From Liolophura sinensis (taxonomy: Eukaryota > Mollusca > Polyplacophora > Chitonida > Chitonidae), in contig NC_088300.1 in the NCBI RefSeq assembly GCF_032854445.1, forward strand, positions 63,772,984-63,836,983: a stretch of 64,000 nt of DNA. Direction: 5' to 3'. Below the pieces are notes generated by a model. That model saw only the letters and a list, made by a program, of their open reading frames with translations. It did no database searches and was not told the origin of the DNA. The translations under genes and the position numbers were made by a program. Positions 1 through 64,000 of the stretch are shown here, piece after piece. Position 1 is the stretch's first letter. Every line of letters begins with the position of its first letter.

Positions 1-25
1 ACCAGCAGATTTTATTTTACAACAA

Positions 26-131
26 TTTATTAGGTTTAACAAGAACAGATAACAAGACTTATACAAATACTAAAGTATTTAAGTTTAACAAGAAAGGAAA
101 GCAGTATCTATACAAATACTAAAGTACTTAC
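26..131. repeat. Two-copy ~50-60 bp tandem duplication with palindromic core
   Basis: The segment ending in AAATACTAAAGTATTT (a perfect palindrome at the first copy) occurs twice, each preceded by TTTAACAAGAA. It lies in the putative first intron of the heat-shock gene. Its function is unknown. Confidence 0.55.
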
Positions 132-332
132 ATGTACAACAGTGTCAAGTCCAAACGGACGAATATACTCCACAATGCTTAAAAATGCACAGAGGCAATA
201 TTCACCAGAGGGAAAATCCCCAGTATAACTGAGTGTATGACGAAATATACACAAAATTCCACAGACAGGGTCCGTGTACTAATAAGCACTGTCTACACAG
301 CATCCAAAACTCTCAATAATTCTCCTTTCTCC
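126..332 (-). other. Putative non-coding first exon (5'UTR) of a gene off the left edge
   Basis: Inferred transcript leader running leftwards from the TATA box at 356-363. Transcription would start near 330. No long open frame follows on the minus strand, but a consensus 5' splice site (GTAAGT, minus strand) lies at 131-126, so exon 1 could be an untranslated leader ending at 132. The coding part would then be beyond position 1. The boundaries are inference and the identity of the gene is unknown. Confidence 0.35.
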
Positions 333-355
333 GCCTTTGACCTGCTTTCATAGGT

Positions 356-450
356 CTTATATAGACTGGTGGAATTTTCTAGAATAAGAAAATTCTTGAA
401 CACTTGTTGTAAATAAACAGGCCCCGAACTGAGCGTATTCTGGAACATTC
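356..450 (-). promoter_or_regulatory. Heat-shock-type promoter: three perfect HSEs plus TATA box, facing left
   Basis: Alternating GAA/TTC units at 2-nt spacing form three perfect three-unit heat-shock elements: GAAttTTCtaGAA at 372-384, GAAaaTTCttGAA at 388-400 and TTCtgGAAcaTTC at 438-450. On the minus strand a TATA box (TATATAAG, 363-356) sits just downstream of the first two, the layout of HSF-driven promoters such as hsp70 genes. HSEs are palindromic, so the direction comes from the TATA box. The block around 420-485 is partly duplicated (a near-repeat of the CAGGCCC..GAACT.AGC segment). No coding sequence of the driven gene is visible in the window. Confidence 0.7.
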
Positions 451-2505
451 TAAGGCAGAGGCAGACAGCAGGCCCTGAACTCAGCATATGTAAACAGTGG
501 CAAGCTAAATTTAGAAGCTGACGGCAGTTGTTTATATAACACTGATTTTAGACAGCTAAATTTAGGCGGCTCTCTATAAGAAATTAAAAAGCCCAGCTTT
601 GCAGGATGGTTGATAGAACGATATATGTGCTGTTTCGGAGAGGTGGTGGTTTGTTACGAAAGCAAGCGGTATAACTATCTCACTTAGTTATAGTCTAGGG
701 TGCAGGGATTGCCCCGGGACCAGAAGCACCTGCACCCCACACACCCACCCCCACCATATAAACACGCCACTGCAGCATGTTTGACCTTAAAAGTTGATCA
801 GTTAGTTAACCATAAATTGCAGAATGCAGAAAATACAAAATACAGAAATTTTTTTAATAGGGTGATTGCTTTGAGGATTGCCATTTAGATGGAAACTATT
901 GCTAGAAATGCTAATGCACTTTGCTCAGATTTGAAAATTGTTAAAGTTTTTTGTACCTTAATAGTATATAGATAAATGTACTGCGATTTAGTGGGAAACG
1001 TTGTGGGGTAACAGATACGCCAGCATAATTGGTGTAGACGATCGATCAAGCTAAAGCTTCACCACTGGTTATCAAGGGATGTGGTGTTTTACTTACTAAT
1101 TACTGTCCCTGTATATGCGGAGGATTCAGAGTGATGAAGGACACCGCTAATGAAACTTTTGGCCCAACATGACGCCATAACACACACACGCACACACCAT
1201 TGCTCTAATGAAAACAAATACCAAATGCCCATCGATCGTTGTTGACATTCTGAACCATGTAAAACTTTATCACCTAAATTCACTTGAATACTGGTCATCA
1301 GTATAAGTTCCAGGTATGGTTTAACCTGCCACCTACAGAAACGACCTGCTATAACGTAGGAGGTAGGCATTAGTGAGATTATAAAATGGAGACCGTTCAA
1401 AGCTAGAAGTAGGCTAATGAAAGGCCAACTTAGTGCCAGCCCCACTTTCTTCTCTGTTACCACTATGAGTGCTTTTATTTAGTGTGACCAGTTCACAGAT
1501 ATGCGCCACAATAGGGGCAGATTTCTCTCGTTCAGTCCACGTTGTTTTCCTAGTTGTACGTCAGTTCCCGGTGATACGACGTGCAAAGACTCCGGAATGT
1601 TTTAGATAAATGAGGTCTGAGGACAAAAACGTTTTGTGATTGTATATAACCGGTATTGATCATCTTCATTCTTGGACTATGCAGCTCAGCTTTATACAGT
1701 ATACCATCAATGCGGTCTTTTTCACCGGTAATTGGATGTTAACATGTTGTCTGTTTGTTCCACTGACACTCCGATGTCTTACTTAAGCGCATCAGTTGGA
1801 ATATTCAGCCCAGTTCTGTTGCCCGGAAATGCGTAGGAGGACACAGGGCGCATTGTAGTAAAATAAAGGAGAGCTACCATTTCAGCCATTTGAGTGATAT
1901 GGTATTAAGGTGAAACTATGGCTTCATGCCTCGGTAATATATGTATGACACATTCAGTCTTATACATGGCTCAGTAATAGCTGAATTAAATTTTTAAAAA
2001 GGGGAATAGCATTCAGGAAACCCTGTCTTGACAACTGCCCCAGATGCGTCATTTCAAAAAGGAAATTCATTGTTAATGTTTACGAATTTTTGTGTGTGCG
2101 TGTATGTGTGTGTGTGTTTTTTTTTAGTTATGAGCCATCACTGACTTGTGCAATACAATTTTGGTAGAAAAAATAGGGGTGATTAGAAGTACAGATTTGG
2201 ATGAGGGCGAATAGATAATACGCTAAGTATAGTGACACGCACCTTTTTAGACTAGTGTCACGTACAAAGTACGAAATCATTCATATTATAAACTCATCAT
2301 CTAAGCAAATAACATCGATGCGAAATTAACGAATATGTAACTCTAAATATTGTAATCTGTTCAAGCTGTGAAATGATGTTATACTAAATTCACAGTTTTA
2401 TTAAAATTACACTACCATACAACGTAACTAACTATCTCTGCTAAGCTCATCAGCTCCTTGATTAGTTGTTCAATTAAGCGAAGACATCTGATTCAATATG
2501 GTAAT

Positions 2506-2705
2506 GAATCGCTGTGAGTTCATGTCCAGCTCGTGCTTGTTTCCTCTCCGGTAGTACAAGGGAAGGCCTGCCATCAACCTGCCGATGGTTGTGTGTTTCT
2601 CCCGCGCTCTGCCCGGTTTCTTCCCACCAAAATGCTGGCCGCCGTCGTATATGTGAAATATTCTTTACTACGGCGTAAAGCACCAGTCAAATAAATAAAT
2701 AAAAA
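2506..2705 (+). mobile_element. SINE (family 1), 5'-truncated
   Basis: It matches the body and tail of the intact copy at 16000-16268: the GCTGTGAGTTCA start, the GCCCGGTTTC block, the CCGTCGTAT..GTGAAATATTC block, the ACGGCGTAAA block, and an (AAAT)n tail. The tRNA-like head is missing. Confidence 0.8.
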
Positions 2706-4750
2706 TATTTGCAGTTCTTACATGCGGTAAAGACAAACGTTTGTAAGATTACATTAAGACTTATTATCGCCACGTGGCTTTAAGTCTCAAACGTTCTCAC
2801 TGCATACGCATCGTACATAAATATACGTGTCACAGGAACGCATGCGCAACTGTCTGGTATTTTGATCACATTTACGGTAAATGACGTCACATCTCATTCC
2901 GGTTCCCAGATAACTGGTAAATGTCTATGTTCTATGGCTCGATCTCAAGGTAATCAGGACTATGAAAATTTTATTCACGTCTAGGAACCACGGGACATAA
3001 GAATAAAACCATACAACTACTTCTTGAATTTGCCAGGTATCCTGCTTTGAAAAAAGTTTCTGCCATCGATTCTGATCTCTACAGGCTGCTGTGATCTGAG
3101 GAAAGTCGATGAAGAAATGGTAGGGAGACGTGAGGAGATATTGGACTGGCCAAGGTGGTGGGATCTGGGCACGATTAGCTTGTATGCTGACTGAGCCCTA
3201 AGTCGTGAAAAACTGTAATTCAGAGAACGACTATAAATATACAACTCCAAGTGAGATTAATTATGAAACAAATGGAGAACATTTGGCAGTGTCGTAAAAA
3301 TTTTGTCGCCAGAGACGGTCATTGGGCTAAATTCCCACCACTAAATGACCGAAATTTTCTATTTTTGACGCGGTGTCTCACAGCGCTCTCTGTATTTATA
3401 GATCAAGCGACGGACTGGTGAAGTATTCTGGAGAGAGCATCCGCCTACAGCTCAGCAAATTGATCTGTGAATAGAATAATCGATCTCTTCCATACTCTAT
3501 AATATGAGCCTAATAACGTGGGTCAGGGGTGCTGAGGAAATCTACCAGAAAACCAAGACTGCGGAATTCCACTGATTGATTGTCGTAGAACAACGGCTCC
3601 AAACCTCTGGCGATCGTTCGGCGGAAGCAGCTTGCTGTATGCACACAGATGCGACTATTATATTTAACAGCCCGAGGAGTCAATTCAAAAACCAAATACA
3701 CTCTTTAAAGCTATGTAAGTTTTTAAGAAAATCCCAAATACAATAATAACATTACCCAAAACTTTATTTGATAGAAGTGAATATACTTGAAACGAAAGTT
3801 GATGACGATTTTTGCCCAATAAATTAATATGATTCATTTAGTGGATTGATGCTGAAGAATTAATTCAAGATTGTGACCATAAGTAGATAATTATGCAGAC
3901 TTTTTAGCAATTCTTTCTATTTACTGCATCCACATGATATATGCATATAAGTGCAAAGATGTGTTAACGGAAGAATAGGCCGGAAGTTGAAAAGCTTCAT
4001 AATGTCATGAATGTTCCAACACTCGTCAGTTCAAGTCAAAATTAAACATGTCAGTACTTGAGGTGCACAGCATCAACACTTCAGTGCATGGCCATTAATT
4101 TACGTGATTGTGAAAACAAAAAATTATCCAAGATGAAACTAACGTGGAGATTATGGATCAGCCATCGTCTTTTCGGATCCTCTGATGTGGCGCATCACAT
4201 GGCCTTTTAAGAATTGCTTATTTGAGACTGATTTACAGAGAAAAAATTGTTTGTGACTATTTTGGTCTTGTTTTTACCTCTGTTTCTAAATAACTCAGGT
4301 TTCACTGTTTGTTGTCTTCTCATTTAACTAAATAGACCTGAAGAAACTCTTACTATCAACATGCCCGCTGCTTGTCCAAGCGAAATCTTGCTTCCGCATA
4401 CTGGAAAGTAAAGTGGGCTATTTCACTCATTTGTATTAAAAAAAATGTGATCCTGGCTAATACTAGAGTTTGACCTCTCCAGCCTACATCATTTCAGACG
4501 TTTTACATAGTCGCAGTGACAGCAATTTGCTTTAAATGAGCAAACGACGAAGCAATATAATGGTGTAAATCAAAATTTAATTTAATTGTAATTTAATTTT
4601 AATTAGAATAATCGTTTCTACAATTCCAGTGATGTAATACTTTATAAGTGTGACGTCTGTAGGTCCGATGGATTAATTATGTAGATGCGTACTAATTAAA
4701 TGCAGATATTTCTTCGTTGCATGCAGCCTATAATAGTCTATAACCTATAG

Positions 4751-4903
<153 letters not shown>

Positions 4904-5609
4904 TGGTGGTTTACACTTAAAATAGCGTAATACTACATGCATATACGTCATGATACATTATCGTGCGGAGGAGGGATTTGCGTGTTTTACGGAACTGTTG
5001 ACCGCTGTGAGGCCTCATAAATGTCACTGGACATATAAACATTGGCCGAAGAAGCTATATACTTAGGAAGTGAGCTGACGGTTACCTGGCTCTGTGTGTT
5101 GGTCCCTGCAGCAGTTCACGAGGGCCAATGTTAACATACATCCCCATTGACAACACATTCATTGTACTCGCCCACACATAGCTTTCCAATACATTGTGCT
5201 TACAAGAAAAACGAAGGTAAAGCCAAAGCAATTTGTACTCTTCTCCATCACAGCTCGAATCAGGAGCAATTTATAGCTGCAGGGCACTTGTTGTAAACGT
5301 TCCTCTACCAATAAAGGGCAGTTAGAGATTTATTGGATGGGCTCAAATTTTCGGCATGGTTAAAATTTTCTGTTGTTATAAAATATCGTTCCTTACACAT
5401 CAATTTTTCACAGCCAATGCATATGATACGGAGCCAAAAGGCATCAGTGCATATGTTATCATATATCACATTGTGTATCCACAACAGTTAATTACCTGGT
5501 ATTGTGAAAGTGTTGGAAAGGCAAATGACGAGGAATAACTGAAACGTTTCGTCATCAGAAACGTTTACCTTATTTTGAACGTATTCGTTTGTTTACGGTA
5601 TTGATGGTA

Positions 5610-5830
5610 ATTTATTTATGTATTTATTTATTTATTTTTTAATTATACGACTGTCGTTAAAATCAGTTTAGGGGTGGAGGAAAACGGAGTGCTCGGGTTA
5701 AACCACCGACCTTTGGCGATTTACTGACAAGCACGCCGTATTGGTGGAAGACAGGTGGCATTCAGCGAACGTTAGGCTGCCCAAACCGCCAGACGAATAT
5801 GACGAACGCCGTTGTCCTCAAGCCCGACAC
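5610..5830 (-). mobile_element. Diverged SINE-like element
   Basis: It begins with a (TTTA)n tail, followed by blocks resembling the SINE body in reverse (TATACGAC, GGAGGAAAAC, AACCACCGACC). It is a more diverged relative of family 1. Confidence 0.5.
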
Positions 5831-5840
5831 AAACAATAAG

Positions 5841-6195
5841 ACTGAGTGAGTGAGTGCTTGGGGTTTAACGTGGTACTCAACAATTTTTCAGTCATATGAC
5901 GACGAAGGAATCCTTGGGGTGTATGTAATGTGCCTCCTTGTTGTAGGACAGATTTCCCCCGCTCTTTTATCTAGTGCTACTTCACTGAGACGATTTACCA
6001 ACATGTAAGCCGCCCCGCCCGAGCCTTTATACGGATTCGGGTCAACCAGTCGTTGCACTATTCACTACATGCTGAACGCCAAGCAAGGAAGTTACAACTT
6101 CCTCTTTTAAAGTCTTAGGTACGACTAGACCCAGGATTGATCCTGGATCTACCGCTCTTGAAGCGAACGCTCTACCAACTGTGCTATCCGGGCAA
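5841..6195 (-). mobile_element. tRNA-derived SINE (family 2), near full length
   Basis: On the minus strand the right end starts with a tRNA-like head (GCCCGGATAGCACAGTTGGT, then a TAGAGCG A-box core and a GGATCAATCC B-box-like segment). It continues through a ~250-bp body and ends in a motif around TATGACTGAAAAATTGTTGA and a CACTCACTCACTC tail. A separate 3' fragment (20515-20586) and 5' head (37376-37460) of the same family occur elsewhere in the window. The tRNA-like head is part of the SINE and is not a tRNA gene. Confidence 0.8.
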
Positions 6196-6244
6196 ATAAG
6201 AGCAGCGGGTATGTACAAATCCCTTCTGTAAGGCAGTTTTAAAT

Positions 6245-6515
6245 TTTATTTATTTATTTATTTGATTGGTGTTTTACGCTGTACTCAAGAATATTTCACT
6301 TATACGACGGCGACCAGCATTATGGTGGGAGGAAACCGGGCAGAGCCCGGGGGAAACCCACGACCATCCGCAGGTTGCTGGAAGACCTTCCCACGTACGG
6401 CCGGAGAGGAAGCCAGCATGAACTGGACTTGAACTCACAGCGACCGCATTGGTGAAAGACTCCTGGGTCATTGCGCTGCGCTAGCGCGCTAACCAACTGA
6501 GCCACGGAGGACCCC
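6245..6515 (-). mobile_element. tRNA-derived SINE (family 1), near full length
   Basis: A reverse-oriented full copy: a TTTATTTATTTATT tail at the left, the SINE body, and a tRNA-like head at the right (minus strand CTCCGTGGCTCAGTTGGTTA, then GCGCGCTAGCGC). A-box-like TGGCTCAGTTGG and B-box-like GAGTTCAAGTCC sequences are visible. Open frames across it are SINE-derived. Confidence 0.88.
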
Positions 6516-6953
6516 AGGTTGTATTAAAGGTGGTAATTAAGAATATTTCAATATAATAAACAATAATGTGGCCTTTAAAGTTTTAGTATAAGCATTCTCT
6601 AACATTTCTTGTCCCCATATTAGTAACATACGTATGAACCTACATGAGGTTAACATGCCAAAGATTTGTTGTTGTAATGTCCATTTCCACTGCAGCTTCT
6701 TGTCGGTGTGTAATACACTGCCTCTACTTAGTTTTGTGTGCACATCAGAAATATTTATTTTAACACGCTCGACTGAGAAATTACAAAAACGAGCAAGAAA
6801 GGTCCGAGCTGATATGTCAGCATTGTTCGAAACACTAAAATAAGCACTGGCGCATACGCAACGTTTTTACTTCCAACGTTTTGATTTGAGTGCTTTTATT
6901 AAAGACATTGCAGCCTACTTTATATCTTTAAATAATATGGACCGATTTGTTTA

Positions 6954-7180
6954 ACTGATTGGTGATTTTAATATTTCACTTATACGACGGCGGTCAGAAC
7001 TATGGTGAGAGTAATCCAGGCAGCGCCCCGGGGAAACTTACAACCATCCGCTGCTGGTTGCTGGCAATCCTACCCACGTACGGCTGGAGAGGAAGCCAGC
7101 ATGAGTTGGATTTGAACTCACAGCGACCACATTAGTGGGAGGCTTCTACGTCATTGCGCCGCGCTAACGTGTTAACCCCC
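6954..7180 (-). mobile_element. SINE (family 1), diverged copy
   Basis: It has the TGATTGGTG tail segment, CTTATACGACGGCGG, a GGAAGCCAGCATGAG block and the tRNA-like head region, with internal changes relative to the intact copies. Confidence 0.75.
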
Positions 7181-7368
7181 TTAAATAATACGAACAGTTA
7201 CAATGAAACTCTATTTGAGGTAAATGGATACGAGGGCGGATTTCACTAGTTACTTTGATCATTTGGTATTACATTGTCGTCATGTTCTAACTGTATTATA
7301 AATGCTGTAGTATTTCATACCGAATAGGGGATACGGGTGTGTCTGCATTTCCCAAATGGCCAGGCGCC

Positions 7369-7513
7369 ACTTTTCACAAACCTTTGTAAATCAGGTTTTT
7401 GTAACTTTTCTCGTAAATGACGTCGTCTAATAGCACAATAACGCAATCAACGTCTTTTAGGAAAAAAATTACGAAAAATGTGACTTACGAGGTTTTGTGA
7501 AAGTGGCCCCTGG
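7369..7513. mobile_element. Short foldback (MITE-like) element
   Basis: The left arm starts CCAGGCGCCACTTTTCACAA. The reverse complement of the right arm reads CCAGGGGCCACTTTCACAAA. The arms remain alignable for about 45 bp each, leaving a ~50-bp core. There is no coding capacity. Confidence 0.65.
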
Positions 7514-8214
7514 CTGGTTGCGACTTGCTATTAAGAGTCCATTGATCACTGAGACCTCATATAAAGCAAATATTCACACATGTTAAACAGATATCAGTGA
7601 ATCACTGTCATAATAAATCTTTCCCAACTGTAAATCAAGGACGCGAATTTGACCAATTATAATCAGTAGTGTTGCAAGCAGGTCAACCAGATGTCCCACG
7701 CATTGGTTGCAAATGTTCAACTGTTCTGTGACGTCATGACATTACAATGGCTTTCACCAGGAATGGAGTGAAAAGTAACGCTGCTACGGGAAGGTGTGGT
7801 AGGAAATTGAATGTGGCGGATACACCCATTAGCCCTGTACTCTGAATATTAATTTCCTAATTCGTTTATTTCACTCAAGTTTAAGGTCACACTCAGCAAT
7901 GTTTCACTTATGATAGCGAAATTAAATGGTATGAATGAAATAAACCGAAATACCAGGGAAAAAACTAGATATCTGATCAATGCTCCGACCTAATGCTCAC
8001 ATAAAGTAAATGTATTTACATGCACATGTACACATTGTAGCTGTACTTTTATTAGGTATTACCGTTATACGCTTATCTTTTCTTCTGATGAACTGAATGA
8101 AGAGCTTATGAACAGTAGGTGCACGAAAGGCAACGAAATCACTAACGTGAAGAATATGTCAGACAAAAGACCGTTAAAGACTGTTCACAAAGATAGTTCC
8201 ATTTATGTTTTTTC

Positions 8215-8490
8215 AACTTGGTAAAATACATTTGAAACTTTAAATTCTACGGTGGACTTTCCGGATTATACTGAGACAAGTGATGCCACGTGAAGTTTTT
8301 ACCATTTGCCAGAGATGTAAGTAAACTGTTAGACTTCATCATTAAAAATGCATTTACATCTACGAATGCATTCACCGAAAAGACCTTGACAAAATATACA
8401 GCTGTGGCGCCACCGATGCCTCTCGGTTACTAGAAACCACTGTAGAATCTAGTGAATTAAAACCATTTTATTCGGTTGGAAAAATTCTTT
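8215..8490 (+). repeat. Interspersed repeat family R270, copy 1
   Basis: It shares an ordered series of blocks with 38810-39085 and 57070-57390: a (G/A)TAAAATRCATTTG start, a central AAATGCAT..A..TCTA..AAT..ATTC segment, CCTTGA.AAA/CGTGAAACGA, and a TTTTA.TCGGTT end. It is not tRNA-related as far as I can see. Confidence 0.55.
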
Positions 8491-9304
8491 AAAAAATATA
8501 TCGATTTTTTTTCTTGTCAGTGTTTAATGGTCTTTCATATGATATACTTCATTTTAGCCTTTTCTTTGCCTTGAAAACGGTCAGCAACGTATGTATGATT
8601 GGTCTAGGACTTCCCCGAAGAATACATTAATGGCATTTACGGATGTGCAATATCTAGTGATCAAAAACTGCACAATGCTGTAATGTGTAGAAATAAAATC
8701 ACTTAAGTCACCTTAAAAGGCATTTAGTGCTGATTCAAAATGATCTTCATGATTTATTTTTACATTTTGTATACCCTAAATTTCAAACAAAGACTAAAGG
8801 CTCCACGGTGAACCTTTTGAACAATAGCGGTGAACAAGCGTATTATACCGATACTTTTTAGCTGCTAAACGACATCTTATTGCTATATTTCTACGTTCAC
8901 CGCACATACACGAGGAGTACTGCATCTTTATTTGTACTAAGTATGAGAATATAACTGTTAAAAGCATAAAAGAATCCCTGATCTTCACAGCGCTTTAGTG
9001 TGCTTAGTATGGCATAAATAGTGCACCGTATAAAGCATCAATGTTCTACATGTTACTCACCATAAAAATGTAAGACGATAATAAAACCCATGTTAACAGT
9101 TTAACAAGTGTTATAGTTGACAAATGGTCACAAGTAACCAGTGAAATACGGCGTCGTGTCAATTAACCTCAGCTACATTCTCTTGCAACATGAACCAACA
9201 TGAAAAGAAATTATATCAGCTACTGTTTATATCCATCTGTATGTAGTAAAAACTAAGGTAAAACAGAGGTACAAACTCTGTTATCTTTGATGTGCTTTTG
9301 CTGT

Positions 9305-9324
9305 ACCTGTATACGTATACAGGT
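9305..9324. promoter_or_regulatory. 20-bp perfect palindrome upstream of gene A
   Basis: ACCTGTATACGTATACAGGT is its own reverse complement over all 20 bases and lies about 180 bp before the gene A start codon. Its position suggests a possible dimeric transcription-factor site, but no known factor is assigned. Confidence 0.4.
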
Positions 9325-9506
9325 CTTTCTGCACGGGGTCAGAGTGGCGCACAAAGTATAACCGATAAGATAGCAGTCCTGTACCATGTGATACTGGGCT
9401 GTACTATGGACAATAGCTAATACAATTTTGCTACTCTAATCCATGGGCTGAATCACCGTACTTAGGGATTATTGACCATTGCCATTTTCATACGCAGAGA
9501 AAAGTC

Positions 9507-9549
9507 ATGACTCACATTGTGACATGTATCAGTGTCCTGCTGTTTGTAC
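9507..9549 (+). CDS. Gene A exon 1: signal peptide
   Basis: It encodes MTHIVTCISVLLFV plus one base, with donor GTAAGT. Joined in phase 1 to exon 2 it continues LAVSAQ, giving a hydrophobic core followed by a small-residue cleavage region before the first CTLD. The start was chosen because it opens the signal peptide and the phase fits exon 2 exactly. No clear TATA box is seen upstream. Confidence 0.85.
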
Positions 9550-12500
9550 GTAAGTACCAAGAAACTAATTACTTTCTGGTTGACAACCGCCATATTTGTA
9601 TACTATGTGTCAGTATTTCCGGTCAGAAGGGTACGGAGAGCTTTAGATAAATCAGTGGGGATATAATTAGGAAAAGCACTGACTAAAATATATGAACCCG
9701 TCCATTGCACAATTTTAATGTTGCCTTTTTAATCTGAACCCCGTCTAATTACTTTTCATTAATAGCAGCAAACACGCCATACTTGCCGTTCTGTTTATTC
9801 CTGCACCCTTAAATGTCGGTTCACACGATGCATCTGTTCTTGCGAAATACGTTGCATCGTGTAAACATATACAATTGTGTGAAATATGGTCTGCAAAGCA
9901 TCCACCGCTGTTGGAATCTGTCATCATTTGATACACCGCTGAAGATTTCAGCACATTTATTTAATTGTTTATTTATTTGATTGGTATTTTATGCCGTATT
10001 GAAGAATATTCCACTTATGCGAAGGCGGCCAGCATTATGGTTAGAGGAAACCACGCAGGGCTCGCTGGAAATCCACGACCATCTGCAAGTTGCTGGCAGA
10101 ATTTCCCACATGCTACCGGAGAGGAGGAAGCCAGCATGAGTTGGCCTTGAACTCACAGTGACTGCTTTGGTGAGAGGCTTCAGAGTCATTTCACCGCGCT
10201 GGCACGCTACCCAGTTGGTCAAGCAGAATTCTGCAAGCACAAGTAAACCACAAAAATAACTTTGCTTTGGAGAGCATCATTCGTTACCAAAAAACATTCA
10301 AAGCAAATCTTCATTATCATTACAAATGAGGGTAAACTAGGAGAAAGCAAAACCGTATGAAACTGAGTCAAATGTCTGCAGCCAGATTCTAATCAAATAT
10401 TTTCCAGACATTTTGTGAAGAAGAATTTTACCGGTATCATTTTAAGTGAATTGTCCCAAGTCTTGCACGTCAACTACCAGTTCTTACATGTGTAAGTCGA
10501 CAATCTGACCCAGTGTTATGATCCACAGTGGTACAATGATAACAACATGACCTAGTGCTCTAAACAACACTTGTGCCAGACGCCTATATGATCCAGTATT
10601 CTGAACAACACATGTGCATGGATGACAACATAATCCTGTGATCTGAACAACACATGTTCCAGAATGACCACAAATCCTGCATATTATATAGTGTTTTAGA
10701 GAACACGAGTGACAAGATGAAACTGACATCTTCCGTTCTGAATAAGACGTAGGTGACGATATGAAGGTGTGATTAGTATTCTGAACAACACGTGAGTGTG
10801 GGAGTGGAGTTATGATCAAGTATTCTTAACATGTGAGTGTAGGAATGCAGCTGTGATCAAGTATTCTGAATAACATGTGAGTGTTTGGATGAAGTTGTGA
10901 TCGAGCATTCTGAACAACATGTGAGTGTGGGAATGAAGTTGTGATTAAGTATTCTTAACAACAGGTGAGTGTAAAGAAAACAGTTGTGATCAAGTATTCT
11001 GAAAAATGTGTGAGTGTGGGAGTGGAGTCATGATCAAGTATTCTGAACAACATGTGAGTGTGGGAATGAAGTTGTGATCAGGTATTCTGAACAACGTGTG
11101 AGTGTGGGAATGAAGTTGTCATCAAGTATTCTTCACAACAGGTGAGTGTAGGAATACAGTTGTAATCAGGTATTTTCAACAACGCGTGAGTGTAGGGATG
11201 ACGTTGTGATCAAATATTCTAAAAAAAAAACATAGATATAGACATGTTCTGGTATTCTGAACAACCCAATTATAATGATAATGATATAACGACAGCATCT
11301 AAATGGCGATTAACCTGTGATACACTGTTTTGGACACCAGGTTTACTAGGAAGACGTTAAAGCTAAGAAATTTGATCGACCATTACTGCGAGGATAATAT
11401 ATACATCATACGACACAATGATTGCTGCAAGAAAAGACTTTAAGGCTTGATTGGATGGAGAGCAAGACGATACCACCCGAAGGTAATCTGCACAAGACAG
11501 TCACCTAGAGAGTGTCTTTGCGTGGGAATCTGTACTGTACTCTTGTTCAGATGGCAGTTTTCTTCACACTACATTGTCCTGACAGTAATATGACGACAGA
11601 GTGGGAATGGCTAGATGAACCATCATTGTGGAGAGAACACAACCACTTAGAGGACGACGCGTACAAGTGGGTATCTGTACAGCCAAGTAACTGAGATCAC
11701 AGTAGGCGTATGACCAAGTTTTCTGACCATCACAGTAAGTAAAAAGACAGAAGTGGTATGGCGATATTTGGATCACTGACTAGATCACACAACATAGACG
11801 TTATGATCGGTATTCAAAACGCGTATCGCCAATATATGGCTAAGTAACATGGCGGTTAGGGTAATTAATAGTCATGCATCCACGGAGACAACATTATCCC
11901 ATGATGATATGAAACGTACTGTATCATACAAAAGTACATTTGCTTTGATGGTGATATGATCAGTGCAATCTTAGAATGATAATGGAAACTCGGTTGTTAA
12001 TATCTGTACAAGGAGGAACAACGCTGTTACTGTTGATAAAATCGTGACAGGGTTTCTATAGAAAGAAATTTACTGTAGACACGATAGTGCGATACGGCTG
12101 AGACATTGGCGAATATTTGGAACAATACATCTACTGTTGACATGCATGACCTATTCAAGTTGAGATGCCGGAACAGCATATTATACTGTTGATGTATACT
12201 AGCGATATGGATGATCCATGTGCATTGTTAACCTCATAAAGCAATAAATTACCAATAAAAAGTTAATTATCATTGAGATATAACGAATTTGGAAGAAATT
12301 ATCACTGTGAAGAACATGTCGCACTCGTCTGCCACAACATGTATCGGTTAGCCCAATGTAGGCGGTTATAATCTAGAATGAGTTATGAAGTTATGGTCCC
12401 AGGTCCCCTCACGCATAGTTCTCCACGCCTACAGCATACCGCCACACGTAGGTAGGAAAGACATGAAGGTGGTTGAAAATGAACAAAATTTGTTGATTTT

Positions 12501-15500
12501 ATACTTCTTGTTTAACTCTCAATAACATAAATGATCTATGGATCCATTATATAATACTCACTGAGCATCCCACCAGCATATTAGATTATCTAATTTATAT
12601 TTATTATACATTTCACATATTATCGTTGACGTCATGTCTTAAATTGACAAGAGGCCATATTTCACAGGTTACGTGTGACCATTTGCCAGCTATCACACTG
12701 TGGTCGCTGCTCTGGTCTTACTCTCTATGCTCTACGCCTGTATTCCTAACGCCTGAACTAAGCATCTCTGAGGCCTGGTCCCTTTGCATAGTTTGATTTA
12801 AGTTTAACAATTACTTTGAAAAGATAAGACGACACAAGTACCACAGTCTGCTTTGATGGCACGCAGTTTCTGGTCGGAAAACAGATCAAAAAATTTGATT
12901 TAGCCCATTTTTTTCTTGATCCCAGGAACTAAAATTTTCATTTCGACGAATGTTTCAAAATTTCACTTCCGGCCCCTTCCCTCCCCCCGCTTCCCCGTGC
13001 ACTGTAACCAGATTTTAAATTATGAATCAAGCCTTAAATGGCCTCAAGCGGCCATTCCACTAAGTTATTTCTGACGTAAGTCAAAATTTGGAACTTCCTC
13101 ACAAAGCTTAGTTTTTGGAACACGACGTTGAAAATTGAATGTCTTAAGACAACATTTATGAGGTGGACAAACTTTTAATTTCTAAACACGAAAAAAAAGC
13201 TTTAAAATCCTATTTCAAATTTTGACTAAAGTCAGAAATGGCTTTGTGGAATGGCCTCTGGTTCTTCAGTCGTCTGTCTTCTCGAGCTAGTAGCATTCAC
13301 TAGGCAAGTTACTCTGACAAAAGGCTATGTCATCTTTGTGTAACTGGGCCTACTTTTACAAAAACGATTCAAGGACGCAAATTAGTTAAAATGCCATGAC
13401 ACATTTAACTTTCAGGCGATTGGATGAGTGACCTCTTGAGGTCTTTGTGTGAAAGGCCATCTTCCACTCGCTTCACTGCTAACTGTATGTAAGCCGCAGT
13501 AACGCCGGGTGAGGAACGTAATGCTATTACCCTTTGGGTTACTTATCACTTAGCTCCCACCCCCACATTGAGCAGCTAAAGGAAATATATAGCCAAGAAT
13601 CCATTAATCGCTACTGGGGCTCTTAAATGTGTCTCATACAAGGGAGTGTCTTTCCCATTTCGCTTTGACTGAAATGTCAAACGTATACAAATGTAACGGC
13701 ACCATTCAGCTTATTTTCTATATATAGGTATATTTCTGTTGATGTTTTGAGATGTTCAATCATTAATTTTTGACCGGTTTGTATGTGAATGTGTTATGTA
13801 GTGGCGGTCTCAGCCCAAACCACTGTACAACCTTGTGAGGACGGATGGGTTGCCTACAACGGCAACTGTTACTACATAGCTGACAACGAGAACAAGGCGT
13901 CGAGGGCAGATGCTTTAACAGATTGTGTGAACCGCAAGGCAGACCTACTCATATTGGAAATTCCCGAGGAAGTGGTAAAAATACACCATCAACTATAATA
14001 CATTTTCTATACTCAAACCGCCCTTTTTGTCCTAAACTAAAATTGGCTTATTTTCTGTAGCTTCTGCTTCGTGTAAGATAAGGATACATATATAGAGAGG
14101 AAGTGGTAATACCTTTATTTTAAGAACATGTCCTGACTGTTTGGTCCTATAGTATTTACTGTTTACAACCGAACCGGATAAATGAGTATCTTCTCTTCTG
14201 GTCAACTGATGATGTATATGACATACTTAACGGCACTAAGGGGAGAATACATCAAAATAAATCACAGTATGACATTCAAAAGTGAAGAATAAATACAAGA
14301 ATAAAAAGAACTTAATCCTTTCTCATGTATAAATGCCAAAAATGTGCAGAATTTTAATTTTATTGAAACAAATTCTTGATTTGAGGTACAGGTAATCTTT
14401 CTTCCTCTTTGATTGCCAAACGTATGCATTTGAGGGTCATTAAATATTTCATACTACGAAATGTATGCATATAGCTGTATTCCTCTTTTTCTGGTTTAAA
14501 AGTAAATATGTCGAGAAATCGATTATAATACACCTTTTGTTTTCCAAAACTTATATACCTATCAGTTATTAATGATGAACATGATCATGAGAGGCTCCTG
14601 GTTCATTAGGCTGCGTAGGAGCGCAAACATGTTCCTGATTTAAAAGGAATGATTTACACCACGACTGTACGAAGAGCTAGTAAAGTTCAAATATGCAAGT
14701 GGATGCTGCCATGTCCTTAATACCCCTTTTCTGCCACTATAATGCTGGTCGCCTTCGTATATGTGAAATATGTTTGATTACGGCGTAAACAACAATTAAA
14801 TAATTAAATCCTTTATCCTCACTGAAAAATTAAACATGGTCTCCACCATATGTGACCTTAAGGGCAATAAATGACATAGCCATATTTCAATCTGTGTTTC
14901 AGTCTGACCCGCCACCGATTAACTATTGACCTTCCACTCTCATTCACCCATTAATTTTACCTCCAACGTACAAGTGAAAAATGTTTGAGTAATACCAATC
15001 AAATCTATTCATAAATAAATAAATAAATGGACCGAAAGTATTCACTAAGTTGAAGCGCCTTATACTTCCCCAAGGCAATGCTGCACATTTGATATGAATC
15101 GCTATAATTTGCTTTTCTTGATCAATGATCCATAGGAGTGGCTGAAACAGGAGCTGGCGTATGCCAAATCCGACGGCTGGTGGACAAGGTTATACAGACC
15201 TTTAGGCAAGACTATATTCCAGTGGGACGTTGACTACCCACCTGACCCAACTGTTCTGTAAGGCATATATCTTAAATTACTTACAAGCTACTTTATCTGA
15301 ATAAACTCTGTATGTTTTAATTTATTTGATTAATTTATGACGCACTCAAGAATATTTCACTTATATATGTACGATAAGTAGCAAGCATTATTTTGGAATG
15401 AGGCCAGCCAGAGCACAGGGAAAACCTACTACCATCCGCAGGTTGCTGACAGGCCTTCCCACGTACAACCAGAGAGGAAAACACGCTAATCACTCGACCT

Positions 15501-18500
15501 CGCCCCCTCTCTCCTCTCCGTAGCATAAAACTATTCTTCTTTCTTTATTAGATACGTCCGCATAAATAGTATTAGGAATACTATCTCTCACTTCATTACC
15601 TCCCATTTAGAATCTTTCTCTGTTAGAAGCGCTGATGGTTTTGAACAAACTGACATAAGGCAGATGATAAATTGGGTGCATTTTATGTTATCTTTTATGT
15701 GCTGTAGAATTTTTTAGGGAAGAATTCTTACTCATTGTTATTGTTAATTTGGTGTTTAACGCTGTCCTAGAGGTTTTTACAAATACACAAAGGCGGAATA
15801 GTGTAGGCCAAAGTGCCCACGGACCAGTTGTTCTATAGTGTATTAGCTAATACTGGTATTAAGTCATGTCTCATATTTAAAATTTTAGCCAAACTTAGCA
15901 GTCAATGGAGTTCTCCAAGCTCAAGGTATAACAACAGCAGATTTAGTTATATTTAATATGCTGGTACTCATTTTTTTAGGCTAAGTGCACAATTGAAGAC
16001 GGGCCTCCGTGGCTCAGTTGGTTAGCGCGCTAGCGCAGCGTAATGACCCAGGAGCCTCTCACCAATGCGGTCGCTGTGAGTTCAAGTCCAGCTCATGCTG
16101 GCTTCCTCTCCGGCTGTAAGTGGGAAGGTCTTCCAGCAACCTGCGGATGGTCGTGGGTTTCCCCAGGGCCCTGCCCGGTTTCCACCCACCATAATGCTAG
16201 CCGCCGTCGTATAAGCGAAATATTCTTGAGTACGGCGTAAAACACCAATCGAATAAATAAATAAATAAACAATTGAAGAGTTGGTTTAAAGTATGTCTGG
16301 TATTAAGTGTTAAACCAGGTTTGAACAACCAGGTCCAGAGCAATTGACCACTGTTTGATAGGAACCTGACATATCTCCTGATTTAGGATCGATGCTGAAC
16401 TATGGGTATAACATCCTACAACTACATGTAAAGTCTGCTTAATTCAATGTTAACATCGGCCGTAATCTTATTTTGATATGAAGTTGTTTTTAAATTTGAA
16501 TAAGTCAGTGGAATCTGGAACCGGACAATGCCAATGGCAATGAAAATTGTGGGGCCATAAATGAACAGACGGGCTTCAGCGATGAGGATTGTGCTCGGAA
16601 AATCGGCTTCATCTGTGAAATAAATCGTAAGTTTATCACCACAGGATATAGTTTTCCTTTTTTAGTCACAAAGGAGACCGACTAAGAAAACAGAATCATG
16701 CTAATGAGGGTCAGTTTTACGAAGCAGTTACAACAAACGTCTGCTCTAGCTCAAATGACTGTCACAACGTGTAGTTAAAAGAAATGTCACCATAGTCAAT
16801 TGGCTAGACGCAGCGCTGCGACATATTTGGAAAGGGACCCCCTGAGCTACCCTGAATTCAGACAAATTCACGAAAAGTATGTCTTTTGTATGAGCATCCT
16901 GAGGCAAAGGGTATTAACAGATTTGAAGTATATTTATCCGGGAAATGTCGAATGTCTGCTCCGAGCATAAAGAAGTCAGCTTAGAAAGGAAATATCCTTA
17001 GAGAGCTATTAATACAGACGACTTCATCAAGAGTTCTTTTAACACACAAATGGGTAAAAGACTCCTTTGTGTGTATGTATGTGTGTGTGTGTGTTTTTGT
17101 TTTCTACGTGTAGGAAAATCTCCTCTTTCTGAAATTCGAAAATAGACGCATAGATCTTTCCATATTCATAGTTATATTCCACGGTTTAATTTGCTTTGGT
17201 CGACCGCCATAGGCAAGTATTTACATTATTTCGGGTTTAAAAAATTAGTCCCATCTCAATCACGCGAAATACGATTCGTCCGTGCCGTCTTTAATTTTTG
17301 TATCTTTATACATGTATAGAACTGTTACTTTAACGGTACATGTTGTAGAAGAGGGCTGTCCGTTCGACTGGCTGATCGCGAATGACCAATGTTTTTACAT
17401 CAGTAACACCTACAACATCACCCAGCTAATGACATGGAAACAGGCCAATGCCAAATGCGCATCAATGGCAAGCGGGGGAAGGTTGGCTGATTTAAGCAAC
17501 TATGACGCACAAGTACGTACAACAATCAAGAATAAATGTGATATTTCAACAGCAAAATTGTCTTCAAGCATTTTGCCGGACTGGTAATTGACCATTGAAC
17601 CGCCACTCTGTACCGGGCAATAAATAACACAAGAATTGAGGCTAAGGCTATTTGTAATGTAAGCCAAAATTTACACCAACATTACCAGACGCAACAATGA
17701 AAACTGTACATAAGTGGACTATTTTACTGTTGAGCGTAGATGACATCAAGAGTAATATTTTTTTCCAGTTAACTTTATCTCTCGATGGAGTTTTTGTAAA
17801 GCGCATTACATTCCCACTAATGCATACAAAAAGCTATTCTGCATGCAGTTATATGACTTGAAAAAAAATAGGCACAGATCTTTATCATTATCAGAACATT
17901 ATCAGTATGGATGAAAACTCCCTTTTATTATTATTAATGTAATTATGCTGATGGTATCTTCATTTTATGTTATCTCTTTGAATTCATACAGCATATTGTT
18001 CTGTTTCAAGTTATGCCGCTAACCAGATGTATATACAAAAACGGTGAGGAATTTCAGCATCTTTGTGAGCACGTGCTTATTATTTTCCAGGACTATTTAA
18101 AGTCAGTACTTCCGGAGCAAACGCAAACCACTCTACCGTGGTGGACGTCTCTCAACCGGAAAAGTAATCAGTGGTACTGGGGCACAACGCCAGCTCAGAA
18201 CGTTGAGGATCTGTAAGTGTCACACTTTGACTAAATCTTCCGTGTTTACCTTCCGTGTGCAATTATGGTCGTATTCAAATGCAACGATGACAATTTATTT
18301 TCAGAGAACATGTTCTAAACTAAAGAGTGGCTGAGGGGGTTAGAACGCCAGCGCGGCGCAATGACCCAGAAGTCTCCCACTTTAGCGGTCGCCGTGTGTT
18401 CAGGTCCAGCTCATACTGTCTTCATTTTCCGTTCGTACGGACAACCTGGGGATTGTCGTGGGTTTCCCACTGGGTTCTGTCCGGTTTCCTCCCGCCATAA

Positions 18501-21500
18501 TTCTGGCTGCCGTTTTATAAGTGAAATATTCTTGAATACAGCGTAAAACACCAATCAAATAAATAAATAAATTCTAATCTAAAGACTTGTGTTTTAATAC
18601 AGTAACTGGTTGCAAGAACCGAACAACTTAAGCGGAGCAGAAAATTGCGTCATGTTGTACGGCAACGGAAAATTGGCAGATAAGGATTGTGATAGACTGG
18701 CGAACTACGTTTGCAAAACCAGTGACAATTCAAGTGAGAGAAACACAATTAGAATTGGAAAATGGAGATTTTATGGAATTAAAAATTAAAGAGTGTAAAT
18801 TTAAACTTTTTTGCAAAGTATGCACTTTTTTGGTTCTTTTGGTGGAATTAAGCATTTTAAGCGTCATTCACAAGATGGAATCTGCCGTGCGTACTTGTTA
18901 AAATCAACTAAAACAAAATGTGCGAACTGTCAGTCAGTTTTAACATCAAGGCATAAGTCGAATAGAATTTCTATTAGTAGTCAAATTTTCATTGGAATCC
19001 TCCCATTGGACAAGAGACACGATGATTCACACCGCATTAAAACGCCTTAGGGGCTGTATGTGAACGTCATTTAATCTTGTTTTGTTTAGTACCCAAGGCC
19101 TATGACGGCCGGCTCGGATGTGGATCGTGGATCAGAGGGGGCGAAAAATGTTACTATTTTGAAAACGACTTTCTGGAGACACACGATGTTGCCCAACAAA
19201 AGTGCAGGGAAAAAGGCGGGGATTTGCTGAAGATTCAAACCGAGGACGAAAAGGTGTATTTGCTTTGCTCCTGTTTCACTTTTTACATATGTTTGTTAAT
19301 TTTTTGTGTGCTTTATGGAGTTGTGCGGCAACGGAGTCCATTAAAAAATTCGGTTATAGATAGACGGTGTGCTCGGTGTGCCCTCTTGTAAGGAATGCTT
19401 CATAAAGAACCTATAAAACCCAAACATTAAATAATAATATAATAAAGCAGACTGATATTCTCCAGTGTTTCTCTGATAACAACTAACCTATACTGTAACA
19501 AAGTGGTTTACTGGAACTGGTTCTCGTAAAACGCTCTTATCATCTAGAATCCTCAATTTTCCGTGCATTCCCTTTGAAGCAATGCCATCCGTCTGTTTTG
19601 CCTTGAGCAGACGGTTATAGCTTACATATACATATATGTATTGCTGTTACACTAGCGGACACCTCAATGTATAAAGAAACACATAAAGCTTATGGGCGTT
19701 TTAATATCTTTGTTCAGTTACACAAGAAGGCGGCACCACGCTTGGTTGTATCAAATCAGACTCGCATTTTTCTTCAAAGTTTGGTTCAGGGTTACTATAA
19801 AACAAAACGTATCCAACACTCAACTGCCCCAACTGTTTAAATCTTGATGCAAAATCAAAAGGTATTTGGAGTTTGAATGAATCATTCATGACACTTCCCC
19901 GGTACAGCAACCACATTCTGGTGACTTAGTATGAGCGTAATTAACTATGAATTGCTAATTTTCTTAAATTTCCGCGAAGTGAGTGGACGAAGGGAGATGT
20001 ATTCAAGATGCACTCAATGCTTTTTCCTGAAACCACCAGGGAGTCCATTACATTCGGTTCACACCTTTTCTGAGAGCTCTTCACAAAACTTCTCCACACT
20101 TAGAGTGTACCAGCGGTGATTCGAGAGAATTGGAGCTCTGTTAAGATCATTGATATGATGCGCGTATTGGGTTTTATCATTGGCATCAGCGCTGAGAGCT
20201 ACTTTGCGCTGTACAACCCAGAAACGCTCAAGTACACAACATTGTTTAGATGAGGAATTGTCAACCACGTTATCTGGGTTTCCAATGATCAAGTAAGCTC
20301 GTGTAAGCTGACAGCGCCCCCTATGAGTATTGTGCCATCTGTTGCTGTTATTCACAAAACGTCTCTCTAGTGTAAACGTTAAGTCGCTGACGACTCGAAT
20401 CCGTTCATGTTGTATTACTGGCTGTTAGGGCCACACACTGAGAGACATTGAATCCATCTCGCTGAAAGTTTTTAGGTCTGTGTCTATAAATTCGGGGTCA
20501 GTTTTCTGTGATGTTTTATTCGTCGTCATATGACTGAAAAATTGTTAAGTGCGACGTTAAACCCCAAGCACTCACTCACTCACTCTGTGAGGTGCACAAC
20601 GTAACACGTAAGCCTAACTGTAGACTACATGTATGAATGAATCATACCTGCATCTACCTGCATCTCTATTAGCCGAATATCAGAATATAAGTAACTTGCC
20701 AAAGGTGAGCGGTTTTCCCCGAGCAATCCAGTTATCTCCACCCATAATGCCTACCGCCATCATATTTGCTTCAGTGTAATTGTTTGAATATGGAGTTTAA
20801 TAATCATATAACATCGTCCGATCTGAGAAAAACAATCTGCAAGAACTCCGCGCTTCTGTGTCTACATGTACATCAAGGCATGTGATGGATTATATGATTC
20901 GAGTTAGTTAGTCTGCGACATCAGAACTTATATATAGCTTACCGAGTAAACCACATCCTGTGACAGTAGAACAGAATATGATCATCCAAGGTAAGCGTCA
21001 AGGTGACCGAAAATCATGTAAAACGGTAAGTGTGCTAGTCGAAAAAGAAAATCTGTTCATGAATAGGTCTGTCAAATGTTTCATTACACAGTCCAGCTCC
21101 GATTTTGCATACAGAATATGTCTGACATGAAATATAATGATAAATCGCTTGTATTGTCCATGAGGCATTTGTAATAAAGTGCTGTTACTTGATTGGTCTG
21201 ATATACATAGGCGTTCGCGCACCTGCCGCGATGGCTTGCTTAATCAGGGAGGAAAAAGAGTACATTTTGTGTGGAGATAAAGCTACAGAAAATAAGTAAT
21301 CATATTTGTCTGACAGTGGTTGGCTTTGTCACTAAAGGCAGTCTGGGTTAGCACAATTCTAGGGCTTGCCTTTAAGGTCTAGCCTCATCACATCCATGTG
21401 CTTTACCTGGCGGTAAACGAGATCCCACTGATGTGCTTAGAGCGCGCCATCAGACCTAGGCTCTGAATGTTTCTATTTGTATTATTCGTAAAACCCACAT

Positions 21501-24500
21501 ATTGTTTGGTCGTTGGCCTAACTTGGTAGAAAGAAAACCGAAGATAAGCATCATAACTCTGGCTCCGCCATATTTGACTTAATTTTTGCTTTGAAGTCGG
21601 TACATCTACTTTAGGAAAACGTCGACCAGGAACAAATGTTTAAGATTTACGGCACAATTTACTGTAACGGATTTCTCTGCTCATCATGATTTTCCATACA
21701 ATTCCCATCGCGACAGGGCTTATGACAGTGCAATTAGCAATTAACAGTAGACAGTTGGTGTGTGTGTCGTCGGGGTTGGGGGTATGTATGGGAGGGGTAA
21801 AATTGGAGGTCTTCCCAGAGTAGATGTAGTCTACCCACGTCAAAACAAGGCCAAACATGGCGGTGGAAGAGAACGTCGAGCCGAAGTTTTGATATTTATC
21901 TTCGGTTTTCTTTCTAACAAGGTAAGCCAACGACCAGACTATATGTATGATTTACTAAGAATACATGTACAAACATTCAGGGCATAAGTTTGATGGAGCG
22001 CTGCAAGGCCTTCAGTTCGATCTCGTCTATCGCCAGGTTAAAGCATAGCGATGTGATAGGGTTAACCTGTAAAGGCTAGGCCTAGAATTGTTCTAAGCCA
22101 TTGTCTGAATCGTCAGGGAGGTAGGTATCCATCCGGAAACGGCTTATTAGCCAAACGTTTCCAACAATCAATTTATTCTTTTGAATTTTTGGGTTATGAC
22201 GGAAAAATTTATCCTCTTCCTTTCACAACTTTAAATATATAAACTGGGTCGTTTATTAATCCATGTATTTATCTTGCGCTTTACTAAGCACTCAACAATA
22301 TTTCATTCTGAAAATGAAGACGTATTCCAGTCTTTATTTGTTTGCAATAACAACATGTGTAGCAGACATACCGTATCGACCAGTTTAAACCTTGTTAGTG
22401 TGACTTGCAATATTTTCTTGTCGATCTCTTTATAGAACTATCTTTCCTACATGACACTGTTCAACAATGTCGGATATTGGACACAGATGACTGCCCCTTC
22501 TAGTGATGGAGTCTGGACATACAGTGATGGAACAAAGCCCCCAGATGGCGTAGTGTGAGTTTTAAGCAGCAGCGCAGACCAGCCTGACGGCACTATGAAA
22601 CATATGGCTCGAACCCGTAAGCCTATGAGCATATGTAAACAATTGAAGTTCAAGGTCCCTAATACATCTCTTACCATCTCCAGTTAATATCACCACTGCA
22701 GAGATAAGTTGATGGGCTTGAGTGGTTTGCATAGCTGAGAGCTTATTCATTACTTATTAAAGGGATTTTAAGTCGATTGCAGAAACATATTGGTAACTGA
22801 TTAAAATACATTTGAAACATGTGTAAGACATTTCCATTGTATACCTTTTCAATATTTGTGATAGGGTATGGAACATAGAGCCTAATGATTACTCAGGAAT
22901 CCAGGACTGTGTGGGCATACTCGTGAAGCAGACCTGGGATGACATGTCCTGCGGTCACGCAGCCGGCTATATATGCGAAGCTTTGAGTCAAGGTACGTTG
23001 AGAGTGTCAGCTATAATAATAGCGCCACTATCCTTCATCGCTAATCAGATATTGTCCATTACTACGAAGCAAATCTGAAATTATTGCTCCCTCAAACGTT
23101 GCGTCTGTAAATAGGACTAATGGTTTTGACATGTCAATATTGTGATGGAATCAAAACGGAACACTTCCCAAGTTACAATTAGCTGTTTAACGGAAAGCGT
23201 TTCCGCTTAGGTGAAACGCCATCCTGTAAACAAGGAACCATTAACCATAAAAAGAGGAATCAAGGGCACGTAGTTTCGGAGGATTGTAAAAAGATGATGG
23301 TAATTGAGGTTTTTAAACCACCAGTATCTGGCTAAGATGGTTACTTGTACTTTCAACCACATACTCATGCAAATCAAAAATATCTGTGAATGTTTGACGT
23401 GTAAGTGGGCGCGGGAACGCTTTCAGTTAGAACGTATGCATGTAATTCCAAATACCTGTGTGTCTTTGAGGTAGAAGGGGAAAGAGCATTATTATTAGTT
23501 TGGCTCGACGTCATCGGTAACAAAAGATGGCTACCGCAACGGTTTCAGGCAGACACTAACACTAACACTAAATAACAAAGGTTGTCATAATTGTTGTGTG
23601 ATTACACCGATCCCTCAGATATAAACTTCTCAATTTTAGGCTATGGTTAATGAACACATCGGGTTTACCTCAGCGTGTGCAACAAAAACGTTAATAATTT
23701 AGATGAAAATTAAATACAAGCCACTAATAGAAGGAGCAGGTGGCTGTGTGTGAGTGAGAGTCACAGGAGACATGGAATGTACAGAGCTCCAGCCGAAGGA
23801 GAATAAATCATCTCCATCTACCTGCGTCATTAATAAGCTTAAACTGACACATGAGAGACTTATTCATTAACTTCGATGTCTACATCACTTTCTACGAATA
23901 AAGAATTGCTTGGTTACTTGTGATTTGGAATGCAACACGACCATAGACCTTGGTCTCTTGAAACATGGTCATTCCGCAAGCTACAAATACCTGACCTATA
24001 TTGAATTCGTAAAATGTTGAAATCAGTACAGCATTCGATGCGGGTATGCCTCCCAGGTTTTGATACCTGTCTTTGCGATGACATATTGCTAGCAAAGTGC
24101 TGACGTATTACTCATAGATCGCTTGACAGCAATAGTCAGTTCACCTTGTACTAGTTTCGGCATTGCGCTGGAAAATGTGCGGTTTTAAATGAAGAAGTGA
24201 ATAACTGAAATAACTAACCTGTCAAGCAAGAACTATACGCTGTTCTGAGTAGTTGTATGGATGGTAATACGAGCCCGTCTATTTATACTGGGATTTGGGG
24301 TTTTTTGCCCATAGAAGTACTCATCTACAAAGAAATGAAAAGTTGACAAGGTGGTAATGTTGTAAGTGAACCTCGTTTTCACTTTATACCACCCGTCCTG
24401 GTTTACGTCGTATTTTTACACACTGAAAACTGGCGATACTTCATGTCAAAGTCAGTGACAAACTGGATGCTTAGCTAAAAAATGAACTTTACATTTTTTC

Positions 24501-27500
24501 TGTCAATAAGAGTTTTGTGGCTTATACCATACTGGATTTCGTAGGAGGGGGATACACCACAGTGTTTTGGTGTGCGCGACGCATTTCCACTAGTGAAAAG
24601 AAGCTTGCAACTCTATTGTCTCATCATGTTCGCTAATAGACAGATAGCAAATGAATAGAAGGAATAACCATAAATCTCCATGACCACATGCCCAGCGTAT
24701 TTTGTCCTGATTTTTCCTTATTCATTAACATTTTTTGAAATATACTTACGCCAGCTGTTTTTTTGCCAAATCCTCTTTTCCTGTCTCATAACTGAGATTA
24801 ATTCCTGTAGAAACAACAGTTGCTTGCCTTTTCGTCATACCTTAAATGAAATGAAGCCCTTAAATTACAGTACATTCAAATTGTGAAACCATGTCTATAG
24901 CGAAATAACCTTTGACAATTGTTGGTGGAATAATTATTAAATCTGCGGCGCCGACAATTAATCACGCTGAAGAAGTCAATAGATATTGGTAACAATTTCA
25001 ATTTTCATGTACGTTTAAAATTATGTAGAGCGAAGCAAAGTGGATGAAGATAACATGCTTGATAGAGAATTATGGACTCTTGTGTTCAATAAGTCCGAAT
25101 CCATATTCTTAATATTATTTGCCGGACTTCATGCTTTATGCTGTGTGGAAATGTGTTGGGACCTGAAAATGCTCTGAAAGTTATTCAGCGTACTTCTCAA
25201 ATGACAGCGTCGAATATCGTCAAGAAAGGAAACGTCAAAATAGGCTAGCACCCATCTATCTACCCTCTGAAAATGAATAATATATCAAGATAGAAGCTTA
25301 GAATATCAATAAATTTACTTCAAATTCACAATAGCGGTGACTTCCCCTGTAAAGTCATTGTAGTCTTGCACACAGACTATCAAGTGAATTTACCAATAAT
25401 AAAAGATAGAATGTCATAAATTCGACCTACCGACAGACCCACCTACAGACCTACCGATAGACCCATCCATAGACCCACCGACAGACCCACCGACAAGCGT
25501 GCAGAGCAAACATACATGTATGCTAATCATGTTATATGATGAAATGAATTGATTTGGCTGACTTAAATGACATTGTGTGATAAAAGGCCTCAGATATAGC
25601 GGATAGATTAGGGTGGTTATTCTCTATGTTCCACTATTATTCCAGGAAAAGGTTGCCCAGGAAATTGGACGGCTTTTGGACAGTCCTGTTACTTTTTCGG
25701 CCCATTAACAGCTCGTGGAGGGAAAATGAACTGGTGGATGGCGCGACGAGTTTGCAGGAATATGGCAGAGCCTTTGGCTGGCTCTCTTCTCGCGGTCGAC
25801 ACTCCGGAAGAATTGGTGGGTACAGAAAAAAACCGAGGGCCCGGTAGTTGAAAATTGTCCTATAATACGAGTTTTAAGTTCAAGCCAAATTTTAAATTGT
25901 GTACTTAAACCCTCAAAAACTGTGTAGTATATTTCAATGTATATGATCTAAATCTACCAGTGTTACATTTGAGCCTTGGACAACTACATTGACAGCTTTG
26001 TTTCGCTAAAGTCTGACATATATAAAATGACATAATACGGGTATTAGTTAATACACTTTTGAACAAACGGCCCGTGATCAAAACTTTGGTAATTGCAGGA
26101 AATTAAAACAGTCATGTAATTAGCTGTTCGCTTCTTGCCAAAATCAGAAGAGACAGGTGATGAGATATTCAACATCATACAGTATAATACTAAAACTCGT
26201 ATTGTGTGTCGCTAGTACGTCAGATTACTGATCATATGTAGGCGCCCCGTAATAAGCGCAGTTTAAGCTATAATCTTATTTTACAGGTCAGGTGATACAA
26301 GAAGGATCCAATAGATAGTACCTTGTCAGCGCAAATTATGCGTTAATGATGAATATGGAACTCGGCATCAGCGAGTTGACGCGTGATTGATAATAACGCT
26401 GAACAGTCCGGATCATAACTACACTAGCACTAGTACTGTAAGAGATACCGGCGTTAGTTTTTGATTTCAAAACGGTCGAATTTCACTCCCAAGATATCTT
26501 TGCATGCAACGTGACCGGATGCTATTTCAGTTCATTATCCGCTGCAGACAGCGGATCTAGTTTAAGTGAGAACACATAAATGAAACAAGGTGCTAGTTAA
26601 TTTAGAAGTCTTCTCGCGTATAATATTTCAGTTTCTCGCGAAAAGTAATATAGATGACTTTAGGCGTAATATATAGCGACAATAACCTGTGCCTCGCATA
26701 TTTACACAGCAGGACTGTGATATTAAAATTGAATTTGTCAGGTGTGAATGGTGATAGTTATACGATGCCAATAGGTACACTGCTTGAGTCCTTCGATGCT
26801 TTAAAAATGATTGGAGTTGCCTCATAATTTATGTTGAATATATATCCCTTCCCAAGAAAAGGAAACGCCTAGGTGGCACATGTTGCGACACCAGATGCTG
26901 AGATGAACGAAAACCGATTTATGACTTTGTGCCATTACTAAATGAGCCTCTGATGATTCTTTCACGATTACTGACCTTTCCCACTTTTTCATTGTGTGTT
27001 TTTGCTTAAATTGACAGAGTACTAAATTATGTCTTTCGATGGTGGATGGTGTGAAATGTCACGTTTATTATTATTTTTTGTTGTCGTTGTTTTAATATTA
27101 TTTTTATTTTTGTTTGTTTGTTTGTTTGTTTGTTTTTTTGTTTGTTTTTTTTTTTCCTCTTCTGTTTTGCTTCTACATTTGTTGAGGATTGTAAGGTAAA
27201 TGTGTCTGTGACATTTTTGTCATACAGACAAGGATATATATAATTTTGTGACTGATTTTTGGTTTCTAGGCGTTTGTCAACTCTCAGTTGACCGCTCGTC
27301 AGGACATGAGCCTGTTTCATTGGACTGGTCTGAACGACGTGGCTGCTGAGGGGACCTTAGTCTACGACTCATATGACGTCCTACCGCGTCTAGATATAAT
27401 GTAAGTGATCTGTCGTATCGACTCGTCGGGTTGAATTGGAAGAAGGAAAAGAAACCTATAGTAGCATTCGACAAATCACTTCGTGTTAACGTTGTTTATG

Positions 27501-30500
27501 AATTACATTGACTACAGTATCTGATTCTCATTCAACTGCAACCTAAAGCAGCATTCACACGATACGATTTGTAATATAGACTCACCGATTTCGACAAGTG
27601 AAATGAAGACAGGACAAGTTTATTTCACGAGCCGTGTTCAGTTGGTGCGATTTATCGATACCATACACTCGTTTGAAATAGCACATGTCCTATTTTAATT
27701 CAATTAGTCGACTGGACAATCGTGGCTTAGTTCGACGAGTTGATGCGACACATGCCAAACTGTGAACGGGCCTATGAGCACTCCACGATGGTTCAATACA
27801 CCAAATGTTAGATACACGTTGAGAGGTAAATTACAAAATTAACGCATGGCGTGGATTGTATTAGTGAACGAGACAATTAATGGTTTACCCCGCAGTCCAG
27901 CTGGGTATCTCAAAGATCAGTATGGGTTATGTTCAGAATATGATACTAGAAGGTTAAGCTTCTTGGGACTATCGTTTACCGAAGAAAAGTTGTGGAAACC
28001 TGACGCTAACTGTTGCTAACACGTATGTGTCAGTGGTACCAGCTGTCGGCTTGGAACTGGCGGATCTGATAGCTGAGAAAAAAACGAGAGTTGCAAAACG
28101 TTGTGTGAATCAGGATATGGCTATTAATTACATAGTGTAAGAAGTGTCAGTCAGCCAGTCAGCAAGCATTCCGTGAGTGACATATCAACTAAATCAGCCA
28201 ATAAGAAAGTGTCTGAATGCTTAAGTACGGTCAGACTCATCAGCCAGTTATACCGTCGTTATGAGATCTGGGAGGTATGTGCAGGAACACGTAAGCTTTA
28301 GCTACAGCACTGGTCACGTGAGGTTGCGATGGTATCCCTTATCGCCGCATATGATTGGACTCAGCTCTCGCTGGCTCAACTGCGGTTTAAAGTTAGGTGG
28401 TTTACTCTGAGAACTCTAATTTCTTCCATGAACCTTTAAGAACAAAGCTTACATAAAAAATTTCTTGAATACTGCTGCTGTCTCAAGTGTATTCTGGTAT
28501 ATAAGCTTTGGCCAACGTCATACTCATCTCCACCCACGGCATGTAAGAAACGGTGCACTGTCATCCGAAATGGTGTCATATAACTGCGTTTCTTGTGATT
28601 CTCATAAAAAGCGCATTGCTTTAAGTTTCGATCCATTACTTAATCCATGCGCATAAAGTACAACTATTATAGCGTTTCTGCAAGGTTTTAAAGTCTGAAA
28701 GTCGTTGCACCTGATTTCTCGGGCCATACATAAATCTTCAAGTGATGGTAAGCATAAAACTCTTTTATTGCACGCATCTATCTGTTTCAAAGCAGGCATA
28801 TATCGGTAGACAAAAAACCAATTCAGATTTTAATCAAAAGCTATTTAGATAGAAAAAACGCCTTTTCCATAAATAATGCTTGATAAATCGCTTAAAACCA
28901 CTTCTCGAATTTACATCAGACGAGTTCTTTTGCATCCCTTTTTGGTCTTGTCGCCAGCAAACATATCCAAACTACGTTTCAACACAATGATACTAGGACC
29001 TTCCCTATGAACCTGTCTCTTAGCCGTCTTCCCACGCAAGCATCTGTATTTGATCAAAACGTGGTCAGTTAAGACCACATAGATAGCGCATAGGCGAGCT
29101 CAGCATCTGTTTCGTGAAGTGCCCCGTGATTTCAAGCTGACTGCATGGTCGGCCCGATGTAACAAAAACTTTGGATTTGATGAATGATTTATTTGTTTCG
29201 GTTTTTATTCTTTATACCACGATCAACAAGATTGTTGGAAATTTAGTGCTTACTCAGTGGGTAGAGAGCCTAAAACGCATTTATTGTCTCATCGCCGAGA
29301 ACATTTGTTAATGGGCAGCCTTTAAAGTTCACTTACTTCTATCACAATAACTTAAAACGAGCCATTGACCCTGTCTAAATAACCGGGATTCGTGCTTTAG
29401 ACTAATTGCAGAGAACTAATTTATTTTTATTTATTAAACGTCATAACATATTATTTATTTATGTGTTATTCTGCTATAGTCTCATTTTATTTCATATCAA
29501 TCTTAGGATTAATCTGTCAAAATTTCACATATAGAATTAGTGGCAAATATCACGAATAGCAGCTTGATTACAACGTAGAGTAAGCTTGCTGGTGGAAGGC
29601 TATAAGGAGCAAAGGCGAAGAACGTTTCTAATTACAAATAGTAAATAGACCAACGTCAGGAAGACTACAATAAGTGGTATTGGCAAAGATAATATATATA
29701 TAGTGTGCGAATTGTTGTACATTCAGACATGTCAGATATGTGAGCTTTTAAAATGTTCATGTTAATCTGTAATAGAGTTTTGCATATGGTGATCTTTAGA
29801 ATGTTTTTCCCACTTTCCCGGGTACAGTTAGCTGGTATTCACAGACGTTTTTGTGAGACTAAATACGAAAAAAGAAAATATCAGTTCGTAATTTCTTGAT
29901 TTATTTTAGTTTATAATTGATGTATATATTTATTTGATTGGAGATTTACGCGGGACTCAAAAATGTTTCATTTATACGACGGTGGCCAGCCAGCATTATA
30001 GTGGGAAGAAAACAGGCAGAACTTTGAGGAAACCCACAACCATCCACATGATACCTGCAGACCTTAACATGTACAACTAGAGAGAAAGCTAGCGTGAGCT
30101 CAGGCTGAGTGTGATATCAGAGCAACCACATTGTCTTAGCTCTTGTAGCAAGGAGAATCCATGATTCCAACGTGCTTCCTCGTCTGAAGTATTATACACC
30201 AGACATGACATCCCACCCAGTCTCATTTTACTGAATATAAGCGTCATGTCCGACATTCATATACCATTCGTAGTCTGTAAAGGGCTACAACGAATCCTGT
30301 TTCCTTGCTCTAACTTCTCAGTGCTGAGAGCCAAGCGACACAGCGACCAGTACCATTTCTAGTAAATAATGAATGTCAGATGTAATCAGCAATATTAGAG
30401 ATAGCGAACAGGTGTAATGGTACCTTGCTTAATGACAGCCGAAACTAGTCCTTCTGACGTAACTGCATGGTATTAAATATAATGCTTTGGTCCAGTCTTG

Positions 30501-32075
30501 GCACTCTTTCAATGATCCTTTCATCAATGAAAGCCGTAAAACTCTGTGGAGTCCAAATGAGTTGTCACAAGGATAAGCCTTTGCCTCGAGGCTTCTTTTC
30601 CAGAAAAGGAATCAGTCAGAATTTACTTTGCCACAAGAATTTTTGGTCACAAAATCCTCTGTTTCAGCGCAAATTTAGCAACAATTGTTAAGCCTGAATA
30701 TACATACGTAAAGCGTGACGTTTACTTATTTGAATAGTAGTGAGCAAAAACCTAATGTAAGGAATATGAATATAAAAACAAGTTTAGCTTGCTTAAATCA
30801 TACTGACCGTACAGTATATTTTTATTCCTATGTGAAAAATCTCAACTTTAGTCTGTATGCTTGATGAGGTAAGTTTAACTTCACTATAAAACGGACTGTC
30901 ACAGAGACAGTCTCCCACATACACTCTCCCAGAAAAAAAGGTATCCGTACGCATGAAGGTGACACCGGATGCCGAGTTGAACGTCAACTTGTGACATGGT
31001 GCCCTTGCTGAATGAGTTTCTGATGGCTATTTTGCGATTACTTGCATTCTTTCATATTTTGTAACTTTGATGAAAATAACAGTGTACATGTGTTAAGCTA
31101 AGTATCCTACTTATCCAATTTATCGCGTAAATTTAATTATGTGTGTCTTCTTTGGCCCTCTATACTTATTCTGCCATGAATATCTAACTGAATTTTTGAA
31201 TAATACATTAAAAGAGCTGAAAATATTGTCGATTACCTTGGCCAAAGCAGCCACAGTTCATGTTTTCTACGAAATCTTACATGCTATGTTAAAACCTATC
31301 GGAAGCCGACTTTTGTTGTGGTTGCTTTATATTAAAACATTGTCTTCCGATGTAAACACCTATGATTATATTAGTTTCTATTGAGGAAATGACGTGGGTT
31401 GACAGACGTGTGGGTTGTACATTAGCCTGCTAAAGACGTAAAATGTTTGGCCAGGAACGTCTATATAGTGCGGGCGTACGTCTGCAAGTTTAAGAACCAG
31501 AGTATCGGATAGCCCTTTCGTGATAGAAATTGTTTGTGATCATCCCTGATGTAAGTCGACGTCAGATGTGTTATAAATAGACAGTTGGTGGGCATCTTTG
31601 CGGGGAGTGTTTCTGTGTTTTTATTTGTTCTCATTCTTCTTTTGTTCTCCTACAGTCCGTGGGATATAGCTCCCTCCTGTACCACTTGCTCCCCAGACTG
31701 TAGCGTACTTCTTGTCACGGGCTCCTTCGCAGACATTCCGTGCACTACCGAGAACAATTACGTGTGTGAGAGAACTTCAGCCGGTACGTTCACAATGTGA
31801 AGACTAAATTTTTCCTAAAAATAAACATCTTTAGTACAAAATGCATGTTATGATGATAAGGCTTCTTACTATGAAAAACTCAACTGATATTCCAGCATTA
31901 CTGTTGCCTTAATCTAATCTAGGTGTGCTGGTTATCCACTGGAGGTCCTTCCATTTTCACGGCCCTAATACCTTCCATTTCAGGTTCCATTTCCTCGCCT
32001 TGGTTCTTCAGAACAACAGGTAGTGGGTTGGTTCTCTCTACTCTAATCGTCTCACTATTAGTCCCCTCAGCATGA
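9507..32075 (+). CDS. Gene A: four-CTLD secreted/cell-surface C-type lectin-like protein (602 aa, 14 exons)
   Basis: The exons are 9507-9549, 13802-13974, 15136-15257, 16505-16626, 17349-17512, 18091-18212, 18603-18733, 19090-19253, 22436-22554, 22865-22992, 25646-25815, 27270-27400, 31656-31783 and 31984-32075. All junctions are GT..AG and the frame stays open for 1809 nt including the stop. The order is a signal peptide (residues 1 to about 20), CTLD1 (15-153), CTLD2 (154-292), CTLD3 (293-429), CTLD4 (430-572), and a hydrophobic tail (573-602). Each CTLD is encoded by three exons with phases 1-0-2-1. The domains are of the long form, with an extra N-terminal Cys pair. CTLD1-3 keep EPD/EPN sugar-binding motifs; CTLD4 does not. 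The inferred role is glycan binding outside the cell, possibly as a GPI-anchored or membrane-tethered receptor. Genes B and C share the architecture exon for exon. Introns carry SINEs, a 45-bp array and a foldback element. Exon boundaries were read by eye without transcript data. Confidence 0.9.
9958..10228 (-). mobile_element. SINE (family 1) in gene A intron 1
   Basis: A TTTATTTATTTGATTGGT tail at left, the SINE body with GGAAGCCAGCATGAG, and a diverged tRNA-like head at right. Confidence 0.8.
10500..11280 (+). repeat. ~45-bp minisatellite in gene A intron 1, with donor-like GTGAGT in most units
   Basis: There are roughly 16-17 degenerate units of the form GTATTCTGAACAACATGTGA + GTGTGGGAATGAAGTTGTGA + TCAA. 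From about 10830 most units contain GTGAGT, and two (near 10970 and 11133) read AACAGGTGAGT, which matches the metazoan 5' splice-site consensus. More decayed copies seem to continue to about 11830. The open frames here are short and not coding. Confidence 0.85.
13046..13261. mobile_element. Foldback (MITE-like) element in gene A intron 1
   Basis: The left arm reads GCGGCCATTCCACTAAG..ATTTCTGACG..AGTCAAAATTTG. The reverse complement of the right arm reads GAGGCCATTCCACAAAG..ATTTCTGACT..AGTCAAAATTTG. The arms are about 50 bp, the total is ~215 bp, and there is no coding potential. Confidence 0.7.
13802..16626 (+). CDS. Gene A CTLD1 (exons 2-4)
   Basis: The exons are 13802-13974, 15136-15257 and 16505-16626. 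The domain opens CEDGWVAYNGNCYY, has the alpha-helix Cys (ALTDC), the SDGWWTRL stretch in place of the family WIGL motif, then EPDNANGNENC and FSDEDC, closing IGFICE. The EPD triad at the calcium/sugar site is intermediate between EPN (mannose-type) and QPD (galactose-type). The final exon needs the acceptor at 16503-16504 (AAG) to stay in frame. A SINE copy with clear target duplications sits in the intron between exons 3 and 4. Confidence 0.88.
14723..14812 (+). mobile_element. SINE (family 1) 3' fragment
   Basis: It has the CCACTATAATGCTGGTCGCC and TATGTGAAATAT..ACGGCGTAAA segments with an (AAAT)n tail; the head is missing. Confidence 0.7.
15317..15500 (-). mobile_element. SINE (family 1), partial, in gene A intron 3
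   Basis: It shows the tail, ACTCAAGAATATTTCACTTA and CATCCGCAGGTTGCTGAC..GGCCTTCCCACGTAC blocks in reverse orientation; the tRNA-like head is lost. Confidence 0.75.
15989..16279 (+). mobile_element. Intact SINE (family 1) with 11-bp target-site duplications
   Basis: The element spans 16000-16268 and starts with a tRNA-like head (TCCGTGGCTCAGTTGGTTAG, then CGCGCTAGCGC). It has a B-box-like GAGTTCAAGTCC, a body, and an (AAAT)n tail. It is bracketed by perfect ACAATTGAAGA duplications at 15989-15999 and 16269-16279. It is the best reference copy in the window and lies in gene A intron 3. Confidence 0.93.
17349..18733 (+). CDS. Gene A CTLD2 (exons 5-7)
   Basis: The exons are 17349-17512, 18091-18212 and 18603-18733. 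The domain opens GCPFDWLIANDQCFYI and has an N-glycosylation sequon (NIT) soon after. It has PWWTSLN in the WIGL position, a QEPNNL sugar-site motif, ENC, ADKDC and a closing YVCK. The EPN motif suggests calcium-dependent mannose-type binding by analogy with known CTLDs. A family 1 SINE interrupts the intron between exons 6 and 7. Confidence 0.88.
18313..18585 (+). mobile_element. SINE (family 1) with near-perfect 14-bp target duplications
   Basis: The body runs about 18327-18571 and ends with an AAATAAATAAATAA tail. Flanks TTCTAAACTAAAGA (18313-18326) and TTCTAATCTAAAGA (18572-18585) differ at one base. It lies in gene A intron 6. Confidence 0.85.
19090..22992 (+). CDS. Gene A CTLD3 (exons 8-10)
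   Basis: The exons are 19090-19253, 22436-22554 and 22865-22992. The domain opens LGCGSWIRGGEKCYYF, followed by QKCREKGGDLLKI, YWTQM in the WIGL position, an EPNDYSGIQDC sugar-site segment, TWDDMSC (close to the WND motif), and a closing GYICEA. Intron 8 contains a ~757-bp foldback element. Reading past exon 8 into the intron gives a hydrophobic open frame that stops at 19391, which I treat as intronic. Confidence 0.86.
20515..20586 (+). mobile_element. SINE (family 2) 3' fragment
   Basis: It matches the 3' end of the copy at 5841-6195, including GTCATATGACTGAAAAATTG, TTAAACCCCAAG and the CACTCACTCACTC tail. Confidence 0.75.
21344..22100. mobile_element. Large foldback element (about 250-bp inverted arms) in gene A intron 8
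   Basis: The left end reads TGGGTTAGCACAATTCTAGG and the reverse complement of the right end reads TGGCTTAGAACAATTCTAGG. The arms stay alignable inwards: CGAGATC, CTGAATGTTT, TGGTCGTTGGC, and a well-kept TAGAAAGAAAACCGAAGATAA versus its inverse near 21900. The central ~200 bp includes a GT-rich patch. No transposase frame is seen, so it would be a non-autonomous DNA element. I could not fix a target duplication. Confidence 0.8.
25428..25500 (+). repeat. Short ~12-bp minisatellite (GACAGACCCACC-like)
   Basis: Six or so imperfect copies of GACAGACCCACC/ATAGACCCATC in gene A intron 10, about 145 bp before the exon 11 acceptor. Confidence 0.75.
25646..31783 (+). CDS. Gene A CTLD4 (exons 11-13), lacking the EPN motif
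   Basis: The exons are 25646-25815, 27270-27400 and 31656-31783. The domain opens GCPGNWTAFGQSCYFFG, with an RVCRNMAEPLAGSLLAVDTP helix/strand stretch and HWTGLND. The last exon reads PWDIAPSCTTCSPDCSVLL, then IPC and NYVCE. The EPN/QPD triad is absent and three extra, closely spaced cysteines appear instead. Gene B CTLD4 shares this change and gene C does not. Calcium-dependent sugar binding by this domain is therefore unlikely. Confidence 0.85.
26848..26965 (+). repeat. Repeat pair member 1 (gene A intron 11)
   Basis: It shares ordered blocks (GACACC.GATGC.GAG.TGAACG, TTGTG.CAT/ACTTTGTGCC, TGAATGAG-like, TCTGATG, CGATTACTG) with 30930-31045 in the next intron, in direct orientation. Confidence 0.45.
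29926..30130 (-). mobile_element. SINE (family 1), diverged
   Basis: It carries the TTTATTTGATTGGAGATTTACG tail segment, TTATACGACGG..GCCAGC and ACCCACAACCATCC blocks, followed by a decayed head. It is in gene A intron 12. Confidence 0.65.
30150..30370 (+). repeat. Interspersed repeat (SINE-like body), copy 1
   Basis: It shares AAGGAGA, GAAGTAT, CACCCAGTC, CCTGTTTCCTTGCTCTAACT and GCCAAGC blocks with 33490-33715 and, more weakly, with the body of family 2. It is a decayed retroelement. Confidence 0.45.
30930..31045 (+). repeat. Repeat pair member 2 (gene A intron 12)
   Basis: Direct-orientation relative of 26848-26965, sharing GACACCGGATGCCGAG and CTGATGG..GCGATTACT blocks. Confidence 0.45.
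31984..32075 (+). CDS. Gene A exon 14: C-terminal hydrophobic anchor and stop
   Basis: It is joined in phase 1 after exon 13. It encodes GSISSPWFFRTTGSG followed by LVLSTLIVSLLVPSA and a TGA stop. A small-residue cluster (TGSG) before a terminal hydrophobic run with no charged tail fits a GPI-attachment signal; a short membrane anchor is the alternative. The acceptor is TTTCAG at 31978-31983. Confidence 0.75.
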
Positions 32076-32281
32076 GCCAGCTGACACTAATGCAGTCTCC
32101 ATTAGACCATTCTTACCTCTCTGTCTGCTCTCTTCAGAGCGCCAGTCTGACCGGCTTGCAGGGAGACATATGCCATTGTTAACTTCATTTTACCTGCGGT
32201 GGAAATGCTACCTTGGTGTTTATCTCAAGGAAGGAACATAGAGGCTTCCGTTATTTAACCGCTATTTGTTACTTATGGGAT

Positions 32282-32287
32282 AATAAA
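32282..32287 (+). other. Candidate polyadenylation signal of gene A
   Basis: This is the nearest AATAAA I noticed downstream of the gene A stop, about 207 nt after it. Usage is inferred from position only. Confidence 0.4.
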
Positions 32288-35200
32288 AACTCTAGACATG
32301 GTTAAATTTTGCTTCACTGTTTCTAAGTATTTTGTATTCACTTTTTACCATCTGTTACCGACCACGTACAATTAGGAGTACTTATATTCTATTACCTTCA
32401 CGTAAATTTGTCTCTTTACGTACAACTGTTAGAAACCTGGCGTCCTTCATGTGAACTAGATAAATAAATTTATTGATTTTGGTATAAAACCACATGCTTT
32501 CTTTTTATTTGGTGTTGTCAATGGTTTCATTCATATTTTGCAAAGCTCCACCGTTTTACTTAATTTTAGGCTTCAGAAATATATGTTTGGCTAAAAACCA
32601 TACGGTGGGACATGATGTGACATCTTTTGGGGGGAAGCTTACGTTATCTGGACTGCTTACTAATCAGCACTTGAACCGATGAAGTGCACATGTGAGCAAA
32701 GTGTCTCTTACGTTCCCTGATTCACTTTGATCATAGCACATATAAGCAATAATAACATAACCCGTGTGCCCTTGTCGTAAATGATTAATGTTCCCATAGA
32801 GCATTTTCGTGCGTCATATACTGAATATTTGACACGAGTGCATAATATCTGCAGGATTGCCCTCTGTTAAAATAGACTGAACACCATAATTCACTGTATG
32901 CATCATCTTACGTTTAACGGCGTGCTCAACAGTATTCGCTCATATATCACATCGGTCACGTTTACTAGTGGAACAAACGGGAGTAAACCACCGACCTTCG
33001 CCTGATACATAATCGTCTTTTATTTATGTATGTATGCTTGGGCTTTTACGTCATACTTCATTGTTTTTTGTTTGTTTGTTTTTTTTTTGGCGGGGGGGGG
33101 TTGTTTTTTTGTTTTTTTGTTTTTTTTTTTGGTGTTTTTTTTCAGTTATTGTATGTTAAATGTGATGACAACACTTTTAAGTAATTCCAGACCAGTGACG
33201 ACTAATAAATGACAATTATATGTAACATCACTGTATTTTTTCCTAATTCTGCTCAACCCATGGTGCTAGGAAACCGTGTAATTTGCTACTATTTATGTTT
33301 TTATATGAACAGTTAGAATAAATCCCTAACTGAGGTAAATTAACAAGAGACCGTATTTGACCGGTTGCGCGTGAAATTTCTCACACTGTTCTCGCTGCTT
33401 TTTTTCTCTTAACGCTGTACGTCTTAATTGTATGATATTAACGATTTTTACTCAAAAGTCAATGACGCAGAGGATTCATTATGTGTGTGTGTACATACTC
33501 CGTGTCTTCTTGTGACAAGGAGAGTCAATGCTGCCGAAGTGTTGCCGTCATTGAAGTATCATGCCGAAGACACCAAACATTACACCCCAGCCAGTCACAT
33601 TATACTAACACTGGGCCAACCAGTCCTGTTTAAACCTCTACGTGGTGAGCGCCAAGCACGGCACAAGTACAAGTCTTCTGTATGACCCGATCTGGGTTTA
33701 ATCCAAGGTGCTCTATCACCTTTTCAGCTTGTAGGGAAACATTACATGTCGACAATATAACATGATTTGTATTACCTGAGATGGAAAAACACAACAACAA
33801 TATCCCCAGCCCCGTTACCAATGGTGTCCACATGCCCTGTGAAGTAAAAGGAACTTTCAAATTTGAACGAAAATGTGAGCAGATTTGAATGTGTATTTAC
33901 ATCCTTGATCAGGGGTGCCCTTTGGTTTTCATCACATTCAATACAGGTGTCCTAACTATGAACTTTTGCCACTAATAAAACATATTTTTTTATCCCTACA
34001 CAGTTACAGTAAACGGGTAATTAATACACATCTGGGGTACATCCTTGTATGTCGCATTTCAAATGGCTATTTTACGTATTAGACCGGATCGCGCTTTTTT
34101 TCCTGGGAACGGGATACTCCATAACTGTAATAAACTTCAGGATGCAGATGTTCCTCATATTATCTCAGATATAAATACCCTCGCCGATGCGGAATCAATG
34201 GTGAATCATTGAGGATCAGTATATTTGAATCCTGCTCTGTCCACAGCCAATCAGTAAAGTCTTATTTTTAAATTACGTGCTACTTATGAAGGTATTTAGG
34301 GCGAATCATCGTTAATATGTATGTCTTGAAATCGATCAGGCTCACAAAGTGTTGGTTCAAGACGCGGCCTTGCACAGGGAACTCATCAAGGTTCTCGTGT
34401 CTTTACGATTAGCGAAGCTTTGATGGAAATAAGCGATCCACAGCCGCTATACCACTGTTTAAATGGTATCACATGAAGGAACCTTGCCTTCCACCTGTAT
34501 AGCATAGGCACTGAGCACGATCTACGAGTGGAAATTTGTATGTCACATTGGGAAAGTCTGCAAGATACACACCGAAGGCCGTAGTTTTATTCCAGACAAA
34601 AGGGGATCCTAGCGCCACCTTTTTCTTCCAGATTTTGTCTCGCTTTCAACATTATTCCATGTACAAAACAGAGTAGTGTCCCCGTGTTGAATCGCAACTC
34701 TAACAGTACCTCTACATGGAAAGGACATGCTGAAGAGAACAGGCATTGATTGTATTCATCTCACCCAGTAACATTTGGCAAGAAAACAGCCGCTATTCTT
34801 AGTCTTTCTGTTGATGCTGTGCGCCACGCAATGAAGTTTCAACCTGTAAAGTTCAAAACATAATTCGTCAATGAACTGAAGCCGGACTTCACGCCTGTGT
34901 CTGTTCCTACTAAATGGGTGGATATCATTTCCATCAGGTTATTTCAGTTACAAAAGTAATTCGTGTAGCGCGCACCATTCGTGGATCAATTCTTTGCACA
35001 CATCTTTTTTTGTAATATAAATCTTTAAACCAGGATAAAGCTTTCAGAGAACAAAATTCCTGTGTTTTTGTGGACAATTATTTTATTTAACTTAAGATCT
35101 CATTTTTTAAAATACGGGGAATCCTTTTTATAAATTATACACCACAGTCTTATAACTATTTTCAGAGTGATATTAAACGGGTACCAGTATGTGATGGTCG

Positions 35201-36598
35201 TTAATCGGTTCATCGCATGAATCAGTATGAAACCATTCTCGCCACATACAACGATAAGTAACAAAAACGGAAATCGGAGTTTAATGTGCAATTCAAAAGG
35301 ATTAGTTTAAAACACACGGTTTTAATTACTCGCTATTTTTTCAGTATGAGTGTCGTTAGTATAATCCCACACCCTCTGGGACTAATAACACATTTTATTG
35401 CCTGCCAGCAAACATACAGAGTAGCTTTAAAATAAACATTGACTATGGCCTTAATCAGAGTACGTGTATGCCCAAATCACCATGTGGTGTGGAAGGGAGA
35501 CAAGCAATCAAAGTTCATTCCCGAGTGGCATTTATCCCATAAGAGTTACTGGCCTTGTTTCTGTGTTATACTGTTGATTGTACAAGTCATGTCAATGGAT
35601 TGTCATACTGGAAATATATGACATGATTATATTCCGGCTGATGACTAACAGAAACCAATAATTTGCTTTTCTCAGGTCTTATGGGGTGCTATGAGAAGTA
35701 CCCTGAAATAAATTACACTGACTCTCACAGTGGTGAACATTTTAAGTACCTTTTTGAAGGCAAAGGTATCCGCCTTAATCTCTTGGTTACGGTGAATTTT
35801 CTTCACGTGCATTTGCTATTAAATCTAATTAGAATCTAAATATTTCAGTGTAGGGTGAGAAATGTCCTTAAAATAGACTTGAACACATGATCAACATGCA
35901 CCAAGAGTGAAGAAATAGGGTACCTGCCAAAAGACTTGCTTAGACTAATACTTAAAAATACCATTGTTAGAGTATAGAACTTCCAACTCATCACAGGGAG
36001 ACCGGGTTCTATTCCGAGCTGCGTCAAGAGAAAAAAATTAAAATTAATAATAACTATGTTACTTGTTGGATGTCAATTCATTCATCCAATAGCTGACCTT
36101 TTTTGATTTATTGAAAAAACATTTTCAATTTTTACCAGAGAAAAAAAATTCCCGTTCCAACTGTGTTGTGTAAGCTGGACGCTATTCAATTAATCCATTG
36201 ATACAAAATAAACATCAACAAAACATCTAGAAGATAAACCAATAAAGCTGTCGTCCTACATCTGTGATACTTGATAAAACACTAATATAGTACAACTAAG
36301 TCAACCTGATGTGTCTGTAGGATTTTGTATGTGTTACAGGCATGTATAGATTGGACGAGTACGTGTATAGTTACAGGCTGGTTTGTATATCTCAACAAAA
36401 CGGCCTATGGCCCCTGATATCTTTTCAGCTAAGCACGCTCTCTCTGTACACCGCCTCCATCGCGTTCTGATCACAATACAACTGATAACAGTGTAACACT
36501 GAACTCACGTGGAGATTGATATACCAGGAGATACGAGTCAAGGGAGGTTATTCTCATAAAAATACAAGCCACAGGGAGCGTTCATCATTGCCAGCACA
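32288..36598. other. Intergenic between genes A and B; no gene recognised
   Basis: The stretch contains a diverged SINE (32905-33010, minus), a poly-T-rich patch (33062-33142) and a decayed interspersed repeat (33490-33715). Short open frames here have no domain features and no splice context. The region just before the gene B start has no clear TATA box; CATAAAAATA lies about 45 bp upstream of the ATG. Confidence 0.55.
33490..33715 (+). repeat. Interspersed repeat (SINE-like body), copy 2
   Basis: It pairs with 30150-30370. Blocks include GAAGTATCATGCCGAAGACA, CCAGTCACATTATACTAACA and GTGAGCGCCAAGC. Confidence 0.5.
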
Positions 36599-36641
36599 AT
36601 GATCAGGTTGCTTGGTTTGCTTGCTGCAATCACCTACCAAG
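36599..36641 (+). CDS. Gene B exon 1: signal peptide
   Basis: It encodes MIRLLGLLAAITYQ plus one base, with donor GTAAGC. Across the phase-1 junction it continues DLIYAQ into CTLD1. The length and phase equal those of gene A exon 1 (43 nt each). Confidence 0.85.
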
Positions 36642-39600
36642 GTAAGCCATTTCCACACACTGTAGATCAAAAGTATTTTCACACATCCGGATTCGAAGCC
36701 TGGCTTTGAACAGGCAATTTGTAGGCCTTGGTGACGCCTCGCTCCCTTGCCTGTGCCACTTTCGTTGAAGACACTCGCCTTGCACCAAGATGATCTATAT
36801 TCATGTACATCACACTCGGGAAAGCTCCTCATTATCTTGCCCACACTCAATAAAATTAATCTGTTATTTTTAACAGAAAGTCATGATGCCAGAATGTTTT
36901 CTGCTAATACAGCAGATTATCCGGTTAACTATAACACACATATTGTCTTAATTCAACATAAAGATTCCATTAGACTAACATGATGTTCTGTTGAATGCAA
37001 CAACATACTGTAACATAATAACCGAATACATTCTAGCATCACTCAGACAACATACTTTCTGTTCAAAATAACAGATTCATTTTTCAGTGCATCATTGGCG
37101 TTTTACCCCGAACACTTTGACCTCCTCGAGCACCCATAAATCCGAACGCCATCTTGTAACCAAATCTTCTTGAGTATGGGGCTAATCAACAATCCCAAAA
37201 TTAAAAATGAAGTATTTTAGCTACTTTATATGTCAGAATTCACATACTGATGATGATTTTAGGTATAAGCAAACCGAACCTTGTTAACCTGCCTAAAACT
37301 CAACAGCAACTGGCGAATGCATTGTGTCTTGTTAAATAATACATACATACATAACTTCAAATCACTTTAACGCTTCGGGAGGCTTCGGATCCAGGGTCAA
37401 TCCTGGGTCGAGTCACATCTAAGACCGTAAAAGAGGAAGTTGCAACTTACTCGCTTATAACGATGCTACATGTGTTTACTTGCTTGATCGTTATTTAACT
37501 CCATAATCCTGGATGTTTCACTTGTACAATGGCGATCGGTTTTAAGGGTTAAGAATAGCGGAGTAACGGACCTAAACGTACGGCCTTGAGCAACTTTGCA
37601 ACATGCTATGTACAAACGTATGTGCCATATTAGTGGAGAAAAGTTATCTTCAAAGAACGTAAGATTTTATCTGAACTTTCCCGCTGTCGTCCATTGCTTA
37701 GTACTACCAGTGAGAGCGACGGAATCTAAAAATTCTTTATCCATGGTAGGCGTATTCGGTATCACCCCAGTATTTGAGATTCGTTTTATCGTTAAAACAC
37801 CATGAACGCTGGACCATTGCTTCACCGTTAAAGCGCCCCCAACACTATACCTTCATTGCACGTGCGACCTTCGCCTTATCATTAAAGTATTCCTAACCAT
37901 AGAATTTCAACATTAAAATATTCCCAAGATTCGTCTATGAATTCGTTTTTATCATTAAAATACGCTGAACATTCAACCTTCGTTTCATCAAGTACGCCCA
38001 ACGTAACACATTCCGCATTAAAATCCCCCCAACATTAGACACTGGTTACGTCACTGAAATACACCTAGTATTCGATTTTCGTTTGCACTTAAAATGCCTT
38101 CATTTCTATCCACAGATTTAATTTATGCCCAAGATACCATAAATGATTACTGCACTGATGGGTGGGTGAATGACAATGGATTCTGTTATCTTGTCAAAAA
38201 TAATGTACTTGCGACTCAACAGCAGGCTTTGAAGGATTGCAAAGACAAAGGTGCTGATTTGTTAACGGTGGAAACTCAGAGCGAATTGGTGAGTAAGACA
38301 CAATTTACTGGGCGGAAATTATGGGTCCCTGCCTTGCTACGTAATAGATTTTTTATTTATTTATTTGATAGTTTACTTTACCCTGTAATTATATCACTCT
38401 TCTTTATACACGTATAACAGAATTAGCCAGCCTGTAATCAGGGGATCTCATTTGTAGTTTTTTTTCCCTATTTCCGCTATCACTCAGATGGTTATTTCAT
38501 CATATCAGGGTGTTCAAAAGATACTGGGACACCCTCCAGGAATATGAAAACAGTCATATTTATCACCTCATATGCATGTCACAAAATAAAGGCTGTAACG
38601 GTAAATCGGAATGGGATACCTTTCTCCGCGCTATGGTGGCTCTGGTTCAAGCTGGATTGAACATTATTCTTTTTCAGTACATGTAAGAAAAATACATTAT
38701 ATACCAGTTTGATCTGGTAGATCGTGCTTTCGTGCTTTTAAAGGAAAACAAAACACTACCGTAAAGTATATGTCACGATTAAAAAACTGTCCACGAAAAT
38801 AGTTTGACTTATTTTATCAGAATTTTACTACCCAGAAAAATGCATTTGGATTCTGCGATGACCTTTTCTGATCATATTCGGACCAGTGACGTCACATCAT
38901 GTTTTTACATCGATTGATTTCATCGCTCTAAATGCATATGTATATAGATCTATGAATGTATTCGCTGAATGGACCGTGAAACGAACTTATGTATGTGACA
39001 TCACTGATACCGATGGGTCATTATAGGCAACCATAGAACCTCAAAATTTTAATTTTAGTCAAAACAGACAATCATTTCAGTTTTTCATGTTGAATTAAAT
39101 TAAATTGTGAAGTTACCAATTGATGTTAGGAATGCATGATGGTATTTGTAAAAATAATAACTATAACAAAGTTAAGAGAGCAACTGCAAATTTATCGAAA
39201 AAGTTACGAATTGTAACTTTACCCGAATGCCGTTTATCTGCATTTGGGCCTTAACACTTCACTTTTAAATTTCTAAAGTATCACCAGTGCGTGCTTGATA
39301 TGCAGATTTTCTGTTTGTTTATAAAGTTATTTTAATGAACAAATCTGTTGGAATATGTTGACAAAGCAACGCGTGTTGTTATTATTGCTGTTAGACTTTC
39401 CTTACTGGAGAGTTGGGGGTGTTCAAGTCAGCCGGCTGGTGGACTCAGATGAAGAGACGAAGAAATTCATGGACATGGGCGAGAAACTGGCCTGTGGACA
39501 AGGCCGTTTTGTGAGTGGAAACATTTCATTTAGTTATTCATATCTAATTTATTTGATTCGCAATGAAAGCTATTAAATGTTCACTTATTTGAAGGCGTCA

Positions 39601-42600
39601 GGTTCATGGTTCATATTTAGGTGTTTTTGATAAATTTTTTTTGATTGGTGTTTTACGCCGTGCGTTGTTGATCATGATATGTGAATGATACATATTCAAG
39701 TGACGAATTAAGATTAAAATGTTTACAAGCGGAAATTTTAGAATAGGCCTAACCTGTTTTACACCACTAGATAATTAGTTAGGCTACCGAACCCACTTAA
39801 GCGCGTACATCACTATTTCGTTTAGTACAGTTTGTGTAACTAGATTTGTCCGCATTTGTATGGCAATTCATACCGAGTAATAATAAATAAATAAACATTA
39901 AACAAAATGTCTTGTCCGTCTAGGTCTTGGGGAAATGAGCCAAACAACGCCAAGGGGAATGAGAACTGTGCTGCAGTTAATGAACAAATGACCTTCACCG
40001 ATGAATCGTGTGACCAGAAATATGGCTACCTCTGTGAGGTTATGCGTACGTGACACGGCATAAACATATATACCACAAATTTAAAACACAGCACTATCAC
40101 AGTGACCTCCAGCTTGTAACACAGCTCAACCATGTTTACTCCTTGTTCTCCTTACAGTATACATAAAATCCTTAACATTAATAATCTTTTCATTCTTTTG
40201 TTTCATGTAAACACTTGCATATCAAGTTCCAAGCAGATATACCTGAAATCCGTAGTGCAGCACTACCATGTCCCAAGCATGTTATACAGTTGTATGTCAC
40301 ACGTGCATGTGTATACCTATAGTTGTGTGATTCCAAATGAACAAATATATGAGGAATCCAGGATTGGTCTGTGTGTTATGCATGTGTGTTAGGGGTTTCT
40401 GTTGAAGACACGTGGAGAAACGCATGACTGTGCTGTGTGTTATACAAGCGTTGGTCCATGTGTGTGTGTGTGTGTGGGAGGGGGGGGTGTTATGCGTGTA
40501 TGGCTCAATTTGCATAGTACTGAGTTTCATGTTGAATAAAAGTGGGGATTGTACTGTGATTTGTTTCCGGATGACGGTCATGTTTGACTGACAAATGTTT
40601 GTAATATAATATATGTTTGTGATTGGTGCATGTTTGTAATTAACAGATGTTTGTTTCTGACACATGTTTATAGCTATCACTCGTAGGTGACACGTTTGTA
40701 ACTGGCACATGATTATGACTGATGTATTTTTATGATTGACAAGTACTTGTAGTCAACACGTTTATAACGAGGTTTCATGTCATTCTTTTATAACTTGCAT
40801 ATATTTGTAACTGACACGTGGTTGTGACTGACACGTTTGTAATTGACATGTGCTTATAATTAACACGTTTGTAACTGAGAACATGTTTGTAACTTGCGCG
40901 TATTTATATTGACACATGCTTGTAACTGACACATGTTTATAACTGTCATTTGGTTGTGGCTGATACATTCTTGTAAATGACACATATTGCAGAGGAAGGA
41001 TGTCCGTTGGGTTTCCTCATCAGTGATGACAGATGTCTGTATGTCAGTAACACGCTAAATGCCTCGGAGTTGATGACAAAACAACAGGCCCAGGCACGCT
41101 GTAAGAGTATGGGAGGCAACATACAGCTAGCCAACCTTGAGAATCAGGCCAACATCGTAAGTCATACAAGATTATAAGATTATACAGAATTCGTAACACT
41201 GTTTCTTTTACTGTTTGCATTTATTTGTTTATTTATTTGATTGGTGTTTTCCGCCGTACTCAAGAATATTTCACTTATACGACGCCGGCCAGCATTATGG
41301 TGAGAGAAAACCGGCAAGAGCCCTGGGGAAACCTACGACCATCCACAGGTTGCTGCAGGCCTTCCCACGTACAGCTGGAGAGGAAATCAGCATGCGCCAG
41401 AACTCACAGTCACCGCATTGGTGAACGGGTTGTTTACATTATTGATTGCGTGCACTAACATCAGCAAAGAAGCGAAAGTAAGTTTCTTACCCTTGTTTTA
41501 GCATGTAAATGGTTAAACAGGAGTAACTTAGACACTCTCTCTGGCAATCTCTTGGCTAAGCAAAACAAGGTAAAAAAAATTGCAGCGACGATAAAAAAAA
41601 TAGTAGGAATCTTTTGTGTCTGGCAGCAAAACAAAAATATGGGATATAACAACACAATAAATCTTCCTTGTAAAGTTCTAAATATATCCTTTTTGGTATT
41701 TGATGCTTCATGTCGCCTTACATATAGGACTACCTGAAGACCGTTTTACCGGAAAACGCGCAGAACACCCTACCCTGGTGGGTTAGTGCCACGAAGACTG
41801 GTGGTCAGTGGATGTGGGACAATGGCTCACCTGCTCAGCTGTAAGCACATTGTGATTTTAGTTGCAGCTAATTCGCAGCTCTACATTCCCTTGGTCGATC
41901 GTTCTTTCCTTCGCGGTCAGATGACAAAGTGGCTGTCAAATTTTTGACATTTTATCTTTTAATGTTGGTGTCTTTTCATTTTGCGAGAGCCGTTCAGTTA
42001 AATCTGTTCTTGCTTTCTTTCTCAGTTATATTTGTATGAATATGACGTTTTTCACAAAATCAAGTTTTAACCGTCAACTTTTAAATAGACCTACTACCGT
42101 TTCAGTCCATTGCAGTCCATGTTTGAGGAGGTAACAGAACTTCCCTGACCTGTTTTGTGGAGAACTGTGTCTTTGTTCCCCCTCTTTTCGATTAGTCTGG
42201 TTTAGACGATGAAACTTAATAATAAACCCTTTTTGGTATATGTACTTTTAACATCTGTCATTTACTTAAATAGTAGAGTAATCTATGTATATAAATCTCT
42301 GAATGAAAATCATTAACTCATAGTAGTCGCCAGTCGCAGCTGTTTGACTCTTTACTTCTGTACTTTCAAGATATACCTGTTTTACTATTGGCGTGCCGTT
42401 TATTCTACAGTTAAATATAAATATCCTGATAATGACAACACACTATGATGATGATCTCATCACCTGTGGATTTTATTTATAGTTGAAAGGGGCTCACCAG
42501 ACCTGTGTAACAGGGAAAAAAACTTCGATAACAATTCAAGTGATCATTATTAAACAAAGCTAATATTGTTATTCAAGTAGAGGAAGTTGCAAGACTAGTT

Positions 42601-45600
42601 TCTCTTTTCAGAGGGTTTCAAATGGAATAATGAACGAATGACAGCATAAGACCACTTTCCTAGAGTATTTACCTTCCTTACATGATTCATGTACAGTTCA
42701 TTTCCTGGTAGGCCTATAGATTAAATTTTGTTAAATGCATTTACTACACAGGACATGGGCACAAGAGCCTAACAACTTGAATGGTGGAGAAAGATGTGCA
42801 ATTTTTGTCAATGGGAAGTTCGCTGATAAAGCCTGCAATTCACTATTTAATTATGTATGCAAGAGAACAGACGGTTCAGGTAGGGTGGCAATTATTTCAT
42901 GGGGAACGTCATATGGTTAAGGTACCTGCCTTTCAAAGGCAAGAACGCACGAGGTTGGGATTCAAACACGACCTTGAACAGGAAATATGCTAGACCACTG
43001 CCAAAGATTACTCCACACATCGGCCATCAGTTGTGAAAGTGAAAATTCTTGAACACGAAAATAAATTTAACGAATTGTTTCACAGAATCTAGCAAACGTC
43101 ACTTTCTCGTTTATATCCTGTGGGTCATTAGCGAATATATTAACCTTCATATACTGTGTGGCTTTAAATAAGACCTCCAGCAAGAAACTGGAAGAAATTG
43201 CATCCTTATCCATAAGAACGAAAAACGGAAAAGTAGACCACCTTCTTTCAGATACAGAGATTATAATGTGTCATTTAAAAGTGGTTTTAATTAATGCAGT
43301 AATTTTGCTGTTTGAAATTGAACGTCTTGCCCAGACAGTATAATCCGAACCGGTGATAATAGTATAAGACTGACACGTCACTATTACATGACATAAGCAA
43401 GTCTTCAGCAAAAAATAAATAAACTGCTATACATTTGTTTCAGTTCCTCAGACGCCTTACGACGGTAAGTTTGGCTGCGGTTCTTGGACAAGAGCCGGAA
43501 AGAAATGTTATTTCTTCCAAACAATGTTTGGTGACACTCAAGATGGCGCCCGACAGAGATGTCTTAATGTCGGGGCTGATCTCCTCAAGATAGACTCCCT
43601 AGACGAGCAGGTAGGTCATTTACTCCACTACTTGCTCGTCTGTCAAACGTCTACAATCTACAGTTATTTACTACGTATTATGAAACCTTTGTTATTTTTT
43701 TTATAAATATGAAGATTAACAAAATGCAATCTGTTTTTATAATTATTATTGATTACTTATACACCTAAGTGATTTACGAGTTTGTCACGAACTATTCCCA
43801 GTTCCGTTACTCCATAATATTAGACAATAAAATTTGTGTCAAAAAATCCCTACATAACTTCACATGTTATGGGCGTCTAACTACAAATTCTTGCGGGCAT
43901 GGTGTCTAGGGTTGGAATCCAGCTGTCGCTGGGTTGCCTTCAGTTCTCCGCGAGAGGGTTTAGACATTTGCATGATGAAGGTAAATGGTTTTATTTCAGC
44001 TCCGCATTAGCACTATAGTCTTCCTTTAAGAGAAATATGGGCCCCCGTTGGCTCCAATGCTTAAAGCCCTGGCTAACTGCCACTGTCAGGCCATTAACCA
44101 GTGAGTTCACTCGCTCGAATCCAGCTCTTGCTGCTTCAGCTGGGGCGAAGTGCAATGATTTACTAAGAGCACTCTCGTTTTCTCTACACGTAAACCTGGC
44201 AAATAAGACAAAAGTGAGAATAAATATAATGAAGAAAAATATTGTTGAGTACATGGTAAAACCCAATAATTCTAAACAAAATGTCTTAATTCACAAATTA
44301 TTGTAATAGTTTGCCTTTTTGTTTTAGGACTGGATAGACAAAATTGCGACGTATTACACGACGACGTACTGGACACAGCTTAGATCCTCGGGAGGTGGGC
44401 CTTGGGCGTATGCTGATGGCAGCCAACCTTCACAGGATGTCTTGTAAGCATCAAGTTCTGTATTCAGACCACATTTCATAAATGTTTACTGACTGTGTAC
44501 ATGTACAACCGAATGGTTGGGAGTGGGAGGAATCAGGGTGTCAATGAGGAGCTAAAAAAGGTGGGACAATTCCAATGATTGACAACCACAACGGATATTT
44601 GATCGACGGATCCTTGTCGAAACGCAAATAGATCACTAGTTGTTGATCTAATCACAATTACAGTCTAATCACTATTACAGGGTTTGGAACCAGGAGCCGA
44701 ATGATTATATGGGAATTGAGGACTGTGTGGCGATCACCGCTAAGTTAACCTGGAATGATCAGCCTTGTGGTCAGAATGGAGGATACATCTGCGAGGCTCC
44801 TTCTACAGGTGAGGTCGCCTCTATAGGTGAGGCCCCCTCTACAGGTGAGGTGCTCTGTAGAGGTGAGTTAACCTCTCCAGACGAGATACTTTCTACAAGT
44901 CAGGTCTCATCTACAGAGTAGTCTGTATAATTTTGGGCAACAAAAAAAAAGAAAGAAAAAACAGAAACAAATGAGCTGAGCGCATGATTTCGCCTGTCTG
45001 CAGGCAATCTGAATCTTGTGAGATCCTTGTCGTCTACATCAACAAATCAGCGTCATGTGAAATGTCATGTGAGCACATACAAAATGGAAGCTATGACACA
45101 AATTTTGGGTGTCATATTAACTTGAACGTATCGTGTGTCGCATGACCTTGAAAGTATCATGTGACCATCATTCACGGTTGCAGTCTTCAAAAATGCACAA
45201 CAAATGTTGCCCGTGTTCCAGATCATTCGACACCGGGTTCAGAAAATCCGGTTTTCGGCAACAAATGTTGTTCGTGTGCGCTAGGCTATAGGTCAAGGGG
45301 TTTTCAATGAACCTGGTGCATGTCGATGGTTCTGTCTGGGCTCTCCGGTTTCCTCCACCCAGAAATCTGGCCACCGTCATAAAACTAAAAATTCTAAAGC
45401 GTTGAAACTTTTAGAACACACCATTAAACACCAATCCAGTAAATAACTGAAATACCCATACTACTAAAATCGCCACAAACGAATGTCTGTTGAATGAAGG
45501 AAGCAGACAGACACATCCCTAAAGTGTTTTGCAAGAACCGTGTGATTTTGTTTATTTGGTGCCCTTGCTTGTTCAGTCGCCTAGAATGTGTCCTCGGCAC

Positions 45601-48600
45601 TGCCGATTGCCCCTGACAAATGAGGTCGCCAGAAAATTGATGATGACGTAGCTGATGGCCAGTGGCTGTGGTTTACTCCGGGCACTCCGGTTTTATCCTC
45701 CCATAAACCTGGCGCTTCCGTTAACGAGACAAAATGGATAAATATTCCATCAGGCTTGAATGACGCTTTTATAGGCTGGGTTGTATAAAAGCCAAATCTC
45801 CCTTCGCAGGCGGTTGCCCGAAAAACTGGGTGAGTAACAATGCGGGGGTGTGCTATCTGTTCGGACCCACGGCAAGCAACGTCACCAACACGATGAGCTG
45901 GGGAGAGGCTCGGAGCCTGTGCCAAAGACTGGCGGAACCTCTAGTCGGGACGCTGTTAGCTGTTGATGACCCGGACGAACTGGTGGGTTAATCAGTTCAT
46001 CTGACCTAACTCTTAATTGCCGTTATATGTAATTTTCTCTCATAGCACATTAACCTGCTTGGCATTGTAATCCCTTATCTAGCAATAAATGGAATGAATG
46101 AATGAATGAATGATGTGACCGTCAAATGAAATCTTCAATAAATCGTTTTATTTCTAGAAATTGTCTTTATAATTACGTCTAAAATATCATGCAGGTTTCA
46201 TTTGTTATTCTTCGTTCTAAAATAGTTAGGGTCGTCGCTAACTCAGATAGCTGTAGAGGTATCTCGCTGTCTCTCTGTGACTATCAGGTCATGTGTTCGA
46301 ATCCAACTGTCGCTTAACGTCAAAAGGTTTTTGTAAGTACCTGCCGAAGATGGGTGGTTAATTCCGTGCACTTTGGTTTCCTCCCCTCATAGCATGCATG
46401 AACCTTACCGCCGTCATATAAGTGAAACGTTCTGGAGCATGGTGTTAAACGCCAAATCAAGCCATATTAAGTGTATAATTTAACGCCTTGTAACGTTTTA
46501 TGTAAAATACCACTTCAAATATTCCCCCTGATTACTTATTCTACTGACCACTTTTACAAAAGACTGATCGATCCGGCTCCAATGTGCTCTTCTTGAAAGA
46601 TTGTAAATGCTTTCTGTCACATTACACTACAATGTGGCATGTTTATTAACTTTATGCTGCCGATAAAACCCTGTTTCAAGTAGTTTTTAATAAAATGATA
46701 TAGAAATAACATTGGTAAGATATTGGTGCCAGAACCAAGGAAACAACCAAATTTTTTAAGTTGGTTAAATATTGATGAAGTATGCTTTGTTCACTTTGTC
46801 ATCTGTAAATAGAAGGCCGTAGCAGAAGAGAACAATTTCTTAGCAGGGCGTTATATCAAGAAATCAAACAATACACCCAGCCTAAGGGATTCGCTATGAA
46901 GCCATGTAGTCTAGTGTTTATCTCTGGCTTGGCGGAGATGTTTTGTGGACAAACTAGTAACCTATAACCTATAAATTTCAAGACAACAGTGGCCTGTTCA
47001 ACTTGAACCCTAGTCACCATTATCCGGTAAATCTACCCCATAGTAGGTATTTCACAATTTGCTATTTACGAAACTCCTCTGGGGCCCACGTATGTTCAAG
47101 GCAATTGACCATTCTTAAACTAGGACCCGAATAGGTGTGATATAGGTTGATGACTGCAGTATTGTGACATCAACTTTCTTCTTACAGAATTTCGTCAACA
47201 ATCAGTTATCAACACGACAATCCCTGAGTCTGTTTTACTGGACAGGGCTTAATGACCGCCAGGGGGAAGGCTTGTTGACGTATGCTGACCATCCTGAAAA
47301 TCCCGTGGACAATTCTCTCATGTGTGTTATCTGAATGAGCGTATGAGTGTGCAATCGGTGACTAACTGAGTGTTTCCCCCACCCACTGCTCGTGTGGCCT
47401 TGCTGACAATAAGCGGTCAGCGACGCAAGTATAGGTATTTTGCTGCCTAACGTTCGTGAAAGACCACTTCTAAGGTGTGGGTGTCTGTACATCTCATTTC
47501 GGAAAGTTCGTAAGTAATTTGCCTAAGGCCGGTGGTTTACCTTGGACACTTCGATTTCCTCCAAAAATGAAACTGATCCCCATAGTATAAGTGAAAACTT
47601 CTTGAGTTTGATGTTAATCCACAGTCAGAGCATTATATGATAAAATAAAAATAACTGAATATCAATAGATAATAGAAAATATAAGGCGTGTAAAAGGGTA
47701 TTTAAGCGTCAGTATTTTACGGTCAAAATTTATCCATTATCCTATTCCATAACTTTATTTGGTGAATACTGTTTTCTTGGTAAATAAAACTGAAGCCGCA
47801 TTAACCAAGATCACGCTTCCATCAATCCAGTGCTGATCAAATTCGTTGGAATTATTCAGACATCTACTCTAGATCAAAGGAAATAAACTGATCAGCAAAT
47901 GGTTCAGCAAATTTTATCCTCCTCAATATTTGGAAATCACCCGAGATTACACTCGAACAAGCTATGCAGTGACAGACAGCCCCCTTAACATTTTGTTAAG
48001 CCATTTTCACAAATCTTTATATTTTAAATCTTTAAATCTTGTCAATTTTTTCGTAGGACATTGTCAATGTTATAACGCCGTAAAGCGACGTAAAATCGAT
48101 ACGAATAAAAACTAAAGAAAAATTGACTTCCAAAATTTTAGCAAAAGACTCGGATGGGTTGTTTTACATTTACGCCTATAAAACACGAACGCATGTAAAG
48201 TGTCAAAAGAACTGACGATAAAATAAAAACTATTTTCTTCGGCCCACGAAATGTTGGTTGTGAGGTCATCGGGTTCATCCAGCCAACTCGACTGTGGCTG
48301 TACGTCTAAAAGCTGGGCCAGTTTCTCCTCAGATAGTATCTGGTTTCATTATTAAGCCTGATCGCCTTTATGTATTAGTAAAATAATATTAAGTATACGT
48401 TGTATCAAATCAAGAAATACACGCATGCGCTTCTGACCTTTGCTTATGTTTCAGTCCTTGGGACAAGTCTCCGTCGTGCTCATCTTGTAACCCCGCATGC
48501 GCAAGCATCAACGCTGGTGGTTATTTTTCAGACTACAGCTGTGACATGAAGCTGCCTTTTGTGTGCGAAAGATTCGCCACAGGTGAGACATGTGAGACAG

Positions 48601-49416
48601 ATGTGACACATGTAGGTCTTGTTCTTGAGATGTGGCTTGTAGACACCTCTTTAATAAGGTGTGACACATGCAAGCTCTGTTAATGAGGTACCAAAAGGAA
48701 TTCTTTGTTGTTTTGCAAACTCAAATGCCACTGGGACTGTCAGAGTGAGGCATGCATGTTCGAATCCAGTCCTGGCTGTTTTGGTTGCGGCCAAAAGTTT
48801 ATCAGGTACCTTGTGAAGATCGACTGTTTACTCAGATTTCTTTCACCCATAAATCTAACCACCGTCTTATTTAAGTAAAATTTTGGACCACCTTGTGAAA
48901 CACCAAACAAATAAATAAATAAATACAAAGTTATTGAGAATAGAAAAGTATATATCACATAATCAAATTTTTACATGGCAGAATGGCACATGGAGTGTTT
49001 CATGTCTAACGCTTTATTTTTAAGGTTACCATTTTGTCTAGCACTTATCTAAGGGTGGTTATATATTTATTCATGTGATTGGTGTTTTACGCTGTACTTA
49101 AGAATATTTCGCTTATAGCTTCTGGTTTCCTCACCTTCTACCCTGACCCCTAAATTTCTAGAGTATGGCAGTGAACATCATGAAATTAATAAAGTAGTGA
49201 ACTTCTTGAATGGTAATCTGTACCAATGCAGATATTGGTACTTTGTCATCAAACGTAGAATACTACATGTGACGACATTATTGCATCTTGGCAATCCAAC
49301 CTTCTTTTCCTTTTTTATTTTATACAGGTATCAGTGGATCCAAGAAAAACAGTCAGTCAGTTGGTTTGATTTTATTCGTTTCGGCGGCTTTGGTTTTGTT
49401 TAGAACGATGTTTTAG
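36599..49416 (+). CDS. Gene B: four-CTLD secreted/cell-surface C-type lectin-like protein (597 aa, 14 exons)
   Basis: The exons are 36599-36641, 38116-38288, 39395-39510, 39924-40045, 40993-41156, 41728-41840, 42752-42879, 43444-43610, 44328-44443, 44681-44808, 45810-45982, 47188-47321, 48455-48582 and 49328-49416. All introns are GT..AG and the 1794-nt frame is open to a TAG. The architecture is identical to gene A: signal peptide, CTLD1 (15-151), CTLD2 (152-286), CTLD3 (287-423), CTLD4 (424-568), tail (569-597). Intron phases are the same at every position. CTLD1-3 carry EPN motifs, and CTLD3 also has WND, the best canonical calcium/sugar site in the cluster. The inferred role is an extracellular glycan-recognition receptor. 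The gene is about 12.8 kb against 22.6 kb for A; the difference is intron length. A splice-donor minisatellite follows exon 10. Confidence 0.9.
36930..37090 (+). repeat. Interspersed repeat pair, copy 1 (gene B intron 1)
   Basis: It shares ATTCTAGCATCACT..GA.AACA..TTTCTGTTCAA and neighbouring AACATAAT segments with 58030-58200 in gene C intron 6. Confidence 0.5.
37376..37460 (+). mobile_element. SINE (family 2) 5' head fragment
   Basis: GGATCCAGGGTCAATCCTGG and AAGAGGAAGTTGCAACTT match the head and body start of the copy at 5841-6195. Confidence 0.6.
37690..38090 (+). repeat. Degenerate ~40-bp tandem repeat ending at the gene B exon 2 acceptor
   Basis: Units of the type TTCGTTTTATCATTAAAATA + CGCC/CCCCAACATT recur with many changes up to about 25 bp before exon 2 (38116). 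Confidence 0.6.
38116..40045 (+). CDS. Gene B CTLD1 (exons 2-4)
   Basis: The exons are 38116-38288, 39395-39510 and 39924-40045. The domain opens YCTDGWVNDNGFCYLV, followed by ALKDCKDKGADLLTV, AGWWTQM in the WIGL position, an EPNNAKGNENC sugar-site segment, FTDESC and a closing GYLCE. Exon 3 is only found in the frame opposite to the longest open frame there; in that frame it ends in a phase-2 donor GTGAGT that fits exon 4. Confidence 0.87.
38810..39085 (+). repeat. Interspersed repeat family R270, copy 2 (gene B intron 2)
   Basis: It has the same ordered blocks as 8215-8490 and 57070-57390, including ACCAGTGACGTCA, AAATGCATATGTATATAGAT and CGTGAAACGAA. Confidence 0.6.
40560..40992 (+). repeat. 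Degenerate ~20-bp tandem repeat running into the exon 5 acceptor of gene B
   Basis: Units of the type ACATGTTTGTAACTGACACA are repeated about 20 times with drift, and the last unit merges into ATATTGCAG, the acceptor at 40984-40992. TAACTGAC resembles a metazoan branch-point consensus, so the tract contains many branch-point-like sites. A GT-rich patch (40390-40500) precedes it. Confidence 0.7.
40993..42879 (+). CDS. Gene B CTLD2 (exons 5-7)
   Basis: The exons are 40993-41156, 41728-41840 and 42752-42879. The domain opens GCPLGFLISDDRCLYV, has an NAS glycosylation sequon, PWWVSA in the WIGL position, a QEPNNLNGGERC sugar-site segment, ADKAC and a closing NYVCK. The acceptor of exon 5 is the last unit of a ~20-bp minisatellite-like tract. 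Exon 6 is 9 nt shorter than in gene A. Confidence 0.88.
41218..41455 (-). mobile_element. SINE (family 1) in gene B intron 5
   Basis: A TTTATTTGTTTATTTATT tail, then CCGTACTCAAGAATATTTCA, GGTTGCTGCAGGCCTTCCCA and CACAGTCACCGCATTGGTGA blocks. The tRNA-like head is truncated. Confidence 0.82.
43444..44808 (+). CDS. Gene B CTLD3 (exons 8-10), with canonical EPN and WND
   Basis: The exons are 43444-43610, 44328-44443 and 44681-44808. The domain opens GCGSWTRAGKKCYFF, then QRCLNVGADLLKI, YWTQL in the WIGL position, QEPNDYMGIEDC, TWNDQPC and a closing GYICEA. EPN plus WND is the standard calcium-site-2 pair of sugar-binding CTLDs. Exon 10 ends at the first of four equally spaced in-phase donors. 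Confidence 0.88.
43895..44165 (+). mobile_element. Diverged SINE-like fragments
   Basis: A head-like GGCCCCCGTTGGCTCCAATG segment with TCGAATCCAGCTCTTGCTG is preceded by a partial body (GTGTCTAGGGTTGGAATCC, GTTCTCCGCG). It probably represents two decayed insertions in gene B intron 8. Confidence 0.4.
44801..44926 (+). repeat. 18-bp tandem repeat carrying four in-phase splice donors after exon 10
   Basis: There are seven 18-bp units of the type GTGAGGTCGCCTCTATAG. GT donors with GTGAG context lie at 44809, 44827, 44845 and 44863. Because the period is 18, every donor leaves the exon in phase 1 and so adds 0, 6, 12 or 18 residues. Without splicing the frame runs to a TAG at 44919-44921. Poly-purine sequence follows. 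Confidence 0.85.
45255..45445 (+). mobile_element. Diverged SINE in gene B intron 10
   Basis: CCGGTTTCCTCCACCCAGAA, CCACCGTCATAAAAC and CATTAAACACCAATCCAGTA follow SINE body-tail order. Confidence 0.55.
45810..48582 (+). CDS. Gene B CTLD4 (exons 11-13), lacking the EPN motif
   Basis: The exons are 45810-45982, 47188-47321 and 48455-48582. The domain opens GCPKNWVSNNAGVCYLFG, has an NVT sequon, RSLCQRLAEP, LLAVDDP, FYWTGLND, and a last exon reading PWDKSPSCSSCNPACASIN then YSC and PFVCE. As in gene A, the EPN triad has been replaced by a cysteine-rich segment. The exon 12 donor is GTGTGT, weaker than the others. Confidence 0.86.
46232..46465 (+). mobile_element. Diverged SINE in gene B intron 11
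   Basis: TAACTCAGATAGCTGTAGAG (head-like), GTGTTCGAATCCAACTGTCG (B-box-like), GGTTTCCTCCCCTCATAGC, CCGTCATATAAGTGAAACGT and GGTGTTAAACGCCAAATCAA appear in SINE order. Confidence 0.65.
47495..47625 (+). mobile_element. SINE 3' fragment in gene B intron 12
   Basis: CCTAAGGCCGGTGGTTTACC, CTTCGATTTCCTCC and GTATAAGTGAAAACTTCTTG blocks. Confidence 0.5.
48740..48930 (+). mobile_element. Diverged SINE in gene B intron 13
   Basis: GTTCGAATCCAGTCCTGGCT (B-box-like), CTTTCACCCATAAATCTAAC, ACCACCGTCTTATTTAAGT and a (AAAT)n tail. Confidence 0.65.
49328..49416 (+). CDS. Gene B exon 14: C-terminal hydrophobic anchor and stop
   Basis: It encodes GISGSKKNSQS, then VGLILFVSAALVLF and RTMF before TAG. It is preceded by a pyrimidine-rich ATACAG acceptor, and its phase fits exon 13. 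A GPI signal is possible (small residues before the hydrophobic run), but the terminal Arg leaves a tail-side transmembrane anchor equally open. Confidence 0.75.
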
Positions 49417-49814
49417 TTAAGCGGTTTACGCCCTGCGACTGTAGGGCTCAAAACAAACCGTATAAACATTCACAAGTTCTTAAAACAGCTTAGATTCTGA
49501 ACTTGTGTAAATGTCTCTTGCACTTCTTCAATTATTAATTTGGATCGTTTAGTAATTTTGTTCATTAAACAAATGATTAATAATGGCCTGGGTTTTTGTT
49601 TGCATCAAATTATAATCCCATGCATATAGTATCAAGACACATTGTAGCAAAAATATGGTCCAGATATTGTCGCAAATGAGCTATGTTGACTTTCAGACTG
49701 AAATAGGAATTAACTTTAAAATGTGGTCATAGTACATTTTTTTGTCATATTGGTACAGTCTCCGTTGGTTTGTAAATAATTAGAATACTTTGCTATAAGA
49801 TATACTGAGTCATT

Positions 49815-49820
49815 AATAAA
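49815..49820 (+). other. Candidate polyadenylation signal of gene B
   Basis: AATAAA about 400 nt after the stop; a second lies at 50034-50039. Usage is inferred from position only. Confidence 0.4.
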
Positions 49821-51260
49821 ACGTATACTAAACAGAGCAAAGGCTAATGGTGGCAAAATTATCTTATCTCGTATTATAATGTAAAGTTGTCGTATGTGTT
49901 GTACTATGTGCGTGATTGATAAACTTTTTATAAACTCGTTTTTTCATACAAAGGTGTTTCCTCTAAATTTGCTGTTCCAAGTGCATCACAGATGGTAACT
50001 CCTTCAAAACAAAGGACTCGTGTGTGTATTTCTCAATAAAATATTTGTTGTTTCTTTACACGACAAATGCTGTTAAGTACGTTTTCAATTTTGTCAGGGA
50101 ATTTGTAGATTCCATCATTGCCCGTATTGGAAACTTGGTGACCATAACCTCTCGTTGAAGATCACTTGTGGTCTTCGTATAGGTGCAACATTATTGTGTA
50201 TGACGTCAAGCAACAATCAAATAAGTAAGTTCTCTCCCTTGCCGCACCAGAACCGTTTCCCGTTGGTTGATCACCAGAAACATACTGACATGTGATTAGC
50301 AACAAAATTATCTCGTACCCGTAGAATCATGTGTAGTGTCAAGGGTTACTCAAGATTTTTCCACGTATTTTGCGTTAGTTAACATTGCTTTACTTTGCAA
50401 AAGTATTTGTGGCGTTGTTGAATTGCCTGTAAATATTATATAAAGAAACAGACACAATGTTTCAAAACCATTTTTTCTTTTTTTGGTTGTTTTACTTGTT
50501 GCCATAATCACTATTAAGATATTTACAGTGAATCTGTTCATGGCAGTTCTTGAAGTATAGATGCATTCAATCGCTATAACACTAGAGACATAATTAGTTA
50601 ATCAGACGGAGTGTGAAAATCAAACATAGCCACTATCAGATTTGGTACAAAAAGCTGCGCATATATGTAAACATGCTGATTAAGTATGAAAGTTAGTATA
50701 ATTGTAGAAAATGTGATCAAAATGATAAAACAACGATTGAGAATAACAAAACTTTTTTACCTTTTACGTGTGCTGTCTGAGAGACATTTAGTTCAAAATG
50801 GGTAACAACGATAACTCTACCTATTTATCTCGTCCACAATAATATCACAAAAATTTAACCTCGAGGATGTATGCATTGATGTAGCAAATAAATTCTTAAA
50901 ATATCTGCACTGATGAATTTCACCGCCATCACAAACTGAATACCGGTAAATGTGTAATGTGAACGATGCTCATTAATATTAACATGAAAACAAAACAGAC
51001 TAGCTTGAAGAGCACTTTTTCGCCGTTACAGCGTTGTTCAATAAATACATGTACCTGTTTAAAAAAAGAACCCAAAGACGTAATTACAATTTTTTTGGTA
51101 ACAGTGCGCAGACTACTGGTTTTGATAGGAGTGTTATTAAAAAGCAATCATTTCTGTGAATATTAGCTTCTCTTCATTGCCGAGTGCCGACAGCGTTTTG
51201 TCGACATTCAAAGATCGCTATCTGGCATCGAAGAAAACTCGACAGTCATGAAAACATAGG

Positions 51261-51266
51261 TTTAAT
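51261..51266 (-). other. Candidate ATTAAA polyadenylation signal of gene C
   Basis: Minus-strand ATTAAA about 240 nt downstream of the gene C stop. No AATAAA was noticed closer. Usage is inferred. Confidence 0.3.
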
Positions 51267-51504
51267 GAATTTCAGGGGCTACAGGGGCCCAAAAGCTTCA
51301 ATGGCATTTCCTTCAAATTTGCGGCATATAAGACGGCTTAATACTACTGTTATAGGTAATACACTTTTGAACAAAACGGGCACTGCAGCATCCCCAATCG
51401 GACCCCATCTGCGGAATGTAGATTCCAGATATGCCACCATCCACCACCATACGTGTAACGGTAATTTGTCAATAAATAAATCAAAAGGCGGGGCTGGAGG
51501 ATGT

Positions 51505-51632
51505 TTACTGTAAACGATTCCATATTGAGGTGATGCAGATAATGACGAGAAGGGCAGCAGATAGAGTTGCTGGACTTGGTAAGCACTTTCCGCCATCGTT
51601 AGATCCGTTGCCATATCGCAGATAATGGGAAG
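51505..51632 (-). CDS. Gene C exon 14: C-terminal hydrophobic anchor and stop
   Basis: From the acceptor TTTCAAG it encodes a spacer with GNGSNDGGK, then CLPSP and ATLSAALLVIICITSIW, ending NRLQ and TAA. The phase fits exon 13. NDGG is a plausible GPI attachment region; a C-terminal transmembrane anchor is the alternative. It was found because genes A and B have an equivalent tail, so this call is partly by analogy. Confidence 0.68.
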
Positions 51633-54600
51633 CTTGAAAGCCGAAAAGCATTCATTATTACCACACTTCACTGACTATAAACTACATCCACCGTATATGT
51701 TTCAAAGTTTCATAAATTTATCAAACATTATCTGGAAATTCTTCGTCTGACATGAAACTGAAAGCTGTATATCCTACAATACGTCTTTTACATTTTAGAA
51801 ATAATTTACAGTATTCATTTCGGAGGCGTATTTTCACAGAATTGAAACACAAACTTTATGAATTCAAACCTCCTGACTTCTAACGTTGCAGTGAAATAAG
51901 ATGGAGCTATGCATCGAAAGATGAGCTGCCTTACCTTGCACGGGTTTCTCGCAGATAAAGTTGTGTTTAATGTTACAGTCTTGGTCATCGTACCTGGCAC
52001 CACTCATAATCACTGCACAGTTGGCATCTTGTCCACCGTTTGGCTCAGTGTTCCATTGTCTGTTAAAGCATGTAGGAAACTATATGTCACCCAACACATC
52101 ATCATTACGTTTGTTCTCTGTCTGCTGACACAGCAAGCGGAAAACTACATGTAACACATCATCTTACCATTACACTATTCCACTGTGTGATGACACGGCA
52201 AGCGGAAAACTACATATAACATATCAAATTACCATTAGATTGTTCCGTTGTCTGGTGACACTGCAAGCGAAAAACTACATGTAACACATCATATTACCAT
52301 TAGGCTGTTCCACTGTCTGGTGACACGGCAAGCGGAAAACTACATGTAACACATCATATTACCATTAGGCTGTTCCACTGTCTGGTGACACGGCAAGCGG
52401 AAAACTAAATGTAACACATCATATTACCATTAGGCTGTTCTACTGTCTGGTTACACGGCAAGCAGAAAATTCATTCTATTGCGCAAAGGCTCTTGCACTT
52501 CGACAATTTCAATTTTTGGTCATTCGTACTAACTTTTTGCCTTGTTAATCATGCAAGGTTAACAATGAACTAAATGTCATGTATGTTCTATGAATTTTAC
52601 GTTCAGGAACTAAATCGAAACTGAATTTATCGTAATTTCATAGTATGACAGGACTTACATGAGCGACATATCAGGAGGATTATTAAAATCTGTATCGTAT
52701 GTCCACAGCCCTTCGTCAAAACGGTCATTTAGGCCAGTCCAGAAGGCGGTGGCATCGGGACCAAAACCCATTACGTTCTGTATCACAAATTCCTGGTCGA
52801 GAGTAAAGAGATTGAGTTAGCCAGTGTTAGGATTTCATGAAGGGCGGCACGAATCACTACTAATAAAAATGGAATTTAACATATCGGTAACGCCATGATT
52901 GTCTTTCAAATTGGTTCAAGCAATACAATTAATACAATTTGAAATAAAAATGTCAGTGCTGATAACATTGCATGGTCTGGTGTTTAATACAATTTGAAAT
53001 AAAAATGTCAGTGCTGATATCATAAGGGATTTTTCTCCCAGTTTCTAAATTGATGTTAAAATTATATTTTTTTCTGGAATATCAAGCCAATAAGAATTAA
53101 ATAGCCACAGGAACTTTTACATTGTAAATTATTGGTTGGTATATGTACCCTGCGGATATGATAATTTAAAAACTATTTATTGTATTCACTAATCCGTCCT
53201 GGCTCGTTGGCTAATGTGGTCGCACTTTTTACTCCACACACTTCGGTGCCCTCTACTCATAAACCTGACAGCCCTTTAAGTGAAAACGTCATAATCCGGG
53301 CGTTTATCATCTATCAATCAAACACTAATTGGTTCACAAGATACCTGCATGTCAATTATGATATAAAAGAATTCATGTCTGATTCTCTAAAACAAGTCCA
53401 CCAGTAACCAACCTTGAATGTAGATGTGAGTATCAATAACAGTTTAGAAATCATGCAGATTAAAGCAGTCACTGACCTGTTCAAGAGACAGACAGGATAG
53501 CCTGTTTCATTAAACGGTACACTAACCTGTTCAGTGCGGCTGCTTAGAGCTACAAGAAAGCCATTGGCCGGTAAAGCCAGGTCTCGGCAGCGATCACGGG
53601 CCTCGTACCACGTGAGAGAGGTGTTTTCGCTATTCCCAGGTTGAAAGAAGTAACAGGCGGCATCTTGGTCAATCCACGTGCTGGGACAGGGCGAATCTGT
53701 AATGTGAGGAAGACATGGTCATGAAGCCTTGCTATGTTGCACGACTGGAAAACGTAGTCACGACAAGAACGTATAAAACGGCCCCAATCCTTGAAGGAAA
53801 GTACAATCATAACACACGATGAGAAAATAACGGTCACAATACAAGGAGCAAAAAAAACAGACATAATGCTAACGACACACGATAAGAAACCACTGTCACA
53901 ACATTTGTCCACAAAAATTTAGAACTCATACTAGAAACCATAAGTACACTCAATCAGTTTCGCATGATCAGAACCCACGCTAAGATCTCCCGCTTGAAGC
54001 ACACGATCAGGTTTTGACACTAAGTCCTCGCGGCCAGAACACGCCATCAAATAAGATCTCATGAGATCAGAACCCATGCACTGTCAGAACTCACACTAAG
54101 AACCACATCCTTCCAGAAGATTATAAAAATAAAAATTATAATCCATTTTTGACACACCTTCGGGATACGCCTCGCAGATATAGCCGGTTTTGAATCCACA
54201 GCGTCCATCATTGAACACACCGTCCGGCATCAACATGGCGCAGTCCTCTTTGCCAGCCACATCATTCGGTTCGGCGTTCCATTGCCTTGTAAAAGTAACA
54301 TTTTATCGATTTTAAACAGGTTTGGTCTGAATCTTATTCAAGGTGATCTGAATTTTACGTTTCAAAATCAAAGCATGTCAGGATGTTGACCTTTCAAGAA
54401 ATCCCTGATGTGCTGAGCTATTAAAGAGCTATGTTCTTTTAACTATGACATTTGTAGAGAAACTATTACGCTCAGGCAATGGTCATTTAGATGCTTATAC
54501 CGAACTGGAAACTCCTTTGAACAATATTTCGTTCCAGGGTATTGGTGATAATCAATCGGAACTTCCACCTGTTCGCGCTATGAAAGCCAGAAAGAAATTT

Positions 54601-57600
54601 ACTTGTTGGTTGTTGGCTCTTTTAAATTGCTCAAAATAAATGCTGAAAATATATTATTGAAGACTTTGACCTTTGTAAGGGAATGATTACCATTTTTCTC
54701 ATAAAAGTGGAGGACAATTATTCTGGATAGGGCCATAAAGCAGTCCTACCACGCAGCTGTTAAGAAAACTTACACTACGTCTGGCTTCAGTGCTGTACCG
54801 TCCGCCCATACCCAGGTACCTTCTGTGCTCTGATCGTTCAGCCCTGACCAGTAAGCCTGCCAATCGATGGAGCTGAGAACCCACGACACCCACGCCTGGA
54901 AGGCGGGGGAAATGAAGGGAAATGCAGTACAGTGACAGCGAGCGCCGAGAAGAAACCGAATAGATACTATGAACAACAGTAAACTGACAATGACAGTGAA
55001 GCAGATACCGAATAGATACGGAGAACAATGGTTCACTGATAGTGAGAGTGGAGCAGATACCGAATAGATACGATGAACAATGGTTCACTGATAGTGAGAG
55101 TGGAGCAGAAACTGCATAGATACAATAAACAATGGTAAACTGGCAGTGAGAGTGGAGCAGATACCGAATAGATACAGAGAACAATGGTTCGCTGACAGTG
55201 AGAATGGAGCAGATACCGAATAGATACAGAGAACAATGGTTCACTGATAGTGAGAGTGGAGCAGATACCGAATAGATACGGTGAACAATGGTTCACTGAT
55301 AGTGAGAGTGGAGCAGATACCGAATAGATACAGAGAACAATGGTTCACTGATAGTGAGAGTGGAGCAGATACCGAATAGATACGGTGAACAATGGTTCAC
55401 TGATAGTGAGAGTGGAGCAGATACCGAATAGATACGGTGAACAATGGTTCACTGATAGTGAGAGTGGAGCAGATACCGAATAGATACGGTAAACAATGGT
55501 TCACTGATAGTGAGAGTGGAGCAGATACCGAATAGATACGGTGAACAATGGTTCACTGATAGTGATTGTGGAGCAGATACCGAATAGATACGGTGAACAA
55601 TGGTTCACTGACAGTGAGAGTGGCGCAGATACTGAATAGATGCGTTGAACAATGATAAACTGGCAGTGAGAGTGGAGCAGATACCGAATAGATACGGAGA
55701 ACAATGGTTCACTGATAGTGAGAGTGGAGCAGATACCGAATAGATACGGTGAACAATGGTTCACTGATAGTGAGAGTGGAGCAGATACCGAACAGATACG
55801 GTGAACAATGGTTCACTGATAGTGAGAGTGGAGCAGAAACTGCATAGATACAATAAACAATGGTAAACTGGCAGTGAGAGTGGAGCAGATACCGAATAGA
55901 TACAGAGAACAATGGTTCAGTGAGAGTGGAGCAGATACTGAATAGATGCGTTGAACAATGATAAACTGGCAGTGAGAGTGGAGCAGATACCGAACAGACA
56001 CTCTAAAAAATGGTTCAGTGACAGTGAGAATGGAGCAGAAACAACGATACATGGACAGTGGGACCGAACAGATAACAGTACGAGGCACCGTGGTAAAGTG
56101 ACAGTAGGAATCCAGGGAATTCGTTAAAATATTTGAACAACAATTGTTGAATTCGTTAAATGGGATTGAATTGATGTTAACCTGTCCTATAAACGGTTTC
56201 CATCCGCATGCATACAAGTGATAGTGCGAAACCTCTATTATGATTTACTCCTTTGCTGGACAATGGGTATTGGTCTGCCTTAAGAATAGTTACACACTGA
56301 TCAATCACCTACACTGTAGACCACAGATAGTTTACACAGCCAAATGTACCCACAGTCAGAACTTTTTTCAATAAATTATGCCACCCTTTGAGGTACATGT
56401 ATAATTATATTCCGTTGATAACGCAGCCCATTTTACACACTTAATACAAGCAAAGAAAACATCCACTCACCGCTTCATCCGGATTTTCTGTTTTTAGGAA
56501 ATCCCCTCCGACCTCTAGACAGGTCTGGCGGCCATCTGACCAAGTGGCCTTGTAGGTTGACTCAAAGTAGTAACATTTATGTCCGGCCCTCATCCATGAC
56601 CGGTCACATCCAAATATCCCAACCTCCGCGTTTTGTGGAACTGCAGTAAACCAAACCAATACAGTTAGTGGTAGTGATAATTGCCTGTCTTTGGCAAGCC
56701 AATGTCTAAAGTATCAATTTATTTATTTATTTATTTATTTGTTTGGTGGTTAACGCTGTACACAAGAATTTTTCATTTATATTACGGTGGTCAAGTTTAT
56801 GGGTGAAGGAAACCCATGTAAACTACAGCTCTTCACTATGTACCTGACAAGCCTGCTGATTCAAAACCACAGCCCATACAGGGTGAGCTGGATTCGAACA
56901 CCCGACCGCACTGGTCCACAGCCTGATGGTTGTATCGAGCCAACGCTTTAACTACCTGAGCCAGCGAGAGTCCCATTTAAAATATTAAAGGCAAAGAAAA
57001 CACTAAATGAAGTATGTATCAGATGAAATACCATTAAAAACAGTTTAGGAAATTAGTTGGATTTATTTTTTTTAACAATTGTTTAACCTAGTAAAATGCA
57101 TTTGAATATATTATTCTGTGGTGGAGTTTCCTGTCCACAATGGGACCAGTGACGTCAGAAAAGGTTTTTGCTACTTAACACACATTAGACTGCTACATTT
57201 CGTCATTGAAAATGCATATACATATACTTCTAGGAATACATGTGCTGATTTGACCTTGAAACGAATTATTTTAGGCAAAAAGTATGGATGTGACTTAAAT
57301 GATACCTACTGGGTCACAACAGACCCCCGTAGAATCGGATCGTTTAACACAATTTTACTCGGTTAGAAATATTCTAACAAATACCAAAGAATTCCATCTG
57401 TTTTCCTGGACAGTTTTAATGGTCCTTCACAGGATCCAAGTACTGATGTCTGCATCGCGTGTTTACCCCATTACTACATCGTAGCAAAACCTTAAAGGCA
57501 TTGCAGACACTGAACACCATAAAACCATGAGATTAGCAACATTGGCTGAATCTAATGTAACACTCCCGCATATGGCCTAAGTATTGGTTACAAAATACGC

Positions 57601-59493
57601 TGAGACTGAGGTGCATACAATGATTATGTCTTTACTTCTCAAATGCGGTACAGAGACTACGCACCAAGCACATGGCCCCACAATGCATAACATATCGGCC
57701 ATACTCGGGATACGACACGAATATCTGGTCTCAAAGGAATCGCCAGGTGTATGTAACGGGGACAATGCAATGGTTACGTACTCGTATTATCGTTCTTCTC
57801 ACAGATGTAGTTTTTCTCCTGTGTGCAGTCAGCGTCCGAGAACATCTCGTTGTCATACAGCACGCCACAGTTCTCTCCCCCTCCTAGGTTATTTGGCTCT
57901 TTTGTCCACTTTCTATGATGAGAAACAAAAACTAGCCCATGTAGTGCTACACTCAAAAATTAATCTGTTAAATTACTACAAAGCCTGTTGTTTGAGTAAT
58001 GCTAGAATTCGCTAGGTTATAATAACACACTGTTGTTTCATATTCAACATAATATCCTGTTAATGATGTAGAATCGTTGTGTTGAATTATTGGAAAAATG
58101 TGTGTTATATCTAACAAAATAATCTGCCGAAATAACAGAATATATTCTAGCATCACTAAGATAACAGATTTTCTGTTCAATTTAAGAGATTATTTTTTGA
58201 GAATGTATAGTTGAAATGTACTTCCCAGAGAAACATGACCCCAGGATTAAATTAAAAACCGAGTAAAACCAGACTTGTACCATGCACTACGAAAACCAAA
58301 GCAAAAGTTTCCTCTTCGGCTGTGTTGAAAATGTTGAGCGTTTAAAAGGGATGCCATTTTCACTTCCAACTTTAAGCATGCAAATACAACAAGCGAGATA
58401 ACTCATACAGACAATTATAGGAGTCAATGTCTGCCTGGATGGGTTATCGGTATTAGAGCAGAAATCTCTGCTGATCTGAGTATGTCAAATGGATCAAGCC
58501 CATAAACTCAACACGGGAAAGATCCCAACTGAGCTGTCAGTTGAGGCAACGTGATAAAATAAGACAAAATTTAAAACACCACGGTCGACTAGAGGCTCTC
58601 TTTTATGCTTTTGCAGGGTTGATATTCCTCACGTCATTTTAGTGCAAGCTGTATGAAAACATGTTTTTGAAAAGCATCAAAAATGATGGTTTTGAATATT
58701 TCATAAGCGACACTCTATCGTTGACCCGTGAGTGTATCCTTGACTTGACTAAAAGGCAGCAGTGACCTTTGACCTTACATTTGCTGGCTATCAGCATACT
58801 GAGTGCCCCAGTACAGGCTGTTGTCCTGACGATTTAGAGACGTCCACCATTTGAAGGTTCCATCGACTTGTTCTGGGAGAACCAGGGTAAGGTAAGCCTG
58901 TGTGAAAAAACAACATAAAAACATCAGAATGGTCATTTCCCTGCCATATTTATTTAGGTTGTGAACACAAATGATGCTAGTCATGTAATCACACATATTG
59001 GCGATCGTGTTGTATAATATAACTATTGTTGGCTGTAATTTCATTTTAGTTAATCAGAAAATATAAAGCATCATTTCATATAGGCAATAGTACGCAAGAT
59101 ATTTTTTCACTATCAAAAAAACACTAGCAGTATGCATCGTCTAAAAGAACGTGAAGGTAGTAAATGAGTATATTCGGGGCAAGCAGGTGTAATAGGGTCA
59201 AAATTATCTCTGATCTAAATTATCTGTACAGAGAAGTTCTTTCCAGCTAGGCTTATATATCTAACCCTTTCGGCACTTTCTCATTGTCAAGAGCACACGT
59301 ATTTCACCTTTTCGTCATCTCTCATAGCCAGCAGTGAAGATCCGTCATCCATGTATTTACATTTGTCCACGGCATCTTTCCACGTTAGCATCTCGGTGGG
59401 GTCTTCACGGCTGCTTACATAATAGCAGTTTGTTTGCCCGATACCCCAGCCTTCGGAACATGGGTTGTCCGGATCTGAAATAACAAGTAGACT

Positions 59494-59580
<87 letters not shown>

Positions 59581-59849
59581 CTATACGAGGCTTTTAAGCT
59601 CTTAATAAAAAATAATAAAATGAAGCGCTTACACGTGTGACAGGTAGCTAACGAACCATCCTAAAATATACTCGATGTATCCACAGCTGTTCGTCAAACA
59701 CTTTAATCAATGGTGAGTTAATTATAGCAAGGTGAGATGGTTAACTTTAGGCTCTCCTTTTATTTTTTGCCCATCCGCGAACCTCTCGGTCGTCATAAAG
59801 GTGAAATATTCTTTAGTACGGCGATATCATAAACTTTCCCGTCAAAGAA

Positions 59850-59934
<85 letters not shown>

Positions 59935-62900
59935 CACCTAGGAGGCCAATGAACTGAGAGAAAATCTTGACATGGACCCATTAAGGCCATAAATGAAAAC
60001 CCTATCCATCTCCATCATTTAAAGCAGAAAGGATCTACAGCATCACTCTTGATTTGTTGTAATACAAAAGATAAATACACGGTACTCAAAAGTGAACGAA
60101 AACGAACAAAAAACAAAGGAACAAATATAGCTACAATTTATCAGCACATTTTTTAACAGAGACAAGCTAAAACCATCTCATACTTCCAGAATAACCTCCC
60201 TGGTGCTCATGTTGAAATAAAGGCAGAGTTGTTAATTGGTATTATTACTTCGACATTGATGTCATGCGGAATAATTTATTTATTTATTTATTTATTTATC
60301 AATTTGTGTTTTACGGTGGGAGCAAAGCTGAATGATTAACTGAAAAGCTGAAGTCATAGAACTCTTAGACAGAGAATTTGCCTTACAGAAGAATAGTTCC
60401 AAGGGACATTATGAAAGTTCGTATTACCCTGTTTCAGCGGCATTTCGCAGATAAACCCCAGTTTCTGGGCACAGTCCTCATCGCTGAACGTTAACTGGGT
60501 GTTGACGGCTCCGCAATTCTCTTTACCATTGGCGTTGTCAGGTTCTACGTTCCATTTTCTGAAATATTAACATTGGCAACAAGGACCAGGTTCATAAGTT
60601 TCCGTAAGCGTTCCCAAATATCTAAAATAAATTTTCAGTAAAGCAAACCAATATTCTGCCAACTTAGCACAGCTTTTTCCCACATATAATTAATTACTGA
60701 ACATTATCTCTTCGAAATTTTATTGGAGAGTAAAATGTATCGATCAGAAAAACTGTGGGTCTATATGTACCTCATTAGTAGAATTTCCTATCACTAAATT
60801 TGTAGTGTACTAGTTGTCTTCCAAAAGCCTATCTTTATAAATAAGTGTTTGATCCTGATGAAACTTTATTTAACCCAGGATATAACTGGTTTGAGTTAAT
60901 TATTAATAGATAAGACTGTGAATGTGAGACAGCATTATATGAACCGGCTGATTGTAGATGCTTTCTTTACACACCCATGATCTGAATGATCTGAATCTCT
61001 TCGGTCTATTCCAGACTGCTAATGAACTAATTACGTGAATGACTTCGACATAATACTGATCTTTCCTGTACCCCTATTAATCTATGTGCAATAATTACAT
61101 TAAAGGCACGTCAACACTATATTGACCTTCACGGTACCATATATCTACCTCAAAGTACTGGACATTTACTTACATATTTAGCACAACCATCTACCTCAGG
61201 TTACTGGGTAATTGTTACATTAATGGCGTATATCGACAAAATGTTAATCTTTCAAGTACAACTATCTGCCTCGTTGTATTAGACAAGACTTACCTTGGTG
61301 CCGTATCGACACCATATTGATCTTTTCCAGTACAACTATTTCCCTCGTTGTATTAGACAAGACTTACATTAATACCACATCCACGCCATATTAATGTGTC
61401 CAATATAATTATCTACCTTGTTGTATTAGACAAGATTTACATTAATGATACATATTAACACCATATTGATATTTCCAGTACAACTAGCGACCTCCTTGCA
61501 TTACATTAATGCCATGTCGACACCACATTAATCTTTCCCATACAACTATCTTTTGTATTGTATTGTAACTCTTTGTATTGGACAACAGTTACATTAATGA
61601 CATATCCACCCTAGATCTTCCAGTACCATTCTCTACTCGTTGTGCTAGACAAGACTTACGTTAATGACATATCGAAACCATACAGATCTTTCTCATATAA
61701 CTGTCTACCTCGGTGTATTATGCAAGACTTAAATGACATATCCACATTAGATATTTCCAGTACAACTACCCACCTCGCTGAATCTGCGGATGGTCGTGGG
61801 TTTTCCCCGGCCTTTGCCCGGTTTCCTCCCAAAATAATGCTGATCTCCATCGTATAAGTCAAATATTCTTCATAACGGCGTAAAACATAAATCACATAAA
61901 TTAATCTACCTCGTTGTTTTAGACAAGACTTACATTAATGACATATCCACACCACACTAGATATTTCCAGTACCACTATCTACCTCGATATATTAGACAA
62001 CACTTCCATTAATGACATATCGATCCTTGATCTTTCAAGCACAACTATCTAACTCGCTGTATTAGACAACACTTACATTAATGACATATCGACACCATAC
62101 TGATCTTTCCAGTACCAGTAGCTTTCCTGGCGCACTAAGGCCGTCCAGAAGCCGTCAGTTGGGTATACATCCAGTTCATCTGACAAAAAGTCCTGTATTT
62201 CAAGAGCAACAAGATGGTCATGTGCGTGCTATATGCTACACTATATAACTATACACAGAAAACTGATATTCAAAAGAGTGCGATGATTTGATAAAAGATT
62301 TGAACGATAACACAGTAAACATTTGCAAAACCGGGGAAGCTATGTTTTTGTTTATGATTGAAGTGGTATTTAGATTTTTTTTGATATTTGGATTCGATCA
62401 TAGCAATCTGGTAAATTCTGATAGTTTGAGAAGAACATAGGCCCTATATTTGCAGACATGACCCACCACATCATCCTGGGTATCGATAACCAGTAGAGTT
62501 GCTTGCTGCTCGTTACACTCGGTAACCGCCTCTTCAAAGGTTATCTTCTCCGAGGTAACGAACAGGTAACATTTGCTGTTTGCATCCACCCAGTTGGCGG
62601 GACATTGGTTTCCCTCCATAGGCGTTAATTCTCTGTACTGGCCCAAACACGTACCTGTAGGTTGACCCAGTTTAAATGTAAATTATTTAAAATGCAAGAA
62701 AGAAGCTTTATTGACACGATAATACTTGGCATAACCAAATAAATTCATTAGAAATGTATATTTATCCAGCCATGGAAAACCATGTGTTTAAAACTTAGGT
62801 CAGCCGTGTAGAAGTGTTGGCAATATCACAGTCGGCTGTTGCACTTGAGACAGGGTAGTAAGAAGGGACGGCTCTAAAATTATAAAAAAACAACATCCGG

Positions 62901-63067
62901 TAGATTCATTAAGTTAAACAATAACTGTTAGTTATAACAAAGAAACTTATTCTAAAATAAACAAATTTACTTAAAATTATAGCTGAAAATTAATGCCTTG
63001 TGAATTGGCCATCTTACCGAGTAGTGGAAGCAAACAGGTCAAGCCAAATATTAATCGAGCCGCCATG
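51505..63067 (-). CDS. Gene C: four-CTLD secreted/cell-surface C-type lectin-like protein (625 aa, 14 exons)
   Basis: Exons in transcript order are 63067-63019, 62654-62467, 62192-62077, 60558-60428, 59474-59308, 58897-58779, 57912-57782, 56640-56471, 54895-54774, 54285-54158, 53696-53527, 52792-52659, 52059-51935 and 51632-51505. The joined frame is 1878 nt with a TAA stop, and all junctions are GT..AG in the phases seen in genes A and B. The order is signal peptide, CTLD1 (17-161), CTLD2 (162-300), CTLD3 (301-440), CTLD4 (441-583), hydrophobic tail (584-625). All four CTLDs keep an EPD/EPN motif, unlike A and B where CTLD4 has lost it. The inferred role is extracellular glycan recognition. 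It converges on gene B and holds three large minisatellites, two of which contain copies of its own splice junctions. Confidence 0.9.
51935..53696 (-). CDS. Gene C CTLD4 (exons 11-13), EPN retained
   Basis: The exons are 53696-53527, 52792-52659 and 52059-51935. The domain opens PCPSTWIDQDAACYFF, has an NTS sequon, DRCRDLALP, FWTGLND, WTYDTD, an intact TEPNGGQDANC sugar-site segment, YDDQDC and a closing FICEK. It contrasts with the degenerate CTLD4 of genes A and B. Confidence 0.88.
52045..52470. repeat. 65-bp minisatellite in gene C intron 12 containing copies of the exon 13 acceptor
   Basis: There are about six and a half units; those at 52303 and 52368 are near-identical. Each includes TGTTCCACTGTCTGGTGACA, which aligns with the real exon 13 start plus acceptor (TGTTCCATTGTCTGTTAAAG, 52050-52069). 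On the minus strand each copy reads CCAG/ACAGTGGAAC against the true ACAG/ACAATGGAAC. Confidence 0.85.
53195..53310 (+). mobile_element. Diverged SINE fragment in gene C intron 11
   Basis: CTGGCTCGTTGGCTAATGTG (head-like), CACTTCGGTGCCCTCTACTC and ATAAACCTGACAGCC blocks with an internal deletion. Confidence 0.45.
54158..56640 (-). CDS. Gene C CTLD3 (exons 8-10)
   Basis: The exons are 56640-56471, 54895-54774 and 54285-54158. The domain opens GCDRSWMRAGHKCYYF, then QTCLEVGGDFLKT, AYWSGLND in the WIGL position, an AEPNDVAGKEDC sugar-site segment, FNDGRC and a closing GYICEA. The exon 10 donor is GTGTGT. Intron 8 holds the 52-bp array. Confidence 0.88.
54935..56095. repeat. 52-bp minisatellite in gene C intron 8, about 20 units
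   Basis: The consensus unit is AATAGATACGGTGAACAATG + GTTCACTGATAGTGAGAGTG + GAGCAGATACCG. Each unit has a short hairpin, GTGAAC-aatg-GTTCAC. Some units are variant (AAACTGGCAGTGAGAGTGG) and recur in the same order, which indicates block duplication. Because 52 is not a multiple of 3 and no frame has a stop, long minus-strand open frames appear; they are not genes. Confidence 0.95.
56713..56975 (-). mobile_element. SINE subfamily with tRNA-like head, gene C intron 7
   Basis: A (TTTA)n tail, GTACACAAGAATTTTTCATT, a B-box-like segment (minus GTTCGAATCCAGCTC), and a head reading on the minus strand CTCGCTGGCTCAGGTAGTTA then AAGCG. It is a sister subfamily of family 1. Confidence 0.75.
57070..57390 (+). 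repeat. Interspersed repeat family R270, copy 3 (gene C intron 7)
   Basis: TAGTAAAATGCATTTGAATA, GGGACCAGTGACGTCA, AAAATGCATATACATATACT and TTGAAACGAATTATTTTAGG match copies 1 and 2 in order. Confidence 0.65.
57782..59474 (-). CDS. Gene C CTLD2 (exons 5-7)
   Basis: The exons are 59474-59308, 58897-58779 and 57912-57782. The domain opens PCSEGWGIGQTNCYYV, then DKCKYMDDGSSLLAM, KWWTSLN in the WIGL position, a KEPNNLGGGENC sugar-site segment, FSDADC and a closing NYICE. Confidence 0.88.
58030..58200 (+). repeat. Interspersed repeat pair, copy 2 (gene C intron 6)
   Basis: Pairs with 36930-37090 through ATATTCTAGCATCACTAAGA and TTTTCTGTTCAATTTAAGAG. Confidence 0.5.
59497..59575. repeat. (TA)n microsatellite
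   Basis: A pure TA run of about 78 bp in gene C intron 4, about 23 bp upstream of the exon 5 acceptor in the minus sense. Confidence 0.97.
59625..59827 (+). repeat. Inverted near-identical repeat, copy 1
   Basis: About 203 bp from GCGCTTACACGTGTGACAGG to the TTTAGTACGGCGATAT end. The reverse complement of 63325-63528 differs at only a handful of sites. Its right part ends with a SINE-type tail (GTCGTCATAAAGGTGAAATA). It sits between two (TA)n tracts. Confidence 0.9.
59849..59932. repeat. (TA)n microsatellite
   Basis: A pure TA run of about 82 bp next to the inverted repeat copy. Confidence 0.97.
60428..62654 (-). CDS. Gene C CTLD1 (exons 2-4)
   Basis: The exons are 62654-62467, 62192-62077 and 60558-60428. 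A short leader with an extra Cys (GTCLGQYREL) precedes QCPANWVDANSKCYLF. Then come TECNEQQATLLVI, GFWTAL in the WIGL position, YWYW, an EPDNANGKENC sugar-site segment, FSDEDC and a closing GFICE. The EPD triad and DNANG context match gene A CTLD1 closely. The 3' end of exon 3 with its donor has been copied into the downstream array. Confidence 0.87.
61020..62107. repeat. ~73-bp minisatellite in gene C intron 3 made of exon 3 end plus 5' splice site
   Basis: The first unit overlaps the true exon 3 (donor at 62076/62077). On the minus strand each unit reads TACTGGAAAGATCA.TATGG + TGTCGATATGTCATTAAT + GTAAGTCTTGTCTAATACAA + CGAGGTAGATAGTTG. About 12 copies with growing divergence extend to about 61020, and most keep a GTAA donor core. 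A SINE fragment (61770-61903) has landed inside the array. Confidence 0.88.
61770..61903 (+). mobile_element. SINE (family 1) fragment inserted in the 73-bp array
   Basis: CTGCGGATGGTCGTGGGTTT, GCCCGGTTTCCTCCCAAAAT and CATCGTATAAGTCAAATATT blocks with an AATCACATAAATTA tail. Confidence 0.82.
63019..63067 (-). CDS. Gene C exon 1: signal peptide
   Basis: It encodes MAARLIFGLTCLLPLL plus one base, with donor GTAAGA. It is slightly longer than in A and B (49 nt) but in the same phase. Confidence 0.85.
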
Positions 63068-63324
63068 ATGCCTGTTATGTTTTAGTGTCCTTGGCCAGTA
63101 ACATACGCGCGTCAGAGGAAGGTATAGGGACGGCCCATATGTGCACATGAGCGCACATTATGAGCTGACGCTGTTATCACCGTGTTCTTTGATCATCGGG
63201 GTCCATATCACTGATAAACTTTATCAGCAACATTTCATCCAAGGGAGGTGACTCTCAAAATATTTGTAGGCATGTAGAAAGATGTGGCTGTCAGAGTTAT
63301 CCTTCTTTGATGGGAAATTATATA
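63068..63324. promoter_or_regulatory. Upstream region of gene C (likely promoter)
   Basis: This is the 257 bp before the gene C start codon in the minus sense. No clear TATA box is seen. Plus-strand CCAAGGGAGGTGACTCTCAA (63239-63258) resembles TCAAGGGAGGTTATTCTCAT upstream of gene B (36538-36557), though in the opposite orientation relative to its gene. ATGTGCACATGAGCGCACAT contains small palindromes (63139-63158). Confidence 0.3.
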
Positions 63325-63528
63325 ATATCGCCGTACTAAAGAATATTTCACCTTTATGACGACCGACAGGTTAACGGATGGGCAAAAAAATAAAAGGAGA
63401 GCCTAAAGTTAACCACCTCACCTTGCTATAATTAATTCACCATTGATTAAAGTGTTTGACGAACAGCTGTGGATACATCGAGTATATTTTAGGATGGTTC
63501 GTTAGCTACCTGTCACACGTGTAAGCGC
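63325..63528 (-). repeat. Inverted near-identical repeat, copy 2
   Basis: Reverse-complement copy of 59625-59827, about 97% identical by eye. A SINE body piece (GAAGGTCTTCCCGCAACCTG, 63531-63550) adjoins it, followed by (TA)n. Confidence 0.9.
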
Positions 63529-63561
63529 CTGAAGGTCTTCCCGCAACCTGCGGGTGATCGT

Positions 63562-63566
<5 letters not shown>

Positions 63567-63615
<49 letters not shown>

Positions 63616-63631
63616 ATCTGTTCTTACTTCC

Positions 63632-63687
<56 letters not shown>
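63567..63687. repeat. Two (TA)n tracts split by a 20-bp unique spacer
   Basis: TA runs at about 63567-63613 and 63634-63687. The rest of the window to 64000 shows no recognised gene or further repeat beyond SINE-like tail traces (TTTCACTTATTTCACTAGTG). Confidence 0.9.
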
Positions 63688-63689
<2 letters not shown>

Positions 63690-64000
63690 CACTTATTTCA
63701 CTAGTGTTTTATTCTGTAATATTTCACTGAGACGATGACGATTAGCTTAACGGGGTGGAGAAGACTATATACGTAGCCTAAGCACGGCATACAAATTAAA
63801 CGAGGGCCAGAGAACCTCACCAGAGATGCCAGACACCTGACCCGAAGCAGCCGAGCCAGAGGGGATGAATCTGAACACGCAAGTTTGTGGCCTTCTAGCA
63901 ATTTTATGCTCGGCCAGTTTGAGGGCTATATACATACATAAATTTGCAGGATTCTTCCATGCTAAAGTAAGTTAACTTATTAGGTAGATTTAAACTTTAA

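Follow-up and report, generated by a model that had tools for sequence, protein, structure and literature searches.

The minisatellite in the intron behind exon 3 of gene C CTLD1, within a cluster of C-type lectin genes in the analysed window (64,000 nucleotides of Liolophura sinensis DNA), consists of the end of that exon, its donor and the start of the intron, copied in tandem. Judged by its sequence features the array is of the 'mirage' kind described for amphioxus, and such junction-seeded repeats are already known. Very probably it is a mirage-type minisatellite that was amplified from the exon 3/donor segment, is now decayed and mostly neutral, and leaves the authentic donor as the one used.

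Exon 3 of gene C CTLD1 (62077-62192, minus strand) is 116 bp long and terminates in phase 2 (AT|GTAAGT), with the authentic donor directly after base 62077. It joins its authentic acceptor partner, exon 4 (60428-60558, minus strand, entered at 60558), in phase, giving an ordinary lectin reading (...YGVDMSLI-KWNVEPDN...). Iterative local alignment of a 75-bp junction unit produced 13 units on the minus strand, running from 62118, inside the exon, to 60995. Unit 1 (62044-62118, minus strand) holds the exon 3 end, the authentic donor and the first intron bases; the intronic part (60995-62076, minus strand) covers the remainder of unit 1 and all of units 2-13, plus a weak partial fourteenth unit (61175-61143, E 0.048 with the unit profile) and an inserted SINE-like fragment (61784-61905, plus strand), which lies between units 3 and 4 and is 81% identical to the copy at 16141-16268. 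The unit measures about 73 bp, with some 39-42 bp of exon, the donor GTAAGT and ca. 27 bp of intron. TRF calls the array separately at 61215-61503 (period 74) and at 61904-62095 (period 69). A profile of units 2-13, searched against the 149 bases of exon 3 end and intron start, matched the junction with an E-value of 7e-24, which applies to that search only. The initial annotation had described a repeat of exon 3 end, donor and intron whose first unit is the true junction. The 13-unit alignment and TRF bear this out, the authentic donor lies within unit 1, and the profile match shows that the array does include the exon 3 end; the estimate of about 12 units rises to 13-14, and the proposed extent of 61020-62107 is corrected to the limits given above, with the SINE-like interruption.

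The array and the inserted fragment together make up 1,082 of the 1,518 bases of the intron between exons 3 and 4, which is the longest of the 11 such introns measured (237-1518 bases). Mean pairwise identity between units is 0.705 (range 0.50-0.90), and identity to unit 1 falls along the array, from 0.84 in unit 2 and 0.90 in unit 3 to 0.68 in unit 13 (Spearman -0.77, p 0.003). The inserted fragment belongs to an abundant SINE-like repeat with a AAATAAATAAAT tail, found at 16141-16268 and in 21 further matches (E up to 1e-3, some of them short) that are 70-94% identical to the copy at 16141. A repeat with the tail ACGGCGTAAAACACC is, we assume, common in molluscs. A 26-base probe from the repeat matched nothing in collections of prokaryotic and viral contigs, which are uninformative for an animal.

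The array stands in a family of paralogous domains. Exon profiles run against the six-frame readings of the window recovered 12 exon 2, 12 exon 3 and 12 exon 4 cores of CTLDs; 32 of the 36 cores had served as seeds and four were found by the profiles (exon 3 of A3, A4 and B1, and exon 4 of B1), while four further weak exon 4 matches (E 0.07-0.91) were excluded from the count. By core order the 12 CTLDs are three four-domain C-type lectin genes: A (13.8-31.8 kb, plus strand), B (38.1-48.6 kb, plus strand) and C (63.07 to 51.9 kb, minus strand). All five spliced domains that were submitted to Pfam (C1-C4 and B3, of the twelve) matched PF00059 (Lectin_C), gene C CTLD1 with an E-value of 7e-18 and 65.8 bits against a curated cut-off of 22.6. 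In a protein tree the groupings A2/B2/C2, A3/B3/C3 and A4/B4 are well supported and the placement of C1 and C4 is not resolved. With splice sites picked by eye at the aligned places, exon phases are identical in all 12 domains. Exon 3 of gene A CTLD4 (27270-27400) lacks the GT donor present in the other eleven domains, and its end was placed by hand because there is no GT at the aligned donor place.

The family also bears on the order of events. In every domain but A4 (11 of 12), the exon 3 donor falls at one and the same place of the alignment, with the codon phase unchanged. C1 exon 3 is also matched, up to residue 38 of 39, by a profile made from nine other exon 3 peptides (E 9e-12, one sequence searched); exon 3 thus predates the array, which among the twelve CTLDs of the window is borne by C1 exon 3 alone. 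At the DNA level the closest of the ten other exon 3 ends compared is that of C4, with 20 of 30 bases identical. Searching the window with the unit profile revealed no second array of the gene C unit: outside the array only weak matches at 28190-28162 (E 0.019) and 52672-52647 (E 0.04, the paralogous C4 exon 3 end) were obtained, the rest having E-values of at least 0.97. Most likely, then, the array derives from the exon 3 junction and not the reverse.

Most downstream copies keep a GT, as had been claimed: it is retained in 11 of the 13 aligned units and lost in two, and the full GTAAGT occurs six times (units 1, 3, 5, 9 and 10, and the partial unit at 61174). Donors in the intron were scored with a matrix built from the other 35 family donors. 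Seven GT sites in the C1 intron region reach at least the family median, namely the authentic donor, five copies of it and one unrelated site at 61774, so that the decoy donors of the initial annotation do exist. Its coding isoforms fared differently, as read-through from exon 3 gives DMSLM followed by TAA, inside the first GTAAGT. No open frame results from any of the 25 alternative donors in the C1 intron that score above the weakest family donor. The 72 candidate cassette exons (20-250 bases, acceptors filtered for pyrimidines) included none that was both in frame and open. The ladder, as far as tested, would add no protein and at most waste transcripts, since the TAA lies in the first donor and neither donors nor cassettes are open.

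We regard the array, its origin from the exon and the reading frames as demonstrated, and propose the following course of events. In gene C CTLD1, an ancestral segment across exon 3 and its 5' splice site would have been duplicated in tandem and amplified downstream, presumably via slippage or unequal exchange, after which the intronic copies, freed from coding constraint, would have decayed. The SINE-like insertion probably split the array later. Splicing most likely relies on the authentic upstream donor; if a downstream copy were chosen instead, or the intron retained, the in-frame TAA within the first donor would result in a truncated lectin message, which would probably be degraded. The array would then be mostly neutral and at worst cost the gene some of its output. 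Counting against neutrality, the exon part of the units is kept better than the intron part, and the donor hexamer better still: in units 2-13, cells identical to unit 1 amount to 378 of 468, 213 of 293 and 62 of 69, respectively. This could hint at selection or at conversion with the exon. Selection on the donor core is unproven, however, and there is no clear sign of it, since 7 of 70 hexamer windows, the donor hexamer itself included, are as conserved or more so. A further point against the neutral reading is the downstream donor at 61294 (AAG|GTAAGT), which outscores the authentic donor (11.06 versus 9.51).

A different fate of a copied junction is seen in gene B, where TRF identifies an 18-bp x 3.7 array (44793-44880, plus strand) comprising the end of CTLD3 exon 4 and its donor. 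The four donors at 44808, 44826, 44844 and 44862 score 10.03, 8.64, 10.03 and 10.31 bits. When joined to CTLD4 exon 2, all four keep the frame open, and every step adds six residues, which is the kind of ladder that the initial annotation had looked for in gene C. The two genes display two outcomes of junction copying in one small region, truncating copies in gene C, as tested, and in-frame copies in gene B. Conceivably, junction minisatellites are a working source of isoforms in this lectin family, the gene B ladder lengthening the linker between CTLD3 and CTLD4 and the gene C array representing a decayed, non-productive end; we consider this unlikely. The gene B repeat frame also stays open to a stop near 44921, and the 18-bp repeat might be no more than coding sequence of a message ending at that point. 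Should the gene B donors be used, a single event, the tandem duplication of an exon end, would give a tandem-domain lectin a graded series of linker lengths. At the other end of CTLD3 exon 4, the 3' end of the intron carries a 17-bp x 2 duplication (44647-44680, plus strand) that reaches up to the acceptor.

For gene C, the decoys might instead serve dosage control: they would compete with the authentic donor, the TAA-bearing fraction of messages would be degraded, and the copy number would tune lectin output. The density of strong sites agrees with this idea, since the seven GT sites that reach or exceed the family median, the authentic donor among them, fall within a 1.5-kb intron region, whereas the plus strand between 13.6 and 60.5 kb has 0.92 such sites per kb, and every alternative donor tested truncates the message. 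Also, the title of Lievers et al. 2001, as cited in PMC2630376, links the 31-bp VNTR of human CBS to reduced CBS activity. However, the donor hexamer lacks special conservation, the GT is gone in 2 of 13 units and even the weakest family donor outscores those of units 6, 7 and 11, while published mirages are said in the available text of their descriptions to leave regular splicing undisturbed (PMC3087553, PMC3902484). Dosage control appears quite improbable, and mostly neutral decay is the reading retained here.

A mechanism tied to transcription or to splice-site motifs could also favour splice junctions as sites of tandem duplication in this genome. Besides the gene C CTLD1 array, two arrays in the window span a junction, and another reaches up to an acceptor. 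The second junction-spanning array of gene C (52025-52469, minus strand, 65-bp x 5.4) runs through the acceptor into CTLD4 exon 4, which starts at 52059. Its TRF extent covers only 52118-52469, and the junction is reached only through extension by alignment, which weakens the case: the 65-bp consensus aligns on to 52025 with a score of 64 (maximum of 36 in 500 shuffles), and the exon part alone gives a modest p of 0.011. Four random-placement tests gave no significant excess of junction-crossing arrays in the window (P 0.073-0.68). The most favourable one, with alignment-extended arrays and placements on at least two junctions rejected, counted 3 observed against 1.10 expected (P 0.073), whereas the other three gave P 0.68, 0.41 and 0.42.

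Local similarity around the junctions led to the same result. Five donors topped the ranking of 72 junctions (sites picked by eye, without the A4 exon 3 donor, for which none was found, and with the C1 exon 1 donor), and their excess over controls, from which positions in microsatellites were excluded, was not significant; enrichment of duplications at junctions was rejected. Four of 36 donors reach a score of 26, as do 0.78% of the 5513 control positions outside arrays, a control biased in favour of enrichment because arrays were removed from the control alone. When all 5910 control positions are taken, 6.1% reach that score and the binomial P for 4 of 36 donors is 0.18; at scores of at least 24 the same control gives P 0.25. 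None of the 36 acceptors reaches 26, and shifted donor positions give 0-5 of 35-36. A preference for junctions is very unlikely. Small duplications at donors occur as well: the one at gene C CTLD4 exon 2 consists of the donor and a single downstream copy (53459-53527, minus strand; GAACAG|GTTAGTG, with the copy GAACAG|GTCAGTG 50 bp on). A match of 13 bases behind the A1 exon 2 donor, and a weaker one at C2 exon 2, were not counted as arrays.

Other minisatellites occur in the window. A 52-bp x 21 array (54947-56039) lies shortly before gene C CTLD3 exon 3, within the preceding intron; this array and degenerate repeats at 40585-40985 are located upstream of acceptors, with no junction demonstrated in the unit, and were set aside. 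A 44-bp x 10.5 minisatellite at 10761-11220 carries a donor-like GTGAGT in many units, and the exon profiles found no lectin exon near it.

That the minisatellite is the older element, part of it having been recruited as the end of an exon (exonisation), was rejected on the family's conserved exon 3 donor and is extremely improbable: unit-to-unit alignment by itself is silent on the ancestral copy, but 11 of the 12 paralogous domains share the aligned position and the phase of the donor, the unit profile matches no other array in the window, and the CTLD4 exon 3 end is 20/30 identical.

Amplified junctions have been met elsewhere, and the initial annotation's view that such seeding is unusual was only partly right, since amphioxus mirages and a human VNTR are already of this build. 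Tandem duplication that carries splice signals is also the basis of the model of Rogers, in which introns are gained by duplication of AG/GT-containing segments (cited in PMC3087553), and a case of intron gain by tandem duplication is reported for the potato RdRp gene (PMC4974935). Unlike in that model, no new intron has formed in gene C, as the C1 domain has three exons like its paralogs.

Human CBS provides two parallels (PMC2630376, as far as the available text goes). The 31-bp VNTR, c.1444_1467+7(16_21), is present in 16-21 copies, and by its name the unit contains 24 exon and 7 intron bases, i.e. an exon end plus donor, as in gene C. The CBS unit is 31 bp, invariable in length and polymorphic in people, whereas the lectin unit is ca. 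73 bp with a mean identity of 0.705. The second parallel, 844ins68, duplicates the intron 7/exon 8 junction in tandem and likewise offers the spliceosome more than one site. It differs from the gene C array in being a single 68-bp duplication at the other end of an intron, with the more distal of the two sites favoured, and that distal preference counts against a neutral reading of the gene C array.

The closest relatives are the mirages of amphioxus, described as minisatellite-like duplications of exon-intron boundaries in Adh3, troponin C, the globins BflGb6 and BflGb9, and PGBD5 (PMC3087553, PMC3902484). In the available text of both papers they come from cephalochordates, with units of 10-72 bp (Adh3), 60 and 108 bp (PGBD5) and 150-160 bp (globins), and it is noted that copies could act as cryptic sites (PMC3087553), a point that speaks against the neutral reading of the gene C array. 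Like the arrays of the window, they involve a 5' or 3' boundary, and many but not all copies keep AG/GT (PMC3087553, PMC3902484). The gene C unit spans an exon-intron boundary, is of minisatellite size at about 73 bp, and many, not all, of its copies retain the splice signal. It differs in its host, a C-type lectin gene, and in having 13 degenerate units as compared to 3 and 6 in two BflGb6 haplotypes. The repeat type described for amphioxus would thereby extend to another gene family and possibly to another taxon.
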